This document shows positions 1-64,000 of a stretch of 64,000 nucleotides of DNA, one piece after another. Origin of the DNA: Jiangella anatolica (lineage in GTDB: Bacteria > Actinomycetota > Actinomycetes > Jiangellales > Jiangellaceae). The position numbers and the translations under genes are program-made. Under the pieces are notes generated by a model. It was given only the letters and a program-made list of their open reading frames with translations. It ran no database searches and had not been told where the DNA came from. Numbering within the stretch: the stretch's first letter is position 1; every line of letters starts with the position of its first letter. The stretch lies in NCBI RefSeq assembly GCF_003236295.1, contig NZ_POTW01000025.1, positions 1 through 64,000 on the forward strand. Reading direction: 5' to 3'.

Positions 1-1563
1 GGGTGGGCGGGCCGGCTGACGGTGGCGGCCGGCGTGCTGAGCGTCGCGCTGGTGCTGGTGGCGCCGGCGAACGCGGAGCCGCCGCTGGCCGAGCTGACGA
101 ACCCGCTGGCGCCGTCGGGTGGGTGGACGGACGTGATCGAAGTGGCGCGGGCCGCGGCCGTCGTGGTGACCGGCGCCGGGCTCCTGGCCGCCGCGGCGTC
201 GCTGCTGGTGCGGTTCCGGCGGGCCACGGGGGCGGCGCGGCGGCAGCTGCTCTGGCTGGCGCCCGCGGCGGTGCTGATCCCGGCGCTCGTGGTGGCGTCG
301 TTCGTCGCGGCGTACCTGGACTCGGTGACGGTGCTCGGCGTCGTCGCCGGGCTGTTCGTCGTGCTGCTGCCGATCGCGACGGCGCTGGCGATCACGCAGT
401 ACCACCTGTACGACGTCGACCGGATCCTCGGCCGGGCGCTGACGTACGCGCTGCTCACCGCGGTCCTGGCGATCGTGTACGTGGTCGTGGTGGTCGCCGT
501 CGGGGCCGCGGTCGGCGAGTCGCAGCTGTCCGCCGTCATCGCGACGCTGGCCGCGGTGAGCGTCGCCGGGCCGGCCCGCCGGCGGCTGCAGGACGCCGTC
601 GACCGCCGCTTCAACCGGCGCCGGTTCGACGCGGTGCGGCTGGTCCGCGACCACGTCCGCGCGCCCGCGCCGGGCGTGAGCGTCGAGCACGTGCTGCGCA
701 GGGCCCTCGGCGACCCGGACCTGCGGGTCGCCTACTGGGTCGAGGACCGCCGCGAGTGGGTCACCGGCGACGGCCGGCCCGCGGCGCCAGGTGGTGACGA
801 CCTCGTGCTGGCCGGCCCGGACCGGCCGATCGCCGCCGTCTTCGCCGCGCCGTCCGTGCCGCGGGAGCTGCTGCGCGCCGTCGTCACGGAGGCCCGGCCC
901 GAGCTGGACAACGCCGGGCTGCGGGCGGCCGTCGCGCTGCAGCTGGTGGAGGTGCGCGAGTCGCGGGCCCGGATCGTCTCCGCCGCCGACGCGTCCCGCC
1001 GCGAGATCGAGCGGAACCTGCACGACGGCGCGCAGCAGCGGCTGGTCGCGCTCGCGGTGAAGCTGGGGCTGGCGCGCCGGCTCGCGACCGGCGACTCCGC
1101 GGCCGTGCTGGAGGAGCTGCGCACCGACGTGCAGGAGACGCTGGTCGAGCTGCGCGAGCTGGCGCACGGCATCTATCCGCCGCTGCTGCGTGAGCACGGC
1201 CTCGGCGAGGCGTTGCGCACTGCCGCCCGGCACGCCGTCCGCCCCACCACCGTCGACGTCACGACGTCGCGCCGGTTCGCGCCGGGTGCGGAGGCCGCCG
1301 TCTACTTCTGCTGCCTGGAGGCCATGCAGAACGCCGGCAAGCACGCGGGAGCGGACGCGTCGGTCACGGTGCACGTCGGCGAGAACGGCGGCGGGCTGGA
1401 GTTCGAGGTGTGCGACGACGGCGCCGGCTTCGACCTCGTCACGGTCGGCGAGAGCCAGGGATTCGTGAACATGCGCGACCGCCTCGGCGCGCTCGGCGGC
1501 CGGCTCACCGTCGACAGCGGGCCGGGCCGCGGCACCGTCGTGCGCGGGAGCCTGCCCGGATGA
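1..1563 (+). CDS. Sensor histidine kinase, NarL/LiaS type (5' end cut by window)
   Basis: Membrane histidine kinase that would phosphorylate the response regulator beginning at 1560. The frame is open from base 1, so the true start lies upstream; the first possible start inside the window is GTG at 22. Numbering from there, residues 1-190 hold several hydrophobic segments. A HisKA_3 dimerisation helix follows, with the phospho-accepting His at about residue 334 (ERNLHDGAQQRL), and then an HATPase_c domain with CDDGAGF and a glycine-rich GLGL-like segment near the C-terminus. This is the usual layout of actinobacterial kinases that pair with LuxR-type regulators. The stop overlaps the next start as ATGA, so the two are translationally coupled. 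No recognisable sensory domain is seen and the signal is unknown. Confidence 0.93.
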   Translation, partial: GWAGRLTVAAGVLSVALVLVAPANAEPPLAELTNPLAPSGGWTDVIEVARAAAVVVTGAGLLAAAASLLVRFRRATGAARRQLLWLAPAAVLIPALVVASFVAAYLDSVTVLGVVAGLFVVLLPIATALAITQYHLYDVDRILGRALTYALLTAVLAIVYVVVVVAVGAAVGESQLSAVIATLAAVSVAGPARRRLQDAVDRRFNRRRFDAVRLVRDHVRAPAPGVSVEHVLRRALGDPDLRVAYWVEDRREWVTGDGRPAAPGGDDLVLAGPDRPIAAVFAAPSVPRELLRAVVTEARPELDNAGLRAAVALQLVEVRESRARIVSAADASRREIERNLHDGAQQRLVALAVKLGLARRLATGDSAAVLEELRTDVQETLVELRELAHGIYPPLLREHGLGEALRTAARHAVRPTTVDVTTSRRFAPGAEAAVYFCCLEAMQNAGKHAGADASVTVHVGENGGGLEFEVCDDGAGFDLVTVGESQGFVNMRDRLGALGGRLTVDSGPGRGTVVRGSLPG

Positions 1564-2276
1564 CCGCCTCCCCGCTGGCGACACCCGGTACGCTCCCACC
1601 CGTGACCACAGGCGGGCGGGTCCGGGTCGTCGTCGCCGACGACGCCCTGCTGGTGCGCGAGGGCGTCCAGCGCGTCCTCGGCCTGTTCCCCGACCTCGAG
1701 GTGGTCGGCGTGGCCGGCGACCTTGACGGCCTGCTGGCCGCGGTCGACGAGCACCGGCCCGACGTCGTCGTCACCGACATCCGGATGCCGCCCACCTCCA
1801 GCGACGAAGGCATCCGCGCGGCCACCCAGCTGCGGCGGACCGCGCCGGAGACCGGTGTCGTCGTGCTGTCGCAGTACGCGGCGCCCGCGTACGCGCTGGA
1901 ACTGCTCTCCGGCGGCTCGCAGCGGCGCGCCTACCTGCTGAAGGAACGCGTCAGCGAGCCCGACCAGCTGGCCGCGGCGGTCCGCGAGGTGGCCCGCGGC
2001 GGCAGCGTCGTCGACCCGCGCGTCGTCGAGGTGCTGGTCGCCGGCGCCCGCCCGGCCGGCGACCCGCTGGCCGGGCTGACCCGCCGCGAGCTCGAGGTGC
2101 TGGAGCAGATCGCGCAGGGCAAGAGCAACGCCGGCGTCGCCGCCACGCTGGTGCTCACCGAGCGGGCCGTCGAGAAGCACATCAACGCGCTGTTCGCCAA
2201 GCTCGGCCTCACCGCCGAGCCCGAGGTGCACCGCCGCGTCAGCGCCGTCCTGCTGTACTTGGCCTCGCTGCGGTGA
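1560..2276 (+). CDS. NarL/FixJ-family response regulator with LuxR output domain
   Basis: DNA-binding response regulator of 238 residues. The receiver comes first: acidic pair VADD at its start and phospho-acceptor Asp at about residue 73 in VVTDIRMPP. A C-terminal LuxR helix-turn-helix follows (LTRRELEVLEQIAQGKSN and TERAVEKHINALFAKL). The chosen ATG overlaps the kinase stop and has GGGAG about 9 nt upstream. A GTG at 1602 would shorten the protein by 14 residues and still keep the whole receiver. It is the cognate partner of the upstream kinase by overlap; its target genes are not known. Confidence 0.92.
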   Translation: MTASPLATPGTLPPVTTGGRVRVVVADDALLVREGVQRVLGLFPDLEVVGVAGDLDGLLAAVDEHRPDVVVTDIRMPPTSSDEGIRAATQLRRTAPETGVVVLSQYAAPAYALELLSGGSQRRAYLLKERVSEPDQLAAAVREVARGGSVVDPRVVEVLVAGARPAGDPLAGLTRRELEVLEQIAQGKSNAGVAATLVLTERAVEKHINALFAKLGLTAEPEVHRRVSAVLLYLASLR

Positions 2277-2351
2277 CGGTGGTGCTGGCACCCCCGCGGC
2301 ACGGGTGTTGACCGGATGGCAATGCGGCGCGGCGGGGACGATGCTGGTGTC

Positions 2352-2771
2352 ATGGCCGGTAGTGCGCAATCCCCCCAGGCCGAGGCCCCGCCAGCGGTCG
2401 TCGACGTGCTCGTGGTCGACGACCAGGAGACGTATCTGTCCGTGGCCCGGTTCGTCGTCGGCTCGACACCGGGTTTCCGGGTGGCCGGCGAGGCGACCAG
2501 CGGCGAGGACGCGGTGCGGCTCGCGGCGTCGCTGCGGCCCGGGCTGGTGCTGATGGACATCAACCTGCCCGGCATCTCCGGCATCGAGGCCACCCGCCGG
2601 GTGGTCGCCGCGCACCCGGACGCCGTCGTGCTGCTGATGTCGACCTATCCGGCGTCGGACCTGCCGCAGGACGCCCGGACCAGCGGCGCGCGCGCCTACG
2701 TCCACAAGGAGGACCTCGCGCCGGACGTGCTGGTCGCCGTCATGGCGGGTGAGCTGCCGGCCGGCTTCTGA
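2352..2771 (+). CDS. Stand-alone response-regulator receiver protein
   Basis: A single receiver domain of about 139 residues. It has the acidic pocket VVDDQE, phospho-acceptor Asp at about residue 69 (LVLMDINLPG), a conserved Thr/Ser region (LLMSTYP) and the switch Lys in YVHKEDL. No output domain follows: the protein stops right after the receiver. It lies 75 bp after a complete kinase/regulator pair and may act as a second phosphate acceptor or through protein contacts. ATG 2352 is preferred because the reading frame upstream (from 2316) is low-complexity and not receiver-like. It could also be a regulator that has lost its output domain. Confidence 0.8.
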   Translation: MAGSAQSPQAEAPPAVVDVLVVDDQETYLSVARFVVGSTPGFRVAGEATSGEDAVRLAASLRPGLVLMDINLPGISGIEATRRVVAAHPDAVVLLMSTYPASDLPQDARTSGARAYVHKEDLAPDVLVAVMAGELPAGF

Positions 2772-2823
2772 CCGGGCCGGAAAACCCCTCGACCGGTGGC
2801 GCCCGTTCGTGCACGCTGGGGCG

Positions 2824-4500
2824 ATGGGCCACGTCGACCTCAACGCCGTCTCCTTCACCCTGCCCGACGGGCGGGTGCTGCTGGACGACGTCTCGTTCCG
2901 GGTCGGCGACGGCGCCAAGGTCGCGCTGGTCGGTGCGAACGGGTCGGGCAAGACGACGCTGCTGCGCATCGTCGCCGGCGACATCGCCGCGCACGGCGGC
3001 GCCGTCACCCGCAGCGGCGGGCTCGGCGTCATGCGCCAGTTCGTCGCCCGCGACGCGCAGGACGTGCGCGACCTGCTGCTGTCGGTGGCGCCGCCGCGGG
3101 TGCGGGCCGCCGCTGCCGCCGTCGACGCCGCCGAGCTGGCCATGATGGACCGCGACGACGAGCCGACCCAGATGCGGTACGCCACGGCGCTGGCCGAGTG
3201 GGCCGACGCCGGCGGGTACGAGACCGAGGTGCTGTGGGACGTGTGCACCACGGCCGCGCTGGGCATCCCGTTCGAGCGGTGCCGCTGGCGCGAGGTGTCC
3301 ACGCTGTCCGGCGGCGAGCAGAAGCGGCTGGTGCTCGAGGCGCTGCTGCGCGGGCCCGACGAGGTGCTGCTGCTGGACGAGCCGGACAACTTCCTCGACG
3401 TGCCGGCCAAGCGGTGGCTGGAGGAACGGCTGGTCGAGTCGGCGAAGACGGTGCTCTACGTCAGCCACGACCGTGAGCTGCTGCACCGCACCGCCACCCG
3501 CGTGGTCACCGTCGAGCTGGGCGCGGCCGGCAACACCACCTGGGTGCATCCGGGCGGGTTCGGCAGCTACCACGAGGCCCGGCGCGAGCGGTTCGCCAAG
3601 CTGGAGGAGCTGCGCCGGCGCTGGGACGAGGAGCACGCGAAGCTCAAGGCGCTGGTGCTGATGTACAAGCAGAAGGCCGCCTACAACGACGGCCTGGCGT
3701 CGCGGTACCAGGCGGCGCAGACCCGGCTGCAGAAGTTCGAGGAGGCCGGCCCGCCGCAGGCCATCCCGCGCGAGCAGAACGTCCGCATGCGGCTGCGCGG
3801 CGGGCGCACCGGCAAGCGCGCCGTCGTCTGCGAGTCGCTGGAGCTGACCGGGCTGATGAGGCCGTTCGACCTCGAGGTCTGGTACGGCGAGCGGGTCGCC
3901 GTGCTCGGCTCCAACGGCTCGGGCAAGTCGCACTTCCTGCGGCTGCTGGCGGCCGGTGGGTCCGACCCGGAGCCCGAGCACGAGCCGGTCGACGACGTGC
4001 CGATCGCTCCCGTGGCGCACACCGGCCTGGCCCGGCTGGGCGCGCGGGTGCGGCCGGGCTGGTTCGCCCAGACGCACGACCATCCGGAGCTGGTCGGCCG
4101 CACGCTGCTGGAGATCCTGCACCGCGGTGACGGCCACCGGGCCGGGATGCCGCGCGAGGAGGCCAGCCGGGCGCTGGACCGGTACGAGTTGGCGCACGCC
4201 GGTGAGCAGGCGTTCGAGTCGCTGTCCGGCGGGCAGCAGGCGCGGCTGCAGATCCTGTTGCTGGAGCTGTCCGGCGCGACGTTGCTGCTGCTGGACGAGC
4301 CGACCGACAACCTCGACCTGGTGTCGGCCGAGGCGCTGCAGGACGGGCTGGCCGCGTTCGACGGCACCGTGCTCGCGGTCACCCACGACCGCTGGTTCGC
4401 CCGCGACTTCGACCGGTTCCTGGTGTTCGGCGCCAACGGCAGCGTCTACGAGGCGCCCGAGCCGGTCTGGGACGAGGGCCGCGTCACCCGGGTGCGCTGA
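2824..4500 (+). CDS. ABC-F family ATPase (translation/antibiotic-protection type)
   Basis: Soluble protein of 558 residues with two ATP-binding cassettes and no membrane segments. The first cassette has Walker A GANGSGKTT, signature LSGGEQKR and Walker B LLLDEPDNFLD. The second has GSNGSGKS, LSGGQQARLQ and LLLLDEPTDNLD. A charged helical linker rich in Arg, Glu and Lys sits between them (around residues 255-330), the feature that inserts into the ribosomal E site in ABC-F proteins. These proteins ease ribosome stalling and some protect against antibiotics; which applies here cannot be told. Its stop overlaps the following GNAT start (TGATG), so they form a two-gene unit. Confidence 0.92.
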   Translation: MGHVDLNAVSFTLPDGRVLLDDVSFRVGDGAKVALVGANGSGKTTLLRIVAGDIAAHGGAVTRSGGLGVMRQFVARDAQDVRDLLLSVAPPRVRAAAAAVDAAELAMMDRDDEPTQMRYATALAEWADAGGYETEVLWDVCTTAALGIPFERCRWREVSTLSGGEQKRLVLEALLRGPDEVLLLDEPDNFLDVPAKRWLEERLVESAKTVLYVSHDRELLHRTATRVVTVELGAAGNTTWVHPGGFGSYHEARRERFAKLEELRRRWDEEHAKLKALVLMYKQKAAYNDGLASRYQAAQTRLQKFEEAGPPQAIPREQNVRMRLRGGRTGKRAVVCESLELTGLMRPFDLEVWYGERVAVLGSNGSGKSHFLRLLAAGGSDPEPEHEPVDDVPIAPVAHTGLARLGARVRPGWFAQTHDHPELVGRTLLEILHRGDGHRAGMPREEASRALDRYELAHAGEQAFESLSGGQQARLQILLLELSGATLLLLDEPTDNLDLVSAEALQDGLAAFDGTVLAVTHDRWFARDFDRFLVFGANGSVYEAPEPVWDEGRVTRVR

Positions 4501-5351
4501 TGGCGTCGGTCTCGATCGGCGCCGACGCCGAGGAGTTCTGGCGGCTGGCGGGTGCGTGGCTGGTCGCCGAGCCGGTGCTGCACTCGGTGCTGCTCACGAC
4601 CGTCGAGCGGGAACGGCGCGGCGGGTCGGGCGGCGTCTTCGCCCTGCTCACCGAGGACGGAGGCGCCGGCCCGGCCGGCGTCGCGGTGTGGACGCCGCCG
4701 TTCCGCGCCTACGTCTCGGCGGCGCCGGCGGACGCGGAGCTGCTCGCGCTGGCGCTGCTGGACTCGTCGCCGGAGATCACCGGCGTCACCGGCGGCAGCG
4801 ACGAGGCGGCGGCGTTCGCCCGGGCGTGGACCGGCCGCACCGGCGGGACGGCGACGGTGGCGATGAACCAGCGGCTGTTCGAGCTCTCCGCCGTCGTGCC
4901 GCCGCCCCGGCCGGCGCCCGGCGTTGCTCGGCTGGCGGGTCCGGGCGACCGGGAGCTCCTGGTGGCATGGACGGTGGCGTTCGAGCAGGAGTCCAACGCC
5001 GCGCCCGGCGCCAGCGTCGCCGAGCGCGTCGTCGACCTGATGCTGGCCGACGGGCGCGCCTGGCTCTGGGACGACGACGGCCCGGCCTGTTTCGTCGGCG
5101 TCTCACCCACCGTCGCCGCCGTCGCACGGGTGGCGCCGGTCTACACGCCGCCGCAGCGGCGCCGCCGCGGCTACGCGTCGGCGCTGGTGGCGGCGGTCAG
5201 TCAGGCGGTGCTCGACGCGGGGGCGCGGCGCTGCGCCCTCTACACCGACCTGGCCAACCCCACCGCGAACCACGTCTACACCGCCCTCGGCTACCGCCCC
5301 GTCGCCGACGTGACGGCGTACGAGTTCGGCCCCGCTCAGGGAGTCGGGTAA
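4500..5351 (+). CDS. GNAT-family N-acetyltransferase
   Basis: Predicted acetyltransferase of 283 residues. The C-terminal part (about 150-283) carries the GNAT fold: strand VARVAPVYTPP, then the acetyl-CoA loop QRRRRGYASALVAAV, and the closing ANPTANHVYTALGYRPV motif. The N-terminal half looks like a degenerate or substrate-binding GNAT half. The start overlaps the ABC-F stop by one base. The 3' end runs 16 bp into the convergent toxin gene. The substrate is unknown; a link to antibiotic modification is only suggested by the ABC-F neighbour. Confidence 0.85.
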   Translation: MASVSIGADAEEFWRLAGAWLVAEPVLHSVLLTTVERERRGGSGGVFALLTEDGGAGPAGVAVWTPPFRAYVSAAPADAELLALALLDSSPEITGVTGGSDEAAAFARAWTGRTGGTATVAMNQRLFELSAVVPPPRPAPGVARLAGPGDRELLVAWTVAFEQESNAAPGASVAERVVDLMLADGRAWLWDDDGPACFVGVSPTVAAVARVAPVYTPPQRRRRGYASALVAAVSQAVLDAGARRCALYTDLANPTANHVYTALGYRPVADVTAYEFGPAQGVG

Positions 5352-5734
5352 AGCTCGATCTCCGCCTGGTGGGCGCCCATCAGCTTCGCGTCGCCGGTGA
5401 GCAGCGGGCAGGCGAGCAGTTCGGCGAGCGCGATGTAGGCGGCGTCATAGGCCGTGTAGTTGTGGCGGAGCTCCCACATGCGACCGGTCAGAACCGCTCC
5501 GGGGAAGCGCTCGATGCGCAGCTCGGCGAAGTCGGCCCTGATGCCGTCGGCCTGAGCCAACGTCAACTTGCCGCCCAGGGTCAGCCCGCGCAGCGCGTTG
5601 CCGATCTCGAAGTCGATGAGGTGCGGCGCATGCAGGATCCGTGGTGCGGACAGCCGCTTGCGTAGCACGTCGTCGTGCTGCGCCTCGCTCAGTGCGTAGA
5701 GGATCAGCGAAGTGTCGACGACGAGTGCACTCAC
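5336..5734 (-). CDS. vapC: PIN-domain toxin (VapC/FitB-like)
   Basis: Predicted ribonuclease toxin of 132 residues. The PIN-domain acidic residues are visible: Asp7 in ALVVDTSLILYAL, Glu in DFEIGNAL, and the C-terminal Asp pair in YTAYDAAYIALAE and LLTGDAKL. It starts with GTG immediately after the antitoxin stop codon with no gap, so it is translated as one unit with 5735-5968. VapC/FitB toxins cleave tRNA or other RNA and are held inactive by the partner. All key acidic residues are present, so it looks functional. Its 3' end overlaps the convergent GNAT gene by 16 bp. Confidence 0.9.
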   Translation of the reverse strand: MSALVVDTSLILYALSEAQHDDVLRKRLSAPRILHAPHLIDFEIGNALRGLTLGGKLTLAQADGIRADFAELRIERFPGAVLTGRMWELRHNYTAYDAAYIALAELLACPLLTGDAKLMGAHQAEIELYPTP

Positions 5735-5968
5735 TCATTCACCTCGCCCGGCGCGGGTCGCCGCGACGATGTCGGCCATCGTCAGACCCGCCGCCGGTCG
5801 CTGGGCCGCCCGGGCGAGGACCTCGGCGACCGTGGGCTGCGCCGCCGCCTCGATGACCATCCGGCGCAGATACGCCGCCAGGCTCATGCCTTCGGCAGCG
5901 GCGCGCACGCGCATGACGTCGAGCGCGTCGACCGGGACGTCCCGGATCTGAATGGGCTTGGTCTCCAT
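5735..5968 (-). CDS. vapB: FitA/VapB-like ribbon-helix-helix antitoxin
   Basis: Small antitoxin of 77 residues. The N-terminal half reads as a ribbon-helix-helix DNA-binding fold typical of FitA (strand KPIQIRDVP, helices VDALDVMRVRAAAEGMS and LAAYLRRMVIEAA). The C-terminal tail is the likely toxin-binding segment. ATG 5968 is chosen because the conserved strand starts right after it; an in-frame ATG 24 bp upstream would add eight residues. The start codon lies inside the left arm of a perfect inverted repeat (5961-6002), as expected if it represses its own operon. Confidence 0.87.
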   Translation of the reverse strand: METKPIQIRDVPVDALDVMRVRAAAEGMSLAAYLRRMVIEAAAQPTVAEVLARAAQRPAAGLTMADIVAATRAGRGE

Positions 5969-6002
5969 GCATGCGATGCTATCAATCTGCATGCATGGAG
6001 AC
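5961..6002. promoter_or_regulatory. Perfect 14-bp inverted repeat, likely antitoxin operator
   Basis: GTCTCCATGCATGC at 5961-5974 is repeated exactly inverted (GCATGCATGGAGAC) at 5989-6002, with a 14-bp spacer. The left arm covers the antitoxin start codon. FitAB-type complexes bind spaced palindromes over their own promoter, so autoregulation is the likely role. That role is inferred from position and symmetry. Confidence 0.75.
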
Positions 6003-6018
6003 CACCGTGAGTGGAGGA

Positions 6019-7128
6019 TCAGGCCGCCGGCTCGACGTTGAAGAGGTCGTCGTAGGCCTCCATGAGCATCGAGCGGCCCTTGACCTGCGCGATCACGTCC
6101 GGTCCGGCCAGGCCCTCGATGCCGGGGAGCTGGCCGGCGCCGCCCTCGGGGCCGAGCGGGATGGCGACCATCGGCGGCAGCTTCTCGTAGCCGGTCACCT
6201 CGCCCGCGCCGGTGATCCGCGCGACCAGGTTCGCCGCGACCAGCTGGGCCTGCAGCCGGGCGGTCGCCGCCATGTTGCGGTCGGCGTCGCCGATGTCGCC
6301 GATCGCGTACACGTTCTCGTGCCCGACGACCCGCAACTGGTCGTCGACGCGGAGGTAGCCCTGGTCGTCACGGGCGTTTGCGAGGGAGCCGGTCACGAAC
6401 CCGGTCGCCGGGGTGACGCCGAAGGCGCGGAACCAGATGTCCGCGCTCAGCTCGTCACCGGCCTCGGTCGTGACGGTGACCGGCGCGGCCGTGGCGGCCG
6501 GCGTGTCCGGCAGCGCCCGCAGCGGGCTGCCGAGCACCAGCCGCACGCCGAACCCGTCGAGCTGACGGCGCAGCTCGGTGCGCAGCTCCTGGTCGTACGG
6601 GCCGGGCAGGATGTCGTCGGCCAGGTCGACCAGCGTGACGTCCTTGTCCGGATAGGCGGTCTTGATCTCGCCGGCCAGCTCCAGCCCGGCTGCGCCGGCG
6701 CCGATCACCAGAGCACTGGCCGACGCGTGCAGCGCGTGGTGCGCCGCCAGGAACCGGCTGCGGGCGACGTCGACGTCGGTCTCGTCGGTCTTGGCGGGGA
6801 ACGGGTACGACGAGCCGGTCGCGAGGATGACGTAGTCGGCGGCCAGCCGCTCGCCGGAGGCCAGCGTGACACCGGTGCCGTCTGCGTCGACGGCGCGGTC
6901 GCGGACGAACCGGCCGTGGGCGAGCAGCCGGTCGTACGGCAGGAAGATCCGGTCCAGCCACTCCGGCTGGACCAGCGCGCGCCAGGACGCGAGGTTGTGC
7001 AGGAACGTGTCGGACGGGTCGACCAGGGTCACGTCGGCCACCTCGTCGAGCGCCTTCGCCGCGTGGATGCCGGCGAAGCCGCCGCCGACCACCACGACGG
7101 AGGGGCGCGAGCCGTTGGTCTCGGTCAC
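6019..7128 (-). CDS. FAD-dependent NAD(P)H dehydrogenase/oxidoreductase (NDH-2 or FSP1-like)
   Basis: Flavoprotein of 369 residues with an N-terminal FAD-binding Rossmann motif VVVVGGGFAGIHAA (residues 10-23), an internal NAD(P)H-binding motif LVIGAGAAGLELAGE near 160, and the FAD-contacting ATG and VYAIGDIGD motifs. The length and short C-terminus without an amphipathic membrane helix resemble AIFM2/FSP1-type quinone reductases and short NDH-2 enzymes. It is divergent from an HxlR regulator with 88 bp between them, which contains three phased direct repeats. A redox-responsive pair is therefore likely. The electron acceptor is not known. Confidence 0.88.
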   Translation of the reverse strand: MTETNGSRPSVVVVGGGFAGIHAAKALDEVADVTLVDPSDTFLHNLASWRALVQPEWLDRIFLPYDRLLAHGRFVRDRAVDADGTGVTLASGERLAADYVILATGSSYPFPAKTDETDVDVARSRFLAAHHALHASASALVIGAGAAGLELAGEIKTAYPDKDVTLVDLADDILPGPYDQELRTELRRQLDGFGVRLVLGSPLRALPDTPAATAAPVTVTTEAGDELSADIWFRAFGVTPATGFVTGSLANARDDQGYLRVDDQLRVVGHENVYAIGDIGDADRNMAATARLQAQLVAANLVARITGAGEVTGYEKLPPMVAIPLGPEGGAGQLPGIEGLAGPDVIAQVKGRSMLMEAYDDLFNVEPAA

Positions 7129-7146
7129 TGGATACTCCTTGGAGAG

Positions 7147-7192
7147 TCGAAGCTACGAGCTGTCTCGAAGCTACTTCGAAAATCGAAGCAAC
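7147..7192. promoter_or_regulatory. Three 10-bp direct repeats at 18-bp period (likely HxlR operator)
   Basis: TCGAAGCTAC at 7147-7156 and 7165-7174 and TCGAAGCAAC at 7183-7192 recur with an exact 18-bp period between the divergent oxidoreductase and HxlR genes. The last copy is also half of the inverted repeat CTTCGA-aaa-TCGAAG (7174-7188). This is the expected place for the HxlR protein to bind and control both directions. Confidence 0.65.
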
Positions 7193-7216
7193 GCGGTTCG
7201 CGTTAGTATTCCAGGC

Positions 7217-7579
7217 ATGACCGCGAGCGTCCGCGCCCAGGCCGACGCCGAGGCCTGCGTGCGCACCGACGAGGCGCTCACCCGGGCCTTCGGCATCCTC
7301 GGCAAGCGCTGGAACGCGCTGGTCCTGGGCGGTCTGCGGACCGGCCCGGCTGGGTTCCGCGAGCTGTCGCGCGCCATCGGCGGCGTCAGCGACTCCGTCC
7401 TCGCCGACCGGCTGGCCGAGCTGACCAAGAATCACCTGGTGCACCGCCAGGTCGACGAGGGCCCGCCGGTCGCCGTCTCCTACGAGCTGACCGACCGCGG
7501 CCGCGCGCTGATGCCGGCGCTGGACCAGATCTCCGCCTGGGCCGTCGAGCACCTGCCGCCGGAGCCGTCAGCTCCCTGA
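7217..7579 (+). CDS. HxlR-family winged-helix transcriptional regulator
   Basis: Small regulator of 120 residues. It has a conserved Cys near the N-terminus (residue 14, AEACVRTD), followed by the HxlR signature GILGKRWNALVLGGLRTGP, the recognition-helix region FRELSRAIGGVSDSVLADRL and the wing VSYELTDRGRAL. Members often sense electrophiles or redox state through that Cys. It is divergent from the flavoprotein 6019-7128, its most likely target. The 3' end overlaps the convergent citrate synthase by 12 bp. Confidence 0.9.
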   Translation: MTASVRAQADAEACVRTDEALTRAFGILGKRWNALVLGGLRTGPAGFRELSRAIGGVSDSVLADRLAELTKNHLVHRQVDEGPPVAVSYELTDRGRALMPALDQISAWAVEHLPPEPSAP

Positions 7580-8815
7580 CGGCAGCGGCTGCGGCGGCGG
7601 TGGCCCCTCGTACCGCCCGGTGACCCGCACCCGCAGCGCGCGCTCGTCGTACTCCTCGAGCGCGTGGGCGATCCAGCCCGCCGTCCGCGCCACCGCGAAG
7701 ATCGTCTCGCCGGCCTCTGGCGGCATCCCGGTCGCGACCGAGAGCGTGGCCAGCGCGAGGTCGACGTTCGCCGGTAGCGGCAGGTGGGTGGCGGCGGTCT
7801 CGGTGACGGCGTGCGCGGCGGCCAGCGCGGGCGCCGCCTCCGGTACGGCCTCGAGCAGGTCGAACAGCACCTGGGCACGCGGATCGACGGTGCGGTAGAG
7901 CCGGTGTCCGAGGCCGGGCAGCCGCCGGCCGGCCCGCAGGTGCTCGGCGACGACCGGCCCGGCGCCGCGCTCCAGCACGTCGGCGAGCATGCGATGGGCC
8001 AGGCCGCTGGCCGCGCCGTGCAGCGGTCCCTCGACGGCGCCGAGCGCGGCGGAGACGACGGCATACGGGTGCGCCCGCGCCGACGCCGCCGCCCGCGCGG
8101 TGACGGTGGACGCGGCCAGGCCGTGGTCGATGAGCAGGACCAGCGCCGTGTCCAGCGTCGTGACGGCGTCCGCGTCGGCCGGCCGGGTGGTGAGCCGGGG
8201 CCACAGGCGCGCGGCGACGGAGTCGTCCGGCGCGGAGGTCGCGTCGTCGCGACGCGGGAGCGCGTCGACGAAGGTCGCGATGAGGCCGCGAGCGGTCGCC
8301 GCGACGGTGCGCGGGCGCAGGTCGAACCGGACCGGATCGACCGCGGCCGCCGCGATCGCCGCCACCCGGAGGCGGTCGACGAGTCCGGCCTCCGGCGGCA
8401 GGGCGTCGCCGACGGCCCTGGCCGCGGCCAGCCCGGCCTCCGGCGCGGCGAACGGCGGGCCGGGCCGCTGATCGCCGGTCCAGAGCCACCACGCGACCTG
8501 CTCGAACGAGGCCCGCCGGGCCAGCTCGACCGGGTCGACGCCGCGGTAGAAGTACCGGTCGTCCTCGATCAGCGTGACGGCGCTGTAGACCGGGTCGGCG
8601 GCGTCCTGCCCGCGGGCCGGCGGCGGGCCGTCGGACCGGCCGCGACGCCGGTGCACGAGCCGCTGCACCTCGTCGGGGTCGAACGTGCTGACCCGCCCGC
8701 CGGGACCGCGACGGCTGCCGAGCAGTCCGCGGCTGACGTACGCGTACACCGTCTCAGGCTTGACGCCCAGGCGGGCCGCCACCTGCTGCGTCGTCAGCCG
8801 GCGCTTCTCCGCCAC
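7568..8815 (-). CDS. Citrate synthase-like protein with N-terminal MerR/excisionase-type HTH
   Basis: Protein of 415 residues joining two domains. Residues 1-60 form a helix-turn-helix with wing (LTTQQVAARLGVKPETVYAYV, then FDPDEVQRLVHRRRGR). Residues 75-405 are a citrate synthase fold with the catalytic set His266 (GPLHGAAS), His304 (GLGHRLYR) and Asp352 (PANVDLALA). It condenses an acyl-CoA with oxaloacetate, or may have become a metabolite-sensing DNA-binding protein. It starts with GTG behind a TTGGGG ribosome-binding site. It is divergent from a second, plain citrate synthase; the 70 bp between them hold two TTGA/TCAA palindromes. Confidence 0.87.
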   Translation of the reverse strand: MAEKRRLTTQQVAARLGVKPETVYAYVSRGLLGSRRGPGGRVSTFDPDEVQRLVHRRRGRSDGPPPARGQDAADPVYSAVTLIEDDRYFYRGVDPVELARRASFEQVAWWLWTGDQRPGPPFAAPEAGLAAARAVGDALPPEAGLVDRLRVAAIAAAAVDPVRFDLRPRTVAATARGLIATFVDALPRRDDATSAPDDSVAARLWPRLTTRPADADAVTTLDTALVLLIDHGLAASTVTARAAASARAHPYAVVSAALGAVEGPLHGAASGLAHRMLADVLERGAGPVVAEHLRAGRRLPGLGHRLYRTVDPRAQVLFDLLEAVPEAAPALAAAHAVTETAATHLPLPANVDLALATLSVATGMPPEAGETIFAVARTAGWIAHALEEYDERALRVRVTGRYEGPPPPQPLPSGS

Positions 8816-8828
8816 CGCTCACCCCAAA

Positions 8829-8872
8829 GTTGACTGAAATCAACATATCTACCATGCCATCAACCATTGATG
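8829..8872. promoter_or_regulatory. Two TTGA/TCAA palindromes between divergent citrate synthase genes
   Basis: GTTGA-ctgaaa-TCAAC (8829-8844) and CATCAA-cca-TTGATG (8858-8872) share the TTGA/TCAA half-site and fill the short divergent promoter region. The neighbouring citrate synthase with a helix-turn-helix head is the obvious candidate binder. AGGAGG for the rightward gene follows at 8875-8880. Confidence 0.6.
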
Positions 8873-8885
8873 CGAGGAGGACGCC

Positions 8886-10037
8886 ATGACTGCACAGGTG
8901 CCGCGTGGGCTGGCCGGGGTCGTCGTCACGGAGACGACCTTGGGCGATGTCCGCGGCCGCGAGGGCTTCTACCATTACCGCGAGTACTCCGCCGTCGAGC
9001 TGGCCGCGACCCGGAGCTTCGAGGACGTCTGGCACCTGATGATCGAGGGCCGGCTGCCGACGAGCACCGAGAGCGCCGAGTTCGCCCGCCGGGTCGCCGA
9101 GCTGCGGACGCTGCCGGACGAGGTGCGCGCAGCGCTGCCGGCGATCGCCCGGGCGAGCGCGTCGGCCGGGCCGGACGCCGGGCCGATGGCCGGGCTGCGC
9201 TCGGCGCTGTCGCTGACCGGCGCCGCCGCCGGATTCCGGCCGCTCTACGACCTCACCGCCGACGAGCGCCGCGACGACGCACTGCTGATCAGCGCGGTGG
9301 TGCCGACGCTGCTGGCGGCGCTGTACCGGCTCGGCCAGGGGCTGGAGCCGGTCCCGCCGCGCGCCGACCTCGGCCATGCCGCTCACTACCTCTACCTGCT
9401 GACCGGCGAGGAGCCCGCGCCGGAGTACGCCCGCGCCGTCGAGCGGTACCTCGTCTCGACGATCGACCACGGCTTCAACGCCTCGACGTTCACAGCCCGG
9501 GTGATCGCGTCGACCGGCGCCGACCTCGCCGCGTGCCTGGTCGGCGGCATCGCCGCGCTGTCCGGCCCGCTGCACGGCGGCGCGCCGAGCCGGGCGCTGG
9601 ACACCCTGGACGAGATCGGCACGCCGGACCGGATCCAGTCGTGGGTACGCGAGCGGGTGCTGGCCGGCGACCGGATCATGGGATTCGGCCACCCGGTCTA
9701 CCGCACCGAGGACCCGCGCTCACGCATGCTGCGGGAGATCGCGACCGGCTTCGGCGGCCCACTGGCCGAGTTCGCCGTCGAGGTCGAGCGCCAGGTCGAG
9801 GCGATCCTGGCCGAGCTCAAGCCGGGCCGCGAGCTGCACACGAACGTCGAGTTCTACGCCGGCGTCGTGATGGAGCAGTGCGGGCTGCCGCGGGCGATGT
9901 TCACGCCGACGTTCGCGGTCGCCCGGGTGGTCGGCTGGGCGGCGAACGTGCTGGAGCAGGCCGCCGACAGCAAGATCATCCGGCCCGCGGCGCGCTACGT
10001 CGGCCCGCCACCGCCCGTCCCGGTCCCGGCCGCTTGA
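8886..10037 (+). CDS. Citrate synthase (CitA / 2-methylcitrate synthase type)
   Basis: Enzyme of 383 residues that condenses acetyl-CoA or propionyl-CoA with oxaloacetate. The catalytic region shows His230 (GPLHGGAPS), His269 (GFGHPVYRT) and an acidic residue at 322 (TNVEFYAGV), where the family more often has Asp; Glu is also usual in the actinobacterial CitA branch as far as I recall. The C-terminal ends with KIIRPAARYVGP, which binds the substrate carboxylate. AGGAGG lies 5 bp before the ATG. It is divergent from the helix-turn-helix citrate synthase, which may regulate it. Substrate preference cannot be decided from sequence. Confidence 0.93.
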   Translation: MTAQVPRGLAGVVVTETTLGDVRGREGFYHYREYSAVELAATRSFEDVWHLMIEGRLPTSTESAEFARRVAELRTLPDEVRAALPAIARASASAGPDAGPMAGLRSALSLTGAAAGFRPLYDLTADERRDDALLISAVVPTLLAALYRLGQGLEPVPPRADLGHAAHYLYLLTGEEPAPEYARAVERYLVSTIDHGFNASTFTARVIASTGADLAACLVGGIAALSGPLHGGAPSRALDTLDEIGTPDRIQSWVRERVLAGDRIMGFGHPVYRTEDPRSRMLREIATGFGGPLAEFAVEVERQVEAILAELKPGRELHTNVEFYAGVVMEQCGLPRAMFTPTFAVARVVGWAANVLEQAADSKIIRPAARYVGPPPPVPVPAA

Positions 10038-10050
10038 CCCGGGGCTCGCG

Positions 10051-10614
10051 TCAGCAGGTGATGGTCGCCTCGGTCTGGTCGACCAGCTCGCTGATCAGCC
10101 ACTGGCCGTCTGCCCGCTCGAGGTCGAACACCCGGGGCTCCGGGCCGTCGAGCTCACGCTCGAAGAGCTCGCCGTGGTAGTACGCGTTCCAGGGGCCCTC
10201 GTCGACGCAGCTCTCCAGGCGCGCGGTGTCGCCGTCGACCGTCACCTGGGGCGGGCCGATCACGGGCGCGCCGTCGCGCGTGACGTTGGCGTCGACCATG
10301 CCGCGCAGGTCGGCGATCTTGCGCTGCGCGACCAGTTCCGTGGTCACCAGCTTGAGCGCCGCATAGGAGGCGGCCTCGTCCTGGACGTTCTCCATGGCGA
10401 TGACGGCGTCCCAATACGCCCGGTGCTGGGCCTCGATCGCGGCGACGGCGGCGGCCTCCGGGTCCACGGACGGCGTCGGCGTGGGCGCGGCCGTCGTGGC
10501 GGCCGGCTCGGTGGTCTCCAGGGCCGTCGGCTCGTCGGCGTCGCCTGAGCAGGCGGCGAGGGTCAGCGCGGCTCCCGCCGCGACGAGAGCGGACACGACG
10601 CGGGCGGGTGTCAT
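10051..10614 (-). CDS. Predicted lipoprotein of unknown function
   Basis: Protein of 187 residues from ATG 10614. It has a lipoprotein signal (hydrophobic VVSALVAAGAALTLAAC, lipobox Cys about residue 22), a Thr/Pro/Ala-rich linker, and a soluble domain with AIEAQHRAYWDAVIAMEN and a closing strand pair ending VDQTEATITC. The compact alpha+beta domain recalls NTF2/SnoaL-like folds, but this is a weak impression. An in-frame start 18 bp upstream exists. It faces the citrate synthase tail to tail and is divergent from the large amylase. No function can be given. Confidence 0.75.
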   Translation of the reverse strand: MTPARVVSALVAAGAALTLAACSGDADEPTALETTEPAATTAAPTPTPSVDPEAAAVAAIEAQHRAYWDAVIAMENVQDEAASYAALKLVTTELVAQRKIADLRGMVDANVTRDGAPVIGPPQVTVDGDTARLESCVDEGPWNAYYHGELFERELDGPEPRVFDLERADGQWLISELVDQTEATITC

Positions 10615-10678
10615 GACCCCGGATCCTTCCACAGGTCACACCGCGGCGCCGGGCTCAGCTCAGGTCCTTGAAAGCTTT

Positions 10679-10693
10679 CTGCAAGTCTTGCAG
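10679..10693. promoter_or_regulatory. CTGCAAG-T-CTTGCAG palindrome, MalR-like amylase operator
   Basis: A perfect 7-bp inverted repeat around one base lies 63 bp before the amylase/pullulanase start. GAAAGCTTTC (10670-10679), itself palindromic, abuts it. CTTGCAG-type repeats are known upstream of Streptomyces amylase and maltose genes, where the LacI-family regulator MalR/Reg1 represses and maltose or maltotriose induces. Identity and position match; the regulator is not in this window. Confidence 0.6.
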
Positions 10694-10756
10694 GATCCGC
10701 CGGGGGTGGCTAGCGTCTCGGGCACCGTGACATCGCCGTCCGCCCGGGAGTGACCG

Positions 10757-13700
10757 ATGCCGACCCCGCCGTCCATTCGCCGTCTCGTCGTCGCCGTCGC
10801 CTCCCTGGGGCTGGTCGCCGCCGCGGCGGCGACGGCCGCACCACCCGCCGTCGCCGACCACACGCCGCCGCCGAGCCTTGTCACGCTGGCCGGGAGCCTG
10901 CAGAGCGAGCTGGGCTGCCCCGGCGACTGGGACCCGGCCTGCGCCGCGACCGAGCTGACGCTCACCGACAGCGGCACCTACGCGCTCGCCGCAGAGCTCG
11001 ACGCCGGGAGCTACGAGTTCAAGGTCGCGCTGAACGGGGGCTGGGACGAGAACTACGGCGCCGGCGGCGTGGCCAACGGCCCGAACCTGCCGCTGGTGCT
11101 CGAGGCGGACGCCGAGGTGACGTTCACCTACGACCACGCGACGCACCGGATCGCCGTCGCGCCGACGCACCCGCAGCCCGGCCTCACCGACGCCGACCGC
11201 GAGCTGGCCGGGGACAGCCTGCGGGCCGGGCTGACTGACGAGCGGTTCTACTTCGTCATGGCCGACCGGTTCGACAACGGCGACCCGGCGAACGACACCG
11301 GCGGGTACGAAGTGCCGCCGGGGACGGCCGAGCCACGGCTCGTGCACGGCCACGACCCGACTGACAAGGGCTTCTACCACGGCGGCGACCTCGCCGGGAT
11401 CCTGCGGCGGCTGGACTACATCGAGGATCTCGGCACGACCGCGATCTGGCTGACGCCGTCGTTCATGAACCGGCCGGTGCAGGGCAGCGGCGCCGACGTC
11501 AGCGCCGGCTACCACGGCTACTGGATCACCGACTTCACCCGGATCGACCCGCACCTGGGCACGAACGAGCAGCTGCGGCAGCTCATCGACGAGGCGCACG
11601 AGCGCGGCATCAAGGTGTTCTTCGACATCATCACCAACCACACCGCTGACGTCGTCGACTACGAGGAGGGCACGTACACGTACGTGCCGAAGTCCGACGT
11701 GCCGTACGTCGACGCGGCCGGCAATCCCTTCGACGACTCGGAGTTCGCGGCCGGCGACACGTTCCCCGAGCTCGACCCGGCGACGTCGTTCCCGTACACG
11801 CCGTTCTTCCGCACGCCGGAGGACGCCACGGTCAAGGTCCCGGCCTGGCTGAACGACCCGACGCTCTACCACAACCGCGGCAACGCGGCCTTCGACGGCA
11901 GCGAGGGCGACCTCTACGGCGACTTCGTCGGGCTGGACGACCTGTTCACCGAGCAGCCGGCGGTCCGCGACGGCATGATCGACATCTACCGGTACTGGGC
12001 CGGGTTCGGCGTCGACGGGTTCCGCATCGACACCGTCAAGCACGTCAACATGGAGTTCTGGCAGAAGTTCGCCCCCGAGGTGCTCGACGCCGCGCACGAG
12101 TCCGGCGCCGACGACTTCTTCATGTTCGGCGAGGTCTTCGACGCGAACCCGGCCGCGATGTCGCGCTACACGACCGAGGGCGGGCTGCAGGCGACGATCG
12201 ACTTCGGCTTCCAGGCCCGCGCGCAGGGCTTCGCGACCGGACGGCCGACGACGGAGCTGCGCGACCTGTTCGCCGGCGACGACCACTACACCGACACCGA
12301 CTCCAACGCGTACTCGCTGCCGACCTTCCTCGGCAATCACGACATGGGCCGGATCGGGATGTTCGTGCAGGACACGGGCGTGGCGCCGGACGAGCAGCTG
12401 AGCCGGACGCTGCTCGCGCACGACCTCATGTACCTGACCCGCGGCCAGCCGGTCGTCTACTACGGCGACGAGCAGGGCTTCACCGGCGACGGCGGCGACA
12501 AGGACGCTCGCCAGGACATGTTCGAGAGCCAGGTGGCCAGCTACAACGACGACGACCTCATCGGCACCGACGCGACGACGGCGCAGGAGAACTTCGACCC
12601 GGACCACCCGGTCTACCGGCGCCTGGCCGAGCTGTCCGCGCTGCGCGACGAGCACCCGGCGCTGGCCGACGGCACGCAGGTCCACCGCTATGCCAGCGAC
12701 GACGCCGGCGTGTACGCGTTCAGCCGGATCGGCCGCGAGGAGCAGGTCGAGTACGTCGTCGCGACGAACAACTCCACGCAGGCGCAGACGGTGAGCTTCG
12801 CGACGTTCAACCCGCGGACGACGTTCCGGCCGGTCTGGCCGGCGTCGTCGGGCTCGGTGCGCTCCGACGCGCAGGGCCGGGTGACGGTCACCGTCCCGCC
12901 GCTGTCCGCCGTCGTGTGGCAGGCGCCGAAGGCCTTGAAGAAGTCCGAAGACGCGCCGGCGCTGCACTTCCGCACGCCGGGCCCGGGCGGCACCGTCGGC
13001 GGCCGGGCCGAGGTCGGCGTCTCGGTGCCGGCCGGCGGGTTCAACCAGGTCACGCTGGCCTGGCGGCCGCTCGGCACGTCGGAGTGGAACGTCCTGGGCA
13101 CCGACGACAACGCGCCGTACCGCGTCTTCCACGACGTGACCGGCATGCCGCACGGCACGCTGCTGGAGTACCGCGCGGTGCTGAAGGACCACTCCGGCAA
13201 CCTCTCCGTCGCGTCGACGTACGGCGTGGTCGGCGAGCCCCAGGACGACGGCGGCGAGGACCCGGGCGGCGGCCCGGTCGAACAGCCGGACCGCGTCACC
13301 GTCCCCGGCAGCCTCAACTCCGAGATGGGCTGCGCCGGCGACTGGGACCCGGCGTGCACCCAGGCGAACCTGACGCTGGACGCGGACGACGACGTCTGGA
13401 AGGGCACGTTCGCCCTGCCCGCGGGCGACTACGAGTACAAGGTCGCGATCGACGGCTCGTGGGCGGAGAACTACGGGCTGGGCGCCCGCCGCGACGGCCC
13501 GAACATCCCGCTCGCCGCTCCCGGCGGTGACGTCACGTTCTACTACGACCACGCGACGCACTGGATCACCAGCGACGCGCAGGATCCGATCGTCACCGTG
13601 CCGGGATCGTTCCAGTCCGAGCTGGGCTGTCCTGGCGACTGGGACCCGGCCTGCATGCGATCGTGGCTGAAGGACCCCGACGGCGACGGCGTCTACACGC

Positions 13701-16513
13701 TGACGACGACGGGCATCGCCGCCGGGACGTACGAGGCCAAGGTGACGCACGGGCTGAGCTGGGACGAGAACTATGGCGCCGGTGGGGTGGCGGGTGGGTC
13801 GAACATCGGGCTCACCGTCCCGGCCGGCGCGCGGACGACGTTCAGCTACGACGTCGCGACCCACGTGCTGACGGTGACGTCGTCGGCCGCTGCGTCGCAG
13901 GCCGACCTCACCCAGCAGAAGGCGCACTGGCTGGAGCGCGGGCTGCTGGCGTGGGACCTGCCGGCGGCCGCGGCGGACTGGACGTTCCGGCTGCACACGG
14001 CCCCGTCCGGCGGGCTGGGGCTGGATGCCGAGGCGGTCACCGGCGGCACGTCGTACCCGTTGGAGCTGACCACGCTGCCGGACTCCGTCAAGGCGGCGTA
14101 CCCGCACCTGGCCTCGTACGACGGGCTGCGGGCTGACGTGAAGGACATCGAGGAGGTGCTCACCGGGCAGGTCGCCGTCGCCGCGTACGACGACCTCGGC
14201 CGGGTGGTCGACGCGACCGGCGTGCAACTGCCCGGCGTGCTCGACGACGTTTACGCCGGGGCCGCGGACCGCGACCTGGGCGTCGTGTGGCACGGACGCC
14301 GTCCGGACATCGCCGTATGGGCGCCGACGGCCAAGCACGTCGACCTGCTGCTGACGCCGCCCGGGTCGAGCGCCGAGCAGACCGTCGCGATGCGCCGCGA
14401 CGGCGACGGGGTCTGGACCGCCCGCGGCATGCCGCGCTGGGCCGGCGCCTCGTACGCGTTCGCCGTGCAGGTGTACGTCCCGGCGACCGGCCAGGTGGAG
14501 ACGAACGTCGTCACCGATCCGTACAGCGTCGCGCTGACGGCGAACTCGGCGCGGTCGCTGGTGGTGGACCTGACCGACCCGGCCCTCGCTCCACCAGGCT
14601 GGGCGGACCTGGGCAAGCCGGAGCTGGCGCAGCCGGAGGACTCGACCATCTACGAGCTGCACGTGCGCGACTTCTCCATCGGCGACACGTCGGTCCCGGC
14701 CGAGCATCGCGGCACGTACCGGGCGTTCACCGACGGCGACGGCTCGGGCATGCGGCACCTGTCCGCGCTCGCGGACGCCGGGCTGAACACTGTCCATCTG
14801 CTGCCGGTGTTCGACATCGCGACGGTGAACGAGAACCGCGCCGAGCAGGCGACCCCGGACTGCGACCTCGAGGCGCTGACCGCGGCCGACCCGGCCGGCA
14901 CCGCCCAGCAGGAGTGCACGAGCGCCGTCGCCGCGACGGACGGGTTCAACTGGGGCTACGACCCGCTGCACTACACCGTCCCGGAGGGCTCCTACGCCAC
15001 GGACCCGGACGGGCCCGGACGGACGCGCGAGTTCCGCGAGATGGTGGCCGCGCTCAACGGCGCCGGGCTGCGCGTCGTCATGGACGTCGTCTACAACCAC
15101 ACGCACGCCGCCGGCCAGGACGACCAGTCGGTGCTCGACCGGATCGTGCCCGGCTACTACCAGCGGCTCTCCGCGACCGGCGTCGTCGAGACGTCCACCT
15201 GCTGCGCGAACACCGCGTCCGAGCACGCGATGATGGAGAAGCTGATCGTCGACTCCGTCGTCACCTGGGCGCGCGACTACAAGGTCGACGGGTTCCGGTT
15301 CGACCTGATGGGGCACCACAGCCGTTCGACGATGGAGCGGGTCCGCGCCGCGCTGGACGCCTTGACCGTCGCGCGCGACGGCGTCGACGGGTCGTCGGTC
15401 TACGTCTACGGCGAGGGCTGGAACTTCGGCGAGGTCGCGGACAACGCCCGGTTCCGGCAGGCCACGCAGCTGGAGCTGTACGGCGCCGGGATCGGGACCT
15501 TCAACGACCGGCTGCGCGACGCCGTCCGCGGCGGCGGCCCGTTCGACGACGACCCGCGGCTGCAGGGCTTCGGCAGCGGCCTGTTCACCGACCCGAACGG
15601 CGCCGCGGTGAACGGTACGGCGGACGAGCAGCGCGAGCGGCTGCTGCACCTGCAGGACCTGATCAAGGTCGGGCTGACCGGCAACCTGCGCGACTACGGG
15701 TTCACCGACGCCACCGGCGCGGCCGTCACGGGTGCGGACGTCGACTACAACGGCTCGCCGGCCGGCTACACCGCCGACCCCGGCGAGGTCATCACCTACG
15801 TCGACGCGCACGACAACGAGACGCTCTACGACGCGCTCGCGTACAAGCTGCCGGCGGACACGCCGATGGCCGACCGCGTGCGGATGAACGTGCTCTCGCT
15901 GGCCACGACGGCGCTCGGCCAGGGCCCGTCGTTCTGGCACGCGGGCGCGGACCTGCTGCGGTCGAAATCGCTGGACCGCAACTCCTACGATTCCGGCGAC
16001 TGGTTCAACCGGATCGACTGGACCGGCCAGCAGAGCACGTTCGGTTCCGGGCTCCCGCCGGCGACGGACAACGAGGCGAAGTGGGACTTCATGCGGCCGC
16101 TGCTGGCGTCGCCGTCGCTGCGGCCGGGGGCTTCGGACCTCGGGATGGCGACGACGATGGCGCAGGACCTGCTCCGGCTGCGGTTCTCGTCGCCGCTGTT
16201 CCGGCTCGGGTCGGCGGAGCTCGTGCAGGAGCGGGTGTCGTTCGGCCCCGGCGGGCCGTCGCAGCCCGCCGGCGTCGTCGTCATGCAGATCGACGACCGG
16301 TCCGGGGCCGACCTGGACCCGGACCGCGAGCGGCTGGTCGTCGTCTTCAACGCGACACCTTCGGCTCAGACCGTGACGGTGGACGACGGCGCGAGCCTGC
16401 GGCTGCACCCCGTCCAGGCCACCGGCGCCGACCCCGTCGTGCGCGGGTCGACGGCGGCGGCCGGCGGCGTCAGCGTCCCCGCACGGACGGTCGCGGTGTT
16501 CGAGCAGCCGTGA
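10757..16513 (+). CDS. Secreted bifunctional alpha-amylase / pullulanase (two GH13 domains, three X25 modules)
   Basis: Extracellular starch-degrading enzyme of 1918 residues. A Sec signal (Arg-Arg, hydrophobic core, AVA-DH cleavage near residue 34) is followed by an X25-type module (about 38-130) and a GH13 alpha-amylase with Asp425 (DGFRID), Glu459 (FGEVFD) and Asp529 (GNHDMGR). Next come an Ig-like linker domain (about 740-830) and two tandem X25 modules (845-1042). The last part is a pullulanase-type alpha-1,6-glucosidase with FNWGYDP, Asp1516 (DGFRFD), Glu1553 (YGEGWNF) and Asp1686 (AHDNETL). Both catalytic triads are complete, so it should cut alpha-1,4 and alpha-1,6 bonds. A MalR-like palindrome lies upstream. 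The 3' end overlaps the convergent monooxygenase gene by 44 bp. Confidence 0.93.
13289..13877 (+). repeat. Tandem X25 (SusE-outer-membrane-like) modules within the amylopullulanase
   Basis: Two adjacent modules of roughly 98 residues (845-942 and 943-1042) repeat the motif of the N-terminal module at about 10874-11155: VPGSLxSE(L/M)GC, GDWDPAC, then a YE(Y/A)KV strand, a W(A/D)ENYG loop and TF(Y/S)YD. All three keep the paired Cys of GC and PAC, probably a disulfide. The DNA copies share long near-identical stretches around GGCGACTGGGACCCGGC, which could allow recombination between them. Confidence 0.8.
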
Positions 16514-17594
16514 CGGGGTGCGCGGCGACGAGGTGCCGGACGACGTGCTCCGCGTCGCTCCCGGCGCCGCCGACCAGCATGGAGCTGAACCCGCTCTGGA
16601 ACGCCAGGCCGGTGAAGTAGAGGCCGGGCGACGACGGCACGACGCCGTGCTCCTCGATCGGCCAGCCGTCGTCGCCCAGGACCGCCGGCAGCCGGATCCA
16701 GCCGAAGTCCTGCCGGAAGCCCGTGCACCACACCACCGTCGCGACGTCGAGCACCCGCCCGCCGTCGAGCACCGGCTTCCCGTCGCGCACGCCGGCCACC
16801 CGCTCCGTCACCCGTTCGACGCCGGCCGCCGCGAGGTCGTCGGCCCGGACGCGGAGGAGCGGGCCGCCGTGCGTGCGGATCTCCGGGCGCATCTTCCGGC
16901 CGATCGGCGTGCGCAGCGTGAACACGCGCCGGGCCAGGAACCAGAGCACCGGGAACGCGGCCCGCGCCCGTCGCGACTCCAGCGGCACGGGCAGCTGCCC
17001 GGTGGCCCGGCCGGCGAGGATCGTGGGGTGGTCGCGGGCGACCTCGATCGCGATGTCCGCGCCCGAGTGCGACGCCCCGACGACGAGCACGGGCCCGTCG
17101 GGCAGTTGCGCGGGGCGGTGGTACTCGGTGGAGTGCAGCTGGGTGATGGCCGGGTCCAGCTCGGCGGCGAACGCGGGTGTGTGGGCGCGGGTCCCGAACG
17201 TCCCCGTCGCGACGATGACATGGTCGGCGGTGAACCTCCGGTCGCCGCAGTCGAGGGCGTACCCGGCGCCGTCGTCGGCGGCCGTCAGGGCCTCGACGCG
17301 GACGCCGTGCTCGACCGGCAGCTCGAAGCGGCCGGCGTAGGTCTCCAGATAGTCCGCGACCTGGTCCTTCGTCGGGAACGCGCCGCCCGGTCCCGGGAAC
17401 GGCATCCCCGGCAGGCCGTCGTAGCGGGCCGGGCTGTACAGACGCAGCGTGTCCCAGTGCCGTCGCCAGTTGTCGCCGGTGCGCTGCCGCTCGTCCAGGA
17501 TCAGGACCGGCCGGCCACGCCTCTTGAGGTGGTATCCGGCGCTCAGCCCCGCCTGCCCGCCCCCGACGACGATCGTCTCGATGTGCTGGTCCAT
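16470..17594 (-). CDS. Flavin-containing monooxygenase-like FAD/NAD(P) oxidoreductase
   Basis: Protein of 374 residues. N-terminal FAD motif IVVGGGQAGLSAGYHL (9-24), the family segment GDNWRRHWDTLRLYSP, a central NADPH motif VLVVGASHSGADIAIE near 170, and the ATG-type motif VVWCTGFRQDFGW near 290. This matches single-component flavin monooxygenases of the CzcO/YhhX-like group that oxygenate small organic compounds; the substrate is unknown. It faces the amylase gene tail to tail with a 44-bp overlap, so the two antisense ends may interact during transcription. The upstream 0.5 kb is non-coding. Confidence 0.87.
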   Translation of the reverse strand: MDQHIETIVVGGGQAGLSAGYHLKRRGRPVLILDERQRTGDNWRRHWDTLRLYSPARYDGLPGMPFPGPGGAFPTKDQVADYLETYAGRFELPVEHGVRVEALTAADDGAGYALDCGDRRFTADHVIVATGTFGTRAHTPAFAAELDPAITQLHSTEYHRPAQLPDGPVLVVGASHSGADIAIEVARDHPTILAGRATGQLPVPLESRRARAAFPVLWFLARRVFTLRTPIGRKMRPEIRTHGGPLLRVRADDLAAAGVERVTERVAGVRDGKPVLDGGRVLDVATVVWCTGFRQDFGWIRLPAVLGDDGWPIEEHGVVPSSPGLYFTGLAFQSGFSSMLVGGAGSDAEHVVRHLVAAHPVTAARTPRPSVRGR

Positions 17595-17711
17595 GACGCC
17601 CTCCCCAGGTCAGGCCTCGACGCTAGGGCGGCGGCCCGGCCTCGCGCGTCGGGCGAACCATGCATCTTCCGGCCGCCGGAGATGGGCAGGACTATGTAGG
17701 CGCGGTCGGCC

Positions 17712-17801
17712 CTTGGCACGCCGGAGCGCTCCACAAACGCGGCATTTCCGGCGCGGCAGGTGCCTTTCGGCGAGCCAAGCACGACGCTGGAGCGTGCCAA
17801 G
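17712..17801. repeat. Dispersed 90-bp repeat, copy A
   Basis: Starts CTTGGCACGC and ends GCGTGCCAAG, giving 9-10 bp terminal inverted repeats. Aligned without gaps to 55743-55832, about 65 of 90 positions agree, mostly in the first 68 bp: shared blocks include TCCACAA, GCATTTC, GGCGCG, CTTTC and GCGAGCCAAG. The 12 bases before the right end diverge completely while the end itself is kept. It lies between the end of the leftward LuxR gene and the start of the leftward monooxygenase gene. Confidence 0.75.
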
Positions 17802-17955
17802 GCGTCAGCGCCGAGCAGACGTCGGCCAGCGGACCATGACCGCAGCGGAGCCGGTCGCCGAAGAGCCGCGCAGGAAGGGTGAGAGGCCAGCGGACCTGGA
17901 GGAGCGCAGGGCTAGAAGCCGGGCCCATTTCCGGCCGGCCCTGACGCTGCTTTCA

Positions 17956-18038
17956 CGGGGGCGCGGGTGGTCGGGTCAAGCGGTCACCGTCGCGCGAAGC
18001 GCCAATAGGTCCGCTTGAGGCGGCCTCCCGCGCCCCCG
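17956..18038. repeat. Symmetric 83-bp quasi-palindrome (three nested stems)
   Basis: Outer arms CGGGGGCGCGGG (17956-17967) and CCCGCGCCCCCG (18027-18038) are perfectly complementary over 12 bp. Middle arms TCAAGCGG (17976-17983) and CCGCTTGA (18011-18018) match over 8 bp, and the apex is GCGC-GAA-GCGC (17992-18002). The unpaired stretches between stems are 8 bases on both sides at both levels. It lies 65 bp beyond the stop of the leftward LuxR gene, so a terminator or structured 3' region is one option; a degenerate long inverted repeat is another. Confidence 0.7.
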
Positions 18039-18103
18039 ACAATGGAGTGCAGCAGGGCAGGCCCACGCGGCCAACCCGGCCAACGTGAGCCCGGCCAACC
18101 GAA

Positions 18104-19744
18104 TCAGACCAACCCGTGCTCATAGGCATACGCCGTCGCCGCGGCGCGGGACGAGACGTCCAGCTTGGTGAAGATGTTCGCGACGTGGCGCGCCACCGTC
18201 TTCTCGCTGAGCACCAGGGCGGCGGCGATCGCCCGGTTGGTGTGGCCGGCGGCGACCAGCCGCAGGACCTCCAGCTCGCGCGCCGTCAGCACACCAGCGC
18301 CGCCACCACCGTCGCCGCCCGGCCCGAGGGCGCCGAGCCGGCGCAGCCGGTCCAGGCAGGGCGGCGCCGGGAGCGAACGGAACGTGCGGGCGGCCGCGTC
18401 GAACTCCATCCGGGCGGCGTCCTCGTCGCCCAGCTCCCGGCAGGCCAGCCCGACCAGCACCCGCGACCGGGCCGCCTCGTACGGGGACTCCGCCTGCTGC
18501 CAGCCGGTCCACGCCGCTCGAGCCGCACCCAGCGCCGCGGGCCCGGCGCCGTCGGCCAGCAGCACCGACGCCGTCGCGTATGCCGACATCGCCGAGAGCG
18601 CCGGCACTCGGATCTCGTCGGCGAGCTCGGCGAGCTCACCGCAGACCGTTCGGGCGCCGGCGACGTCGCCGGACGCCAGCAGCGCCTCCGTCAGCGCGGC
18701 CAGCAGCTCCGGGCGGGCCAGCGGCCGGGCCGCCTCGTCCACCGCCCGCCGCAGCCCGGCGATCGCCGCCGGCACCCGGCCCTGCGCCAGCCGGAGCAGG
18801 CCGAGCCCCGGCTGCGGGTCCTGACCGGTGGCGCCGGCCAGCCGGTACGCGTCCTCGGCGGCGGCGAGCTCGCCCCGCAGCCGGTGCAGCTCGGCCCGCT
18901 CGTAGTGGGCGGCGCCGGCGGCCGGCTGGCCGGGCGGATCGGACAGCCTGGCGCACGTGCGGCCGGCCTCGGCCAGCGCGTCCTGCCAGGCGCCCTGCAC
19001 GGCCATGACATGGACGCGGTGCACCTGGCACTCGCCGCGGAACGGCACCAGGTCCGGCTGCGCCTCGCACCAGCGGGTCAGCGCGTCGGTCCACTCGCGA
19101 GCCCGGCGCAGGTCGAACGTCGCCCGGCAGGCGTCGATGACGGTGCAGTAGACGATGCCGGTCAGCATCGGCCCGACCTCGCCGGCGGTGACGGCGACCA
19201 TCGCCTCGTCGAGCAGGGCGACGCCGTCGGCGACCTTCCCGAGGTGGACGAGGGTCCGGCCGCGGCCCATCCGGGCGAGGACGACCAGCTCGGGATCGTG
19301 GTGCCGCTGCCCGACGGCGACCGCCTCGGCGAACATCTCCGCGGCCACCGCCGGATCGTCCGCCGTCAGCTGCCGAGCCCGCGCCGTCAGCAGGTAGCCC
19401 GCCTCGGCACAGTCGCGGCCGCACTCGTCGACCAGGCGTTCGGCGCGGGCCAGCCAGCCGGCGGCGCGTGCCTGCTCGCCCGCGTTCGCCAGCACGACGG
19501 CCAGCCAGAACGCGCACCGCACGGCCGGCAGGGGCCGCCCGTCGGCCAGCAGCGCGTGGAAGGCCCGCTCTTGCACGGCGACACTCTCCGCGTCGTAACC
19601 GGCCAGGAACGCGGCCACGGCCAGCAGCACGAGGTCGTCCGGCGGCAGCGGCGACTCCGCGTCGGCGGCCACGAGCCGCGCGTACGCGTCGGACCAGGCC
19701 CGCGCCTCGAACGCGGCCCGAGCTCCGGACTCGATCGTCGCCAT
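18104..19744 (-). CDS. LuxR-family regulator with long helical-repeat-like N-terminal region
   Basis: Protein of 546 residues. The first 470 or so are almost entirely alanine-rich helices in a TPR-like rhythm (for example WLARAERLVDECGRDCAEAG, AAEDAYRLAGATGQ). The C-terminal 65 residues are a LuxR DNA-binding domain (LTARELEVLRLVAAGHTNRA and SEKTVARHVANIFTKL). It lacks the N-terminal ATPase of LAL/MalT regulators and has no Walker motif. ATG 19744 is favoured; an in-frame start 81 bp upstream would overlap the divergent GNAT gene. Targets are unknown. The divergent acetyltransferase is the closest candidate. Confidence 0.85.
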   Translation of the reverse strand: MATIESGARAAFEARAWSDAYARLVAADAESPLPPDDLVLLAVAAFLAGYDAESVAVQERAFHALLADGRPLPAVRCAFWLAVVLANAGEQARAAGWLARAERLVDECGRDCAEAGYLLTARARQLTADDPAVAAEMFAEAVAVGQRHHDPELVVLARMGRGRTLVHLGKVADGVALLDEAMVAVTAGEVGPMLTGIVYCTVIDACRATFDLRRAREWTDALTRWCEAQPDLVPFRGECQVHRVHVMAVQGAWQDALAEAGRTCARLSDPPGQPAAGAAHYERAELHRLRGELAAAEDAYRLAGATGQDPQPGLGLLRLAQGRVPAAIAGLRRAVDEAARPLARPELLAALTEALLASGDVAGARTVCGELAELADEIRVPALSAMSAYATASVLLADGAGPAALGAARAAWTGWQQAESPYEAARSRVLVGLACRELGDEDAARMEFDAAARTFRSLPAPPCLDRLRRLGALGPGGDGGGGAGVLTARELEVLRLVAAGHTNRAIAAALVLSEKTVARHVANIFTKLDVSSRAAATAYAYEHGLV

Positions 19745-19808
19745 GAGCGCCCCCTGTGCGCCGCTGCCGGCCACGCTACTCGCGTCCGGCATGGGTGAGA
19801 ATCGGCTG

Positions 19809-20669
19809 ATGGCCGAGATCTCCACCCGGGCCGGCGTGCTGACGGCGCGCCCGGTCGCCGCGCTGACGTCGGAGCAGGCGGCCGAGGCGATGACGCGGGC
19901 GTTCGAGGGCTACGTCGTGCCGGTGGCGATGGACGGGCCGGGGTTCGAGCGGCGGTTCGGCGCCGAGCACCTGGACCGCTACCTCAGCGAGGTCTACACG
20001 GCCGGCGACGAGCTGGCCGGCGTCTGCCTGATCACCCGGCGGGGCGCGACGGCGCGGATCGCGGCGTTCGGGTGCACGCCGGCGTACCGGGGGATGGGCG
20101 TGGGCCGGGCGCTGATGGAGCGCGCCGTGATCTGCTGCCTCGAGGCCGGCGCGACCCGGCTGACGCTGGAGGTGATCACGACGAACGCGGCGGCGGTGCG
20201 GCTCTACGAGCGGCTCGGCTTCCGGATCGCCCGGACGCTGGTCGGCTACCGCTGGGACCGCCCGGCGGCTGCTGGACGTCCGCTCCGGACCGCGCCCGCG
20301 GAGATCGACCCCGCCCGGTTCGCCCGCCGGGTGGCAGCGGGCCTGAGCGCGGCCGCCGAGCCGCCCTGGCAGCTCGCGCCGGAGACGCTGGCCGCCGCCG
20401 GCCCGCCGCGCCGGGCGTACGCGCTGGGACCGGCGGCAGCGCTGGTCAGCGCGACCGACACGGCGGCCGTGCTGAGCGCCGTCCACACCGACCCGGCCGG
20501 ACGGCGGCAGGGCCACGCGCGGGCGCTGCTGGCCTCGTTGCGCGAGGCGTTCCCGGGTCGACGGTGGACCGTTCCGCCGCTGGTTCCGGCGGCCGACGGC
20601 GCCGAGTTCTTCCACGCGACCGGCTGGGTTCGCGAGGACCTGGCGCAGTATGAGATGGTGCACGGGTGA
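19809..20669 (+). CDS. Two-domain GNAT-family acetyltransferase
   Basis: Protein of 286 residues with two GNAT-like halves. The first (about 30-150) has a full acetyl-CoA site, [19 protein letters not shown], and the closing [19 protein letters not shown]. The second (about 190-286) keeps [18 protein letters not shown] but has a weaker end. ATG 19809 is chosen; ATG 19791 would add six residues and cannot be excluded. It is divergent from the LuxR regulator and ends 28 bp before the rplM promoter. Substrate unknown. Confidence 0.85.
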
Positions 20670-20697
20670 CCGCCGCCCTGCGGGGAAGATCCACGTT

Positions 20698-20727
20698 TTG
20701 ACCGTGTGGCGGCCGCCCGGGTATTCT
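20698..20727 (+). promoter_or_regulatory. Sigma-70-type promoter of rplM-rpsI
   Basis: TTGACC (20698-20703) and TATTCT (20722-20727) are separated by 18 bp and lie about 80 bp before the rplM start. The resemblance to the housekeeping consensus and the position ahead of a ribosomal operon support it. The roughly 75-nt leader could also hold L13 autoregulation, but no specific fold was recognised. Confidence 0.7.
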
Positions 20728-20809
20728 GTCGTGTCGTTGTGCGTACCGGAGCGCGGCACGCCAGCCACCGACCAGATCCATCCTCTCGACCTAAGCGAAG
20801 GCTTACACC

Positions 20810-21253
20810 GTGCGCACGTACAGCCCCAAGCCCGGCGATGTCCAGCGCCAGTGGCACGTCATCGATGCCACCGACATCGTCCTGGGCAGGCTCGCCAGCC
20901 AGACCGCGACGCTGCTCCGCGGCAAGCACAAGCCCGTCTACGCGCCGCACATCGACATGGGCGACTTCGTCATCGTCGTGAACGCCGAGAAGGTCGCGCT
21001 CACCGGCAGCAAGCTGGAGCAGAAGCAGGATCACCGGCACTCCGGCCGGCCGGGTGGGCTGCGCTCCACCAGCTACCGGGACCTGCTCGAGAAGAACCCG
21101 CGCCGCGCCATCGAGAAGGCCGTCAAGGGGATGCTCCCGCACAACAGCCTCGGGCGGCAGATGCTGTCCAAGCTGAAGGTGTACGCGGGCCCGGAGCACC
21201 CGCACCAGGCCCAGCAGCCCGTGCCGTACGAGATCGGCCAGGTCGCGCAGTGA
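20810..21253 (+). CDS. rplM: 50S ribosomal protein L13
   Basis: Large-subunit protein of 147 residues that binds 23S rRNA early in assembly. The full family pattern is present: [26 protein letters not shown], the central [13 protein letters not shown] and the C-terminal [17 protein letters not shown]. It starts with GTG and forms the usual pair with rpsI. A good sigma-70-like promoter lies upstream and a strong hairpin follows rpsI. Confidence 0.98.
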
Positions 21254-21261
21254 GTGAGGAC

Positions 21262-21741
21262 ATGACTGAGATCACCGTCGACGAGGTCGACACCGACGAG
21301 GCTCCCATCGAGAGCTACACCTCCGAGTCGGCGCCGTCGCGCCACTCGAACATCGAGGCCGCCGCGGCCACCGGCCGGCGCAAGCAGGCCATCGCCCGCG
21401 TCCGGATCACCCCGGGCTCCGGGCAGTGGACCATCAACGGCCGCACGCTCGACAACTACTTCCCGAACAAGGTGCACCAGCAGCTGGTCAGCTCGCCGTT
21501 CGTCGAGCTGGAGCTGTCCGACCGCTACGACGTCAACGCCCGCATCGACGGCGGCGGCGTCACCGGTCAGGCCGGCGCGCTCCGGCTGGGCATCGCCCGC
21601 GCGCTCAACGCCGCGGACGCCGAGAACAACCGCCCGGCGCTGAAGAAGGCCGGCTTCCTCACCCGCGACGCCCGCGTCACGGAGCGGAAGAAGGCCGGTC
21701 TCAAGAAGGCACGCAAGGCGCCGCAGTACAGCAAGCGCTGA
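21262..21741 (+). CDS. rpsI: 30S ribosomal protein S9
   Basis: Small-subunit protein. The core of about 130 residues ([17 protein letters not shown] to the basic tail [12 protein letters not shown]) is complete, including the C-terminal Lys-Arg that reaches the P-site tRNA. An acidic N-terminal extension of about 30 residues is typical of actinobacteria. The start could be ATG 21262 (159 residues) or GTG 21250, which overlaps the rplM stop as GTGA and has CAGG 7 nt upstream. ATG is listed, though the overlapping GTG is a serious alternative. Confidence 0.97.
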
Positions 21742-21760
21742 TTCGCGCAGCTGCGCGTTC

Positions 21761-21804
21761 CGCGAACGGCCCCGGGGGGTGTATCGACTCCGGGGCCGTT
21801 CGCG
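21761..21804 (+). terminator. 15-bp perfect hairpin after rpsI
   Basis: CGCGAACGGCCCCGG (21761-21775) pairs perfectly with CCGGGGCCGTTCGCG (21790-21804) around a 14-nt loop, 19 bp after the rpsI stop. There is no run of T, as is common for actinobacterial terminators. The hairpin ends about 40 bp before the glmM start, separating the ribosomal pair from glmM. Confidence 0.75.
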
Positions 21805-21844
21805 TTCCTCATATCCTCAGTCCCGACAAGGAGGAGCACCCTCC

Positions 21845-23194
21845 GTGGCTCGACTCTTCGGCACCGACGGCGTTCGCGGCCTGGCGAACTCCGACCTCAC
21901 GGCCGAGCTGGCCCTCGACCTGTCCGTCGCCGCCGCCCACGTGCTGGGCGAGATCGGCGCGTTCGGCGCCGGCCGCCGCCCGGTCGCGGTCGTCGGCCGC
22001 GACCCGCGGGCGTCCGGTGAGTTCCTCGAGGCGGCCGTGGTGGCCGGCCTGGCCAGCGCCGGCGCCGACGTGCTCAGGGTCGGCGTGCTGCCCACGCCGG
22101 CCGTCGCGTTCCTCACCGGCATGCTCGACGCCGACCTCGGCGTGATGCTGTCGGCCAGCCACAACCCGATGCCCGACAACGGCATCAAGTTCTTCGCCAA
22201 GGGCGGGCAGAAGCTCGACGACGCGATCGAGGACGCCATCGAGGCGCGGCTGCGCGAGCCGTGGAACCGGCCGACCGGGGCCGAGGTCGGCCGCGTGCAC
22301 GAGCACCCGGAGGGCCTGGAGACCTACATCTCGCACATCGTCGGCACCGCGCCGGCCCGGCTCGAGGGCCTGCGCGTCGTCGTCGACTGCGCGCACGGCG
22401 CCGCCTACCGAGCCGCGCCGGAGGCGCTGCGCCGGCTGGGCGCCGACGTCATCGCGGTCTGCGCCGAGCCCGACGGCCTGAACATCAACCACAACTGCGG
22501 CTCCACCCACCTCGACGTCGTCGCGGCCGAGGTGATCGCCGCCGGCGCCGACCTCGGCATCGCGCACGACGGCGACGCCGACCGGTGCCTGGCCGTCGAC
22601 GCCACCGGCGAGATGGTCGACGGCGACCAGATCCTGGCCGTGCTGGCGCTGGCGATGCGGTCGCAGGGGACGCTGCGCCGCGACTCCGTCGTCTCCACCG
22701 TCATGTCCAACGAGGGCTTCCGGCTGGCCATGCGCTCGGAGGGCATCCACGTCATCGACACCGCGGTCGGCGACCGCTACGTGCTCGAGGCGATGAAGGC
22801 CGGCGGCTACAACCTCGGCGGCGAGCAGTCCGGCCACGTGGTGATGCTCGACCACGGCACCACCGGCGACGGCGTCCTCACCGCCGTGCACCTGCTCGCC
22901 CAGGTCGCCTCCACCGGCGCCTCGCTGGCCGAGCTGGCCGGCGTCGTGCAGCGGCTCCCGCAGGTCCTGATCAACGTCAAGGGCGTCGACAAGAGCCGGG
23001 TCACGCTCGACGAGGGCGTCAAGACCGCCCTCGTCGAGGCCGAGACCGAGCTGGGCGACACCGGCCGGGTGCTGCTGCGCCCGTCCGGCACCGAGCCGGT
23101 GGTCCGCGTCATGGTCGAGGCCGCCACGTCGGAGCAGGCTGAGGCCGTGGCGCGCCGGCTGGCCGCGACCGTCCAGGCCGAGCTGGCCCTCTAG
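21845..23194 (+). CDS. glmM: Phosphoglucosamine mutase
   Basis: Converts glucosamine-6-phosphate to glucosamine-1-phosphate on the way to UDP-GlcNAc and the cell wall. It has 449 residues. The catalytic phosphoserine is Ser105 in [15 protein letters not shown], the Mg-binding loop is [11 protein letters not shown], the sugar-binding loop is [10 protein letters not shown], and the phosphate-binding loop is [11 protein letters not shown]. It starts with GTG, with AAGGAGGAG about 9 nt upstream. It works in the same pathway as glmS at 26678, which supplies its substrate. Confidence 0.97.
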
Positions 23195-23211
23195 GGTCGC
23201 CCGCCACCTGG

Positions 23212-23246
23212 TGAGCCCTGCTTGCGCTCTGGCAAGGCGGGGCTCA
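23212..23246. terminator. Hairpin between convergent genes glmM and 23244-23546
   Basis: TGAGCCCTGCTTG (23212-23224) pairs with CAAGGCGGGGCTCA (23233-23246) with one bulge, 18 bp after the glmM stop. The stop codon of the leftward hypothetical gene lies within the right arm. It may end transcription from both sides. Confidence 0.6.
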
Positions 23247-23546
23247 GGTGAGTTCGACCCATTCGCAGTCCTCGCCTGCGGCGGCGGCGACCTGGCGGGT
23301 GACCTGCTCGACCCACGTGTCGGCGCCGGACAGCTCGCCGTCGACCACGACGTGCCAGCCGACGTCCTCGGCCGAGTAGGAGACCACCGCGCTGCCGCAT
23401 CGCACGCTGTGGTCGCCCCACCCCGGGTCCGGCGCGCAGCCCCAGCCTCGCGGCTGGAGCACCTCGGCCAACCGGTCGTCGTGGAGGGCGGGCCAGGCGT
23501 GCCCGGCGACCTTCCGGATCAGGTACTCACGCACAGCCGGCATCAT
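23244..23546 (-). CDS. Small hypothetical protein
   Basis: Protein of 100 residues (or 99 from the second Met). It is soluble, with no signal or membrane segment, and contains a Trp/Gly-rich middle (RGWGCAPDPGWGDHS) followed by strands SAVVSYSAEDVGWHVVVDGE and an acidic end. Codon use has the high third-position GC of its neighbours, which supports coding. No family was recognised. It is convergent with glmM and divergent from the GNAT pair. A real small gene is likely but not certain. Confidence 0.6.
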   Translation of the reverse strand: MMPAVREYLIRKVAGHAWPALHDDRLAEVLQPRGWGCAPDPGWGDHSVRCGSAVVSYSAEDVGWHVVVDGELSGADTWVEQVTRQVAAAAGEDCEWVELT

Positions 23547-23650
23547 GTCAGGCCGCAGCAGCCGGAGTATTCGGCGGCGGCTGAATGCCCGTCAGACAAC
23601 CCACCGAAAACCTGTTGCGCCCTCCGGGCGGCTCGGGCGACGCTCGACGG

Positions 23651-24643
23651 GTGCGGATCCGACCGATCGAGTCCACCGGCGACGACTTCGCCGCCTGGTA
23701 CGACGTCTACCTGAGCGCCCGGCTGGCCGACCACCCGGACGGCCCGCAGTGGCTCGAGCACGAGCTGAGCGTCATCTACGAGGGCAACGCCAACCACGGC
23801 GTGAAGCTCTGGCTGGCCGACGACCGCGACAAGGCCGTCGGCGCCGCCGTCCTCGGGCTGCCGCTGCGCGATAACCTCACGCTGGCCGAGCCGGAGGTGT
23901 ACGTCCGGCCGGAGGAGTCCCGCCGCGGCATCGGCGGCACGCTGCTGGCCACGCTCGACGACGCCGCCCGCGAGCTGGGTCGCACCAGCCAGCTGATCTA
24001 CCTCGAGGGCCCCACCGGCGCCGACCGGACGTCAGGCACGGCGTTCGCCGAGAAGCACGCCTTCACTCGCCGGATCACCGAGATCGCCCGGGTGCAGCGC
24101 CCGCCGTTCGACCTCGACGGCATCGCCCGCGCCGAGGAGGCGGCCCGGCCGCTGGCCGAGGGCTACACGATCGTCGGCTGGCGCAACCACGCCCCGGACG
24201 AGTACGTCGAGGAGTACGCCCGCCTGGAGGGGCGGCTGAGCACCGACGCCCCGCTCGGCGACCTCGACTACGAGGCCGAGGCCTGGGACGTCACCCGGAT
24301 CCGGACCGGTGAGGAGCGGCGCGGCCGGATGGGCCGCGACACGTGGACGACGGCTGCGATGGCGCCCGACGGCACCATGGCCGGCGTCACCGTCATCATG
24401 CTGGCCCGCGACAGCGACGCCACCGGCTTCCAGGACACCACCGTCGTCGACCCACGGCACCGCGGTCACCGGCTCGGCCTGCTGCTCAAGGCGACCAATC
24501 TGCGGCGGGTGCTGGCCGACCGGCCCGGCGTGCAGACGGTGTGGACATGGAACGCCGACTCCAACGCGCACATGATCGCGATCAACGAGGCGCTCGGCTA
24601 CCGGGTCGCCGGCTGGTCGGCCGGCTACCAGCGGTCGCTCTGA
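23651..24643 (+). CDS. Two-domain GNAT acetyltransferase, first of a tandem pair
   Basis: Protein of 330 residues from GTG 23651 (VRIRPIESTGDDFAAW); frames further upstream have no paralogous match. The N-terminal GNAT half has VYVRPEESRRGIGGTLLATL. The C-terminal half has [19 protein letters not shown], then TWNADSNAHMIAINEALGY. The layout matches the mycothiol-synthase-like (MshD-type) double-GNAT family, but the ligand is unknown. The next gene, 10 bp downstream, is a clear paralogue across the whole length. Confidence 0.85.
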   Translation: MRIRPIESTGDDFAAWYDVYLSARLADHPDGPQWLEHELSVIYEGNANHGVKLWLADDRDKAVGAAVLGLPLRDNLTLAEPEVYVRPEESRRGIGGTLLATLDDAARELGRTSQLIYLEGPTGADRTSGTAFAEKHAFTRRITEIARVQRPPFDLDGIARAEEAARPLAEGYTIVGWRNHAPDEYVEEYARLEGRLSTDAPLGDLDYEAEAWDVTRIRTGEERRGRMGRDTWTTAAMAPDGTMAGVTVIMLARDSDATGFQDTTVVDPRHRGHRLGLLLKATNLRRVLADRPGVQTVWTWNADSNAHMIAINEALGYRVAGWSAGYQRSL

Positions 24644-24653
24644 GGCCGCGGCG

Positions 24654-25661
24654 GTGGCGACGGTGCGGATCAGGCGGCTGGACGGCACCGGCGACCCTGG
24701 CTACCCGGCCTGGTTCGCCGCCTACGACGCCGGCCTCGCGCACGACTTCCCGGGCGGGCCGCACTGGCTGGAGCACGAGCTGCGGGTCGTCTACGAGCCG
24801 TCCGACATCCACGCCACCGCGCTGTGGGCGGCCGAGGACGCCGACGGCACGGTGGTGGGCGCCGCCGCGGTCGCGCTGCCGTTGAAGGACAACACGTCGC
24901 TGGCCGAGGTCGCGCTCGCCGTCCGGCCTGAGGCGCGCGGCCGCGGTGTCGGGTCGGCGTTGCTGGATGCCGTGCACGACGAGGCCCGGCGGCAGGGCCG
25001 CAGCCGCTTCCTGGCCGACGTCGAGGGCCCGCTCGGTACGCCGCAGGTGCCTGGCATCCGGTTCGCCGAACGGCACGGCTACACCCGTCGCATGGACGAG
25101 GTGCTGCGGGTACAGCGGCCACCGTTCGACCTGGACCGGCTGGCCCGCCTGGAACGCGAGGCCGCCGCGCACGCCGTCGACTACCGGATCCTCACCTGGC
25201 GCGACCGCATCCCCGACGAGCACGTCGCCGAGTACGCCCGGCTGGCCGCTCGGCTGAGCACCGACGAGCCCCGCGACCAGCTCGACTACGAGCCCGAGAC
25301 CTGGGACGTCGCCCGGCTGCGGCTGGTGGAGGAGCGACGGGCCCGGATGCGGCGGCACGCCTGGCAGGCGGCCGCGCTGGCGCCGGACGGCACGATCGCC
25401 GGGCAGACCACCGTCGCGCTGCCCGCCATCGGCGACGACACCGGCATGCAGGGCGCGACGATCGTCGACCCACGGCACCGCGGGCATCGGCTCGGGCTGC
25501 TGCTGAAGATCGCCAACCTGCGCCGGGTGCTGGCCGACCGGCCCGGCGTGCGGACGCTGTGGACCTGGAACGCCGCCAGCAACACGTACATGATCGCGGT
25601 GAACGAGCGGCTCGGCTACGTGCCCGCCGGCTGGGTGGCGCGGTACCAGCTCGACGGCTAG
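24654..25661 (+). CDS. Two-domain GNAT acetyltransferase, second of a tandem pair
   Basis: Protein of 335 residues, parallel throughout to 23651-24643: [20 protein letters not shown] in the first half, [19 protein letters not shown] and [19 protein letters not shown] in the second, and the linker [10 protein letters not shown] is shared word for word. GTG 24654 or GTG 24663 could start it; the latter aligns with the paralogue start. Its stop overlaps the coaA stop on the other strand by 4 bp (CTAG). Both acetyl-CoA sites look intact in this copy. Confidence 0.85.
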
Positions 25662-26605
25662 ATCTTGCGTAGCCGGATTCGCTGCACCGAGTGGTCCGGG
25701 CCCTTCGTCAGGGTCAGCGTCGCGCGCCCGCGGGTCGGCAGGATGTTCTGCGCGAGGTTCGGCCCGTTGATGCTGTCCCACAGTTGCTCGGCCTGGGTGA
25801 CGGCGGCGTCGTGGTCGAGGTCGCCGTAGCGGCGGAAGTACGACTCCGGCCGCTGGAACGCCGTCTCGCGCAGCCGCAGGAACCGCTCGACGTACCAGCG
25901 GCGGACGTCCTTGGGCGAGGCGTCGACGTAGAGGGAGAAGTCGAAGAAGTCGCTGACGGCGAGGCCGGCGACGCCGTCGGCGCGCGGGCGGGCCGGTTGC
26001 AGCACGTTCAGCCCCTCGATCAGCAGGATGTCCGGCCGCTCGACGGTGGTCCGCTCGCCCTCGACGATGTCGTAGGTGAGGTGCGAGTACACCGGCGCCG
26101 TCACCACCGGCTCGCCCGACTTCACCGCCGTCACGAACCGCAGCAGCGCCCGCCGGTCGTAGGACTCCGGGAAGCCCTTGCGCTGCATGAGCCCACGCTT
26201 CTGCAGCTCCGCGTTGGGCAGCAGGAACCCGTCGGTCGTGACCAACGCCACGCGGGGGTGCTCCGCCCAGCGGGCCAGCAGCACCCGCAGCAGCCGCGCC
26301 GTCGTCGACTTCCCGACCGCGACGGAGCCGGCGATCCCGATGACGAACGGGGTGCGCTCAGCGAACCCGCCGAGGAACGTCGTCGTCGCCTCGTGCAGCC
26401 GCGCCGTAGCCCGGAACCGCAGGTTGAGCAGGCGCGACAGCGGCAGATAGACGTCGCGGACCTCGTCCAGGTCGACGAGATCGCCGAGGCCGCGCAGCTC
26501 CTCCAGCTCGGCCGCCGTCAGCGACAACGGCGTCTCGTCGCGCAGCCGCGCCCAGTCGGCGCGGGACAGGTCGACGAACGGTGAGGAGTCGCGGACAACA
26601 GTCAT
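25658..26605 (-). CDS. coaA: Type I pantothenate kinase
   Basis: First and controlling step of coenzyme A synthesis, phosphorylating pantothenate with ATP. It has 315 residues, normal for CoaA. The P-loop is [12 protein letters not shown] (about 95-106), followed by [39 protein letters not shown] and the C-terminal [12 protein letters not shown]. All expected motifs are present. The start ATG 26605 fits the conserved [16 protein letters not shown] start; GAGGG lies about 8 nt upstream. It is divergent from glmS. Confidence 0.97.
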
Positions 26606-26677
26606 GATGGCCCTCATTCTGACCGACATGTCCCGGCGATGCGCGAACCGGGGCCGACTGCGGTTACAGTGACCGCC

Positions 26678-28525
26678 GTGTGCGGGATCGTGGGATACAC
26701 AGGACATCGGGTGGCGCTCGACGTGGTCGTCGAGGGGCTGCGGCGGCTCGAGTACCGCGGGTACGACTCCGCCGGTGTCGCCGTCGTCGCCGACGGTGCG
26801 CTGGCGTCGGCCAAGCGGGCCGGCAAGCTGGTGAACCTGGAGAAGGCGCTGGAGGAGCGGCCGCTGCCGGTGTCGAACACCGGCCTCGGGCACACCCGCT
26901 GGGCCACGCACGGTTCGCCCACCGACCGCAACGCCCACCCGCACCTGGACGAGTCCGGCCGGGTCGCCGTCATCCACAACGGCATCATCGAGAACTTCGC
27001 CCGGCTGCGCGCCGAGCTCGAGGACGGCGGCGTCCGGTTCGCCTCCGAGACCGACACCGAGGTGGTGTCGCACCTGCTGGCCGCCGAGGTGGCCGCCGGC
27101 TCGGACCTGGCCGACGCCATGCGCGCGGTCTGCCGGCGCCTCGACGGCGCGTTCACGCTGCTCGCCGTCCACGCCGACGCGCCCGAGCGGGTGGTCGCCG
27201 CCCGCCGCAACTCGCCGCTGGTCATCGGCGTCGGCGACGGCGAGAACTTCCTCGCCTCCGACGTCTCGGCGTTCATCGCCTACACCCGTGAGGCGCTGGA
27301 GATCGGCGACGGCCAGGTCGTCGAGATCACGCCCGACGACGTCACGCTCACCGACTTCGACGGCAACGCCGCGGAGGAGAAGCGCTTCCACGTCGACTGG
27401 GACGCGTCGGCCGCCGAGAAGGACGGCTACGACTACTTCATGCTCAAGGAGATCGCCGAGCAGCCCAAGGCGGTCGCCAACACCCTGCTCGGCCGCGTCG
27501 GCAAGGACGGCCTGCTCTCGCTGGACGAGATGCGGCTGTCCGACGACGAGCTGCGCGAGGTCGACAAGGTCGTCGTCGTGGCCTGCGGCACCGCCTACCA
27601 CGCCGGCATGGTCGCCAAGTACGCCATCGAGCACTGGACCCGGCTCCCGTGCGAGGTCGAACTGGCCAGCGAGTTCCGCTACCGCGACCCCGTCGTCGAC
27701 CGGCAGACGCTGGTCATCGCGATCAGCCAGTCCGGCGAGACGATGGACACGCTGATGGCGCTGCGCTACGCCCGCGAGCAGGGCGCCCGCGTGCTGGCCA
27801 TCTGCAACACCAACGGCTCCACCATCCCGCGCGAGTCCGACGCCGTCCTCTACACGCACGCCGGCCCCGAGGTCGCCGTCGCGTCCACGAAGGCGTTCCT
27901 CACCCAGCTGATCGCCTGCTTCCTCGTCGGCCTCTACCTCGGCCAGGTCCGCGGCACCAAGTGGGGCGACGAGATCCGCTCCGTCGTCCGCGACCTGTCC
28001 GACCTGCCGGCCAAGGTCGACCTCGTCCTGGAGACGATGGAGCCGGTCCGCGAACTGGCCCGCAACCTCGCCTCGGCCACGTCGGTGCTGTTCCTCGGCC
28101 GCCACGTCGGCTTCCCGGTGGCACTGGAGGGCGCGCTCAAGCTCAAGGAGCTCGCCTACATGCACGCCGAGGGGTTCGCCGCCGGTGAGCTGAAGCACGG
28201 CCCGATCGCGCTGGTCGAGGAGGGCACGCCGATCGTCGTCGTCGTGCCGTCGCCGAAGGGCCGCTCGGTCCTGCACGACAAGATCGTCAGCAACATCCAG
28301 GAGGTCCGCGCCCGCGGCGCCCGCACCATCGTCGTCGCCGAGGAGGGCGACGAGGACGTCGTGCCGTACGCCGACCACCTGATCCGCGTCCCGGAGTGCC
28401 CGGTGCTGCTGCAGCCGGTCGTGTCGACGGTGCCGCTGCAGGTGTTCGCCTGTGAAATGGCAAGTGCTCGCGGTTTCGACGTCGACCAGCCGCGGAACCT
28501 CGCCAAGTCGGTCACTGTGGAGTAG
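26678..28525 (+). CDS. glmS: Glucosamine-6-phosphate synthase (isomerizing)
   Basis: Makes glucosamine-6-phosphate from fructose-6-phosphate and glutamine, committing carbon to cell wall synthesis. It has 615 residues. The GTG start is fixed by the catalytic Cys that must follow it ([13 protein letters not shown]). The glutaminase half includes [11 protein letters not shown] and NGIIENF; two SIS sugar-binding domains follow ([44 protein letters not shown]). The end LAKSVTVE is the invariant tail. No glmS ribozyme is visible upstream, as expected in actinobacteria. Confidence 0.97.
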
Positions 28526-28578
28526 GGGCGGGCGCCGTCCTGACCCTCGGCCTTGGCTGTCGGGTGCGGGCTGGTCTC

Positions 28579-29070
28579 CTATGCGAAGTCGCTCGATAGG
28601 AGGTCGAGGACGAGGCCGTCGCGGCCGGTGAGCATGCCGACGGGGCGGAAGCCGACCGCGGCGTAGCAGCGGATGGCCACTTCGTTGGTGGCGGCCGTCT
28701 CCACGACGATGCGGTGGTGGTCGCAGTCGTCGAACAGGTGGCGGGCCAGCGTGCCGACGGCGTCGCGGCCCAGGCCACGGCCGTGCAGGTCGGGATCGAG
28801 CAGGATCTCCATGCCGGCGTGCCGGTCGCGCGGGTTGTCGACCTCCCAGTACTGGATCAGCCCGGCGATGCGCCGCCCGGCCAGGATCGTGTACCGCGTC
28901 GTCGAGCCGTCGGCCAGCAGCCAGCCGTCGGCCAGGCCGGCCGGGTCCCACCACTGCTTGACCGCGGGCGTGCTGATGATGTGCATGAGCATGGGCACGT
29001 CATCGGCGGCCACCGGGCGCAGCACCACGTGCTCGCCGGCCAATCCGCCCACGAGTGCCAATTCGCCCAT
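28579..29070 (-). CDS. GNAT acetyltransferase, aminoglycoside 6'-N-acetyltransferase-like
   Basis: Protein of 163 residues from ATG 29070. It starts [19 protein letters not shown], has VKQWWDP (the WW pair seen in AAC(6')-Ib-like enzymes), then [23 protein letters not shown], the acetyl-CoA loop [17 protein letters not shown], and [21 protein letters not shown]. The similarity to AAC(6') is in general layout; resistance activity cannot be claimed. It faces glmS tail to tail and is divergent from acpS. Confidence 0.83.
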
Positions 29071-29145
29071 ACGCGCGAGTGTAGGTCGAGCGTGGCGTAT
29101 CGGCATGCGGAACGCCTCGCGGTGTGTGGCGTCTAGGGTGGGACG

Positions 29146-29505
29146 GTGATCGTGGGCGTGGGCATCGACGTGGTCGACGTGCGGCGGTTCGCGGAGACGC
29201 TGGAGCGGACGCCGGGGCTGGCGGTGCGCGTCTTCACCCCCGCCGAGCGGGCCCGGTCGGTAGCGTCGCAGGCGGCCCGGTTCGCCGCCAAGGAGGCGCT
29301 GGCCAAGGCGCTCGGCGCCCCGCAGGGACTGCTCTGGCACGACGCCGAGGTGGTCAGCGACGCCGACGGGCGCCCGTGGCTGGAGGTGCGCGGCACCGTC
29401 AAGGCCCGCTGCGAGCACCTGAACGTCGAGACGATGCATCTGTCGCTGTCGCACGACGCCGGGGTCGCGTCGGCGATCGTGATCCTGGAGGGTACGACGC
29501 GGTGA
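29146..29505 (+). CDS. acpS: Holo-[acyl-carrier-protein] synthase
   Basis: Transfers the phosphopantetheine arm of CoA to the acyl carrier protein, activating fatty-acid synthesis. It has 119 residues. The Mg-binding Asp is in [12 protein letters not shown] and the Glu in [13 protein letters not shown], and the C-terminal [16 protein letters not shown] closes the trimer interface. It starts with GTG. The stop overlaps the following nnr start as GTGA, and this placement before nnr and alr is the usual actinobacterial order. Confidence 0.96.
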
Positions 29506-30956
29506 GGGGCGTCCACACCGTCGCGGAGATCCGGGCCGCCGAGGACGCGCTGATGGCGCGGCTGCCGCCCGGCGCGCTCATGCAGCGAGCGGTCGCCGGG
29601 CTGGTGACGGTATGCACCCGCCGGATCCTGCGCAGCGGGGGCTACGGCGCCCGGGTGGTCGTGCTGGCCGGCGCGGGCAACAACGGCGGCGACGCGCTGT
29701 GGGCCGGCGCCCGGCTGGCCCGCCGCGGCGCGCACGCCGACGCCGTCCTGCTGAACCCGGAGAAGGCGCATGCGGAGGGGTTGACGGCGTTCCGCGCCGC
29801 CGGCGGCAGGGTGGTCGCCGTGGCCGACGCCGGGGAGGCGCTGGCCGGGGCCGACCTCGTGCTCGACGGGATGCTCGGCATCGGCGGACGGGGCGGGCTG
29901 CGCGGCGATGCGGCGGCGCTGGCGGAGCTGCTCGCCGCGGGCCGGACCGCGGGCGCCGTCGTCGCCGTCGACCTGCCCAGCGGCGTCGACCCGGACACCG
30001 GCGAGACGCCCGGCCCGCACGTCGTCGCCGACCACACCGTGACGTTCGGCACCGGCAAGGCGGCGCTGGCCATCGACCCGGCGGCGGCCGCGGCCGGCGT
30101 CGTGCACCACGTCGACATCGGCCTGGCGCCCTACCTGCCGGAGCCGGCGCTGACGGTGCTCGACGACGCCGACGTCGCGGCGCTGCTGCCCGACCCCGGC
30201 CGCGAGTCGGACAAGTACTCGCGTGGCGTCGTCGGCGTGCTGGCCGGATCGGCGCAGTTCCCCGGCGCGGCGGTGCTGGCCGTCGGCGGCGCGCTGCACG
30301 GCGGCGCCGGCATGGTCCGCTACGCCGGGCCGGACGCCGTCGCCACCGAGGTGCGGCAGCGCTGGCCGGAGGCGATCGCCGGGCCGTCGCCGGACACCGT
30401 CGGGCGGGTGCAGGCGTGGACGATCGGGTCCGGGCTCGGCGACGGGCGCGGCGCGGACGTCGAGGCGGCGCTGGCCGCCGGGCTGCCGGTGCTCGTCGAC
30501 GCCGACGGGCTGCGGTCGCTGCCGTCGCGGTTCGACGGGCCCGCGCTGCTCACGCCGCACGCCGGCGAGCTGGCCCGGCTGCTGGACGTCGAGCGGGCCG
30601 AGGTCGAGGCGCGCCGGCTGCACCACGCACGGGAGGCGGCGCAGCGGTGGAACGCGGTCGTGCTGCTCAAGGGGTCGACGACGGTCGTCGCGGCGCCCGA
30701 CGGGCGGGTCCGGGTCAACCCGACCGGGACGTCGGCGCTGGCCGCCGCCGGCACCGGCGACGTGCTGGCCGGCCTGGCCGGATCGCTGCTGGCCGGCAGG
30801 CTCTCGCCGCTCGACGCGGGCAGCGTGGCGGCGTACGCGCACGGCCTGGCGGGGCGGCGGGCCGCGGCGTCCGCCGGGTACCCGAGTGCCGGCGACGTCC
30901 TGGCCGAGCTGCCCGCCGTGGTGCGGTCCCTGCGTGGCGCTGTCGGCGCCGGCTGA
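29502..30956 (+). CDS. nnr: Bifunctional NAD(P)HX epimerase / ADP-dependent dehydratase
   Basis: Repairs hydrated NAD(P)H. It has 484 residues. The N-terminal YjeF-type epimerase (1-210) contains [20 protein letters not shown] and the PSGVDPDTG catalytic region. The C-terminal ribokinase-like dehydratase (230-484) contains [41 protein letters not shown] and [21 protein letters not shown], with the catalytic Asp in the last motif. The GTG start overlaps the acpS stop. A gap of 13 bp leads to alr. Confidence 0.95.
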
Positions 30957-30969
30957 CACAATCGAGGAC

Positions 30970-32145
30970 GTGGTGACCGAGCAGAGCAGCCCCGGGGTCG
31001 TGCCGCACGCGCAGGTGCGGGTCGACCTCGCCGCCATCCGCGACAACGTCGCCGAGCTCGCCGTCCGGGCCGCTCCCGCGCAGGTCATGACCGTCGTGAA
31101 GGGCGACGCGTACGGCCACGGGCTGGTGCCGGTGGCGCGGGCCGCGCGGGCCGGCGGCGCGTCCTGGCTGGGCACCGCGACCATGGCCGAGGCGCTGGCG
31201 CTGCGCGCTGCCGGGGTCGGCGGCCGGCTCCTGGCCTGGCTGAACGCGCCGGGTGAGCGCTGGGCCGACGCGCTGGCCTCCGACGTCGACGTGTCCGCGT
31301 CGGCGCCGTGGGCGGTCGCCGAGATCGCCGCCGCGGCCCGTGAGACCGGCCGCACCGCGCGGCTGCACCTCAAGGCCGACACCGGAATGGGCCGGGCCGG
31401 CGCGCCGCTGGCCGACTGGCCCACGCTGGTCGACGACGCGCTCAAGGCGCAGGCCGAGGGGCTGGTCGAGGTCGTCGGGGTGTGGTCGCACCTGGCCCGC
31501 GCCGACGAGCCGGGCGAGCCGGCCAACGCCCACCAGCTGGCGGCGTTCCGCGCCGCCGTCGACCTGGCCGAGGCACGCGGCGTGCGGCCCGAGGTCCGGC
31601 ACCTGGCCAACTCCGCCGCCACGCTGACCATGCGCGACGCGCACTTCGACCTCGTCCGCCCCGGCCTGGCCACGTACGGGCTGTCGCCGGTGCCGGACCA
31701 GGCCGGGCCGGCCGACGTCGGGCTGCGCCCGGCCATGTCGGTGCGCGCCCGGCTGGCGCTGGTCAAGCGCGTCCCGGCCGGTCAGGGCGTGTCGTACGGG
31801 CACGCCTATGTCACCGACCGCGAGACCACGCTCGGGCTGGTTCCGCTCGGCTACGCCGACGGCGTGCCGCGCCATGCGTCCGGCGGCGCGGCCGGTCCCG
31901 GCGCGCCGGTGCTGATCGGCGGCGTCACCCGGCGCATCGCCGGCCGCGTCTGCATGGACCAGTTCGTCGTCGACCTGCGCGACGACGACGTCCGGGCCGG
32001 CGACGAGGTCGTGCTGTTCGGCGACGCCGCCGCCGGCGAGCCGACGGCGCAGGACTGGGCCGACGCCGCGGGCACCATCTCGTGGGAGATCGTCACCCGG
32101 TTCGCGCCGCGGCTGCCCCGCGTCTACCTCAACGCAGAGCCGTGA
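30970..32145 (+). CDS. alr: Alanine racemase
   Basis: PLP enzyme making D-alanine for peptidoglycan. It has 391 residues. PLP binds Lys44 in VMTVVKGDAYGHG. HLKADTGMGRAG, RHLANSAATL and PGLATYGLSP are further family motifs, and the second-site catalytic region is GQGVSYGHAYVTDRET. RIAGRVCMDQFVVDL is the usual C-terminal signature. Two adjacent GTG codons (30970, 30973) can start it. The stop overlaps the next start as GTGA, placing it in the acpS-nnr-alr-hydrolase-tsaE run. Confidence 0.97.
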   Translation: MVTEQSSPGVVPHAQVRVDLAAIRDNVAELAVRAAPAQVMTVVKGDAYGHGLVPVARAARAGGASWLGTATMAEALALRAAGVGGRLLAWLNAPGERWADALASDVDVSASAPWAVAEIAAAARETGRTARLHLKADTGMGRAGAPLADWPTLVDDALKAQAEGLVEVVGVWSHLARADEPGEPANAHQLAAFRAAVDLAEARGVRPEVRHLANSAATLTMRDAHFDLVRPGLATYGLSPVPDQAGPADVGLRPAMSVRARLALVKRVPAGQGVSYGHAYVTDRETTLGLVPLGYADGVPRHASGGAAGPGAPVLIGGVTRRIAGRVCMDQFVVDLRDDDVRAGDEVVLFGDAAAGEPTAQDWADAAGTISWEIVTRFAPRLPRVYLNAEP

Positions 32146-33272
32146 GCAGGCTGGTCGCGGCCGGGCGGACGGCCGGCCTGATCGGCGCCTGGGTGGGCGT
32201 GGCCACCGCCGGCGCCGCCGTCGGGTTCGCCACCGAGCGCTACGTCATGGGCCGGTCGATGAAGAAGGACGACCCGTACGCCGACGAGCCGTTCGGCTCG
32301 CTGCGCGGCGCCGCGCGCACCGTCACCACCGACGACGGCGTCGCGCTGTACGTCGAGGTCGACGACGGACCGGCCGGCGCGCCGACCGTGGTGTTCTGCC
32401 ACGGCTTCGCGCTCACCATGGACGCCTGGCACTTCCAGCGCCGCGACCTGCGCGGCAGTGCCCGGCTGGTGTTCTGGGACCAGCGCGGGCACGGCCGGTC
32501 CGGCCCGCTGCCCGACAACGACGACGAGCTGTCCTTCCAGCAGCTCGGCGCCGATCTCGGCCGGGTGATCGACGAGGTGGCGCCGAAGGGGCCGATCGTG
32601 CTGGCCGGCCACTCGATGGGCGGCATGACGGTGCAGGCGCTGGCCGAGGCCCGGCCGGAGCTGTTCGGCAAGCGCGTCACCGGCGTCGCGCTGATCGCGA
32701 CCAGCGGCCAGAAGCTGGACGTGTCCGGGCTGGGCCTGCCCGGCTACCTCGGCCGGCTGGCCGGTCGCGCCGCGCCGGCCGCCGTCTCGATCCTGGCCCG
32801 CAAGCCCGAGCTGGTCGAGCACGGCCGCAAGATGGGCAGTGACCTCGCCTACGTTCTGACCAGGCGGTACGCGTTCGCCGAGGGCGGCTCGCCGAAGCTG
32901 GTCGAGTTCACCGCGATCATGAACGCCGCCGTCCCGATCGACGTCGTCGCGCGGTTCTTCCCGCTCTTCGGCGAGCTCGACGCGACCGCCGCGGTCCCGG
33001 TCCTGGCGAAGATCCCGGCGCTGGTCATCGGCGGCGAGCGGGACCAGATGACGCCGGTGCAGCACAGCCGCGACCTCGCGGACGCGCTGGTCGACGTCGA
33101 GTACATCGAGGCCACCGACGCCGGGCACATGGTGCTGCTGGAACGGCACGAGGTGGTCACCGAGGCGCTGCGGGCGCTGCTGGAGCGGTCCCGCCGCGGC
33201 GGGCGTCCCCGGCGGCTGAGCAGCCGGATCGCGTCCGTCCGCCGGCGGCGCAACGAGGAGGACAAGCGGTGA
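32142..33272 (+). CDS. Alpha/beta-hydrolase with N-terminal membrane anchor
   Basis: Protein of 376 residues. Residues 5-30 form one hydrophobic segment (AAGRTAGLIGAWVGVATAGA) that may anchor it. The hydrolase fold follows with oxyanion motif FCHGFALTMDAW, nucleophile Ser158 in GHSMGGM, the acid in GGERDQMTP and the His in DAGHMVLLE. The C-terminus is very basic (SRRGGRPRRLSSRIASVRRR). This gene is conserved between alr and tsaE in many actinomycetes, but its substrate is not established. It overlaps both neighbours by 4 bp. Confidence 0.9.
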   Translation: MSRLVAAGRTAGLIGAWVGVATAGAAVGFATERYVMGRSMKKDDPYADEPFGSLRGAARTVTTDDGVALYVEVDDGPAGAPTVVFCHGFALTMDAWHFQRRDLRGSARLVFWDQRGHGRSGPLPDNDDELSFQQLGADLGRVIDEVAPKGPIVLAGHSMGGMTVQALAEARPELFGKRVTGVALIATSGQKLDVSGLGLPGYLGRLAGRAAPAAVSILARKPELVEHGRKMGSDLAYVLTRRYAFAEGGSPKLVEFTAIMNAAVPIDVVARFFPLFGELDATAAVPVLAKIPALVIGGERDQMTPVQHSRDLADALVDVEYIEATDAGHMVLLERHEVVTEALRALLERSRRGGRPRRLSSRIASVRRRRNEEDKR

Positions 33273-33748
33273 TCGACCTCGACGTCCCGGACGCCGAGTC
33301 CATGACGGCGCTGGGGGAGCGGCTGGCGGCGGTGCTGCGGGCCGGCGACCTCGTGCTGCTCGGCGGCGACCTGGGGGCCGGCAAGACGACGCTCGCGCAG
33401 GGCGTCGGCGCCGGGCTGGGCGTGCGCGGCCCGGTCACGTCGCCGACGTTCGTCATCGCGCGGGTGCACCCGTCGTTGGTCGACGGGCCGCCGCTGGTGC
33501 ACGTCGACGCGTACCGGCTGGGCGGCTGGGACGAGCTGGAGGACATCGACCTCGAGGCGACGCTGGACGAGGCGGTCACGCTGGTCGAGTGGGGCGAGGG
33601 CGTCGCCGAGGGACTGGCCGGCGACCGGCTGGAGATCCACATCGACCGCTCGCACGGCGCTGATCTGGGTGACGTGCGGCACGTGCGCGTCCGCGCCGTC
33701 GGGGGCCGCTGGGACGAGGCCGCGCTGGTCGCCGCGGTCGCGCCATGA
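33269..33748 (+). CDS. tsaE: tRNA threonylcarbamoyladenosine biosynthesis ATPase TsaE
   Basis: Small P-loop ATPase of 159 residues needed for t6A at position 37 of ANN-decoding tRNAs; it works with TsaB and TsaD encoded downstream. Walker A is LGGDLGAGKTTLAQG, followed by VTSPTFVIARVH, the VHVDAYRLGGWDELEDI core and VTLVEWGEGV. The GTG start overlaps the hydrolase stop, and its own stop overlaps the following gene as ATGA. Normally tsaB follows at once; here a pentapeptide-repeat gene and a TA pair intervene. Confidence 0.96.
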   Translation: MIDLDVPDAESMTALGERLAAVLRAGDLVLLGGDLGAGKTTLAQGVGAGLGVRGPVTSPTFVIARVHPSLVDGPPLVHVDAYRLGGWDELEDIDLEATLDEAVTLVEWGEGVAEGLAGDRLEIHIDRSHGADLGDVRHVRVRAVGGRWDEAALVAAVAP

Positions 33749-34479
33749 CCGCGCGGCAGGCGCTGACCGACGACGAGCTGGCCGCGCTGCTGACGTCCGG
33801 CGCCGAGGTCTGCGACGCCGACCTCGCCGAGCGCGACCTCACCGAGCTGCTGGACGTGGCCGGGCCGGCGCCGCGGGTGTTCCGCCGCTGCGACCTCACC
33901 GACGCGCGGTTCACGCGGGCCGTGCTGATCGGCGCGACGTTCGAGTCCTGCACGATGGACGGCGCCGGGTTCGGCCGGGCCGACCTCGACGGCTCGGTGT
34001 GGTCCGGCGGCGGCGCGCCGAACGCCGACTTCTCCCGCGCCGACCTCTCCGACGCCCGCTTCGACGGCGTCGACCTCGCCAACACGAGCTGGCGCGACAC
34101 GCTGATCGCCGGCGCGGCGTTCACCGGCTGCCGCATGGTCGGCGCCCGGTTCGACGAGTCCCGCGGCCTCGGCGCGACGTTCAATCGGTGCAACCTCATG
34201 CTGGCCGGGATGTCCGGGATCAGTCTGCGCGGTCAGGAGCTCGACGGCCTGCGTATGGACGACGCCGTGCTGGCCGGCGCCGACCTGCGCGACACCGTCT
34301 GGTCGGACTCGCGGCTGCGCGGCGCCGTGCTGCGCGGCGCCGAGCTCGACGGCGCCGACCTGCGCGGCGCCGACCTCGGCGACTTCTCCTGGCAGGAGGC
34401 GCACCTGCTCACCGGCGCGACGATCTCCGCCGAGCAGGCGTCGCGGCTGCTCGGCCAGCTCGGCATCGTCGTCGACTGA
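33745..34479 (+). CDS. Pentapeptide-repeat protein
   Basis: Protein of 244 residues. From about residue 45 to 225 it is built of A(D/N)LXX-type pentapeptides (for example RCDLTDARFTRAVLIGATFE and RGAVLRGAELDGADLRGADL), which fold as a right-handed square beta-helix. Such proteins include DNA mimics (Qnr, MfpA) that protect gyrase, but many have no known role. The start overlaps the tsaE stop by 4 bp, so it is translated with the t6A genes. No gyrase-binding loop can be identified by eye. Confidence 0.88.
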   Translation: MTARQALTDDELAALLTSGAEVCDADLAERDLTELLDVAGPAPRVFRRCDLTDARFTRAVLIGATFESCTMDGAGFGRADLDGSVWSGGGAPNADFSRADLSDARFDGVDLANTSWRDTLIAGAAFTGCRMVGARFDESRGLGATFNRCNLMLAGMSGISLRGQELDGLRMDDAVLAGADLRDTVWSDSRLRGAVLRGAELDGADLRGADLGDFSWQEAHLLTGATISAEQASRLLGQLGIVVD

Positions 34480-34485
34480 CGCCGT

Positions 34486-34926
34486 TCAGCCGGCGAACGG
34501 GTTGACCACGCGGATGCCACCGAAGTCCGTCCCGGCGTGCAGATCCTCCGTCAGCAACACCTCGCAGCCGCCACGGCGTGCGGCCTCGACCACGAGCGCG
34601 TCCCAGAGCGACAGCTGCGATCGCTGCGACCGGAGCACACCGGCGGCCACCAGGCCGGCGTCGACCGGCACGACCTCCAGTTGGCCGAGAACCTCGACCG
34701 CCTCCCGGGTGTGGGCCTCGTCCAATGGCCGGGCCAGCTTGCGGGTGACCGTGACCACGAACTCGTTCAGCACCTGGGCGCTCAGCACGACCCGCTCCGC
34801 GCCGATCCCGTCGAGCGTCCGGGACGCCACCTGCTGCTTGTGCGGCTCGTCGTTGTCGTAGACGTAGACCAGGACGTTGGTGTCGACGAACACTCGGCCG
34901 GCGCCGGCCAGCGGGTCAGCGCTCAT
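34486..34926 (-). CDS. vapC: PIN-domain toxin (VapC family)
   Basis: Predicted RNase toxin of 146 residues from ATG 34926. The N-terminal Asp lies in VFVDTNVLVYVYDND, the conserved Glu in LSAQVLNEFVV, and the C-terminal Asp residues in LSLWDALVVEAA and LLTEDLHAG. The start overlaps the antitoxin gene by 11 bp. The gene is on the opposite strand to the t6A operon and splits it. Its 3' end lies 6 bp from the pentapeptide-gene stop. An upstream in-frame codon would add 13 residues without similarity to the family. Confidence 0.88.
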   Translation of the reverse strand: MSADPLAGAGRVFVDTNVLVYVYDNDEPHKQQVASRTLDGIGAERVVLSAQVLNEFVVTVTRKLARPLDEAHTREAVEVLGQLEVVPVDAGLVAAGVLRSQRSQLSLWDALVVEAARRGGCEVLLTEDLHAGTDFGGIRVVNPFAG

Positions 34927-35149
34927 AGAGGTCGTCTCGGCTCCAGGCCCGGCCCTCTGGACCACTGCCGGTCCGGGTCTCGCCGGCCAGGTCGAGGAAC
35001 CGGCGCAAGCCCTGGGCGCGTACGTCGCCGCCGGTGAACTCCTCGAGGAAGCGGCGGATGACAGCGTTCATCGAGGTGCCCTGCTCCAGCGCCCGGATGC
35101 GGGCCCTGCGCACCAGGTCGTCGTCGAGCTTCAGCGTCACGTTCGCCAT
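34916..35149 (-). CDS. vapB: Ribbon-helix-helix antitoxin (VapB-like)
   Basis: Protein of 77 residues. Strand MANVTLKLDDDLVRRARIRA and helices ending SMNAVIRRFLEEF form a CopG-type ribbon-helix-helix; the tail (about 42-77) is the likely toxin-binding part. GAGGAGG lies upstream of the ATG and a -10-like TATCCT sits at 35167-35172 on this strand. It overlaps the toxin start by 11 bp. It belongs to a different subgroup from the antitoxin at 5735. Confidence 0.87.
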   Translation of the reverse strand: MANVTLKLDDDLVRRARIRALEQGTSMNAVIRRFLEEFTGGDVRAQGLRRFLDLAGETRTGSGPEGRAWSRDDLYER

Positions 35150-35220
35150 CGGTGCCTCCTCGGCACAGGATACGTGCTACACGGGATCCGGGCCAGCTTC
35201 GCCCGTCGGGTGCCTCGGCG

Positions 35221-35226
35221 TAAAGT
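35221..35226 (+). promoter_or_regulatory. -10-like TAAAGT close to the tsaB start
   Basis: TAAAGT ends 6 bp before the GTG of tsaB, at the distance expected if transcription begins at the start codon. No ribosome-binding site precedes that GTG. A leaderless tsaB-rimI-tsaD transcript would restore expression after the inserted opposite-strand TA pair. No strong -35 was found. Confidence 0.45.
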
Positions 35227-35232
35227 GGGCGG

Positions 35233-35883
35233 GTGCTGTTGCTGGCCCTGGACACGTCCACCCCCGCGGTCACCGTCGCCCTGCACGACGGGGAGCGGGT
35301 GGTGGCCGACGCGACCACTGTCGACCCGCGCCGGCACACCGAGCTGCTGATGCCGCTGGTGACGTCGGTGCTGGCAGACGCGGGCGCGACCCGCCGCGAC
35401 CTGACCGAGATCGCCGTCGGCGCCGGGCCGGGTCCGTTCACCGGACTGCGGGTCGGGCTGGCCGCGGCGCGCACGCTGGGCGCCGTCCTCGAGCTGCCGG
35501 TGCACGGCGTGTGCAGCCTCGACGTGCTCGCGTACGGCGTGCTGGTCACCGCGGCGCCGGGCGAGCCGTTCGCCGTCGCCACCGACGCGCGCCGTCGCGA
35601 GGTGTACTGGGCGACGTACGACGCCGACGGGGCGCGGACCGGCGGCCCGGACGTCGGCCCGGCCGCAGCGCTGGCCGGCCGCCGGCTGCCCGCCGCCGGC
35701 GCGGGCGCCCGCCAGTATCCCGACGCGTTCGCCCGGGCGCTGGACCCCGAGTACCCGTCCGCCGCGCACCTCGCCGCGGCCGTCGTCGCGAAGGCGATCC
35801 CGATCCTGGCGCCGGACCCGCTCTACCTGCGCCGCCCCGACGCCACGCCGCCGAGCGCGCGCAAGAGCGTCCTCACCAGGTGA
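35233..35883 (+). CDS. tsaB: tRNA threonylcarbamoyladenosine biosynthesis protein TsaB
   Basis: Scaffold partner of TsaD in t6A synthesis, 216 residues with an ASKHA fold. LALDTSTPAVTVALHDG starts the protein, RRHTELLMPLV and the motif AVGAGPGPFTGLRVGLAAAR follow, and DARRREVYWATYD marks the middle. The C-terminal half is short, as usual. It starts with GTG without a clear ribosome-binding site. Its stop overlaps rimI as GTGA, giving the coupled order tsaB-rimI-tsaD. Confidence 0.95.
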   Translation: MLLLALDTSTPAVTVALHDGERVVADATTVDPRRHTELLMPLVTSVLADAGATRRDLTEIAVGAGPGPFTGLRVGLAAARTLGAVLELPVHGVCSLDVLAYGVLVTAAPGEPFAVATDARRREVYWATYDADGARTGGPDVGPAAALAGRRLPAAGAGARQYPDAFARALDPEYPSAAHLAAAVVAKAIPILAPDPLYLRRPDATPPSARKSVLTR

Positions 35884-36362
35884 CGGTCGCGCTGCGGCCG
35901 ATGGGCGAGCCTGACCTGGACACCGTCGTGTCGCTGGAGCAGGAGCTGTTCGCCGGCGACCCGCCGTGGTCGGAGCGGCAGTTCCGGGCCGAGCTGGCCG
36001 GCGTCCCGGACACCCGCTGGTACGTCGTCGCCGAGGACGCCGGCGAGATCGTCGGGTACGCGGGCCTGCTGCTGCCGCCGCTGCCCGGCGACCCGGCCGA
36101 CGTCATGACGATCGCGGTCGCCGCCGATCGCCAGCGCGGCGGCGTCGGCACCGTGCTGATGACCGCGCTGGAGACCGAGGCGCGCCGGCACCGCGCCGGC
36201 GAGATGCTGCTGGAGGTGCGCGCCGACAACGATCCGGCGCTGGCGTTCTACGCGCGGCACGGGTTCGAGCGGATCGCCGTCCGGCGCAAGTACTACGGCG
36301 GCGGCCGGGACGGGCTGGTCCTGCGGAAGTGGCTGCGGGCCGGCGCCGCGGCGGAGGGATAA
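35880..36362 (+). CDS. rimI: Ribosomal protein S18-alanine N-acetyltransferase (RimI)
   Basis: GNAT enzyme of 160 residues. It begins [20 protein letters not shown] and has the RimI-typical [12 protein letters not shown], then [20 protein letters not shown] (acetyl-CoA site) and [29 protein letters not shown]. The placement between tsaB and tsaD is conserved in bacteria and supports the name. It acetylates the N-terminus of S18 in E. coli; the actinobacterial enzyme is broader in what it modifies. GTG start overlapping tsaB. Confidence 0.93.
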
Positions 36363-36370
36363 TCGGCGAC

Positions 36371-37420
36371 GTGAGCGACCAGCCTCTGATCCTCGGCATC
36401 GAGACCTCCTGCGACGAGACCGGCGTCGGCCTGGTGCGCGGCACCACGCTGCTCGCCAACGCCGTCGCCAGCTCCGTCGACGAGCACGTCCGCTTCGGCG
36501 GCGTCGTCCCCGAGGTGGCCAGTCGCGCCCACCTCGAGGCGATCGTGCCGACCCTGAACCGGGCGCTCGCCGAGGCCGGGGTCTCGCTCAGCGACGTCGA
36601 CGCGGTCGCCGTCACCGCCGGGCCGGGGCTGGCCGGCGCGCTGATGGTGGGCGTCTCGGCGGCCAAGGCGCTCGCGGTCGCGCTGGACCGTCCGCTCTAC
36701 GGCGTCAACCACCTGGTCGGGCACGTGGCGGCGGAGCAGCTGGAGAACGGGCCGCTCACCGAGCCGGTCGTCGCGCTGCTGGTGTCCGGCGGGCACACCG
36801 AGATCCTGCTGGTGGAGGACATCGCGACCTCGGCCGAGCTCCTCGGCCAGACGCTGGACGACGCCGCCGGCGAGGCGTTCGACAAGGTCGCCCGGCTGAT
36901 CGGGCTGAAGTACCCGGGCGGGCCGAACATCCAGCGTGCGGCCGCCGACGGCGACCCGGCCGCGATCCGGTTCCCGCGCGGCCTCACCAGCCAGCGCGAC
37001 CTGGAGCGGCACCGCTACGACTTCTCCTTCTCCGGCCTCAAGACGGCGGTGGCGCGCTGGGTCGAGACGGCCGAGCGCGCCGGCGAGCCGGTGCCGGTCG
37101 CCGACGTCGCGGCCGGCTTCCAGGAGGCGGTGGCCGACGTGCTCACCCGCAAGGCGGTGCTGGCCTGCCAGGAACGCGGCATCTCGACGATGGTGCTGGC
37201 CGGCGGCGTGGCGGCGAACGCGCGGCTGCGCGACCTCACCCGCGAGCGCTGCGCGGTGGCCGGCATCGAGCTGCGTCAGCCCCGCTTCTCGCTCTGCACC
37301 GACAACGGCGCCATGATCGCCGCCCTCGGCGCCGCCGTCGTCGAGCGCGGCCTGCCCCCGTCGCCCCTCGACTTCCCCTCCGACTCGTCGCTCCCGGTCA
37401 CCCAGGTGCTGGTCGGCTAG
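36371..37420 (+). CDS. tsaD: tRNA N6-adenosine threonylcarbamoyltransferase TsaD
   Basis: Catalytic subunit of t6A formation, 349 residues. [14 protein letters not shown] opens the ASKHA fold. The metal-binding His114 and His118 are in NHLVGHV, and [37 protein letters not shown] and [14 protein letters not shown] follow in order. The GTG start is 8 bp after rimI. The stop overlaps the HAD gene stop on the other strand. Confidence 0.97.
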
Positions 37421-38064
37421 CGCCGTTCCAGGGCGGACGGCAGCTCGTCGATGGTGTTCAGCACGACGGTGGCGGTCTCGGCGAGCACCGCCGGGTCGGG
37501 CGGGAAGTGCGGGTTCGGCACCGCGATCACCGTCATGCCGGCGGCGTGCGCCGAGCGCAGCCCGTTGGTGGAGTCCTCGACGGCGGTGGCGCGGCGCGGG
37601 TCGACGTCCAGGCGGCGGGCGGCTTCGAGGTAGACGTCGGGGGCGGGCTTGCCGGCCGCGACCTCCTCGCTGGACACCGCCACCGGGACGAGATCGGTGA
37701 GGCCGGCGAACGAGAGGAACGACGCGATCAGCGCCGGCGGCGACGAGGACGCGATCGCCACCGGCCCGCGAGCGGCCACCGCCCGCACCACGTCGACGGC
37801 GCCGTCGACGACCGGCGGGGCGTCGGCGTAGCGGCGGGCCATCTCCTCGACGACGGCCCGGGCCACCTGGTCCGCCGTCAACGCCGTGCTCAGCTCGTCG
37901 ACCAGGTAGCGCGCCCACTCGGGCGTGCTCATCCCCTGCATCGCCCGCGTCGCCGCCTCGGTCCACCTGCCGCCGTGCTCGGCGACGACCGCGCGGCGCA
38001 CCTCGTCCCACGCCTGCTCGGAGTCCACCAGCACGCCGTCGAGGTCGAAGATCACCGCATCCAT
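37417..38064 (-). CDS. HAD-superfamily hydrolase, beta-phosphoglucomutase-like subfamily
   Basis: Phosphatase or mutase of 215 residues. Motif I is [14 protein letters not shown] with the nucleophile and acid Asp pair; the Ser motif II is AIASSSPP; Lys is in [17 protein letters not shown]; and the final acidic motif is [17 protein letters not shown]. The helical cap domain occupies about residues 15-85. ATG 38064 is chosen; 38073 is also possible. Upstream it abuts the broken AbiEii gene, only 10 bp away. Substrate unknown. Confidence 0.9.
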
Positions 38065-38074
38065 GCCCGCCACG

Positions 38075-38647
38075 CTACGGGGTCAGCGCCAGCCAGGCGC
38101 CGCGCACCGTGGCTAAGGCGTCGGCCGCGCGGCCCGGTCGATCCAGGCCGCGGTCTTCCAGGCTGCGAAGGACGCCAGCGTCGGCACCGTCAAGGCGGCC
38201 GGGCCGGCGTCGGAGTAGCGCTGGACGAGCGCGCGCCGCTCCGTGGGGCCACGATGGATAGCCGGTACGACGCAGAAGTTGGATGCGCACCGTCATGCCG
38301 CCCGGGGCGATCAACGACGCCGGTTCCGCTTCTTCGCGAACCTCGCTCAGCGCCGGGCGCCAGCCGCTGCCGGGAAACTCTCGCCGAAGTGCTCGGGGCA
38401 GGGCACCGTCGAGATCGGCGGCCAGCTGGGTCCGTGAGCCGAGAGCGATCAGGTCGATGTCTTCGGACAGCCGGCCGTTGGGAACGCGCGTGCGTGACAG
38501 TGCCGTGCCGCCGAAGAACAGCAGCCGGTCGGCGAACCGTTCGCTGAGGACCGCCAGCACGTGGGAGATGAGGTGGTCTCGCCGCACCTGACTGGTCGCC
38601 ACGCCGAAGGCGGAGGCGACGCTGCGCTCTTCGTCCGGGTCCAGCAT
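38075..38647 (-). pseudogene. AbiEii-type nucleotidyltransferase toxin, frameshifted and truncated
   Basis: The first 140 residues from ATG 38647 read as an AbiEii/AbiGii nucleotidyltransferase: LLFFGGTALSRTR and the catalytic LSEDIDLIALG. After TGYPSWP at about 38248 the frame becomes Arg/Ala-rich nonsense. Dropping one base of the four-G run 38245-38248 restores the family pattern (TERRALVQRYSDAGPAAL, FAAWKTAAWIDRAARP), which then stops at 38113. The usual C-terminal RDLYDLWAL region is missing. The gene is thus broken by a +1 shift and by loss of its end. A sequencing error could explain the shift but not the missing end. Confidence 0.72.
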
Positions 38648-38649
38648 GC

Positions 38650-39282
38650 TCAGGCCGTTTCGCGGAGCCGGCGCAGCGTCGCCTGCCGGCGCTGCGCCGT
38701 CGCCAGCTCGTCGAGTACCGCCGTGTCCGCGCGGGCCAGCAGGACCCGGGCCGCCGCGTCGGCGTCGTCGCGAAGGCCGCCGAGTTCCGGGCGGGCGGCG
38801 AGGTCGAGTACGGTCTGCTCGACCGTCGTGATCCAGCCCTCGCCCAGCTCGTGCGGGTAGCGCTGCACGTCGAGCCGCGTGACGTCGCGGCGGACGAAGA
38901 GCACTGTGGCGTCTCGGTCGACGAGGCGCAGCGCGCTGCGATGCCGCTGGGCCGCTACCACGGCGACGCCGAGGGCACGGGGCAGCGCACCATGAACACG
39001 CGCGGCCGACAGGCCCATGAGCGCGACCGTGTCGATGCCCTCGTCGGCCGCCGCGATTCCGGACGCGGCCGCTTCCAGGGCGGGCAGCCACGGTTCGCCG
39101 ACTCGGTCGTCCGGGACCACCGCGTAGTAGCCGGTGGCGAGCCGGTGCAGCGCGCCGGCGCGAACAAGGCGGGCGAACTCCGGACGCGGGTGCGCATACG
39201 TTTCCACGGCGTCCTGTGGACGCAGCACCCGTAGGTGCCGTAGCAGCGCAGGAGGCACTCGCGCAGCAGTATGCTCGACCAT
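38650..39282 (-). CDS. AbiEi-like antitoxin, winged-helix (partner toxin broken)
   Basis: Protein of 210 residues. An N-terminal winged-helix region (LLRHLRVLRPQDAVETYAHPRPEFARLVRAG and GALHRLATGYYAVVP) is followed by the AbiEi C-terminal domain (MGLSAARVHGALPRAL, then TTVEQTVLDLAARPELG). GGAGG sits 8 nt before ATG 39282, which rules out the GTG at 39291. AbiEi represses the abiE operon and neutralises AbiEii. Here the toxin gene 2 bp downstream is disrupted, so this may be an orphan regulator. An inverted repeat lies just upstream. Confidence 0.82.
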   Translation of the reverse strand: MVEHTAARVPPALLRHLRVLRPQDAVETYAHPRPEFARLVRAGALHRLATGYYAVVPDDRVGEPWLPALEAAASGIAAADEGIDTVALMGLSAARVHGALPRALGVAVVAAQRHRSALRLVDRDATVLFVRRDVTRLDVQRYPHELGEGWITTVEQTVLDLAARPELGGLRDDADAAARVLLARADTAVLDELATAQRRQATLRRLRETA

Positions 39283-39295
39283 GACTGTCACCTCC

Positions 39296-39312
39296 GTAGG
39301 CTAAAAGCCTAC
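39296..39312. promoter_or_regulatory. GTAGGC-taaaa-GCCTAC inverted repeat before the AbiEi-like gene
   Basis: Perfect 6-bp arms with a 5-bp spacer lie directly upstream of the GGAGG of the leftward antitoxin gene. AbiEi proteins bind inverted repeats over their own promoter, so this is the expected operator position. Confidence 0.5.
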
Positions 39313-39335
39313 TCTTATGCCAGTCGCGGTTGGTA

Positions 39336-40622
39336 CTAGCGGGGCTCGGGGATCAGCCAGAGACCGCCACGGGGCCGCAGCGTGATCAGCGGGTCCAGCC
39401 GCAGCGGCCGGCCGGGGACGGGGCGCAGCCGCCAGCGCCGCACGATGGTCGCGAGCCCGAGTACCGCCTCGGTCCAGGCGAACCCCTCGCCGATGCAGCG
39501 CCGCAGCCCGGCTCCGAACGGGAAGAACGCCCACCGCGGCCGGTCCGCGCCCGCAGCGCCGCCGAGCCAGCGCGAAGGGTCGAAGGAGTACGGCTGCGGC
39601 CACCATCGCTCGTCGTGGTGGACGATCCACTGGGGGAGGACGACGAGGTCGCCGGGCTCGATGACGTGCGAGCCCACCTGGTGCTGGACCAGTGCCTGGC
39701 GGCCCATCATCCACGACGGCGGGAAGAGGCGCAGCGCCTCGGACACGACGGCCCGGCACAGTGGTAACCGGTCGACGTCGTCCGGCCCGGGCTCGCCGAG
39801 CCCGTCCACCTCGTCGTGCACCGACGCCTGCACCGACGGGTGGACGGCGAGCAGGTGCAGCGCGAACGCCAGCGTGTTCGCCGTCGTCTCGTGGCCGGCC
39901 AGCAGCAGCGTCGTCGCCTCGTCCCGCAGCTCCTGATCGGCCAGCCGGTCATCGGAGAGGACCAGCGCGGACAGCAGGTCGCCGCCGTCGCGCCCGGACG
40001 TCGCCCGCTCGGCGACCACCGAGTCGACCAGCCCGTGCAGGCGCTTGCGCCCGCGCTGCAGCCGCCGCAACGGACCCACCGGCAGCCCCTGCAGCTTCTG
40101 GCTGAACGGCAGGAACGCCAGCTTGTACGCGCTCAGCAGGTCCGCCAGCGCCCCCTCGACGGTGCCGACGTCCACCGACGCGCCGAGCAGCGTCGTCCCG
40201 GCCGTCTCCAGCGTCATCCGGACCGTCGCCGCATGCACGTCCAGCGGTTCCCGCGGCGCCCACGACGCCGACACGGCGGCGGAACGGTCCACCATCACCG
40301 ACGCGTACCCGGTGATCCGCCGCGAGTGGAACGCCGGCTGCACCAGGTCGCGGTGGTGACGGTGCACGTCGCCCTCCGCGGTGAGCAGCCCGTCGCCGAG
40401 CACGACGCGGGCGCGCTGCAGCACCATGCCCTTGCGGTATCCGGCGGCGTCGGTCACCAGGACGGAGCGGACGAGGTCGGGGTGCGCCAGCTGCCACACC
40501 GGGAACGGGCCGAGCCGGAACCGGGCGACGTCGCCCTGGTCGCGGTGGGCCGACGTGATGAAGCGGAGGCGATCGGACTGGAACGCGAGCAGGTCACCGA
40601 CGACCGGCAGCGAGCGGCGCAT
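39336..40622 (-). CDS. Cytochrome P450
   Basis: Haem monooxygenase of 428 residues. I-helix LLLAGHETTANTLAFAL holds the oxygen-activating Glu/Thr pair. K-helix EALRLFPPSWM carries ExxR, PYSFDPSRW is the meander, and the haem loop FPFGAGLRRCIGEGFAW has the ligand Cys376. The layout resembles the CYP102/CYP4-like class rather than typical streptomycete class I P450s. No ferredoxin or reductase gene is adjacent, so redox partners are encoded elsewhere. Substrate unknown. It is divergent from the glycosidase lipoprotein. Confidence 0.93.
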   Translation of the reverse strand: MRRSLPVVGDLLAFQSDRLRFITSAHRDQGDVARFRLGPFPVWQLAHPDLVRSVLVTDAAGYRKGMVLQRARVVLGDGLLTAEGDVHRHHRDLVQPAFHSRRITGYASVMVDRSAAVSASWAPREPLDVHAATVRMTLETAGTTLLGASVDVGTVEGALADLLSAYKLAFLPFSQKLQGLPVGPLRRLQRGRKRLHGLVDSVVAERATSGRDGGDLLSALVLSDDRLADQELRDEATTLLLAGHETTANTLAFALHLLAVHPSVQASVHDEVDGLGEPGPDDVDRLPLCRAVVSEALRLFPPSWMMGRQALVQHQVGSHVIEPGDLVVLPQWIVHHDERWWPQPYSFDPSRWLGGAAGADRPRWAFFPFGAGLRRCIGEGFAWTEAVLGLATIVRRWRLRPVPGRPLRLDPLITLRPRGGLWLIPEPR

Positions 40623-40703
40623 ACCCCGACGCTACGAGCGTCCACCGCCGCCCGCCACCCGTTCGCCCACGGGCCGGACACCCGGCGTGGCAGACTGGCG
40701 GAA

Positions 40704-42323
40704 ATGCGGCGACTGCTCCTCCTCCTCGCCGGCGCGCTGCTGCTGGCCTCCTGCAGCGATGGCAACAGCGGCGATGGCGCTTCCGGCGACGACACCCCGG
40801 CCACCGAGTCAGGGACGCCGACCATGACACCCACGCCCACCCCGGCGCCTCCGCCGCCGCTGGCCTGGGGACCCACGCAGGACGAGTACGACCAGGCCGC
40901 CGCGCTGGTCGCGGCGATGCCGGTGGAGCGGCAGGCCGGTCAGGTCATCGTCGCCAGGTTCGCCGGACCGGAGCCGCCGACGGCGCAGATCCAGGAGCTC
41001 GGCCTCGGCGGCGTCATCCTCATGGGCGACAACGTCGAGTCGCCGGAGCAGGTCGAGCAGGCGACCGCCGCGATCCAGCAGGCCGGCGGCGACCGCGGCT
41101 ACCCCGTCATCATCGGCATCGACCAGGAGGGTGGCACCGTCGCCCGGATCACCGACCCGGCGACGGAGTTCCCGGCCTACATGACGCTGGGCGCGTCCCG
41201 CGACGCGACGATGGCCGCGCAGGTCGCCGAGGCCAGCGGCACGGAGCTGCGTGGCATGGGCCTGACCATGGTGTTCGCGCCTGACGCCGACGTCACCACG
41301 GGACCGGACGACCCCACGATCGGCACCCGGTCGGCGTCGTCGGACCCGCAGGTGGTCGCCGAGACCGTCCAGGCGTCGCTGCGCGGCTACGCCCAGGCCG
41401 GCATCGTCGCGGTGCCCAAGCACTTCCCGGGCCACGGCTCGGTGCCGGCGGACAGCCACGAGGAGCTGCCGGTGCAGACGGCCAGCCTGGATGAGCTGCG
41501 CGCCCGCGACCTCGTCCCGTTCCAGGCCGTGGTCGACGCCGGCGCCGAGGCGATCATGGTCGCGCACATCGATGTCGAGGCGGTCGACCCGGGAGTGCCG
41601 TCCTCGCTGTCGCCGAAGGTCATCGGCCTGCTGCGGGACGAGCTCGGCTTCGACGGGCTGGTGGTCACCGACGCGCAGGACATGGCCGCGATCAGCGCCG
41701 GGTACGGCTCCGGTGCGGCGGCGGTGCGGTCACTGGCCGCCGGCGCGGACATCGTGCTGATGCCGGCCGACGTCGAGTCCGCGCACACCGCGATCGTCGA
41801 CGCCGTCGCGAGCGGCGAACTGCCCGCGGACCGGCTGGCCGAGGCCGCCACCCGCGGCGTCGCCCTGATGCTGCACGAGGCGGCCGGCCCGGCGCCGGAC
41901 CCGGCCGCCGTCGGCACCCACGCCGAGCTGTCGTACCAGGAGTCGCTCGGCGGCATCACCGTCGTCGCCGGCGCCTGTTCCGGGCCACTCGTCGAGGGTG
42001 TCATCCGCGTCGTCGGCGGCGAGGAGGCCGACCGCATCCGGTTCGACGAAGCGGCCGCGGCCGCCGGCCTCACCACCGACGCGAACGCGCCGACGACCGT
42101 CCGGCTGCTCGGCGGGACCGACCCCGGCTCCGGCGACGTCGTCGTCGCGCTGGACCGCCCGTATGCGCTGGGCCGGAGCGACGCGCCGGTCAAGATCGCG
42201 CTGTACGGGCGGACGCCGGGCGCGTTCCGCGCGCTGGCCGAGGTGCTGGCCGGCACGTCACCGGCCCGTGGCACCCTGCCGGTCGCCGTCGACGGCGTGG
42301 AGCGGCAGGGCTGCCCGTCCTAG
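40704..42323 (+). CDS. Glycoside hydrolase family 3 lipoprotein (NagZ-like)
   Basis: Exported enzyme of 539 residues. The signal LLLLLAGALLLASC puts the lipid Cys at about residue 17; a Thr/Pro linker follows. The GH3 domain (55-390) has VIIGIDQEGGTVARI, the beta-N-acetylhexosaminidase motif VPKHFPGHGSVPADSHEELP whose His/Asp pair acts as acid, and nucleophile Asp323 in VVTDAQDMAA. The last 130 residues are a smaller second domain. The likely substrate is GlcNAc-containing cell-wall fragments. The 3' end overlaps the convergent M20 gene by 4 bp. Confidence 0.9.
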   Translation: MRRLLLLLAGALLLASCSDGNSGDGASGDDTPATESGTPTMTPTPTPAPPPPLAWGPTQDEYDQAAALVAAMPVERQAGQVIVARFAGPEPPTAQIQELGLGGVILMGDNVESPEQVEQATAAIQQAGGDRGYPVIIGIDQEGGTVARITDPATEFPAYMTLGASRDATMAAQVAEASGTELRGMGLTMVFAPDADVTTGPDDPTIGTRSASSDPQVVAETVQASLRGYAQAGIVAVPKHFPGHGSVPADSHEELPVQTASLDELRARDLVPFQAVVDAGAEAIMVAHIDVEAVDPGVPSSLSPKVIGLLRDELGFDGLVVTDAQDMAAISAGYGSGAAAVRSLAAGADIVLMPADVESAHTAIVDAVASGELPADRLAEAATRGVALMLHEAAGPAPDPAAVGTHAELSYQESLGGITVVAGACSGPLVEGVIRVVGGEEADRIRFDEAAAAAGLTTDANAPTTVRLLGGTDPGSGDVVVALDRPYALGRSDAPVKIALYGRTPGAFRALAEVLAGTSPARGTLPVAVDGVERQGCPS

Positions 42324-43492
42324 CGCGACGCCGTCAGCGCGGCCAGCGCCGTGCTGACGAACACCCGCACGCCGTAGGCCAGCGCCTTCTCGTCGATGTC
42401 GAAGTCGCCCTGGTGCAGGTCGCCCATCTTGGCCAGCGCGCTGCCGTGCACGCCGATACGCGCCAGCGCCAGCGGCACGTGCTCGCCGTACCAGGCGAAG
42501 TCCTCGCCGCCCATGCTGGTCGACGTGCCGGTGACGGCGTGCGGGCCGAGCTCGGTGGCGACCGCCTGGCGCATCAGCGTGACGCTGGCCTCGTCGTTCA
42601 CCACCGGCGGGACGCCGCGCTCGTAGTCGATCTCGACCCGGGCGCCGCTGGGGTGCGCGAGGTCGCGGACGACGGCGCGCACGTACTTCTCCGCGTCGGC
42701 CCAGGCGGCGTGGTCGAGCACCCGGACGGTGCCGCGCAGCACACCCTCGGACGGGATCGCGTTCGGCGGGCCGCCGGCCTGGATCGACCCCCACACCAGC
42801 GAGAACCCGGCGCGGATGTCGATCTGCCTGGCCAGGAGGGCGGGCGCGTCGACGGCGATGCGCGACAGCGTGTCGACGATGTCGACGGTCAGCTGTGGCC
42901 GGGCGGTGTGCCCGCCGGGGCCGGAGACGCGGACCTCGACGAGGTCGCAGGCCGCCGTGATCGGGCCGGACCGCATGCCGACCTGGCCGACCGGCAGCCG
43001 CGGGTCGCAGTGCAGCGCGAACGCCCGCTCCACGCCCTCGAGCGCGCCGGCCGCGATGACCTCGCGCGCGCCGGCCATGATCTCCTCGGCGGGCTGGAAG
43101 ATCACCCGCACGCGCCCGGGCAGCTTCGGCACCTTGGCCAGCGCCATCGCGGCGCCGAGCGCCATCACGGTGTGCGCGTCGTGGCCGCAGGCGTGGCAGA
43201 CGCCGTCGACGGTGGAGCGGTAGGGGACGTCCTTGAGGTCCGGGAGCGGCAGGGCGTCGATGTCGGCGCGCAGCGCGATGGTGCGCGAGCCGGTGCCGAC
43301 GTCCACGACCACGCCGGTGCCGCGCGGCAGCACCCGCGGCTCGAGGCCGGACATGGTCAGCTGCCGGACGAGGAGTTCGGTGGTCTGGTGCTCGTTCAGG
43401 CCGAGCTCGGGCCGGGCGTGCAACATCCGCCGCAGCGCCGTCAGTTCGTCGGTATGAAGATCGAGCCAGCTCGCAAGCCAGTCGTAGGTCAC
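42320..43492 (-). CDS. M20-family amidohydrolase/peptidase (HipO/AbgA-like)
   Basis: Zinc or manganese amidohydrolase of 390 residues. Metal ligands are in VCHACGHDAHTVMALG and QPAEEIMAGAREVI, the dimerisation domain begins RVSGPGGHTARPQ, and the closing motif TSTSMGGEDFAWY carries another metal-site Glu. This is the hippurate/N-acyl-amino-acid hydrolase type. It starts with GTG 4 bp after the stop of the glutamate-cysteine-ligase-like gene, so the two probably share one transcript. Substrate not predicted beyond an N-acyl amino acid. Confidence 0.92.
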   Translation of the reverse strand: MTYDWLASWLDLHTDELTALRRMLHARPELGLNEHQTTELLVRQLTMSGLEPRVLPRGTGVVVDVGTGSRTIALRADIDALPLPDLKDVPYRSTVDGVCHACGHDAHTVMALGAAMALAKVPKLPGRVRVIFQPAEEIMAGAREVIAAGALEGVERAFALHCDPRLPVGQVGMRSGPITAACDLVEVRVSGPGGHTARPQLTVDIVDTLSRIAVDAPALLARQIDIRAGFSLVWGSIQAGGPPNAIPSEGVLRGTVRVLDHAAWADAEKYVRAVVRDLAHPSGARVEIDYERGVPPVVNDEASVTLMRQAVATELGPHAVTGTSTSMGGEDFAWYGEHVPLALARIGVHGSALAKMGDLHQGDFDIDEKALAYGVRVFVSTALAALTASR

Positions 43493-43496
43493 TCGG

Positions 43497-44627
43497 TCAC
43501 AACCCCGTAGCCATCTCTTCCAAGAGGCTGTCGACGACCTTGGTCAAATCACCGCCGTTCGCCTCTGCAATTGTCCGCTGCCGCTGATAGCTGGCGCCGC
43601 TCGCGACAATGCGCTCGATGCCGGCCAGCTCGGCGGTGCAGGACAGTCTACGGGCAATGGGCATGAGCTCGTCGGCCAAATCGAGCAATGCGCGGCGCAC
43701 CGGCACGACGGTGTCCTGGTCGTCGACGATGATGTCGGCGTCGAGACCGAACCGGGCCGCGCGCCATTTGTTCTCCCTGACCACCCAGTTCTTCGGCGAC
43801 GGCAGCTGGTAGCCGCGGTCGATCTCGCGGTCCAGCCGCTCGACGAGGCACTGGGCCAGCGCGGCGATGGTGCCCACCTCGTCGAGCGTGGGCAGTCCGT
43901 CGCAGATGCGCAGCTCGACGGTGCCGAAGTCGGGGTGCGGGCGGATGTCCCACCACACCTCGCGGACCGAGTCGATGGTGCGGGTGGAGATCAGCGTGCC
44001 CATGTAGCTCTCGAACTGGTCCCAGCCGGACAGCTGGTACGGCAGTCCCGCCGTGGGCAGCGCCTCGAACACCTTGCTGCGCGACGACGCCAGCCCGGTG
44101 TCGTGCCCGACCCAGTACGGCGACGACGCCGACAGCGCCAGGAAGTGCGGGACGTAGGACGTCAGCGCGTTGACTATGGGGATGACTTTCTGCGGCGAGC
44201 GCACCCCGACGTGCACGTGGACGCCGAAGATCTGCAGCCGGCGGGCCAGCCACTGCAGGTTCTCGACCAGATGCTCGTAGCGCGGCTTCGGGCTGATCTT
44301 CTGGCTGTTCCAGTTCGTGATCGGGTGGGTGCCGGCGCACATCAGCGCCAGGCCGCGGCGGTCGGCCGCCTTGGCGACGGTGCGCACGGTCTCGGCGAGG
44401 TCGGCCTTGGCCTCGCCGACCGTCTGGCAGACCCCGGTGACGACCTCGACGGTCGACTGCAGCAGCTCGTGCTTGGCCTTGGGGTGCTCCGCGGCGCCGG
44501 CCGGCCGGATCTCGTCCAGGATCTCGACGGCGCCGGAGGTCAGCTCGCGGGTCTCGGGGTCGACCAGCTGCAGTTCCCATTCCACGCCCAGGCTGCTGTG
44601 GTCGGACGGCGCGAAAGGGATCTGCAT
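43497..44627 (-). CDS. Carboxylate-amine ligase, glutamate-cysteine ligase family 2 (YbdK-like)
   Basis: ATP-dependent ligase of 376 residues that would join glutamate to an amine such as cysteine. SLGVEWELQLVDPETREL starts the GCS2 domain; KHELLQSTVEVVTGV, CAGTHPITNW and FGVHVHVGV form the active site; DFGTVELRICDGLPT and ENKWRAARFGLDA follow. Length and motifs match the YbdK group, whose real activity in actinomycetes is uncertain (they make mycothiol, not glutathione). It leads the M20 hydrolase gene by 4 bp. Confidence 0.92.
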   Translation of the reverse strand: MQIPFAPSDHSSLGVEWELQLVDPETRELTSGAVEILDEIRPAGAAEHPKAKHELLQSTVEVVTGVCQTVGEAKADLAETVRTVAKAADRRGLALMCAGTHPITNWNSQKISPKPRYEHLVENLQWLARRLQIFGVHVHVGVRSPQKVIPIVNALTSYVPHFLALSASSPYWVGHDTGLASSRSKVFEALPTAGLPYQLSGWDQFESYMGTLISTRTIDSVREVWWDIRPHPDFGTVELRICDGLPTLDEVGTIAALAQCLVERLDREIDRGYQLPSPKNWVVRENKWRAARFGLDADIIVDDQDTVVPVRRALLDLADELMPIARRLSCTAELAGIERIVASGASYQRQRTIAEANGGDLTKVVDSLLEEMATGL

Positions 44628-44766
44628 GTCCGGAAGTGTTACACGTCGTCCGTTGATTACGGAATGCCCTATCTCACGGCTTTTGCCTCATGAAACGCGC
44701 GACACAATTGACAAGAGGCATCGCTTCGCCGACGAGTGCGAGTCACGGACCCAAGGAGGACGACTT

Positions 44767-44826
44767 GTGTCCGGCGGGGACGGCTCGCACCCGGCGCGGC
44801 CAGCGTCGGGCATGGGCGTACGGTGA
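44767..44826 (+). CDS. Possible 19-residue leader peptide
   Basis: A GTG start with AAGGAGG at 44753-44759 and 7-bp spacing opens a 19-codon frame ending TGA at 44824-44826, about 70 bp before the phosphodiesterase gene. The ribosome-binding site is one of the best in the window. The peptide (SGGDGSHPARPASGMGVR after Met) has no recognised motif and no amino-acid run that would suggest attenuation. It could also be a remnant of a longer gene. Confidence 0.35.
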   Translation: MSGGDGSHPARPASGMGVR

Positions 44827-44896
44827 GCGGGCTGGCTCAAGATCCAATCCTCGCAGCAGGTCCAGGCTCGTGACAAGACTTGAGAGGATGCACCCG

Positions 44897-45595
44897 ATGA
44901 CCGTCCCGAGGGTCCCGCCGATCCTGTTCGCGCACCGCGGCGCCATGGCGCGCGAGCGCGAGAACACGCTGCCGGCGTTCGTGCTGGCGCTGCGGCTGGG
45001 CGCGACCGGCCTGGAGAGCGATGCCTGGGTGACGGCCGACGGCGTCGTCGTGCTGGACCACGACGGCGTCGTGGGGCCGCGGTTCCGGCGCCGGCCGATC
45101 GCGCAGGTGCCGCGGTCGGAGCTGCCGGCGCACATCCCGTCGCTGGCCGAGCTGTACGCGTCGTGCGGGAGCGACTTCGAGCTGTCGCTGGACGTCAAGG
45201 ACCCGGCCGCGTTCGCGCCCGTGGTCGCGGCGGTCCGGGCCGGCGGCGACCCGTCGCGAACCTGGCTCTGTCACTCGTCGCTCCCGGTGGTCACGGGGTG
45301 GCGGGCGCAGGCCGGCGACGTCCGGCTGGTCGACTCCACCCGGGTGAGCCGCATGGAGGACGGCATGCGCCGGCGGGCCCGCACGCTGGCCGAGCGCGGC
45401 ATCGACGCCATCAACCTGCACTGGCTGGACTGGTCCCCGATCTACGTCGACCTCGCCCACGAGGCGGGGGTGCACGCGTTCGGCTGGGACGCCCAGTCGC
45501 CGTCGTCCATCGACCGGCTCCTCTCCACCGGCGTCGACGCCCTCTACGGCAACCACGTCGACCGGCTGGTCGCGGCGGCCGCCCGGCTCAGCTGA
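44897..45595 (+). CDS. Glycerophosphodiester phosphodiesterase family protein
   Basis: Protein of 232 residues with a GDPD TIM barrel. FAHRGAMARERENTLPAFVLAL carries the first catalytic His-Arg and the NT pair; ATGLESDAWVTADGVVVLDHDG carries Glu-Asp metal ligands and the second His. The end GVHAFGWDAQSPSSIDRLLSTGVDAL is typical. ATG 44897 has GAGAGG 9 nt upstream; ATG 44888 would add three residues. It hydrolyses glycerophosphodiesters from lipid turnover; no signal peptide is present, so it should act in the cytoplasm. It overlaps the Nudix gene end by 8 bp. Confidence 0.92.
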   Translation: MTVPRVPPILFAHRGAMARERENTLPAFVLALRLGATGLESDAWVTADGVVVLDHDGVVGPRFRRRPIAQVPRSELPAHIPSLAELYASCGSDFELSLDVKDPAAFAPVVAAVRAGGDPSRTWLCHSSLPVVTGWRAQAGDVRLVDSTRVSRMEDGMRRRARTLAERGIDAINLHWLDWSPIYVDLAHEAGVHAFGWDAQSPSSIDRLLSTGVDALYGNHVDRLVAAAARLS

Positions 45596-46052
45596 GCGCG
45601 CCGGCCAGGCGGTCCAGGAACGCCGCCTGGGCCTTGACGATCTTCTCCCGGGCGACGTCGAGCGGGAACCACTCCACCCGGTCGACCTCGGGGAACTCCT
45701 GCGTCCGGCCCGACCGCGGCGGCCACTCCAGCTCGAACGTGCCGGGGACGACGGCGCCGGGGTCGAGGTCGCCGCGCAGCGCCCACGCCGTCACCGTCTT
45801 GCCGCCGGACTGCTTCACCGTGCCGAGCTCGACCAGCTCGCCGTCCGGCACCGGGACGCCCAGCTCCTCGGTGAACTCGCGCCGGGCCGCGTCCTGAGGG
45901 GTCTCGGAGTCGTCGTACTCGCCCTTCGGCAGCGACCACGCGCCGGCGTCCTTCTTCGCCCAGAACGGCCCGCCCATGTGCCCGAGCAGCACCTCGACGC
46001 CGTCCGCGCCGGACCGGTGGAGCAGGATGCCCGCGCTCTGCTTGCCCGCCAT
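45588..46052 (-). CDS. Nudix hydrolase
   Basis: Protein of 154 residues. The Nudix box GEYDDSETPQDAARREFTEELG fits GX5EX7REUXEEXGU exactly; WAKKDAGAWSLPKGEY leads into it. The start SAGILLHRSGADGVEVLLGHMGGPFW matches the group annotated as NTP pyrophosphohydrolase / AP4A-type Nudix proteins. It would cleave a nucleoside diphosphate-linked compound; the substrate is unknown. It lies 13 bp downstream of the methyltransferase gene on the same strand, probably in one transcript. Confidence 0.92.
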   Translation of the reverse strand: MAGKQSAGILLHRSGADGVEVLLGHMGGPFWAKKDAGAWSLPKGEYDDSETPQDAARREFTEELGVPVPDGELVELGTVKQSGGKTVTAWALRGDLDPGAVVPGTFELEWPPRSGRTQEFPEVDRVEWFPLDVAREKIVKAQAAFLDRLAGALS

Positions 46053-46065
46053 GCCCGCCAGGATG

Positions 46066-47277
46066 TCAGAGCGGGTCGGCGACGATGACGGTCGCCGCGC
46101 CGGCGATCCGGGTGACGACGAACGTCGCGGCCCGCTCGCCGCGGGGCCGGACCGCCGCCCGCAGCCTCTCCGGCTCGACGCCGACGCCGCGCTTCTTCAC
46201 CGTCAGCACCCCGATGTCCTGCGCACGGACGTAGCGGCGCAGCGCCTTCACGTCGTACGGCAGCGTGTCGACGACGCGGTAGCCGCGGGCGAACGGGGTG
46301 CCGACGGCCGCGTCCGCCGTCACGTAGGCGATCGACGGGTCCAGCAGCCCGCCGCCGACCAGCGCGGCCGCCGCCGTCACCAGGCCGGCCCGGATCACGG
46401 CGCCGTCGGGCTCGTAGAGGTACCCGCCCAGCGGACGCACCGACGGACCTGGGTCGTCGCGGTCGGTCAGCGTCGCGCCCGACGGCAGCAGCGTCGCCCG
46501 TCGCTCGACGCCGTCGCGCGCCAGTCCGCCGGACCAGAGCGCCGCCTCCTTGACCTCGCCGCGCTCGGACACCCACTCCGCCTCGACGCCGGCCGGGATC
46601 CGCTCGTGCGGCAGCCCGGGCGCGACCTTGACGCACGCCGTCTCCGCCAGCAGCGACAGCACGAACGACCACGGCGGCCGGTACGCGTCGGGGTCGAACA
46701 CCCGGCCCCGGCCGCCGCGGCGGGCCGGGTCGCAGACCACCGCCGCGTACGCCGCCCGGTCCACTGTCGTCGCGTCGCCGTGCACGACCCGCGCGTCCAC
46801 CTCCAGCGCGGCGACGTTGGCGGCCGCGACGGCGGCCGTCAGCTCGTCCGCCTCGACGCCGGTCACCGTCAGCCCGGCCCGGGCCAGCTCGACCAGGTCG
46901 CCGCCGATGCCGCAGCACAGGTCGGCCACCGCCGCGCCGGCGCCCAGGGTCGCGGCCAGGCGGGACGCCCGGTGCCGGGCGACCGCGACCCGGGTGGCCT
47001 GCTCGTAGCCGTCGACGGTGAAGAACATCCGCTCCGCGTCGGCCGGGTCGAACTTGTCCGCCGCGCGGGCGCGCAGGCGTGCCTGCGTCAGCGCCGCCGC
47101 GACCAGATCCGGCTCGTGGTCGCGCCGCAGCCGGGTGCCCAGCGCGAACTCGTCCTCTCGTCCGTGCGCCGCCGTGGCCTGGGCCAGCAGCGCGGCGCCG
47201 GCCGCCGACCGGAGCGCGTCGAACGTGGCCGTCTGCACGTCCGTCAGCCTCTCACCCGGCCGCGGACTAGCACTCAT
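46066..47277 (-). CDS. Class I SAM-dependent methyltransferase with THUMP-like C-terminal domain
   Basis: Protein of 403 residues. Motif I of the methyltransferase fold is [16 protein letters not shown] (about 118-133), followed by [24 protein letters not shown] and the catalytic-type motif [17 protein letters not shown]. The C-terminal 90 residues ([35 protein letters not shown]) form the THUMP-like domain found in this actinobacterial family. rRNA or tRNA is a likely target but is not proved. Its start codon lies inside the CIRCE element of groES, so heat shock may affect it. Confidence 0.88.
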
Positions 47278-47292
47278 CTCGACCGAGTGCTA
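47268..47292. promoter_or_regulatory. CIRCE operator (HrcA site) 1
   Basis: TAGCACTC (47268-47275), nine bases, then GAGTGCTA (47285-47292): a perfect match to the inner CIRCE arms with the canonical 9-bp spacer. HrcA binds CIRCE and represses groES/groEL until heat shock. The left arm overlaps the start codon of the divergent methyltransferase gene. Confidence 0.92.
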
Positions 47293-47302
47293 ACTTGAGG
47301 AC

Positions 47303-47327
47303 TGGCACCCTCACCATGAGAGTGCCA
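47303..47327. promoter_or_regulatory. CIRCE-like operator 2
   Basis: TGGCACCC (47303-47310), nine bases, then GAGTGCCA (47320-47327). It keeps the 9-bp spacing and differs from its own mirror at one position. It starts 35 bp after the first CIRCE, on nearly the same face if the helix has about 10.5 bp per turn (3.3 turns). Paired sites of this kind occur ahead of actinobacterial groES genes. Confidence 0.75.
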
Positions 47328-47419
47328 ACGGTCGAGTCGCCGGCACCCGCGACGACGGCGGCATGCGACCGGTCCACCAGCAAGCATCGTGACATCCCGC
47401 GAAAGGGGAGGTCAGACAA

Positions 47420-47719
47420 GTGTCGGTCTCCATCAAGCCACTCGAGGACCGCATCGTGGTCAAGCCGCTGGAAGCGGAGCAGACCACGGCGTCCGGGCTC
47501 GTCATCCCTGACACCGCCAAGGAGAAGCCCCAGGAGGGCGAGGTCGTCGCCGTCGGCGAGGGCCGCTGGGACGACGAGGGCGAGAAGCGCATCCCGCTCG
47601 ACGTCAAGGTCGGCGACGTTGTGCTCTACTCGAAGTACGGCGGCACCGAGGTGAAGTACGGCGGCGAGGAGCTGCTCATCCTCTCCGGCCGCGACGTTCT
47701 GGCGATCGTCCAGAAGTGA
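47420..47719 (+). CDS. groES: Co-chaperonin GroES
   Basis: Lid of the GroEL folding chamber, 99 residues. [21 protein letters not shown] starts the fold and contains the mobile loop that grips GroEL (residues 17-32); [17 protein letters not shown] and [19 protein letters not shown] follow. It starts with GTG with AAAGGGGAGG upstream. Two CIRCE-type operators precede it. groEL follows after a hairpin-bearing 91-bp gap. Confidence 0.97.
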
Positions 47720-47725
47720 CGCGCT

Positions 47726-49424
<1,699 letters not shown>

Positions 49425-49445
49425 GCGCTGTCCACTCGGTTCGTT

Positions 49446-49482
49446 CGACGGCCCGGTCCCCTGCGTGGGGGCCGGGCCGTCG
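49446..49482 (+). terminator. Hairpin after groEL
   Basis: CGACGGCCCGG (49446-49456) pairs perfectly with CCGGGCCGTCG (49472-49482), with CCCC/GGGG extending it inside, 21 bp past the groEL stop and followed by CTCTTG. It separates the heat-shock operon from the lipoprotein gene, which starts 19 bp later. Confidence 0.75.
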
Positions 49483-49501
49483 CTCTTGAGACGATGACGT
49501 C

Positions 49502-50023
49502 GTGAGGTTCCGCTGGCTCGTCGTCCTGCTGCTGCCGTTGCTGGCAGGGTGCGGGTCATCGGAGGCGGCGGACGCGGGCGAACTGGCCGACCGGGCCGCG
49601 TCCATCGGGGTCGACCCGGACGTCGTCTACGCGGTCTCGCTGGACGGGTTCGCGCCGGCCTCGCAGTCCACGGGGGTCGTCGGCGACGCCGGATTCGGGG
49701 TCGCCTACACGTCGCCGTCCGGTGGTCTCGTGATGCTCAGCACCGATCCGCACGGCGGGGCCGACGCCGGCTGCGTGGCCGCCGGCGGCCAGCAGGAGTG
49801 TGTCGCGGTGCACGACGGCGTCGCGGTGCGGCTGACGGCGGCCGCGGACGTCCTCGACGAGGAGACGCTGCGGGCCGCCGTCGAGGACGCACACCCGCCG
49901 ACGTCGGACGAGCTGGCCGCGCTGTTCGCCGACGCGCCCTCCGGCGGCGCCCCGGTCGAGCGCGACGACCTGCCGCCGTCGGGCGACGGCGCGCCGATCG
50001 ACCCCGAGGGTGCCGCCGGATGA
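49502..50023 (+). CDS. Hypothetical lipoprotein
   Basis: Protein of 173 residues with a lipoprotein signal (MRFRWLVVLLLPLLAGC, Cys at 17). The mature part has VDPDVVYAVSLDGFAPASQST, a Gly-rich turn region, a Cys pair in DAGCVAAGGQQECVAV and an acidic, Pro-rich C-terminus. No family was recognised. It starts with GTG. The stop overlaps the DUF2891 start as ATGA, so the two are co-translated. Confidence 0.75.
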   Translation: MRFRWLVVLLLPLLAGCGSSEAADAGELADRAASIGVDPDVVYAVSLDGFAPASQSTGVVGDAGFGVAYTSPSGGLVMLSTDPHGGADAGCVAAGGQQECVAVHDGVAVRLTAAADVLDEETLRAAVEDAHPPTSDELAALFADAPSGGAPVERDDLPPSGDGAPIDPEGAAG

Positions 50024-51015
50024 CCGGCCGCCTGGAACTGCTGCACGAGAACGCCGCCGACTACGCTCGGACCGCGCTGACCTGTATCGACCGCGAGTAC
50101 CCGCATCTGCCGATCATCTACGCCGTCGAGCCCGGGCCATACCCGCGGCACCGCGACCAGCACCCGGCGTTCTACGGGTCGCTGGACTGGCACTCGGCGG
50201 TCGAGATGCACTGGGTGCTGGTCCGGCTGCTGCGACTGGCCGGCGCCGCCCTGCCCGCGGGCCTGGCCGACGAGGTCCGGGCCGGACTGGCCGCGCACCT
50301 GACCCCGTCGAACCTGGCGCGGGAGGCCGCGTTCTTCTCCGCCGGCCCGGGCAGTCACCGGGAGCGTCCGTACGGCTGGGGCTGGCTGCTGACGCTGGCG
50401 CACGAGCTGGCCTCGTGGTCCGACCCGGACGGCGACGCCTGGGCGGCCGCCGTCCGCCCGCTCGCCGACGTGCTGACGGCGAACCTGCTGGCCTGGCTGC
50501 CGTCGCAGACCTACCCGGTGCGCGGCGGGCTGCACCCGAACTCGGCGTTCGGGCTGCTGCGCTCCCATGACGGGGCGTCCGCCGAGCTGCGCGACGCGAT
50601 CGACGACGCGGTGCGGCGCTGGTACCTCGCCGACACGGACTATCCGGCGCACTACGAGCCGTCCGGCAGTGACTTCCTGTCGCCGGCGCTGGCCGAGGCC
50701 GAACTGGTCGCGCGGGTGCTGCCGGCGGAGGCGTTCGGCGCCTGGTTCGCCACGTTCCTGCCCGGCGCCGCGTCCTCATCGCCGTCGCAGCTGTTCGGGC
50801 CGGTGACCGTCACCGACCCGTCGGACGGGCAGCTGGCGCATCTGGCCGGGCTGAATACCTACAGGCCAAAGCCATCGATGCTGAGCAGGCTACGGGAGCT
50901 ATGTCAGCACACCGAGATCATCGGGCAGATCCTTCGGGATCTACGGCCGCTGATCATCGGAGCGCTCTCGGTTCTGGGTGTTGCCCTGCACCAGTTCGTC
51001 GCGCTGCTGAGGTAG
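50020..51015 (+). CDS. DUF2891 protein with replaced C-terminus (chimera)
   Basis: Residues 1-279 are a DUF2891 protein, an alpha-helical family of unknown function: HPAFYGSLDWHSAVEMHWVLV, ERPYGWGWLLTLAHELA, TYPVRGGLHPNSAFGLL, SGSDFLSPALAEAELVARVL and the DGQLAHLAGLN motif are all present. The next conserved segment (SRAW...) and roughly 70 more residues are absent. Instead 52 unrelated residues follow (YRPKPSMLSRL... to LRPLIIGALSVLGVALHQF), with a hydrophobic end. From about 50857 codon use also shifts to AGG, CTA, CTT and GTT. A recombination or deletion joint at about 50855 is likely, so function is doubtful. Confidence 0.75.
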   Translation: MTGRLELLHENAADYARTALTCIDREYPHLPIIYAVEPGPYPRHRDQHPAFYGSLDWHSAVEMHWVLVRLLRLAGAALPAGLADEVRAGLAAHLTPSNLAREAAFFSAGPGSHRERPYGWGWLLTLAHELASWSDPDGDAWAAAVRPLADVLTANLLAWLPSQTYPVRGGLHPNSAFGLLRSHDGASAELRDAIDDAVRRWYLADTDYPAHYEPSGSDFLSPALAEAELVARVLPAEAFGAWFATFLPGAASSSPSQLFGPVTVTDPSDGQLAHLAGLNTYRPKPSMLSRLRELCQHTEIIGQILRDLRPLIIGALSVLGVALHQFVALLR

Positions 51016-51039
51016 CGAGGCGGGCCGCAGGGAGCGAAC

Positions 51040-51061
51040 GGGGTCGGCGGGAGCCGGCCCC
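51040..51061. terminator. Short GC hairpin between convergent genes
   Basis: GGGGTCGGC-ggga-GCCGGCCCC, nine pairs with one G-U, 24 bp after the DUF2891-chimera stop and 15 bp before the end of the leftward kelch gene. It can serve both directions. Confidence 0.6.
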
Positions 51062-51076
51062 GACGTGCGTCACTCG

Positions 51077-52291
51077 TCAGAACTCCGCCTGCCAGACCCG
51101 CGGGGTGCGGATGCCGGGACCGACCTCCCCGCTCGCGACGATCAGGTCGCCGTCCCAGTTCACGGCGGGTGTGGTGGCCGGCGGCGGGCCGGGGAACCAG
51201 CCGTCGACGCTCCAGCGGTCGCGGCGGGTGTCGTAGCGCAGCAGCTCGCCGTTGAAGCCGGTGTGGTGGTCGTAGATCCAGGTCACGACGTTGTTGTGAC
51301 GCTGCCACTCGGCCGACCCCGGCGGCGCGGCGTTGCGCAGCGCGACGTGGTGCTCGATGAGGTTCCAGCGGCCGATGTCCTTGTCACCGCCGACGACGAC
51401 CAGCCCGGTCCGGCCGGTGGGGTGGGCGAGGCCGGCCGTCACGCACCACGGCAGGTCGGCGATCCGCGTCCACGACCCATGCCGCGGCGAGTACGCGTAC
51501 GCGTCCCGATAGAACGTCCACGACTTGTCCGGCTGCTGCGCCCGGCCGCTGAGCAGGTAGAACCGGCCGTCCTGGGCGGCGCCGACGGCGACGGAGCGCG
51601 GCTCGCCCGGCCAGCGCGGCAGCGTCGTCCAGCCGCGATCGGGCCGGTCGAGATCGAGCGCGTAGAAGTCGCCGCCCTCGGCGACGTGCACGACGCCGTC
51701 GACGATGCCCGCGACGGCATAGGACAGCGGCCGGGGGAGCGGCGGCAGCTCGGTGCGGTCCAGGCGGTGGCCGTCCCAGCGCAGCAGGTAGACGTCGGCG
51801 AACTTCTCGGCCGGACGCTGGGCCGTCCCGCCGGGTCCGCCTCGATAGCCCTCACCGCCGATCACCAGCACGCCGTCGTCGGTGCTCAGCGTCGCCGCGT
51901 AGCCGACGGCGTCCGGCAGCCGCCCGGCCGGCCGCCACCGGCCGGTGACCCGGGAGTAGACGAACGCGTCGTCCCAGTAGACCTTGCCGAGCGTGTTCGC
52001 CCGGGTCGCGGTCAGCGCCGGCTCCGGGAAGTTCGCCCCGCCGGCGACGATGAGGTGGTCGCCGTGCGCACCGGCGATCGGCCCGGCCAGGCCGAGCTGG
52101 GTCCAGTACGGCTCACCCACGGGTATCGCGTCGTGCCAGTCCGTCGGGTTCGGCGGGACGTCGGGCAGCCGCCGCCACGTCGTCCCACCGGCCGCCGGTG
52201 CGGCCGCCGCCGTCGTCGACGCCGCTGCCCACCCCACCGGTCCGGCCGCCGCTGCCAGGGTGAGCGCCGTGCGCCGCGTGAGATCCGTCAT
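51077..52291 (-). CDS. Exported kelch-repeat protein, N-acetylneuraminate epimerase-like
   Basis: Protein of 404 residues. The start TDLTRRTALTLAAAAGPVGW looks like a twin-arginine export signal. The rest is a six-bladed kelch propeller: HLIVAGGANFPE, GVLVIGGEGYRGG, VHVAEGGDFYALDLD, RFYLLSGRA, LVVVGGDKDIGR and DLIVASGEVGPG mark the blades. NanM-type epimerases convert alpha- to beta-sialic acid; the divergent sialidase supports a role with sialic acids. No cytoplasmic sialic acid genes are nearby, so other kelch functions remain possible. Confidence 0.82.
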   Translation of the reverse strand: MTDLTRRTALTLAAAAGPVGWAAASTTAAAAPAAGGTTWRRLPDVPPNPTDWHDAIPVGEPYWTQLGLAGPIAGAHGDHLIVAGGANFPEPALTATRANTLGKVYWDDAFVYSRVTGRWRPAGRLPDAVGYAATLSTDDGVLVIGGEGYRGGPGGTAQRPAEKFADVYLLRWDGHRLDRTELPPLPRPLSYAVAGIVDGVVHVAEGGDFYALDLDRPDRGWTTLPRWPGEPRSVAVGAAQDGRFYLLSGRAQQPDKSWTFYRDAYAYSPRHGSWTRIADLPWCVTAGLAHPTGRTGLVVVGGDKDIGRWNLIEHHVALRNAAPPGSAEWQRHNNVVTWIYDHHTGFNGELLRYDTRRDRWSVDGWFPGPPPATTPAVNWDGDLIVASGEVGPGIRTPRVWQAEF

Positions 52292-52305
52292 GTCGGATAT
52301 CCGAC
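52292..52305. promoter_or_regulatory. GTCGGATATCCGAC perfect palindrome
   Basis: A perfect 14-bp palindrome touching the start codon of the leftward kelch gene, inside the 96-bp divergent promoter shared with the sialidase. Probable binding site of an unidentified regulator. Confidence 0.55.
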
Positions 52306-52341
52306 CAAAGAGCAGACCGTTCGTCAACGTTCTTGACACAT

Positions 52342-52362
52342 ATCCCATATCTGATGTGGGAT
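52342..52362. promoter_or_regulatory. 21-bp palindrome in the sialidase promoter
   Basis: ATCCCA-t-ATC-t-GAT-g-TGGGAT is symmetric except for one off-axis pair. It starts 3 bp after a good -35 hexamer TTGACA (52333-52338), so a bound repressor would block the sialidase promoter. The half-sites differ from the other palindrome at 52292. Confidence 0.6.
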
Positions 52363-52387
52363 GGATCTTCCCGACGAAGGAGACCCC

Positions 52388-54223
52388 ATGCGCCGGCCCG
52401 TCGTCCTGACACTCACTCTCGCCCTCGCAGCAAGCGTTCTCGCTGCTCAGACCCCGTCCCAGGCGGTCTCGCCGGTCCGGCAGGCGGTGGTGTTCGAGTC
52501 CGGCACCGAGGGCTACGACACGTTCCGCATCCCGGCGATCGTCCGTTCCGACGAGGGAACGCTGCTGGCCTTCGCCGAGGGCCGGGTCGGCGGCGGTGGC
52601 GACACCGGTGACATCGACCTCGTGCTGCGCCGCTCGTTCGACGAGGGCCGCACCTGGGGCCCGCTCCAGGTCGTCGGCGACAACGGGGCGAACGTCTTCG
52701 GCAACCCGACCCCCGTCGTCGACCCCGGGACCGGCGACATCGTCCTGCTCAGCACGCACAACGCCGGCGACGCGGCCGAGGCGGAGATCATGCGCGGCGA
52801 GGTGACTGCGGAGCAGAGCCGCCGCGTCTTCGTCCAGCGCAGCACCGACGACGGCGCCAGCTGGTCGCCCGCGCGCGACATCACCGCCACGACCAAGCTG
52901 CCGGAGTGGCGCTGGTACGCGACCGGGCCGGTGCACGCGATCGCGCTCGAGCACGGCGAGCACCGCGGCCGGCTGGTCGCGCCGGCGAACCACTCGACCA
53001 GCCCGCCGGCCGGCTCGTCCGACACCGGTCAGGAGGCGAAGTATTACGGCGCGCACTCCCTCTACAGCGACGACGGAGGGCTGACCTGGCAGCTCGGCGA
53101 CATCGACACGCCGCTGACCGGCGTCGTGAACCCGAACGAGAACACCGTCACCGAGCTGGCCGACGGCACCCTCTACTTCAACGCCCGCGACCAGAACGGC
53201 ACCGGCGCCGGCACCCGCGCGACGACCACCAGCAGCGACGGCGGCGAGACGTTCGACGCGCCGTTCGCGCTGGAGCCGGACATCGTCACGCCGGTCGTGC
53301 AGGGGTCCGTGCTGCGGCTGCCGCGCGCCGGCGACCGGCTGGTCTACGCCGGCCCGGCCAACCCAGCGGCGCGGCGGACGCTGCAGCTGCGGTACAGCCT
53401 GGACGAGGGCGCGACGTGGACCGGCGGGCTGGTCCTGCACGACGGGCCGGCCGCGTACTCCGACCTGGTCGAGGCCGGCGCCCGGACGCTCGGCGTGCTG
53501 TACGAGAACGGCGACGCCGGCACGTACGAGCGGATCACCTTCGCGCGGGTGCCCTTCGCCGCGCTGGATCGAGGGCTGGCGCCCGTCGTGACGACGCCCG
53601 ACGTGTCGGGCGGCGGGCAGGACGGCGTCGTCGGTGGCGCGCCGGTCGTGGTGCCCGACGGCGTGGTGGGCGGGGCGTTGCGGTTCGCCGCCGGCGACCA
53701 CGTCGCCGTCCCGCGCAGCGAGCACCTCGACGTCGGCGACGGCTCGTTCACCGCCGCCGGCTGGTTCCGCAGCGGCGTCGCCGCCGATCAGGCGCTGCTG
53801 TGGGCGTACAACACCGGCAGCGGACGGTCGCAGTGGTGGATCCGGCTGGAGCCCGGCAGCACCCGGATCCGCGCGCTGGTCGACACCGACCTGGGCGTCG
53901 CCACGCTGACGGCGCCGGGCTCGTTCGCCGACGGCGCATGGCACCACGTCGCGCTCACCCGTGGCTCCGGCGGTGTCGCGCTCTATGTCGACGGCGTCCA
54001 GGCGGCGTCGGCCGGACCGGTCGCCGGCTCCGTCACCACCGATGCGGCCTTCGGCCTGTACCTCGGCCAGCGCCCCGACACGGCCAACCAGCTCCTCGGC
54101 GACCTCGACGACGTCTGGCTGCTCGGCCGTGCCGCATCGGCGGACGAGGTCGCCGCCCTGGCCGCCGGCGAGCCCGGCGCCGACCCGCTGCTGCACCTGC
54201 CGCTGGACGAGCTGCGCCGCTGA
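52388..54223 (+). CDS. Secreted sialidase (GH33) with C-terminal LamG/concanavalin-like domain
   Basis: Exported enzyme of 611 residues that would release terminal sialic acid. A Sec signal ends near SQA (about residue 27). The six-bladed GH33 domain (about 30-395) has FRIP in TFRIPAIV and five Asp boxes: SFDEGRTWG, STDDGASWS, YSDDGGLTW, SSDGGETF and SLDEGATW. A LamG-like domain (about 430-600) with SFTAAGWFRSG, DGAWHHVALTRG and LDDVWLLGRA is likely for carbohydrate binding. It is divergent from the kelch epimerase-like gene, suggesting joint use on host or environmental glycans. Confidence 0.92.
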   Translation: MRRPVVLTLTLALAASVLAAQTPSQAVSPVRQAVVFESGTEGYDTFRIPAIVRSDEGTLLAFAEGRVGGGGDTGDIDLVLRRSFDEGRTWGPLQVVGDNGANVFGNPTPVVDPGTGDIVLLSTHNAGDAAEAEIMRGEVTAEQSRRVFVQRSTDDGASWSPARDITATTKLPEWRWYATGPVHAIALEHGEHRGRLVAPANHSTSPPAGSSDTGQEAKYYGAHSLYSDDGGLTWQLGDIDTPLTGVVNPNENTVTELADGTLYFNARDQNGTGAGTRATTTSSDGGETFDAPFALEPDIVTPVVQGSVLRLPRAGDRLVYAGPANPAARRTLQLRYSLDEGATWTGGLVLHDGPAAYSDLVEAGARTLGVLYENGDAGTYERITFARVPFAALDRGLAPVVTTPDVSGGGQDGVVGGAPVVVPDGVVGGALRFAAGDHVAVPRSEHLDVGDGSFTAAGWFRSGVAADQALLWAYNTGSGRSQWWIRLEPGSTRIRALVDTDLGVATLTAPGSFADGAWHHVALTRGSGGVALYVDGVQAASAGPVAGSVTTDAAFGLYLGQRPDTANQLLGDLDDVWLLGRAASADEVAALAAGEPGADPLLHLPLDELRR

Positions 54224-54265
54224 CCTCGTACGCTGGTGTGTCCCTGACACTGAGAGAGGGGCACG

Positions 54266-55255
54266 ATGAGCCGTGCGCGGGTCGGGTACTCCGCGATGCT
54301 GGAGCGGTTCGCGCCGTCCGAGGTGGTGCAGCTTGCGGTGGCGGCCGAGGCGGCCGGGTTCGACGGCGTCATGGCCGACGACCACTTCCAGCCGTGGACG
54401 CCGCAGCAGGGGCAGGCCGGGTTCGTCTGGAACGTGATGACGGCGATGGCCGAGCGGACCCGCGGGTCGGTCGGCGTCGGCGCGACGTGCCCGTCGTTCC
54501 GCTGGCACCCGGCCGTCGTCGCACAGGCGGCGGCGACGCTGGAGCAGCTGTACCCGGGCCGGCACTGGCTGGGCATCGGGTCCGGCGAGGCGATCAGCGA
54601 GCACGTCGTCGGCGGGTACTGGCCGGAGGCGCCGCAGCGGATCGCCCGCATGTTCGAGGCGGTCGAGATCATCCAGAAGCTCTTCACCGGCCGCGACGTC
54701 CGCCACGACGGCCGCTTCTTCACCCTCGAGCGGACCCGGTTGTGGACGATGCCGGACACCCCGCCGCCGGTCTACATCGCGACGTCCGGCCCGATCACCG
54801 CGCGCCGGGCCGGAGCCTCCTGCGACGGCATGATCACCGTCGCGAGCACGCCGGACAAGGTCGCGGCCCTGTTCGGCCGGTTCGACGAGGGCGCCCGCTC
54901 GGCCGGCAAGGACCCGTCGACGCTGGCGAAGATCGTGCAGGTGCACCTGTCCTGGGCGCCGGACGAGGACGAGGCCGCCGCCCAGGCGCTGCGCGAGTGG
55001 CCGAACGGCGCGATGCGCTTCTCGAAGGCCGACATCCGCTCCCCCTACGACGTCGACCAGATCGCCCGCCTCGTCCGGGTCGAGGACTTCGACGGCCGGG
55101 TCACGATCTCCGCCGACCTCGACGTGCACCGGCAGGCGATCCAGCACTACCTCGACATCGGCGCCACGCACGTCTACCTGCACGACGCCGGCCCGGATCA
55201 GCGCACCTGGATCGACGTCTTCGGCCGCGAGGTGCTGCCCAAGCTCACCGCCTGA
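54266..55255 (+). CDS. F420-dependent oxidoreductase, luciferase-like (G6PDH-related, TIGR03557 type)
   Basis: TIM-barrel protein of 329 residues of the LLM class. GYSAMLERFAPSEVVQLAVAAE starts it; DDHFQPWTP and GVGATCPSFRWHP follow; GRHWLGIGSGEAISEHVVG is the strongest signature and is shared with F420-dependent glucose-6-phosphate dehydrogenase. The end THVYLHDAGPDQRTWIDVFG is typical of the actinobacterial subgroup. Cofactor F420 is inferred from the family. Its substrate is unknown. It lies 43 bp after the sialidase and may be read with it. Confidence 0.88.
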   Translation: MSRARVGYSAMLERFAPSEVVQLAVAAEAAGFDGVMADDHFQPWTPQQGQAGFVWNVMTAMAERTRGSVGVGATCPSFRWHPAVVAQAAATLEQLYPGRHWLGIGSGEAISEHVVGGYWPEAPQRIARMFEAVEIIQKLFTGRDVRHDGRFFTLERTRLWTMPDTPPPVYIATSGPITARRAGASCDGMITVASTPDKVAALFGRFDEGARSAGKDPSTLAKIVQVHLSWAPDEDEAAAQALREWPNGAMRFSKADIRSPYDVDQIARLVRVEDFDGRVTISADLDVHRQAIQHYLDIGATHVYLHDAGPDQRTWIDVFGREVLPKLTA

Positions 55256-55267
55256 GCGAGGACGGCG

Positions 55268-55492
55268 TCAGCCTCCGTCCCGCCGTGGTCGCCGACGCGG
55301 ACCGGCCCGATGGCGCCGTGCGAGCACGAGCATGTAGACGGCGGTGCCGACGATGGTGAAGCCGAGGGCGACGAATGAGCCGACCCTGTCGTCGCCCAGA
55401 GGGACGCCGAGGGCGTCGAGCCCCGCGAATACTGGGCCGATGACGACGGCGGCGACCAGGACGACGACGAGTCTCTCTCGGAGCTCGCTCAC
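55268..55492 (-). CDS. Tiny two-helix membrane protein
   Basis: Protein of 74 residues. Two hydrophobic segments (LVVVLVAAVVIGPVFAGLDAL and VGSFVALGFTIVGTAVYMLVL) are followed by a basic tail ([17 protein letters not shown]). The GTG start overlaps the stop of 55489-55689 as GTGA, which strongly supports translation of both. No family recognised. Convergent with the F420 enzyme. Confidence 0.65.
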   Translation of the reverse strand: MSELRERLVVVLVAAVVIGPVFAGLDALGVPLGDDRVGSFVALGFTIVGTAVYMLVLARRHRAGPRRRPRRDGG

Positions 55493-55689
55493 GAGGCGAC
55501 GCGAGCTCGTTCGCGCGCGGGGCGGCGGAGCCGGCGGAAGGTGATGAACTCGGCGACGCCGACCACGAGGATGATCAGCAGTAGCTCGTATTGGCCGATC
55601 GGGCCGAACTGACTCAGCACGATCGCGAGCAGACTCACGGCGGACCAGAACACCGCCACGGCGAGCACCGCCCACGCCAGCCTCTTCAT
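55489..55689 (-). CDS. Tiny two-helix membrane protein, coupled partner
   Basis: Protein of 66 residues. MKRLAWAVLAVAVFWSAVSL and ELLLIILVVGVAEFITF are membrane segments and the end is basic (RRLRRPARERAR). It resembles its downstream partner in layout (helix, short loop, helix, basic tail) though not clearly in sequence. The stop overlaps the partner start by 4 bp. Upstream lies copy B of the dispersed repeat. Function unknown. Confidence 0.65.
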   Translation of the reverse strand: MKRLAWAVLAVAVFWSAVSLLAIVLSQFGPIGQYELLLIILVVGVAEFITFRRLRRPARERARVAS

Positions 55690-55742
55690 GAATTGAGACT
55701 AAGTGCGCGGCCGGCCCCGGCGGAAGGCCCCCGGGCCGAGGG

Positions 55743-55832
55743 GTTGGCACGCTGAAGCGTTCCACAATCGGTGCATTTCGGGCGCGCGTGGTCACTTTCA
55801 GCGAGCCAAGGGGTCGCCGCCGGCGTGCCAAG
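55743..55832. repeat. Dispersed 90-bp repeat, copy B
   Basis: Begins TTGGCACGC (55744-55752) and ends GCGTGCCAAG (55823-55832); exactly the same length as copy A at 17712 and alignable without gaps. It ends 3 bp before the stop codon of the ABC ATPase gene 55836-56636. As with copy A, it lies between the end of one leftward gene and the start of the next. Both copies are followed by GTCAG two or three bases on. Confidence 0.75.
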
Positions 55833-55835
55833 CGG

Positions 55836-56636
55836 TCAGAGCGGCGAAAACGTGAGCACCGGCCGGCCGGTGCGGGGGTTGAGGTGGATGTCGGCGTCGA
55901 CGCCGAAGACCGAGCGGACCACGTCGGGCACCAACACCTCCGACGGCGCGCCGGCCGCCGCCACCCGGCCGCCCGCGAGCACCACGACCTGGTCGCAGTA
56001 GGCGGCCGCCAGGTTGAGGTCGTGCAGCGCCGCCAAGGTCGTCACGCCGAGCGACCGGACGTGCGTCAGCAGCGCCAGCTGGTAATGGATGTCCAGATGG
56101 TTCGTCGGCTCGTCGAGCAGCAGCAGCTCGGGCTGCTGAGTGATCGCACGGGCCAGGTGCACCCGCTGCCGCTCGCCGCCGGAGAGCGTGTGCCAGTCGC
56201 GGTCGGCGAGGTCGCGCATGCCGACGGTCTCCAACGCGTCCAGGGCCAGCGCCTCATCGGTCGACGACGCACGGTGCGGCGTCCGTCCGAGCAGCACCAC
56301 GTCGAGCACGGCCAGCGGCACGTCGGTCGTCGACTCCTGCTCGACGACGGCGACGCGGCGAGCCCGGTCGCGACGGCGCATCGCGCCCAGGTCGGACCCG
56401 CCCAGCACCACCCGGCCGCCGGACGGCCGATACGTCCCGGCGACGGTGCGCAGCAGGCTCGACTTCCCCGAGCCGTTCGGCCCGAGCAGCCCGGTCATCG
56501 TCCCCGGTTCGACGCGCAGCCCGACGCCGTCGACGATGAGCCGGCCGTCGGCCGACCAGGAGACGTCGGCGACCTCCAGAGCCGGCGCGTCGGACGCGAC
56601 GGAAGCCCGCAGAACAGGGGTGTCGAGAACGGTCAT
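55836..56636 (-). CDS. ABC importer ATP-binding protein (FecE/BtuD class)
   Basis: ATPase of 266 residues powering the permease at 56633-57718. Walker A GLLGPNGSGKSSLL (about 48-61), Q-loop VAVVEQEST, signature HTLSGGERQRVHLARAI, Walker B LLLLDEPTNHLD and switch His in ALHDLNLAAAYCD are all present. The LDIHYQL segment after Walker B is typical of siderophore, haem and cobalamin importers. Its start overlaps the permease stop as ATGA. Confidence 0.93.
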   Translation of the reverse strand: MTVLDTPVLRASVASDAPALEVADVSWSADGRLIVDGVGLRVEPGTMTGLLGPNGSGKSSLLRTVAGTYRPSGGRVVLGGSDLGAMRRRDRARRVAVVEQESTTDVPLAVLDVVLLGRTPHRASSTDEALALDALETVGMRDLADRDWHTLSGGERQRVHLARAITQQPELLLLDEPTNHLDIHYQLALLTHVRSLGVTTLAALHDLNLAAAYCDQVVVLAGGRVAAAGAPSEVLVPDVVRSVFGVDADIHLNPRTGRPVLTFSPL

Positions 56637-57718
56637 CGGCCTACCCTCCGGCGACGCAACAGGACGGCGAACGCGGGCGCGCCGAGGAACGCTGTGACGA
56701 CGCCCACCGGCAGCTCGCGCGGATCGAACAGCGTGCGGGCCAGCGTGTCGGCCCAGATCATGAACGTCGCGCCGGCCAGCGCCGACAGCGGCAGCACCCG
56801 CCGGTGCCCGGAGCCGACGACGAAGCGGACGGCGTGCGGCAGCATCAGCCCGACGAACCCGATCGCCCCGCTGACGGCGACCGCCGCGCCGGTCAGCAGC
56901 GCGACCAGCGTCAGCAGCGTCCACCTGGTCGCGTTGACGTTGACGCCCAGCGTCGACGCGGTGCTGTCGCCGAACGCGAACGCGTCCAGCGTCCGGGCCC
57001 GCGACACCAGCACCGTCCCGACCACGACGACGGCGGCCCAGACGATCCCCGCGTCGCTCCACGACGCGCCGCCGAGCGAGCCGAGCAGCCAGCTGAGGAT
57101 CTCGCGGTACGAGTCGCCGGTCGCGGACCAGAAGATGATGAACGACGTCGCCGCCGACGACAGGTACGACACCGCCAGCCCGGCCAGCACCGTCCGCGTC
57201 GGCGCCAGCTCGCCGCGCTGGTTGGCCAGCGCGAACGTCACCACCAGCGCCAGCAGCGCGCCGGCGAACGCCGCCACCGGCAGCCCGAGCCAGCCGACCC
57301 CGAGGATGAGGACGGCGACGGCGCCCACCGACGCGCCGGACGACAGGCCCAGCAGGTACGGGTCGGCCAGCGGGTTGCGCGTCAGCGTCTGCATGACGGC
57401 GCCGCAGACGGCCAGTGCGGCGCCGACCGCCGCCGCCGTCAGCACCCGCGGCAGCCGCAGCTCCCACACGATGCCGTCGCGCAACTGCGTCAGCGACGAC
57501 GAGGACAGCCCCAGGTGGTCGCCGATCGAGCGCCACACGTCCAGCGGATGCAGGTCGGCCGAGCCGATCGTCACCGCCAGCGTCACCGATGCGGCCAGCA
57601 CGGCCGCCATCAGCGCGATCCACCCGGTCGTGCGCGCACCGGCCCGCCGCGACGGCGACGCGGCCGGCGCGGCCGGCGCGCCGCCGGACGCCGTGGACGG
57701 GGCCGCCGTCGTCGTCAC
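56633..57718 (-). CDS. ABC importer permease (FecCD/BtuC class)
   Basis: Membrane protein of 361 residues with about ten helices. RLPRVLTAAAVGAALAVCGAVMQTLTRNPLADPYLLGLSSGAS is the region, near residues 75-120, whose order of motifs (RLPR, GAxLAxxGAxMQ, NPLADPxLLG) is diagnostic of FecCD permeases. GFVGLMLPHAVRFVVG is the second diagnostic motif and contacts the ATPase. It starts with GTG overlapping the binding-protein stop (GTGA) and ends overlapping the ATPase start. Confidence 0.94.
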   Translation of the reverse strand: MTTTAAPSTASGGAPAAPAASPSRRAGARTTGWIALMAAVLAASVTLAVTIGSADLHPLDVWRSIGDHLGLSSSSLTQLRDGIVWELRLPRVLTAAAVGAALAVCGAVMQTLTRNPLADPYLLGLSSGASVGAVAVLILGVGWLGLPVAAFAGALLALVVTFALANQRGELAPTRTVLAGLAVSYLSSAATSFIIFWSATGDSYREILSWLLGSLGGASWSDAGIVWAAVVVVGTVLVSRARTLDAFAFGDSTASTLGVNVNATRWTLLTLVALLTGAAVAVSGAIGFVGLMLPHAVRFVVGSGHRRVLPLSALAGATFMIWADTLARTLFDPRELPVGVVTAFLGAPAFAVLLRRRRVGR

Positions 57719-58719
57719 AGGCCCAGCTCCTCCAGCTGTGCCGCCAGGTCGACGACGGCCTGCGCGTTGCGGACGCCCGCCTCGGCCGCCGGGAACGGCA
57801 GCCGCAGGTAGCGCTGCTCGGCGACGGCGGGCAGCGCGGCGGTCGCCGGGTTGCCCTCCAGCCGCTCGATCTTGCTGTCGGCGGTGTTCCACGCTGCGTC
57901 GACCAGCACGATCACGTCGGGGTTGCGGTCGATGACCTGCTCCCAGCTGACGTTGGACCAGGTCGCGTGAACGTCGGCGAAGATGTTCTCGACGCCGAGC
58001 TCGCGCATCATCATCGCCGGCGCGCCGATGTCGCCGCCGACGAACGGGGCGTCCTCGCCGGAGGAATACCACAGCGCCGTCAGTCCCTCGCCGGGCGCGG
58101 ACACGCCGTCCAGCAGCGCCTGCTGCTCGGCGACCAGCGCGTCGGCGCGGTCGGTCACGCCGAAGAACGAGGCCAGCTCGTGCATTTCGGCGAACAGCTC
58201 GTCGAAGGTCATCGGGTCGGGCTGGTACCCCGGCTCCTGGCAGGCCGCCGGCGACACGTAGGTCGCGATGCCGAAGTCGGCCAGCGACGACCGGTCGCCG
58301 GCGGTGTCGGCGCCGAAGTTGCTCTCCCAGCCGCCGTAGACGAAGTCGGGCTCGACGTCGAGCAGCGCTTCTTGGCCGGGCACGTTGTCGGAGAGGACGG
58401 GGACGTCGTCGAGGTCGCCGGCGTACTCGTCGGGCAGCGGGCCGTCGGCGAACGCCGTGCCGACGAGGCGGTCGCCGAGCCCGAGCGCGAGCATCATCTC
58501 CGTCGCGGTCGACTTGATCGTGACGACGCGTTCCGGCGGGCTCTCGATGGTCACCTCGGTGCCGCAGTTGTCGACGGTCACGGGGGTGAAGTCGCCGGCG
58601 GGGGACGAGGCGGACGACGTCTGGGCGGGGTCGTCGTCACCGCAGCCGGTCAGCAGGACGGCGCACGCGGCGGCGCCGACGAGGGCAGCACGCCACGGTC
58701 GGGAAGGGGATAGCGGCAC
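57715..58719 (-). CDS. ABC importer substrate-binding lipoprotein (possible F420-0 or metal-chelate binder)
   Basis: Lipoprotein of 334 residues. The lipobox LLTGC places the Cys at about residue 26, and the BtuF/FecB-type two-lobe domain follows (PPERVVTIKSTATEMMLALGLG, then LLDVEPDFVYGGWE). TIKSTATEM, VGTAFADGPLP and CQEPGYQPDPMTFDELF resemble the set annotated as putative F420-0 transporter binding proteins (TIGR03868) as I remember it; siderophore, haem or cobalamin remain open. It starts with GTG; its GGAG ribosome-binding site can pair with an upstream GTCTCC. Confidence 0.88.
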   Translation of the reverse strand: MPLSPSRPWRAALVGAAACAVLLTGCGDDDPAQTSSASSPAGDFTPVTVDNCGTEVTIESPPERVVTIKSTATEMMLALGLGDRLVGTAFADGPLPDEYAGDLDDVPVLSDNVPGQEALLDVEPDFVYGGWESNFGADTAGDRSSLADFGIATYVSPAACQEPGYQPDPMTFDELFAEMHELASFFGVTDRADALVAEQQALLDGVSAPGEGLTALWYSSGEDAPFVGGDIGAPAMMMRELGVENIFADVHATWSNVSWEQVIDRNPDVIVLVDAAWNTADSKIERLEGNPATAALPAVAEQRYLRLPFPAAEAGVRNAQAVVDLAAQLEELGL

Positions 58720-58722
58720 TGG

Positions 58723-58823
58723 GTCTCCACACGCGAGCAGGGTCCGTTTGGAGACGGTCCAAGGCGACCGCCGAACCAGCTGCCCACTGACCGGGCAGAC
58801 GCATCAGAGCACAAGCGGTGCTC
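58723..58823 (-). promoter_or_regulatory. Structured leader able to hide the ribosome-binding site of the binding-protein gene
   Basis: Reading the minus strand, three short perfect hairpins come in order: GAGCAC/GTGCTC (58823-58807), CTGCCC/GGGCAG (58798-58780) and TTGGA-ccgtc-TCCAA (58762-58748). The GTCTCC within the third (58755-58750) is also complementary to GGAGAC (58728-58723), which contains the GGAG of the gene starting at 58719. The two pairings exclude each other, a design typical of translational riboswitches. No known riboswitch consensus was recognised. Confidence 0.5.
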
Positions 58824-58881
58824 CGGGGCTCCTCCATCCTAAGCGGCCGAACCCGCGGAAATCATCCCCGAGCACCGAGTT

Positions 58882-59652
58882 TTATCCAAAATCCATTGCG
58901 GCCAGGTCGGTGAGGAACGCGGCCCGGTCGACGTCGGTCACGGCGCCGGCGTCGGAGACGGTGAACCAGTCCGGGTGGACGAGCAGCGCCGCCGCCACCG
59001 CGTCGTGCACCGGCGTCAGCCGGCGCCCGCGCAGTGACGCGTACCGCGCTGCCAGTGCGGCGGCGAACCCGTCCCGCAGGTCCGCCGGATCGACGAGGAC
59101 CGTCGCTGTGACGTCCACGCCCACGGTGACCAGCCGGTTCGCCGGCGCACCCAGTACTCGCGCGGCCGCCGATGGATCGCGCCGGACGTTGGTCTCGTCC
59201 GGCCCGGGCCCGCCCATCACGACGACCGACCGGAAGAGCGTCAGCAGCTCCGGCTCCAGTCTCAGCGCCAGTGCGACGTTGGTCAGCGGGCCGAGCGCCA
59301 GCAGGTCGTAGTGCCCGGGCCGCGCACGCGCCAGCTCGACGAGGCGCTCGGCGGCAGGCCTGGCGACGACGGACGGCGGCGTCCTGACGACGAGGTCGCC
59401 CAGCCCGTCCGCGCCGTGTGTCCCGGGCGCCAGCAGCAGCGGCGGCCCGCCGAGCGGTCCTGCCGCGCCTACCCCCACCGGCACCTCCGGAATACCGGCA
59501 GCCGCCAGGACGTGCCCCACGTTCGCGACGACGGACCCGACCGGCGCGTTGCCGTGCACCGTCGTGACGGCGGCCAGCTCGGCCTCGGCGGGATGAGCGG
59601 CCAGGTAGAGCAGCGCCAGCGCGTCGTCGAGGCCGCAGTCTGTGTCCACCAC
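58882..59652 (-). CDS. Nucleoside hydrolase (IunH/RihA type)
   Basis: Splits nucleosides into base and ribose. VVDTDCGLDDALALLYLA at the very start is the Ca-binding cluster of Asp residues; ALGPLTNVALAL and VVMGGPG follow, and the C-terminal LTPVHDAVAAALLVHPDWF supplies another Ca-binding Asp. GTG 59652 is the closest start but clips the first strand; GTG 59724 or ATG 59733 would add up to 27 residues and overlap the divergent aminotransferase. The true start is unsettled. Length from 59652 is 256 residues, somewhat short for the family. Confidence 0.82.
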   Translation of the reverse strand: MVDTDCGLDDALALLYLAAHPAEAELAAVTTVHGNAPVGSVVANVGHVLAAAGIPEVPVGVGAAGPLGGPPLLLAPGTHGADGLGDLVVRTPPSVVARPAAERLVELARARPGHYDLLALGPLTNVALALRLEPELLTLFRSVVVMGGPGPDETNVRRDPSAAARVLGAPANRLVTVGVDVTATVLVDPADLRDGFAAALAARYASLRGRRLTPVHDAVAAALLVHPDWFTVSDAGAVTDVDRAAFLTDLAAMDFG

Positions 59653-59677
59653 GACGAGCCGCGGGTACCGTGAGTCC

Positions 59678-60841
59678 GTGCCAGCACGCCGACCCGCGCT
59701 CGCCGAGCGGATGCGCCCGTTCACGTCGACCATCTTCGCCGAGATCACGGCGCTGGCGACCCGCACCGGCGCGATCAACCTCGGCCAGGGCTTCCCCGAC
59801 ACCGACGGCCCGGCAGAGATCCTCGAGGCGGCCACCCACGCGATCCGCAGCGGCCTGAACCAGTACCCGCCCGGCCCCGGGATGCCGGTGCTGCGCGAGG
59901 CGATCGCCGCGCATCAGAAGCGCTTCTACGGCCTCGACATCGACCCGGACAGCGAGGTGCTGGTCACCGCCGGCGCCACCGAGGCGATCGCGGCGACGAT
60001 CCTCGCGCTGTGCGAGCCCGGTGACGAGGTCGTCACGTTCGACCCGGTCTACGACTCCTACGCCGCCTCGATCGCGCTGGCCGGCGCCGTCAAGCGCACC
60101 GTCACGCTGCGCTGGCCCGACTTCGCGATCGACGAGGCGGAGCTGCGTGCCGCGTTCGGGCCGCGCACCCGGGTCGTGCTGGTCAACACGCCGCACAACC
60201 CGACCGGCAAGGTCTTCACCCGGGCCGAGCTGGAGCTCGTCGGCCGGCTCGCGCGCGAGCACGACGCGATCGTCGTCACCGACGAGGTCTACGAGCACCA
60301 GGTCTTCGACGACGCCGTGCACGTCCCGGTCGCGACGCTGCCGGGGCTGGCGGACCGCACCGTCACGGTCTCGTCGGCCGGCAAGACGTTCTCCGTCACC
60401 GGCTGGAAGGTCGGCTGGCTGCACGGCCCGGCCGAGCTGGTCGCCGCCGCGCGCGCCGTCAAGCAGTTCCTCACGTTCGTCAGCGCCGGGCCGCTGCAAC
60501 CGGCGGTCGCGACCGGCCTCGGCCTCGGCGACGACTTCTACACCGAGCTGGCCGGCAGTCTCCAGGGCAAGCGCGACCTGCTGGTCGACGGGCTCCGGGC
60601 GGCCGGGTTCGCGGTGTCGGTGCCGCTCGGCACCTACTTCGTCGTCGCCGACGCGGCGCCGCTCGGGTTCGCCGACGGCGTCGAGCTGTGCCAGCGGCTG
60701 CCCGAGCTGGCCGGCGTCGCGGCCGTGCCGGTCTCGGTCTTCCACGACGATCCCGCGGCGGCGGCGTCGCTGGTCCGGTTCGCGTTCTGCAAGCGCGACG
60801 AGGTCCTGCGCGACGCCGTCGAGCGGCTGCGCCGCCTGTAG
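59678..60841 (+). CDS. PLP-dependent aminotransferase class I/II (DapC / kynurenine-aminotransferase-like)
   Basis: Enzyme of 387 residues from GTG 59678. INLGQGFPDTDGPAEILEAA and GLNQYPPGPGMPVLREAIAAH are characteristic of this subgroup; VNTPHNPTGKVF and VVTDEVYEHQVFDD surround the cofactor; PLP binds Lys236 in SSAGKTFSVTGWKVGW; and VRFAFCKRD near the end contains the substrate-binding Arg. Members serve lysine synthesis (succinyl-diaminopimelate) or methionine/kynurenine transamination; sequence alone does not decide. GTG 59642 would add 12 residues. Confidence 0.9.
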   Translation: MPARRPALAERMRPFTSTIFAEITALATRTGAINLGQGFPDTDGPAEILEAATHAIRSGLNQYPPGPGMPVLREAIAAHQKRFYGLDIDPDSEVLVTAGATEAIAATILALCEPGDEVVTFDPVYDSYAASIALAGAVKRTVTLRWPDFAIDEAELRAAFGPRTRVVLVNTPHNPTGKVFTRAELELVGRLAREHDAIVVTDEVYEHQVFDDAVHVPVATLPGLADRTVTVSSAGKTFSVTGWKVGWLHGPAELVAAARAVKQFLTFVSAGPLQPAVATGLGLGDDFYTELAGSLQGKRDLLVDGLRAAGFAVSVPLGTYFVVADAAPLGFADGVELCQRLPELAGVAAVPVSVFHDDPAAAASLVRFAFCKRDEVLRDAVERLRRL

Positions 60842-60842
60842 C

Positions 60843-61355
60843 TCAGGCCAGCACGAACTCCAGCGCCGTCCGCACGCCGGCCGCGGGCGCGCCGTCGGCG
60901 ACCTCCAGCAGCGCCGAGCGCCAGGCCGCGACCAGCAGCGTCGCGGCGACGCCGACGTCGTCGGGCAGCAGCGTGGTGAGGGTGGCGCGGACACGGTCCG
61001 GGTGGTCGCCGGGTGCGGTCTCGCCGAGCAGCCGGCACACCCCGAACCGCACCGTCGCGTCGAACGCGACCAGCAGCGCCGCTCGCGCCGCGTCGCGGCC
61101 GGCTCCGCCGACGGTCTCGGCCGCGCCCTCCATCCGGTCGGTGATCCGCTTCTCCAGATCGTCGCGGACGACGGTGTAGAGGCCCAGCTTCGAGCCGAAG
61201 TGGTGGTACAGCGAGCCGGTCGTCACGCCCGCCTTCGACGCCAGCTCGGTGACGGTGGCGGCCTCGAAGCCGGCCTGCTCGAAGTGGTGCATGGCGGCCT
61301 CGATCAGCCGGGCCTTCGCCGACCCGGGGACAGGGATCCACTCCGGCATGCCCAT
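60843..61355 (-). CDS. TetR-family transcriptional regulator
   Basis: Repressor of 170 residues. The N-terminal DNA-binding domain reads RLIEAAMHHFEQAGFEAATV, TELASKAGVTTGSLYHHFGSKLGLY. The C-terminal ligand domain is helical and of the TetR_C type seen with YxaF/LmrA-like proteins. ATG 61355 or 61349 may start it. The 48 bp before the divergent VOC gene contain GTAAC-ccc-GTTAC, a probable shared operator. Its 3' end is 1 bp from the aminotransferase stop. Confidence 0.9.
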   Translation of the reverse strand: MGMPEWIPVPGSAKARLIEAAMHHFEQAGFEAATVTELASKAGVTTGSLYHHFGSKLGLYTVVRDDLEKRITDRMEGAAETVGGAGRDAARAALLVAFDATVRFGVCRLLGETAPGDHPDRVRATLTTLLPDDVGVAATLLVAAWRSALLEVADGAPAAGVRTALEFVLA

Positions 61356-61380
61356 CACCGTAACACGTTGACGGCTCGGC

Positions 61381-61393
61381 GTAACCCCGTTAC
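61381..61393. promoter_or_regulatory. GTAAC-ccc-GTTAC palindrome between tetR-like and VOC genes
   Basis: Perfect 5-bp arms with a 3-bp spacer in the 48-bp divergent region. A second, imperfect copy of the half-site pair (GTAAC...GTTGAC) lies at about 61360-61372. The likely binder is the adjacent TetR-type repressor, controlling itself and the VOC gene. Confidence 0.6.
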
Positions 61394-61403
61394 GGTCTTC
61401 TTC

Positions 61404-61751
61404 ATGAAGCTCTCCTACATCTACGTGTCGGTGCCGGACCTGAAGGAGGCGCTCGCCTTCTACCGCGACGAGTTGGGTCTCGAGGAGGCGTGGCGCGAGG
61501 GCGAGGGCACCGTCGCCTTCCAGCTGCCGAACTCGCCGATCCAGCTCATGGTGGACGTGCCGCCGGACTCCGGGGAGAACTGGTCGACCGGCCCGTTCTA
61601 CGAGGTCGACGACCTGGGGAAGTTCGTCGCCGAGCACGGCGGCCTGGCCTGGGTCGGCGAGCCGATCGAGATCCCCGGCGGCCGGTCGGCCTCGTTCCGC
61701 GACCCGGGCGGCAACATCATGCACGTGTTCGACCAGTCCGCCCCCGAGTGA
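61404..61751 (+). CDS. VOC-superfamily (glyoxalase/bleomycin-resistance-like) protein
   Basis: Small protein of 115 residues with two beta-alpha-beta-beta-beta units. KLSYIYVSVPDLKEALAFYRDELGL opens the first; GPFYEVDDLGKFVAEHG the second; SASFRDPGGNIMHVFDQS closes with the metal-binding Glu position replaced by His-Val-Phe context. Single-domain members act as dimers in detoxification or antibiotic binding. It is divergent from a TetR regulator, suggesting induction by a small molecule. The 3' end overlaps the convergent membrane gene by 35 bp. Confidence 0.85.
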   Translation: MKLSYIYVSVPDLKEALAFYRDELGLEEAWREGEGTVAFQLPNSPIQLMVDVPPDSGENWSTGPFYEVDDLGKFVAEHGGLAWVGEPIEIPGGRSASFRDPGGNIMHVFDQSAPE

Positions 61752-62289
61752 GCCGACCCCAGGGCTTGTAGACCGACAGCACGAAGGCGACCAGCAACAG
61801 GGTCGTCGACACGATCGGCGGGTAGAGCAGGTCGCCCGGCTGCAGCTGGACCTGCGTCCCGGTGCCCAGCAGCCGGCCCTGCTCGGCCGCCTCCTGGACG
61901 CCGGGGCGCAGCAGCACGAGCACCAGCGTCGACAGCAGCACGTTCAGCACCAGCTTGACCGCCACCCACCAGTACCGCACCAGGCCGTACTTGCCGCCCA
62001 GGCCGAGCAGCACGCCGCTGGCCAGGCACAGCAGGCTCGCGATCGCCAGCGGCCAGCCGGCGAACAGCTCCAGCGCCCGGTAGCTCAGCGCCCTGGTCTC
62101 GTCGTCGCCGCCGGCCGCGGTGAAGACCAGCACGGCCATGACGACGTCCATGCCGAACCAGGCGCCCGCGGACAGGATGTGCGTCACCAGCACGGCCTTG
62201 CGGGTGCGCCCGCCGAGCCGCCACGGCCGGCGGGCCGGCGCCGGCGCCGTGGCTGTGACCGCCGGCGTGCGCTGCGTCGTGATCGTCAT
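61717..62289 (-). CDS. Four-helix membrane protein (DUF2269-like)
   Basis: Protein of 190 residues. After an Ala/Pro/Arg-rich N-terminus of about 35 residues there are four membrane segments: VTHILSAGAWFGMDVVMAVL, LFAGWPLAIASLLCLASGVL, WVAVKLVLNVLLSTLVLVLL and LLYPPIVSTTLLLVAFVLSV. The helix order and the early His (LVTHILS) recall DUF2269-type proteins, a tentative match. ATG 62289 is chosen because frames upstream are Arg-rich without similarity. Function unknown. Confidence 0.75.
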   Translation of the reverse strand: MTITTQRTPAVTATAPAPARRPWRLGGRTRKAVLVTHILSAGAWFGMDVVMAVLVFTAAGGDDETRALSYRALELFAGWPLAIASLLCLASGVLLGLGGKYGLVRYWWVAVKLVLNVLLSTLVLVLLRPGVQEAAEQGRLLGTGTQVQLQPGDLLYPPIVSTTLLLVAFVLSVYKPWGRLTRGRTGRTRA

Positions 62290-62459
62290 GCCGCCACTCT
62301 CGCGGCCGGCCGCCGTCGCCGTCGTCGGGTGCGGGACGTATCCGCGCCTACGCCGCAGCGCGTACGGCGGGAGATTTGTCAAGGTTTGCGGCCCCCGTCA
62401 ACCGGGCCGGACGGTCGCGCGTCATGAGGTCATCACCAACCGCACCAGGGGGGATCGTC

Positions 62460-63005
62460 ATGAGACGCACCATCGCCACACTGGCCGCACTGCTCACCGC
62501 CGGGCTCGCGTTCCTCGCCGGGCCGGCCGCCGCCGAGGCCGCGCCGTACTGCGGCCTTCGCTGGGGGTCGCTGCCGGAGACCGCCGCCGCGACGGACACG
62601 GCGCCGCTCACCGGCGTCCGCGCCGGCCGGCACGCCTGTTTCGACCGCCTCGTCCTCGACTTCGCCGGCGACGCCGACGGGTACAGCGTCCGCTACGTCT
62701 CCGCCGTCACCACCGACGGCGCGGGGGTCGCGGTGCCGCTGCGCGGCGGCGCCGACCTGGAGGTCGTCGCGATCGCGCCCGCCTACGACGCGGACGGCGA
62801 CGCCACCTACGTCCCGGCGAACCCGCGCGAGCTGGTCGGGGTCTCCGGCTGGCAGACCTTCCGTCAGGTCGCCTGGGCCGGCAGCTTCGAGGGACGGACG
62901 ACGATCGGGCTCGGCGTGAGGGCCCGGCTGCCGTTCCGGGTGTTCACGCTGGACGGCCCGGGCGGCGGCTCGCGCCTGGTCGTCGACGTCGCCCATCGGT
63001 GGTGA
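62460..63005 (+). CDS. Secreted AMIN-like-domain protein
   Basis: Protein of 181 residues with a clear Sec signal (RRTIATLAALLTAGLAFLAG, cut near AEA at about 27). The mature part is a beta-sandwich: CGLRWGSLPETAA, HACFDRLVLDFAG, YSVRYVSAVTTDG, FRQVAWAGSFEGRTTIGLGV and SRLVVDVAHRW match the AMIN-like family of actinobacterial secreted proteins. Two Cys (YCGL, HACF) may form a disulfide. GGGGGG lies 7 nt before the ATG. Role unknown, perhaps cell-wall binding. Confidence 0.85.
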   Translation: MRRTIATLAALLTAGLAFLAGPAAAEAAPYCGLRWGSLPETAAATDTAPLTGVRAGRHACFDRLVLDFAGDADGYSVRYVSAVTTDGAGVAVPLRGGADLEVVAIAPAYDADGDATYVPANPRELVGVSGWQTFRQVAWAGSFEGRTTIGLGVRARLPFRVFTLDGPGGGSRLVVDVAHRW

Positions 63006-63013
63006 CGGCCGGT

Positions 63014-63051
63014 CCGCGGTGCCCGGCCGGTCGACCGTCCGGGCACCGCGG
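63014..63051. terminator. 13-bp perfect hairpin between convergent genes
   Basis: CCGCGGTGCCCGG (63014-63026) pairs perfectly with CCGGGCACCGCGG (63039-63051) around a 12-nt loop. It lies 8 bp after the AMIN-like gene stop and 24 bp before the end of the leftward gene, so it can act on both. Confidence 0.75.
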
Positions 63052-63075
63052 TTCCGTGGCTGGTCCTGGGCCGGG

Positions 63076-64000
63076 TCAGCCGCCGAGCGGGCTGGTGTGC
63101 AGCGCATACCGCACGTCCGCGACCTCGACCGTCACCCGCACGGGCGCGATCGGGCCCTCGACGGTGAGGGTCAGCAGGTACGGCGTCACCGTCCAGCGCT
63201 CGAAGCCGCCGTGGGTGTCGTCGACCAGCCGCGTGGGGCGCCCGTTCGGGGTGAGCGTCGCCGTGCCCGTCGCCTCGCCGACCGTCTCGCCGCTCTCGTC
63301 CATCATCCGCAGCGTGCCCGTCCAGCTGCCGCCGGTCAGGTCGATGGCGCCGGCCGCGTGGATCGGCGCGTCAGCATAGGCGAACGTGACACCGAGGTCG
63401 TCCAGCGTCCCCTCGACGAAGAAGTCGGTGGCGTTCTCGGCCTTCGGCTCGCCGAAGGCGACGAACTCCTCGTGGCCGACGTACGTCGCCGGGTTCGTGA
63501 CGAAGAGCTCGCCGAGCTCGTGGTAGCCGTCGGCGAACTGCAGCTCCCACGGCACGCCGTCGAGGGCCACCGTGACGTCGTCGATCGCCAGGGCGGTCGT
63601 CGTGTGCTCCATGTGGACGCGGACGTTGCCGTCGTTGAACTTCTGGACGTCCTGCTGCGGGTCGCCGGCGAGGGTGTACGTGCCGGCTACGGTCACGGTG
63701 CCGCCCGGCGCACCGTCGTCGACGACCAGCTCGACCGTGGCCCGGAACGTCGAGCCGGTCCACTCACTGGTGCCGCTGCCCTGGGCGAGGTGCTCGCCCT
63801 CCGGCCCGCCCCAGAGCCGCGCTCGTGCCTCGGTGCCGGCCGTGGCCGACCGCGCCAGCGAGATGTCCAGGCCGCGGTCGCCGTCGGCCGCCTCGAGGTA
63901 GGCGAACGTCACCTCGTCGTCGACCCGCGTCGGTTCCCCGGCCGCCGCCGGCGCCGTCACAGTCAGCCCGGCCGACAACGCCGCCACGGCGCCCAGCGCG
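63076..64000 (-). CDS. Hypothetical secreted beta-rich protein (5' end cut by window)
   Basis: At least 303 residues; the frame stays open to the window end, and the visible start (ALSAGLTVTAPAAAG) looks like the last part of a signal peptide, so the true start lies beyond 64000. The rest is beta-strand rich with many Thr, Gly and acidic residues: VDDEVTFAYLEAADGDRGLD, GSTFRATVELVVDDGAPGGT, VRVHMEHTTTALAIDDVTVA and GTLRMMDESGETVGEATGTA. No catalytic motif or known family was recognised. Confidence 0.75.
   Translation of the reverse strand, partial: ALGAVAALSAGLTVTAPAAAGEPTRVDDEVTFAYLEAADGDRGLDISLARSATAGTEARARLWGGPEGEHLAQGSGTSEWTGSTFRATVELVVDDGAPGGTVTVAGTYTLAGDPQQDVQKFNDGNVRVHMEHTTTALAIDDVTVALDGVPWELQFADGYHELGELFVTNPATYVGHEEFVAFGEPKAENATDFFVEGTLDDLGVTFAYADAPIHAAGAIDLTGGSWTGTLRMMDESGETVGEATGTATLTPNGRPTRLVDDTHGGFERWTVTPYLLTLTVEGPIAPVRVTVEVADVRYALHTSPLGG

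Follow-up and report, generated by a model that had tools for sequence, protein, structure and literature searches.

Two segments of the window, by which we mean the whole stretch of 64,000 nucleotides of Jiangella anatolica DNA analysed here, belong to a dispersed family of intergenic repeats built on a core of constant length, and elsewhere in the same genome copies of this repeat bracket a gene. The product of that gene combines an AbiEi-type DNA-binding first part with a putative DUF559-like nuclease motif, and genes of this kind, each accompanied by a repeat of its own, recur across actinobacteria. We lean towards the view that the window segment is a solo, non-autonomous copy of a short mobile element whose full unit is the AbiEi-DUF559 gene bracketed by 68-bp repeats. 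In our reading the element and its gene form a REP/RAYT-like pair in which the protein is not one known to be a transposase, and the recurrence of the pairing across actinobacteria suggests a type of selfish repeat system that has not been described.

Two copies of one repeat family in the window

The initial annotation, made from the window alone, had matched 17712-17801 with 55743-55832, and both its coordinates and its estimate of the agreement were correct, as the two segments align without a gap and are identical at 65/90 positions. When copy 1 was slid along the window in a gapless scan, the background was 26.5 matching positions on average (s.d. 4.3), and the runner-up after copy 2 reached 47/90 on the minus strand and 45/90 on the plus strand. 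Within the window, TTGGCACGC, GCGTGCCAA and GCGAGCCAA are each confined to these two segments, which are genuine copies of one repeat family. Each 90-bp segment is better read as a 68-bp core followed by one 22-bp tail unit, as listed here.

17712..17779, plus strand: core of copy 1, 68 bp (core-model match 6.7e-15)
17712-17721 and 17770-17779: end arms of copy 1, with one mismatch (A opposite A)
17780..17801, plus strand: tail unit of copy 1, 22 bp, its last bases (17792-17801) being GCGTGCCAAG
55743..55810, plus strand: core of copy 2, 68 bp (core-model match 5.9e-12)
55743-55752 and 55801-55810: end arms of copy 2
55811..55832, plus strand: tail unit of copy 2, 22 bp, its last bases (55823-55832) being GCGTGCCAAG
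55727..55835: empty-site interval, in the place of which one base stands in three related genomes (G004, G007 and G009)

Copy 2 begins with GTTGGCACGC and not with CTTGGCACGC. A stretch of 12 bases described as wholly different between them contains one equal base, and the left end does have the two alternative pairing partners proposed for it. Adjoining copy 1 (17823-18102) is another dispersed repeat, about 280 bp long and unrelated to the first, which has matches of about 75-84% identity at many places in genus relatives (among them G004 and G010) and at a few places in its own genome.

Copy number and spread among genomes

The genome to which the window belongs (G000) is a draft of 7,005,973 bases in 256 contigs, and the window lies on contig C174. 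A lack of further copies here or in relatives, which the initial annotation would have taken as refuting its reading, is clearly not what was found; a core model, trained on 51 cores from genomes of the same family and applied with a cut-off of E <= 0.01 to the best 150 first-look candidates of each genome, detected 59 copies in G000 and matches in 17/22 genomes of the family. By this count G002 carries 22 copies, G016 21, G001 and G017 16 each, G010 and G019 13 each, and the other genomes 6 or fewer. With copy 1 as the blastn query, matches were obtained in 7/40 genomes, its own among these seven, and in none of the 18 genomes from other families; the 90-bp segment had no match in the plasmid and phage collections at E <= 1e-5. 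Many copies of G000 are no more than a few hundred bases from the end of a contig (C38, C56, C59, C64, C78, C90, C189, C244 and C253), so the assembly is probably interrupted by arrays of the element and the true copy number may exceed the count.

Structure and age of the repeat

The 51 cores align in 68 gap-free columns, so that the core has a fixed length of 68 bp, and it runs from CTTGGCACGC to GCGTGCCAAG (CTTG...CAAG). Mean column identity is 0.96 at the ends and 0.79 in the interior, where the blocks TCCACAAA, GCATTTC, GGCGCG and GGT are conserved and one trinucleotide is variable. The core is followed on its 3' side by a tail of 0 to 6 units of about 22 bp, and by eye the tail unit resembles the 3' arm of the core, of which it appears to be a degenerate duplicate. 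Among 49 copies in the fetched loci of G000, counting of the motif across 130 bases gave no tail unit in 12 copies, one in 30, two in 4, three in 1 and six in 2. Some sites hold two or three copies in the same orientation, 130 to 380 bp apart. Identity between copies at different loci is 93% at best, with a median of 75%, implying that the copies are old and that there was no recent burst. Several cores at three loci of G002 (L045, L050 and L054) share longer flanks, of about 25 bases before the core and 50 or more after it, an observation that could reflect either a larger unit or a lineage-specific amplification.

The inverted ends are complementary in 94.3% of the end-stem cells of the 51 cores. 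RNAalifold confined the pairing of the core to its two ends (8 pairs; folding -5.97 and covariation 0.11 kcal/mol), and because the covariation of the end stem within this alignment is weak our conclusions do not rest on it. The initial annotation had offered either a functional dispersed unit, MITE- or REP-like, or a structured RNA. The former is borne out by the abundance of the copies in the genome, their constant core, their intergenic position and their conserved ends. As for the latter, a scan of the window at Rfam gathering scores returned no match and the interior of the core does not fold, and we rejected the structured RNA family. The integron attC site and the CIRCE operator were also dropped as candidates, the ends of both being different in sequence from those of the repeat.

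Position of the copies, filled and empty sites

Of the 63 copies in loci fetched from G000, G001 and G010, 61 are clear of any gene predicted with our own simple codon-based finder. The neighbouring genes are tandem at 21, convergent at 6 and divergent at 1 of the 28 regions of G000 for which both neighbours are known; for comparison, the 15 intergenic regions of at least 100 bp in the window comprise 7 tandem, 1 convergent and 7 divergent ones. A preference for gene 3' ends would suit repeats that act as RNA hairpins, e.g. as bidirectional terminators at gene ends, and that were spread by gene conversion with no relation to the AbiEi-DUF559 gene. The presence of other strong palindromes in the copy 1 intergenic region of other species would also fit. 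However, we consider this explanation highly improbable, since the interior of the repeat is conserved in sequence and not in pairing, no recurrent U-tract was seen by eye, and the gene-specific bracketing described below would be left unexplained.

At the copy 2 locus 11 regions were fetched, of which 8 were aligned and three (G003, G005 and G006) were scanned with the core matrix only. The element is present at the corresponding place in G001 and G011, and what looks like a truncated remnant of it persists in G002. The empty site of G004, G007 and G009 was read by eye from the aligned rows, the MAFFT alignment of this locus being poor; at this one clean site (109 bp vs 1 base) no target-site duplication was seen by eye. 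The interval that is missing from these three genomes terminates beside the stop codon of an ABC-type ATP-binding gene on the minus strand. No match was found in G003, G005 or G006 with the ungapped core-matrix scan, which also misses the copy of G001, where there is one extra base and which the core model does detect.

At the copy 1 locus the element is present in 0/9 orthologous regions, the region of G011 being cut by a contig end. Orthologues of this region (window 17600-18104; L182, L184, L185, L186 and L187) contain other strong palindromes, such as TGATCATCAA...TTGATGATCA, as if repeat families replaced one another at this intergenic region across Jiangella species.

An AbiEi-DUF559 gene bracketed by the repeat

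The initial annotation had described the repeat as unexplained by any gene, which is accurate within the window but not for the rest of G000, where the element brackets a gene. In four genomes of two genera a single gene lies between two copies that are about 1.1-1.3 kb apart. In G000, G002 and G010 the bracketed gene is beside gatC, at one Jiangella locus, and in G016, from another genus, it occupies a different locus with other neighbours. The bracketing copies are direct repeats and the gene is antiparallel to both of them in all four cases (4/4). A comparison of the gatC locus with G004, G007 and G009 places the right boundary of the unit at the end of the element. One gene is enclosed, and no AbiEii toxin gene was found between the repeats or among the neighbours read at L111, L140, L188 and L189.

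The AbiEi-type nature of the first part of the protein is indicated by the match to the PADLOC AbiEi models (2e-14), by the detection of Pfam AbiEi_4 in 12/18 relatives and by a Foldseek search with the predicted fold, for which the nearest solved structures are the AbiEi antitoxins 6y8q (6y8q_A, 8e-5) and Rv2827c (1zel). The C-terminal part contains the motif D...E.DG..KY, with D224, E235, D237, G238, K241 and Y242 invariant in 18 sequences, and resembles nucleases of the DUF559 type (Vsr-type, PD-(D/E)XK). This assignment is weak; Pfam DUF559 was matched in 2/18 relatives, 3hrl was reached at E 0.12, and this part of the structure model has a pLDDT below 50.

A close form of the gene, with at least 57% identity to that of G010, is present as a single copy in each of nine family genomes, G000 included. 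The copies that flank it in G000 score 56.7 and 64.4, lower than most solo copies, so there is no obvious recent master copy. Across the 22 genomes the relation between presence of the gene and copy number is weak (p = 0.03): G001 has 16 copies and no close gene, and G012, G015 and G020 have the gene with 0-1 copies of the R1-type repeat. The two other AbiEi-DUF559 genes of G000 have no bracketing repeats.

Many relatives of the gene are accompanied by repeats of their own

In G012, G015, G017, G019 and G020 the repeats that bracket close relatives of the gene (57-61% identity) are similar in size but have different end sequences, those of G020, for example, being CTTGGTGCGCTG...CAGCGCACCAAG. 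When the two flanks of each gene were aligned to one another with gaps allowed, a score of at least 60, a cut-off picked after the data had been seen, was reached at 18/30 loci from the family search, at 11/19 testable loci of a further 20 fetched in the family and at 30/39 testable loci of the 40 fetched outside it, which were, with a few omitted, the strongest-scoring among the profile matches listed and not a random draw; the figure for mismatched cross-locus pairs was 3/586. Two loci, L339 and L355, were dropped on account of short downstream flanks, and two genes entered the test two times each (as L233/L342 and as L237/L343), with negative results throughout.

Because gapped alignments could run into neighbouring genes, the test was redone with gaps almost forbidden. 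At a cut-off of 50, also picked after the data had been seen, 31/39 loci outside the family and 12/19 further family loci were positive vs 0/600 cross-locus pairs. The corresponding values were 35/39 and 12/19 vs 4/600 at a cut-off of 40, and 26/39 and 11/19 vs 0/600 at 60. Among 265 control genes, drawn from Jiangella and G033 loci and not from every genome tested, two exceeded 50; as both are themselves AbiEi-DUF559 genes, the count for other control genes is 0/263, and it is 0/40 for those with comparable intergenic space. Scores below 40 were obtained at 4/39 loci outside the family and at 7/19 and 11/29 inside it, the two other genes of G000 included. We consider the link between the AbiEi-DUF559 gene and its repeat to be well supported.

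This recurrence bears on a conventional explanation, in which the repeats are an ordinary MITE, mobilised by a classical transposase whose gene lies elsewhere, and the AbiEi-DUF559 gene is a passenger or defence cargo trapped between two copies. Inverted ends, constant size and intergenic copies are all properties of such an element, yet the bracketing of relatives of the gene recurs in many genera with unrelated repeat sequences, which is not the behaviour of a chance passenger. A RAYT-type transposase (PF01797) was found in 0/12 Jiangella genomes, the same search giving control matches in 5/14 named genomes. We therefore regard the ordinary MITE as quite improbable.

Dispersal and inversion of other repeat types

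Repeats of the other types are dispersed as well. That of G020 was found at 4 places in this genome, 10 in G019 and 1 each in G015 and G017, and was absent from the remaining 18 genomes of the family. The bracketing repeat of G033, a complete genome from another family, occurs there at 21 full-length places, 2 adjoining the gene and 19 further ones; it was also found at 11 places of at least 50 bases in G053, at a few partial ones in G079 and at none in five other genomes searched. All the solo places fetched from G033 are intergenic (16/16) and 15/16 border at least one gene 3' end, 8/16 being convergent and 1 divergent.

A further type is defined by the ends TGAYCAYGT...ACRTGRTCA, present on both sides of the gene in 14/86 loci, with TGAYCAYGT 209-334 bp upstream and the reverse complement of this motif downstream (window density 0.0035 per flank). 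These units measure 1201-1342 bp and their ends match over about 60 bp. In seven species one conserved gene pair encloses an AbiEi-DUF559 unit of this type, about 1.2 kb long, and the orientation of the unit is reversed in 2/7 of them, namely in G001 and G003 relative to G002, G005, G007, G011 and G016 (loci L224 and L227 vs L225, L347, L352, L357 and L358). A discrete unit that moves or recombines would be expected to show such matched ends and inversion.

It could instead be that nothing moves and that the repeats are operator sites, the bracketing copies regulating the gene and the dispersed ones forming a regulon. The first part of the protein resembles AbiEi antitoxins, which bind inverted repeats in their own promoters; for the AbiEi of S. 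agalactiae and Rv2827c the binding of inverted repeats is described in PMC7319586. Nevertheless, there is a copy on the downstream side of the gene as well, solo copies are mostly at gene 3' ends and rarely in divergent regions (1/28 in G000, 1/16 in G033), presence at one place varies among species, and units with matched ends flip. For these reasons we find the operator explanation unlikely.

Proposed mechanism and significance

Since the pattern is REP/RAYT-like, the protein is a different one and the genus has no RAYT, we suggest that the AbiEi-DUF559 protein acts on the repeat by recognising its ends and processing them. We infer that it binds these ends, cuts the DNA and moves the repeat. 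Binding is plausible by analogy, because the AbiEi protein of S. agalactiae and Rv2827c bind inverted repeats (PMC7319586). The AbiEi part would recognise the inverted ends, and the nuclease part would nick or cut at them, either on the duplex or on the hairpin of a single-stranded palindrome. Repair or strand transfer might then place copies of the repeat, either alone or together with the gene, at further intergenic sites. Solo copies, like both of those in the window, would be left behind when the bracketing repeats recombine or the gene is lost. In its broadest form, which we put forward tentatively as a possibility somewhat short of even, the proposal is that AbiEi-DUF559 proteins represent a new class of DNA-mobilising enzyme, each moving its own palindrome-ended repeat, independently of RAYT, across actinobacteria.

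If this were true, a second, unrelated protein would be paired with its own palindromes, and the REP-like lifestyle would have arisen more than once. A role would be available for a common unexplained gene, whose profile is matched in 111/196 genomes of the class, and the dispersed palindromes of many actinobacterial genomes would be footprints of AbiEi-DUF559 proteins, an origin of intergenic repeats that could be tested directly. The naturally varied pairs of protein and repeat are also material for recognition studies. Among the titles and abstract openings matched in the open-licence literature, none described an AbiEi-DUF559 gene paired with a palindromic repeat.

Comparison with known systems

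With the AbiE type IV toxin-antitoxin systems the unit described here shares an N-terminal DNA-binding part, with a predicted AbiEi fold, and known AbiEi proteins bind inverted repeats (PMC7319586). It differs from them in the DUF559-like C-terminal part apparently fused to this domain, in the lack of an AbiEii gene between the repeats of the four units read, and in having repeats that are on both sides of the gene and dispersed. MITEs and insertion sequences likewise have inverted ends and a constant length, and the TGAYCAYGT subset forms a unit of 1.2-1.3 kb with matching ends of about 60 bp; on the other hand, no classical transposase was seen in the units read, and no target-site duplication was seen by eye at the one empty site inspected.

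The pattern resembles that of the REP/REPIN and RAYT systems, REPtrons and TIRtrons, whose gene has copies of its own repeat, or long inverted repeats, on either side (PMC3733652, PMC3116915). REP elements go together with RAYT transposases; a REP palindrome has 20-40 bp and a GTAG or CGTC tag at one end, and for some palindromic families, the CGTC REPs among them, no mobiliser is known (PMC3733652). The core described here is longer, at 68 bp, has a conserved interior and CTTG...CAAG ends in place of the GTAG/CGTC tag, and the associated gene is AbiEi-DUF559-like, whereas RAYT is a tyrosine transposase of the Y1/HUH type. What the two have in common are short, palindromic, extragenic repeats in dozens per genome, with solo copies outnumbering the gene, and a gene of low copy number (one or few) that has its own repeat on its flanks, different genes having different repeats.
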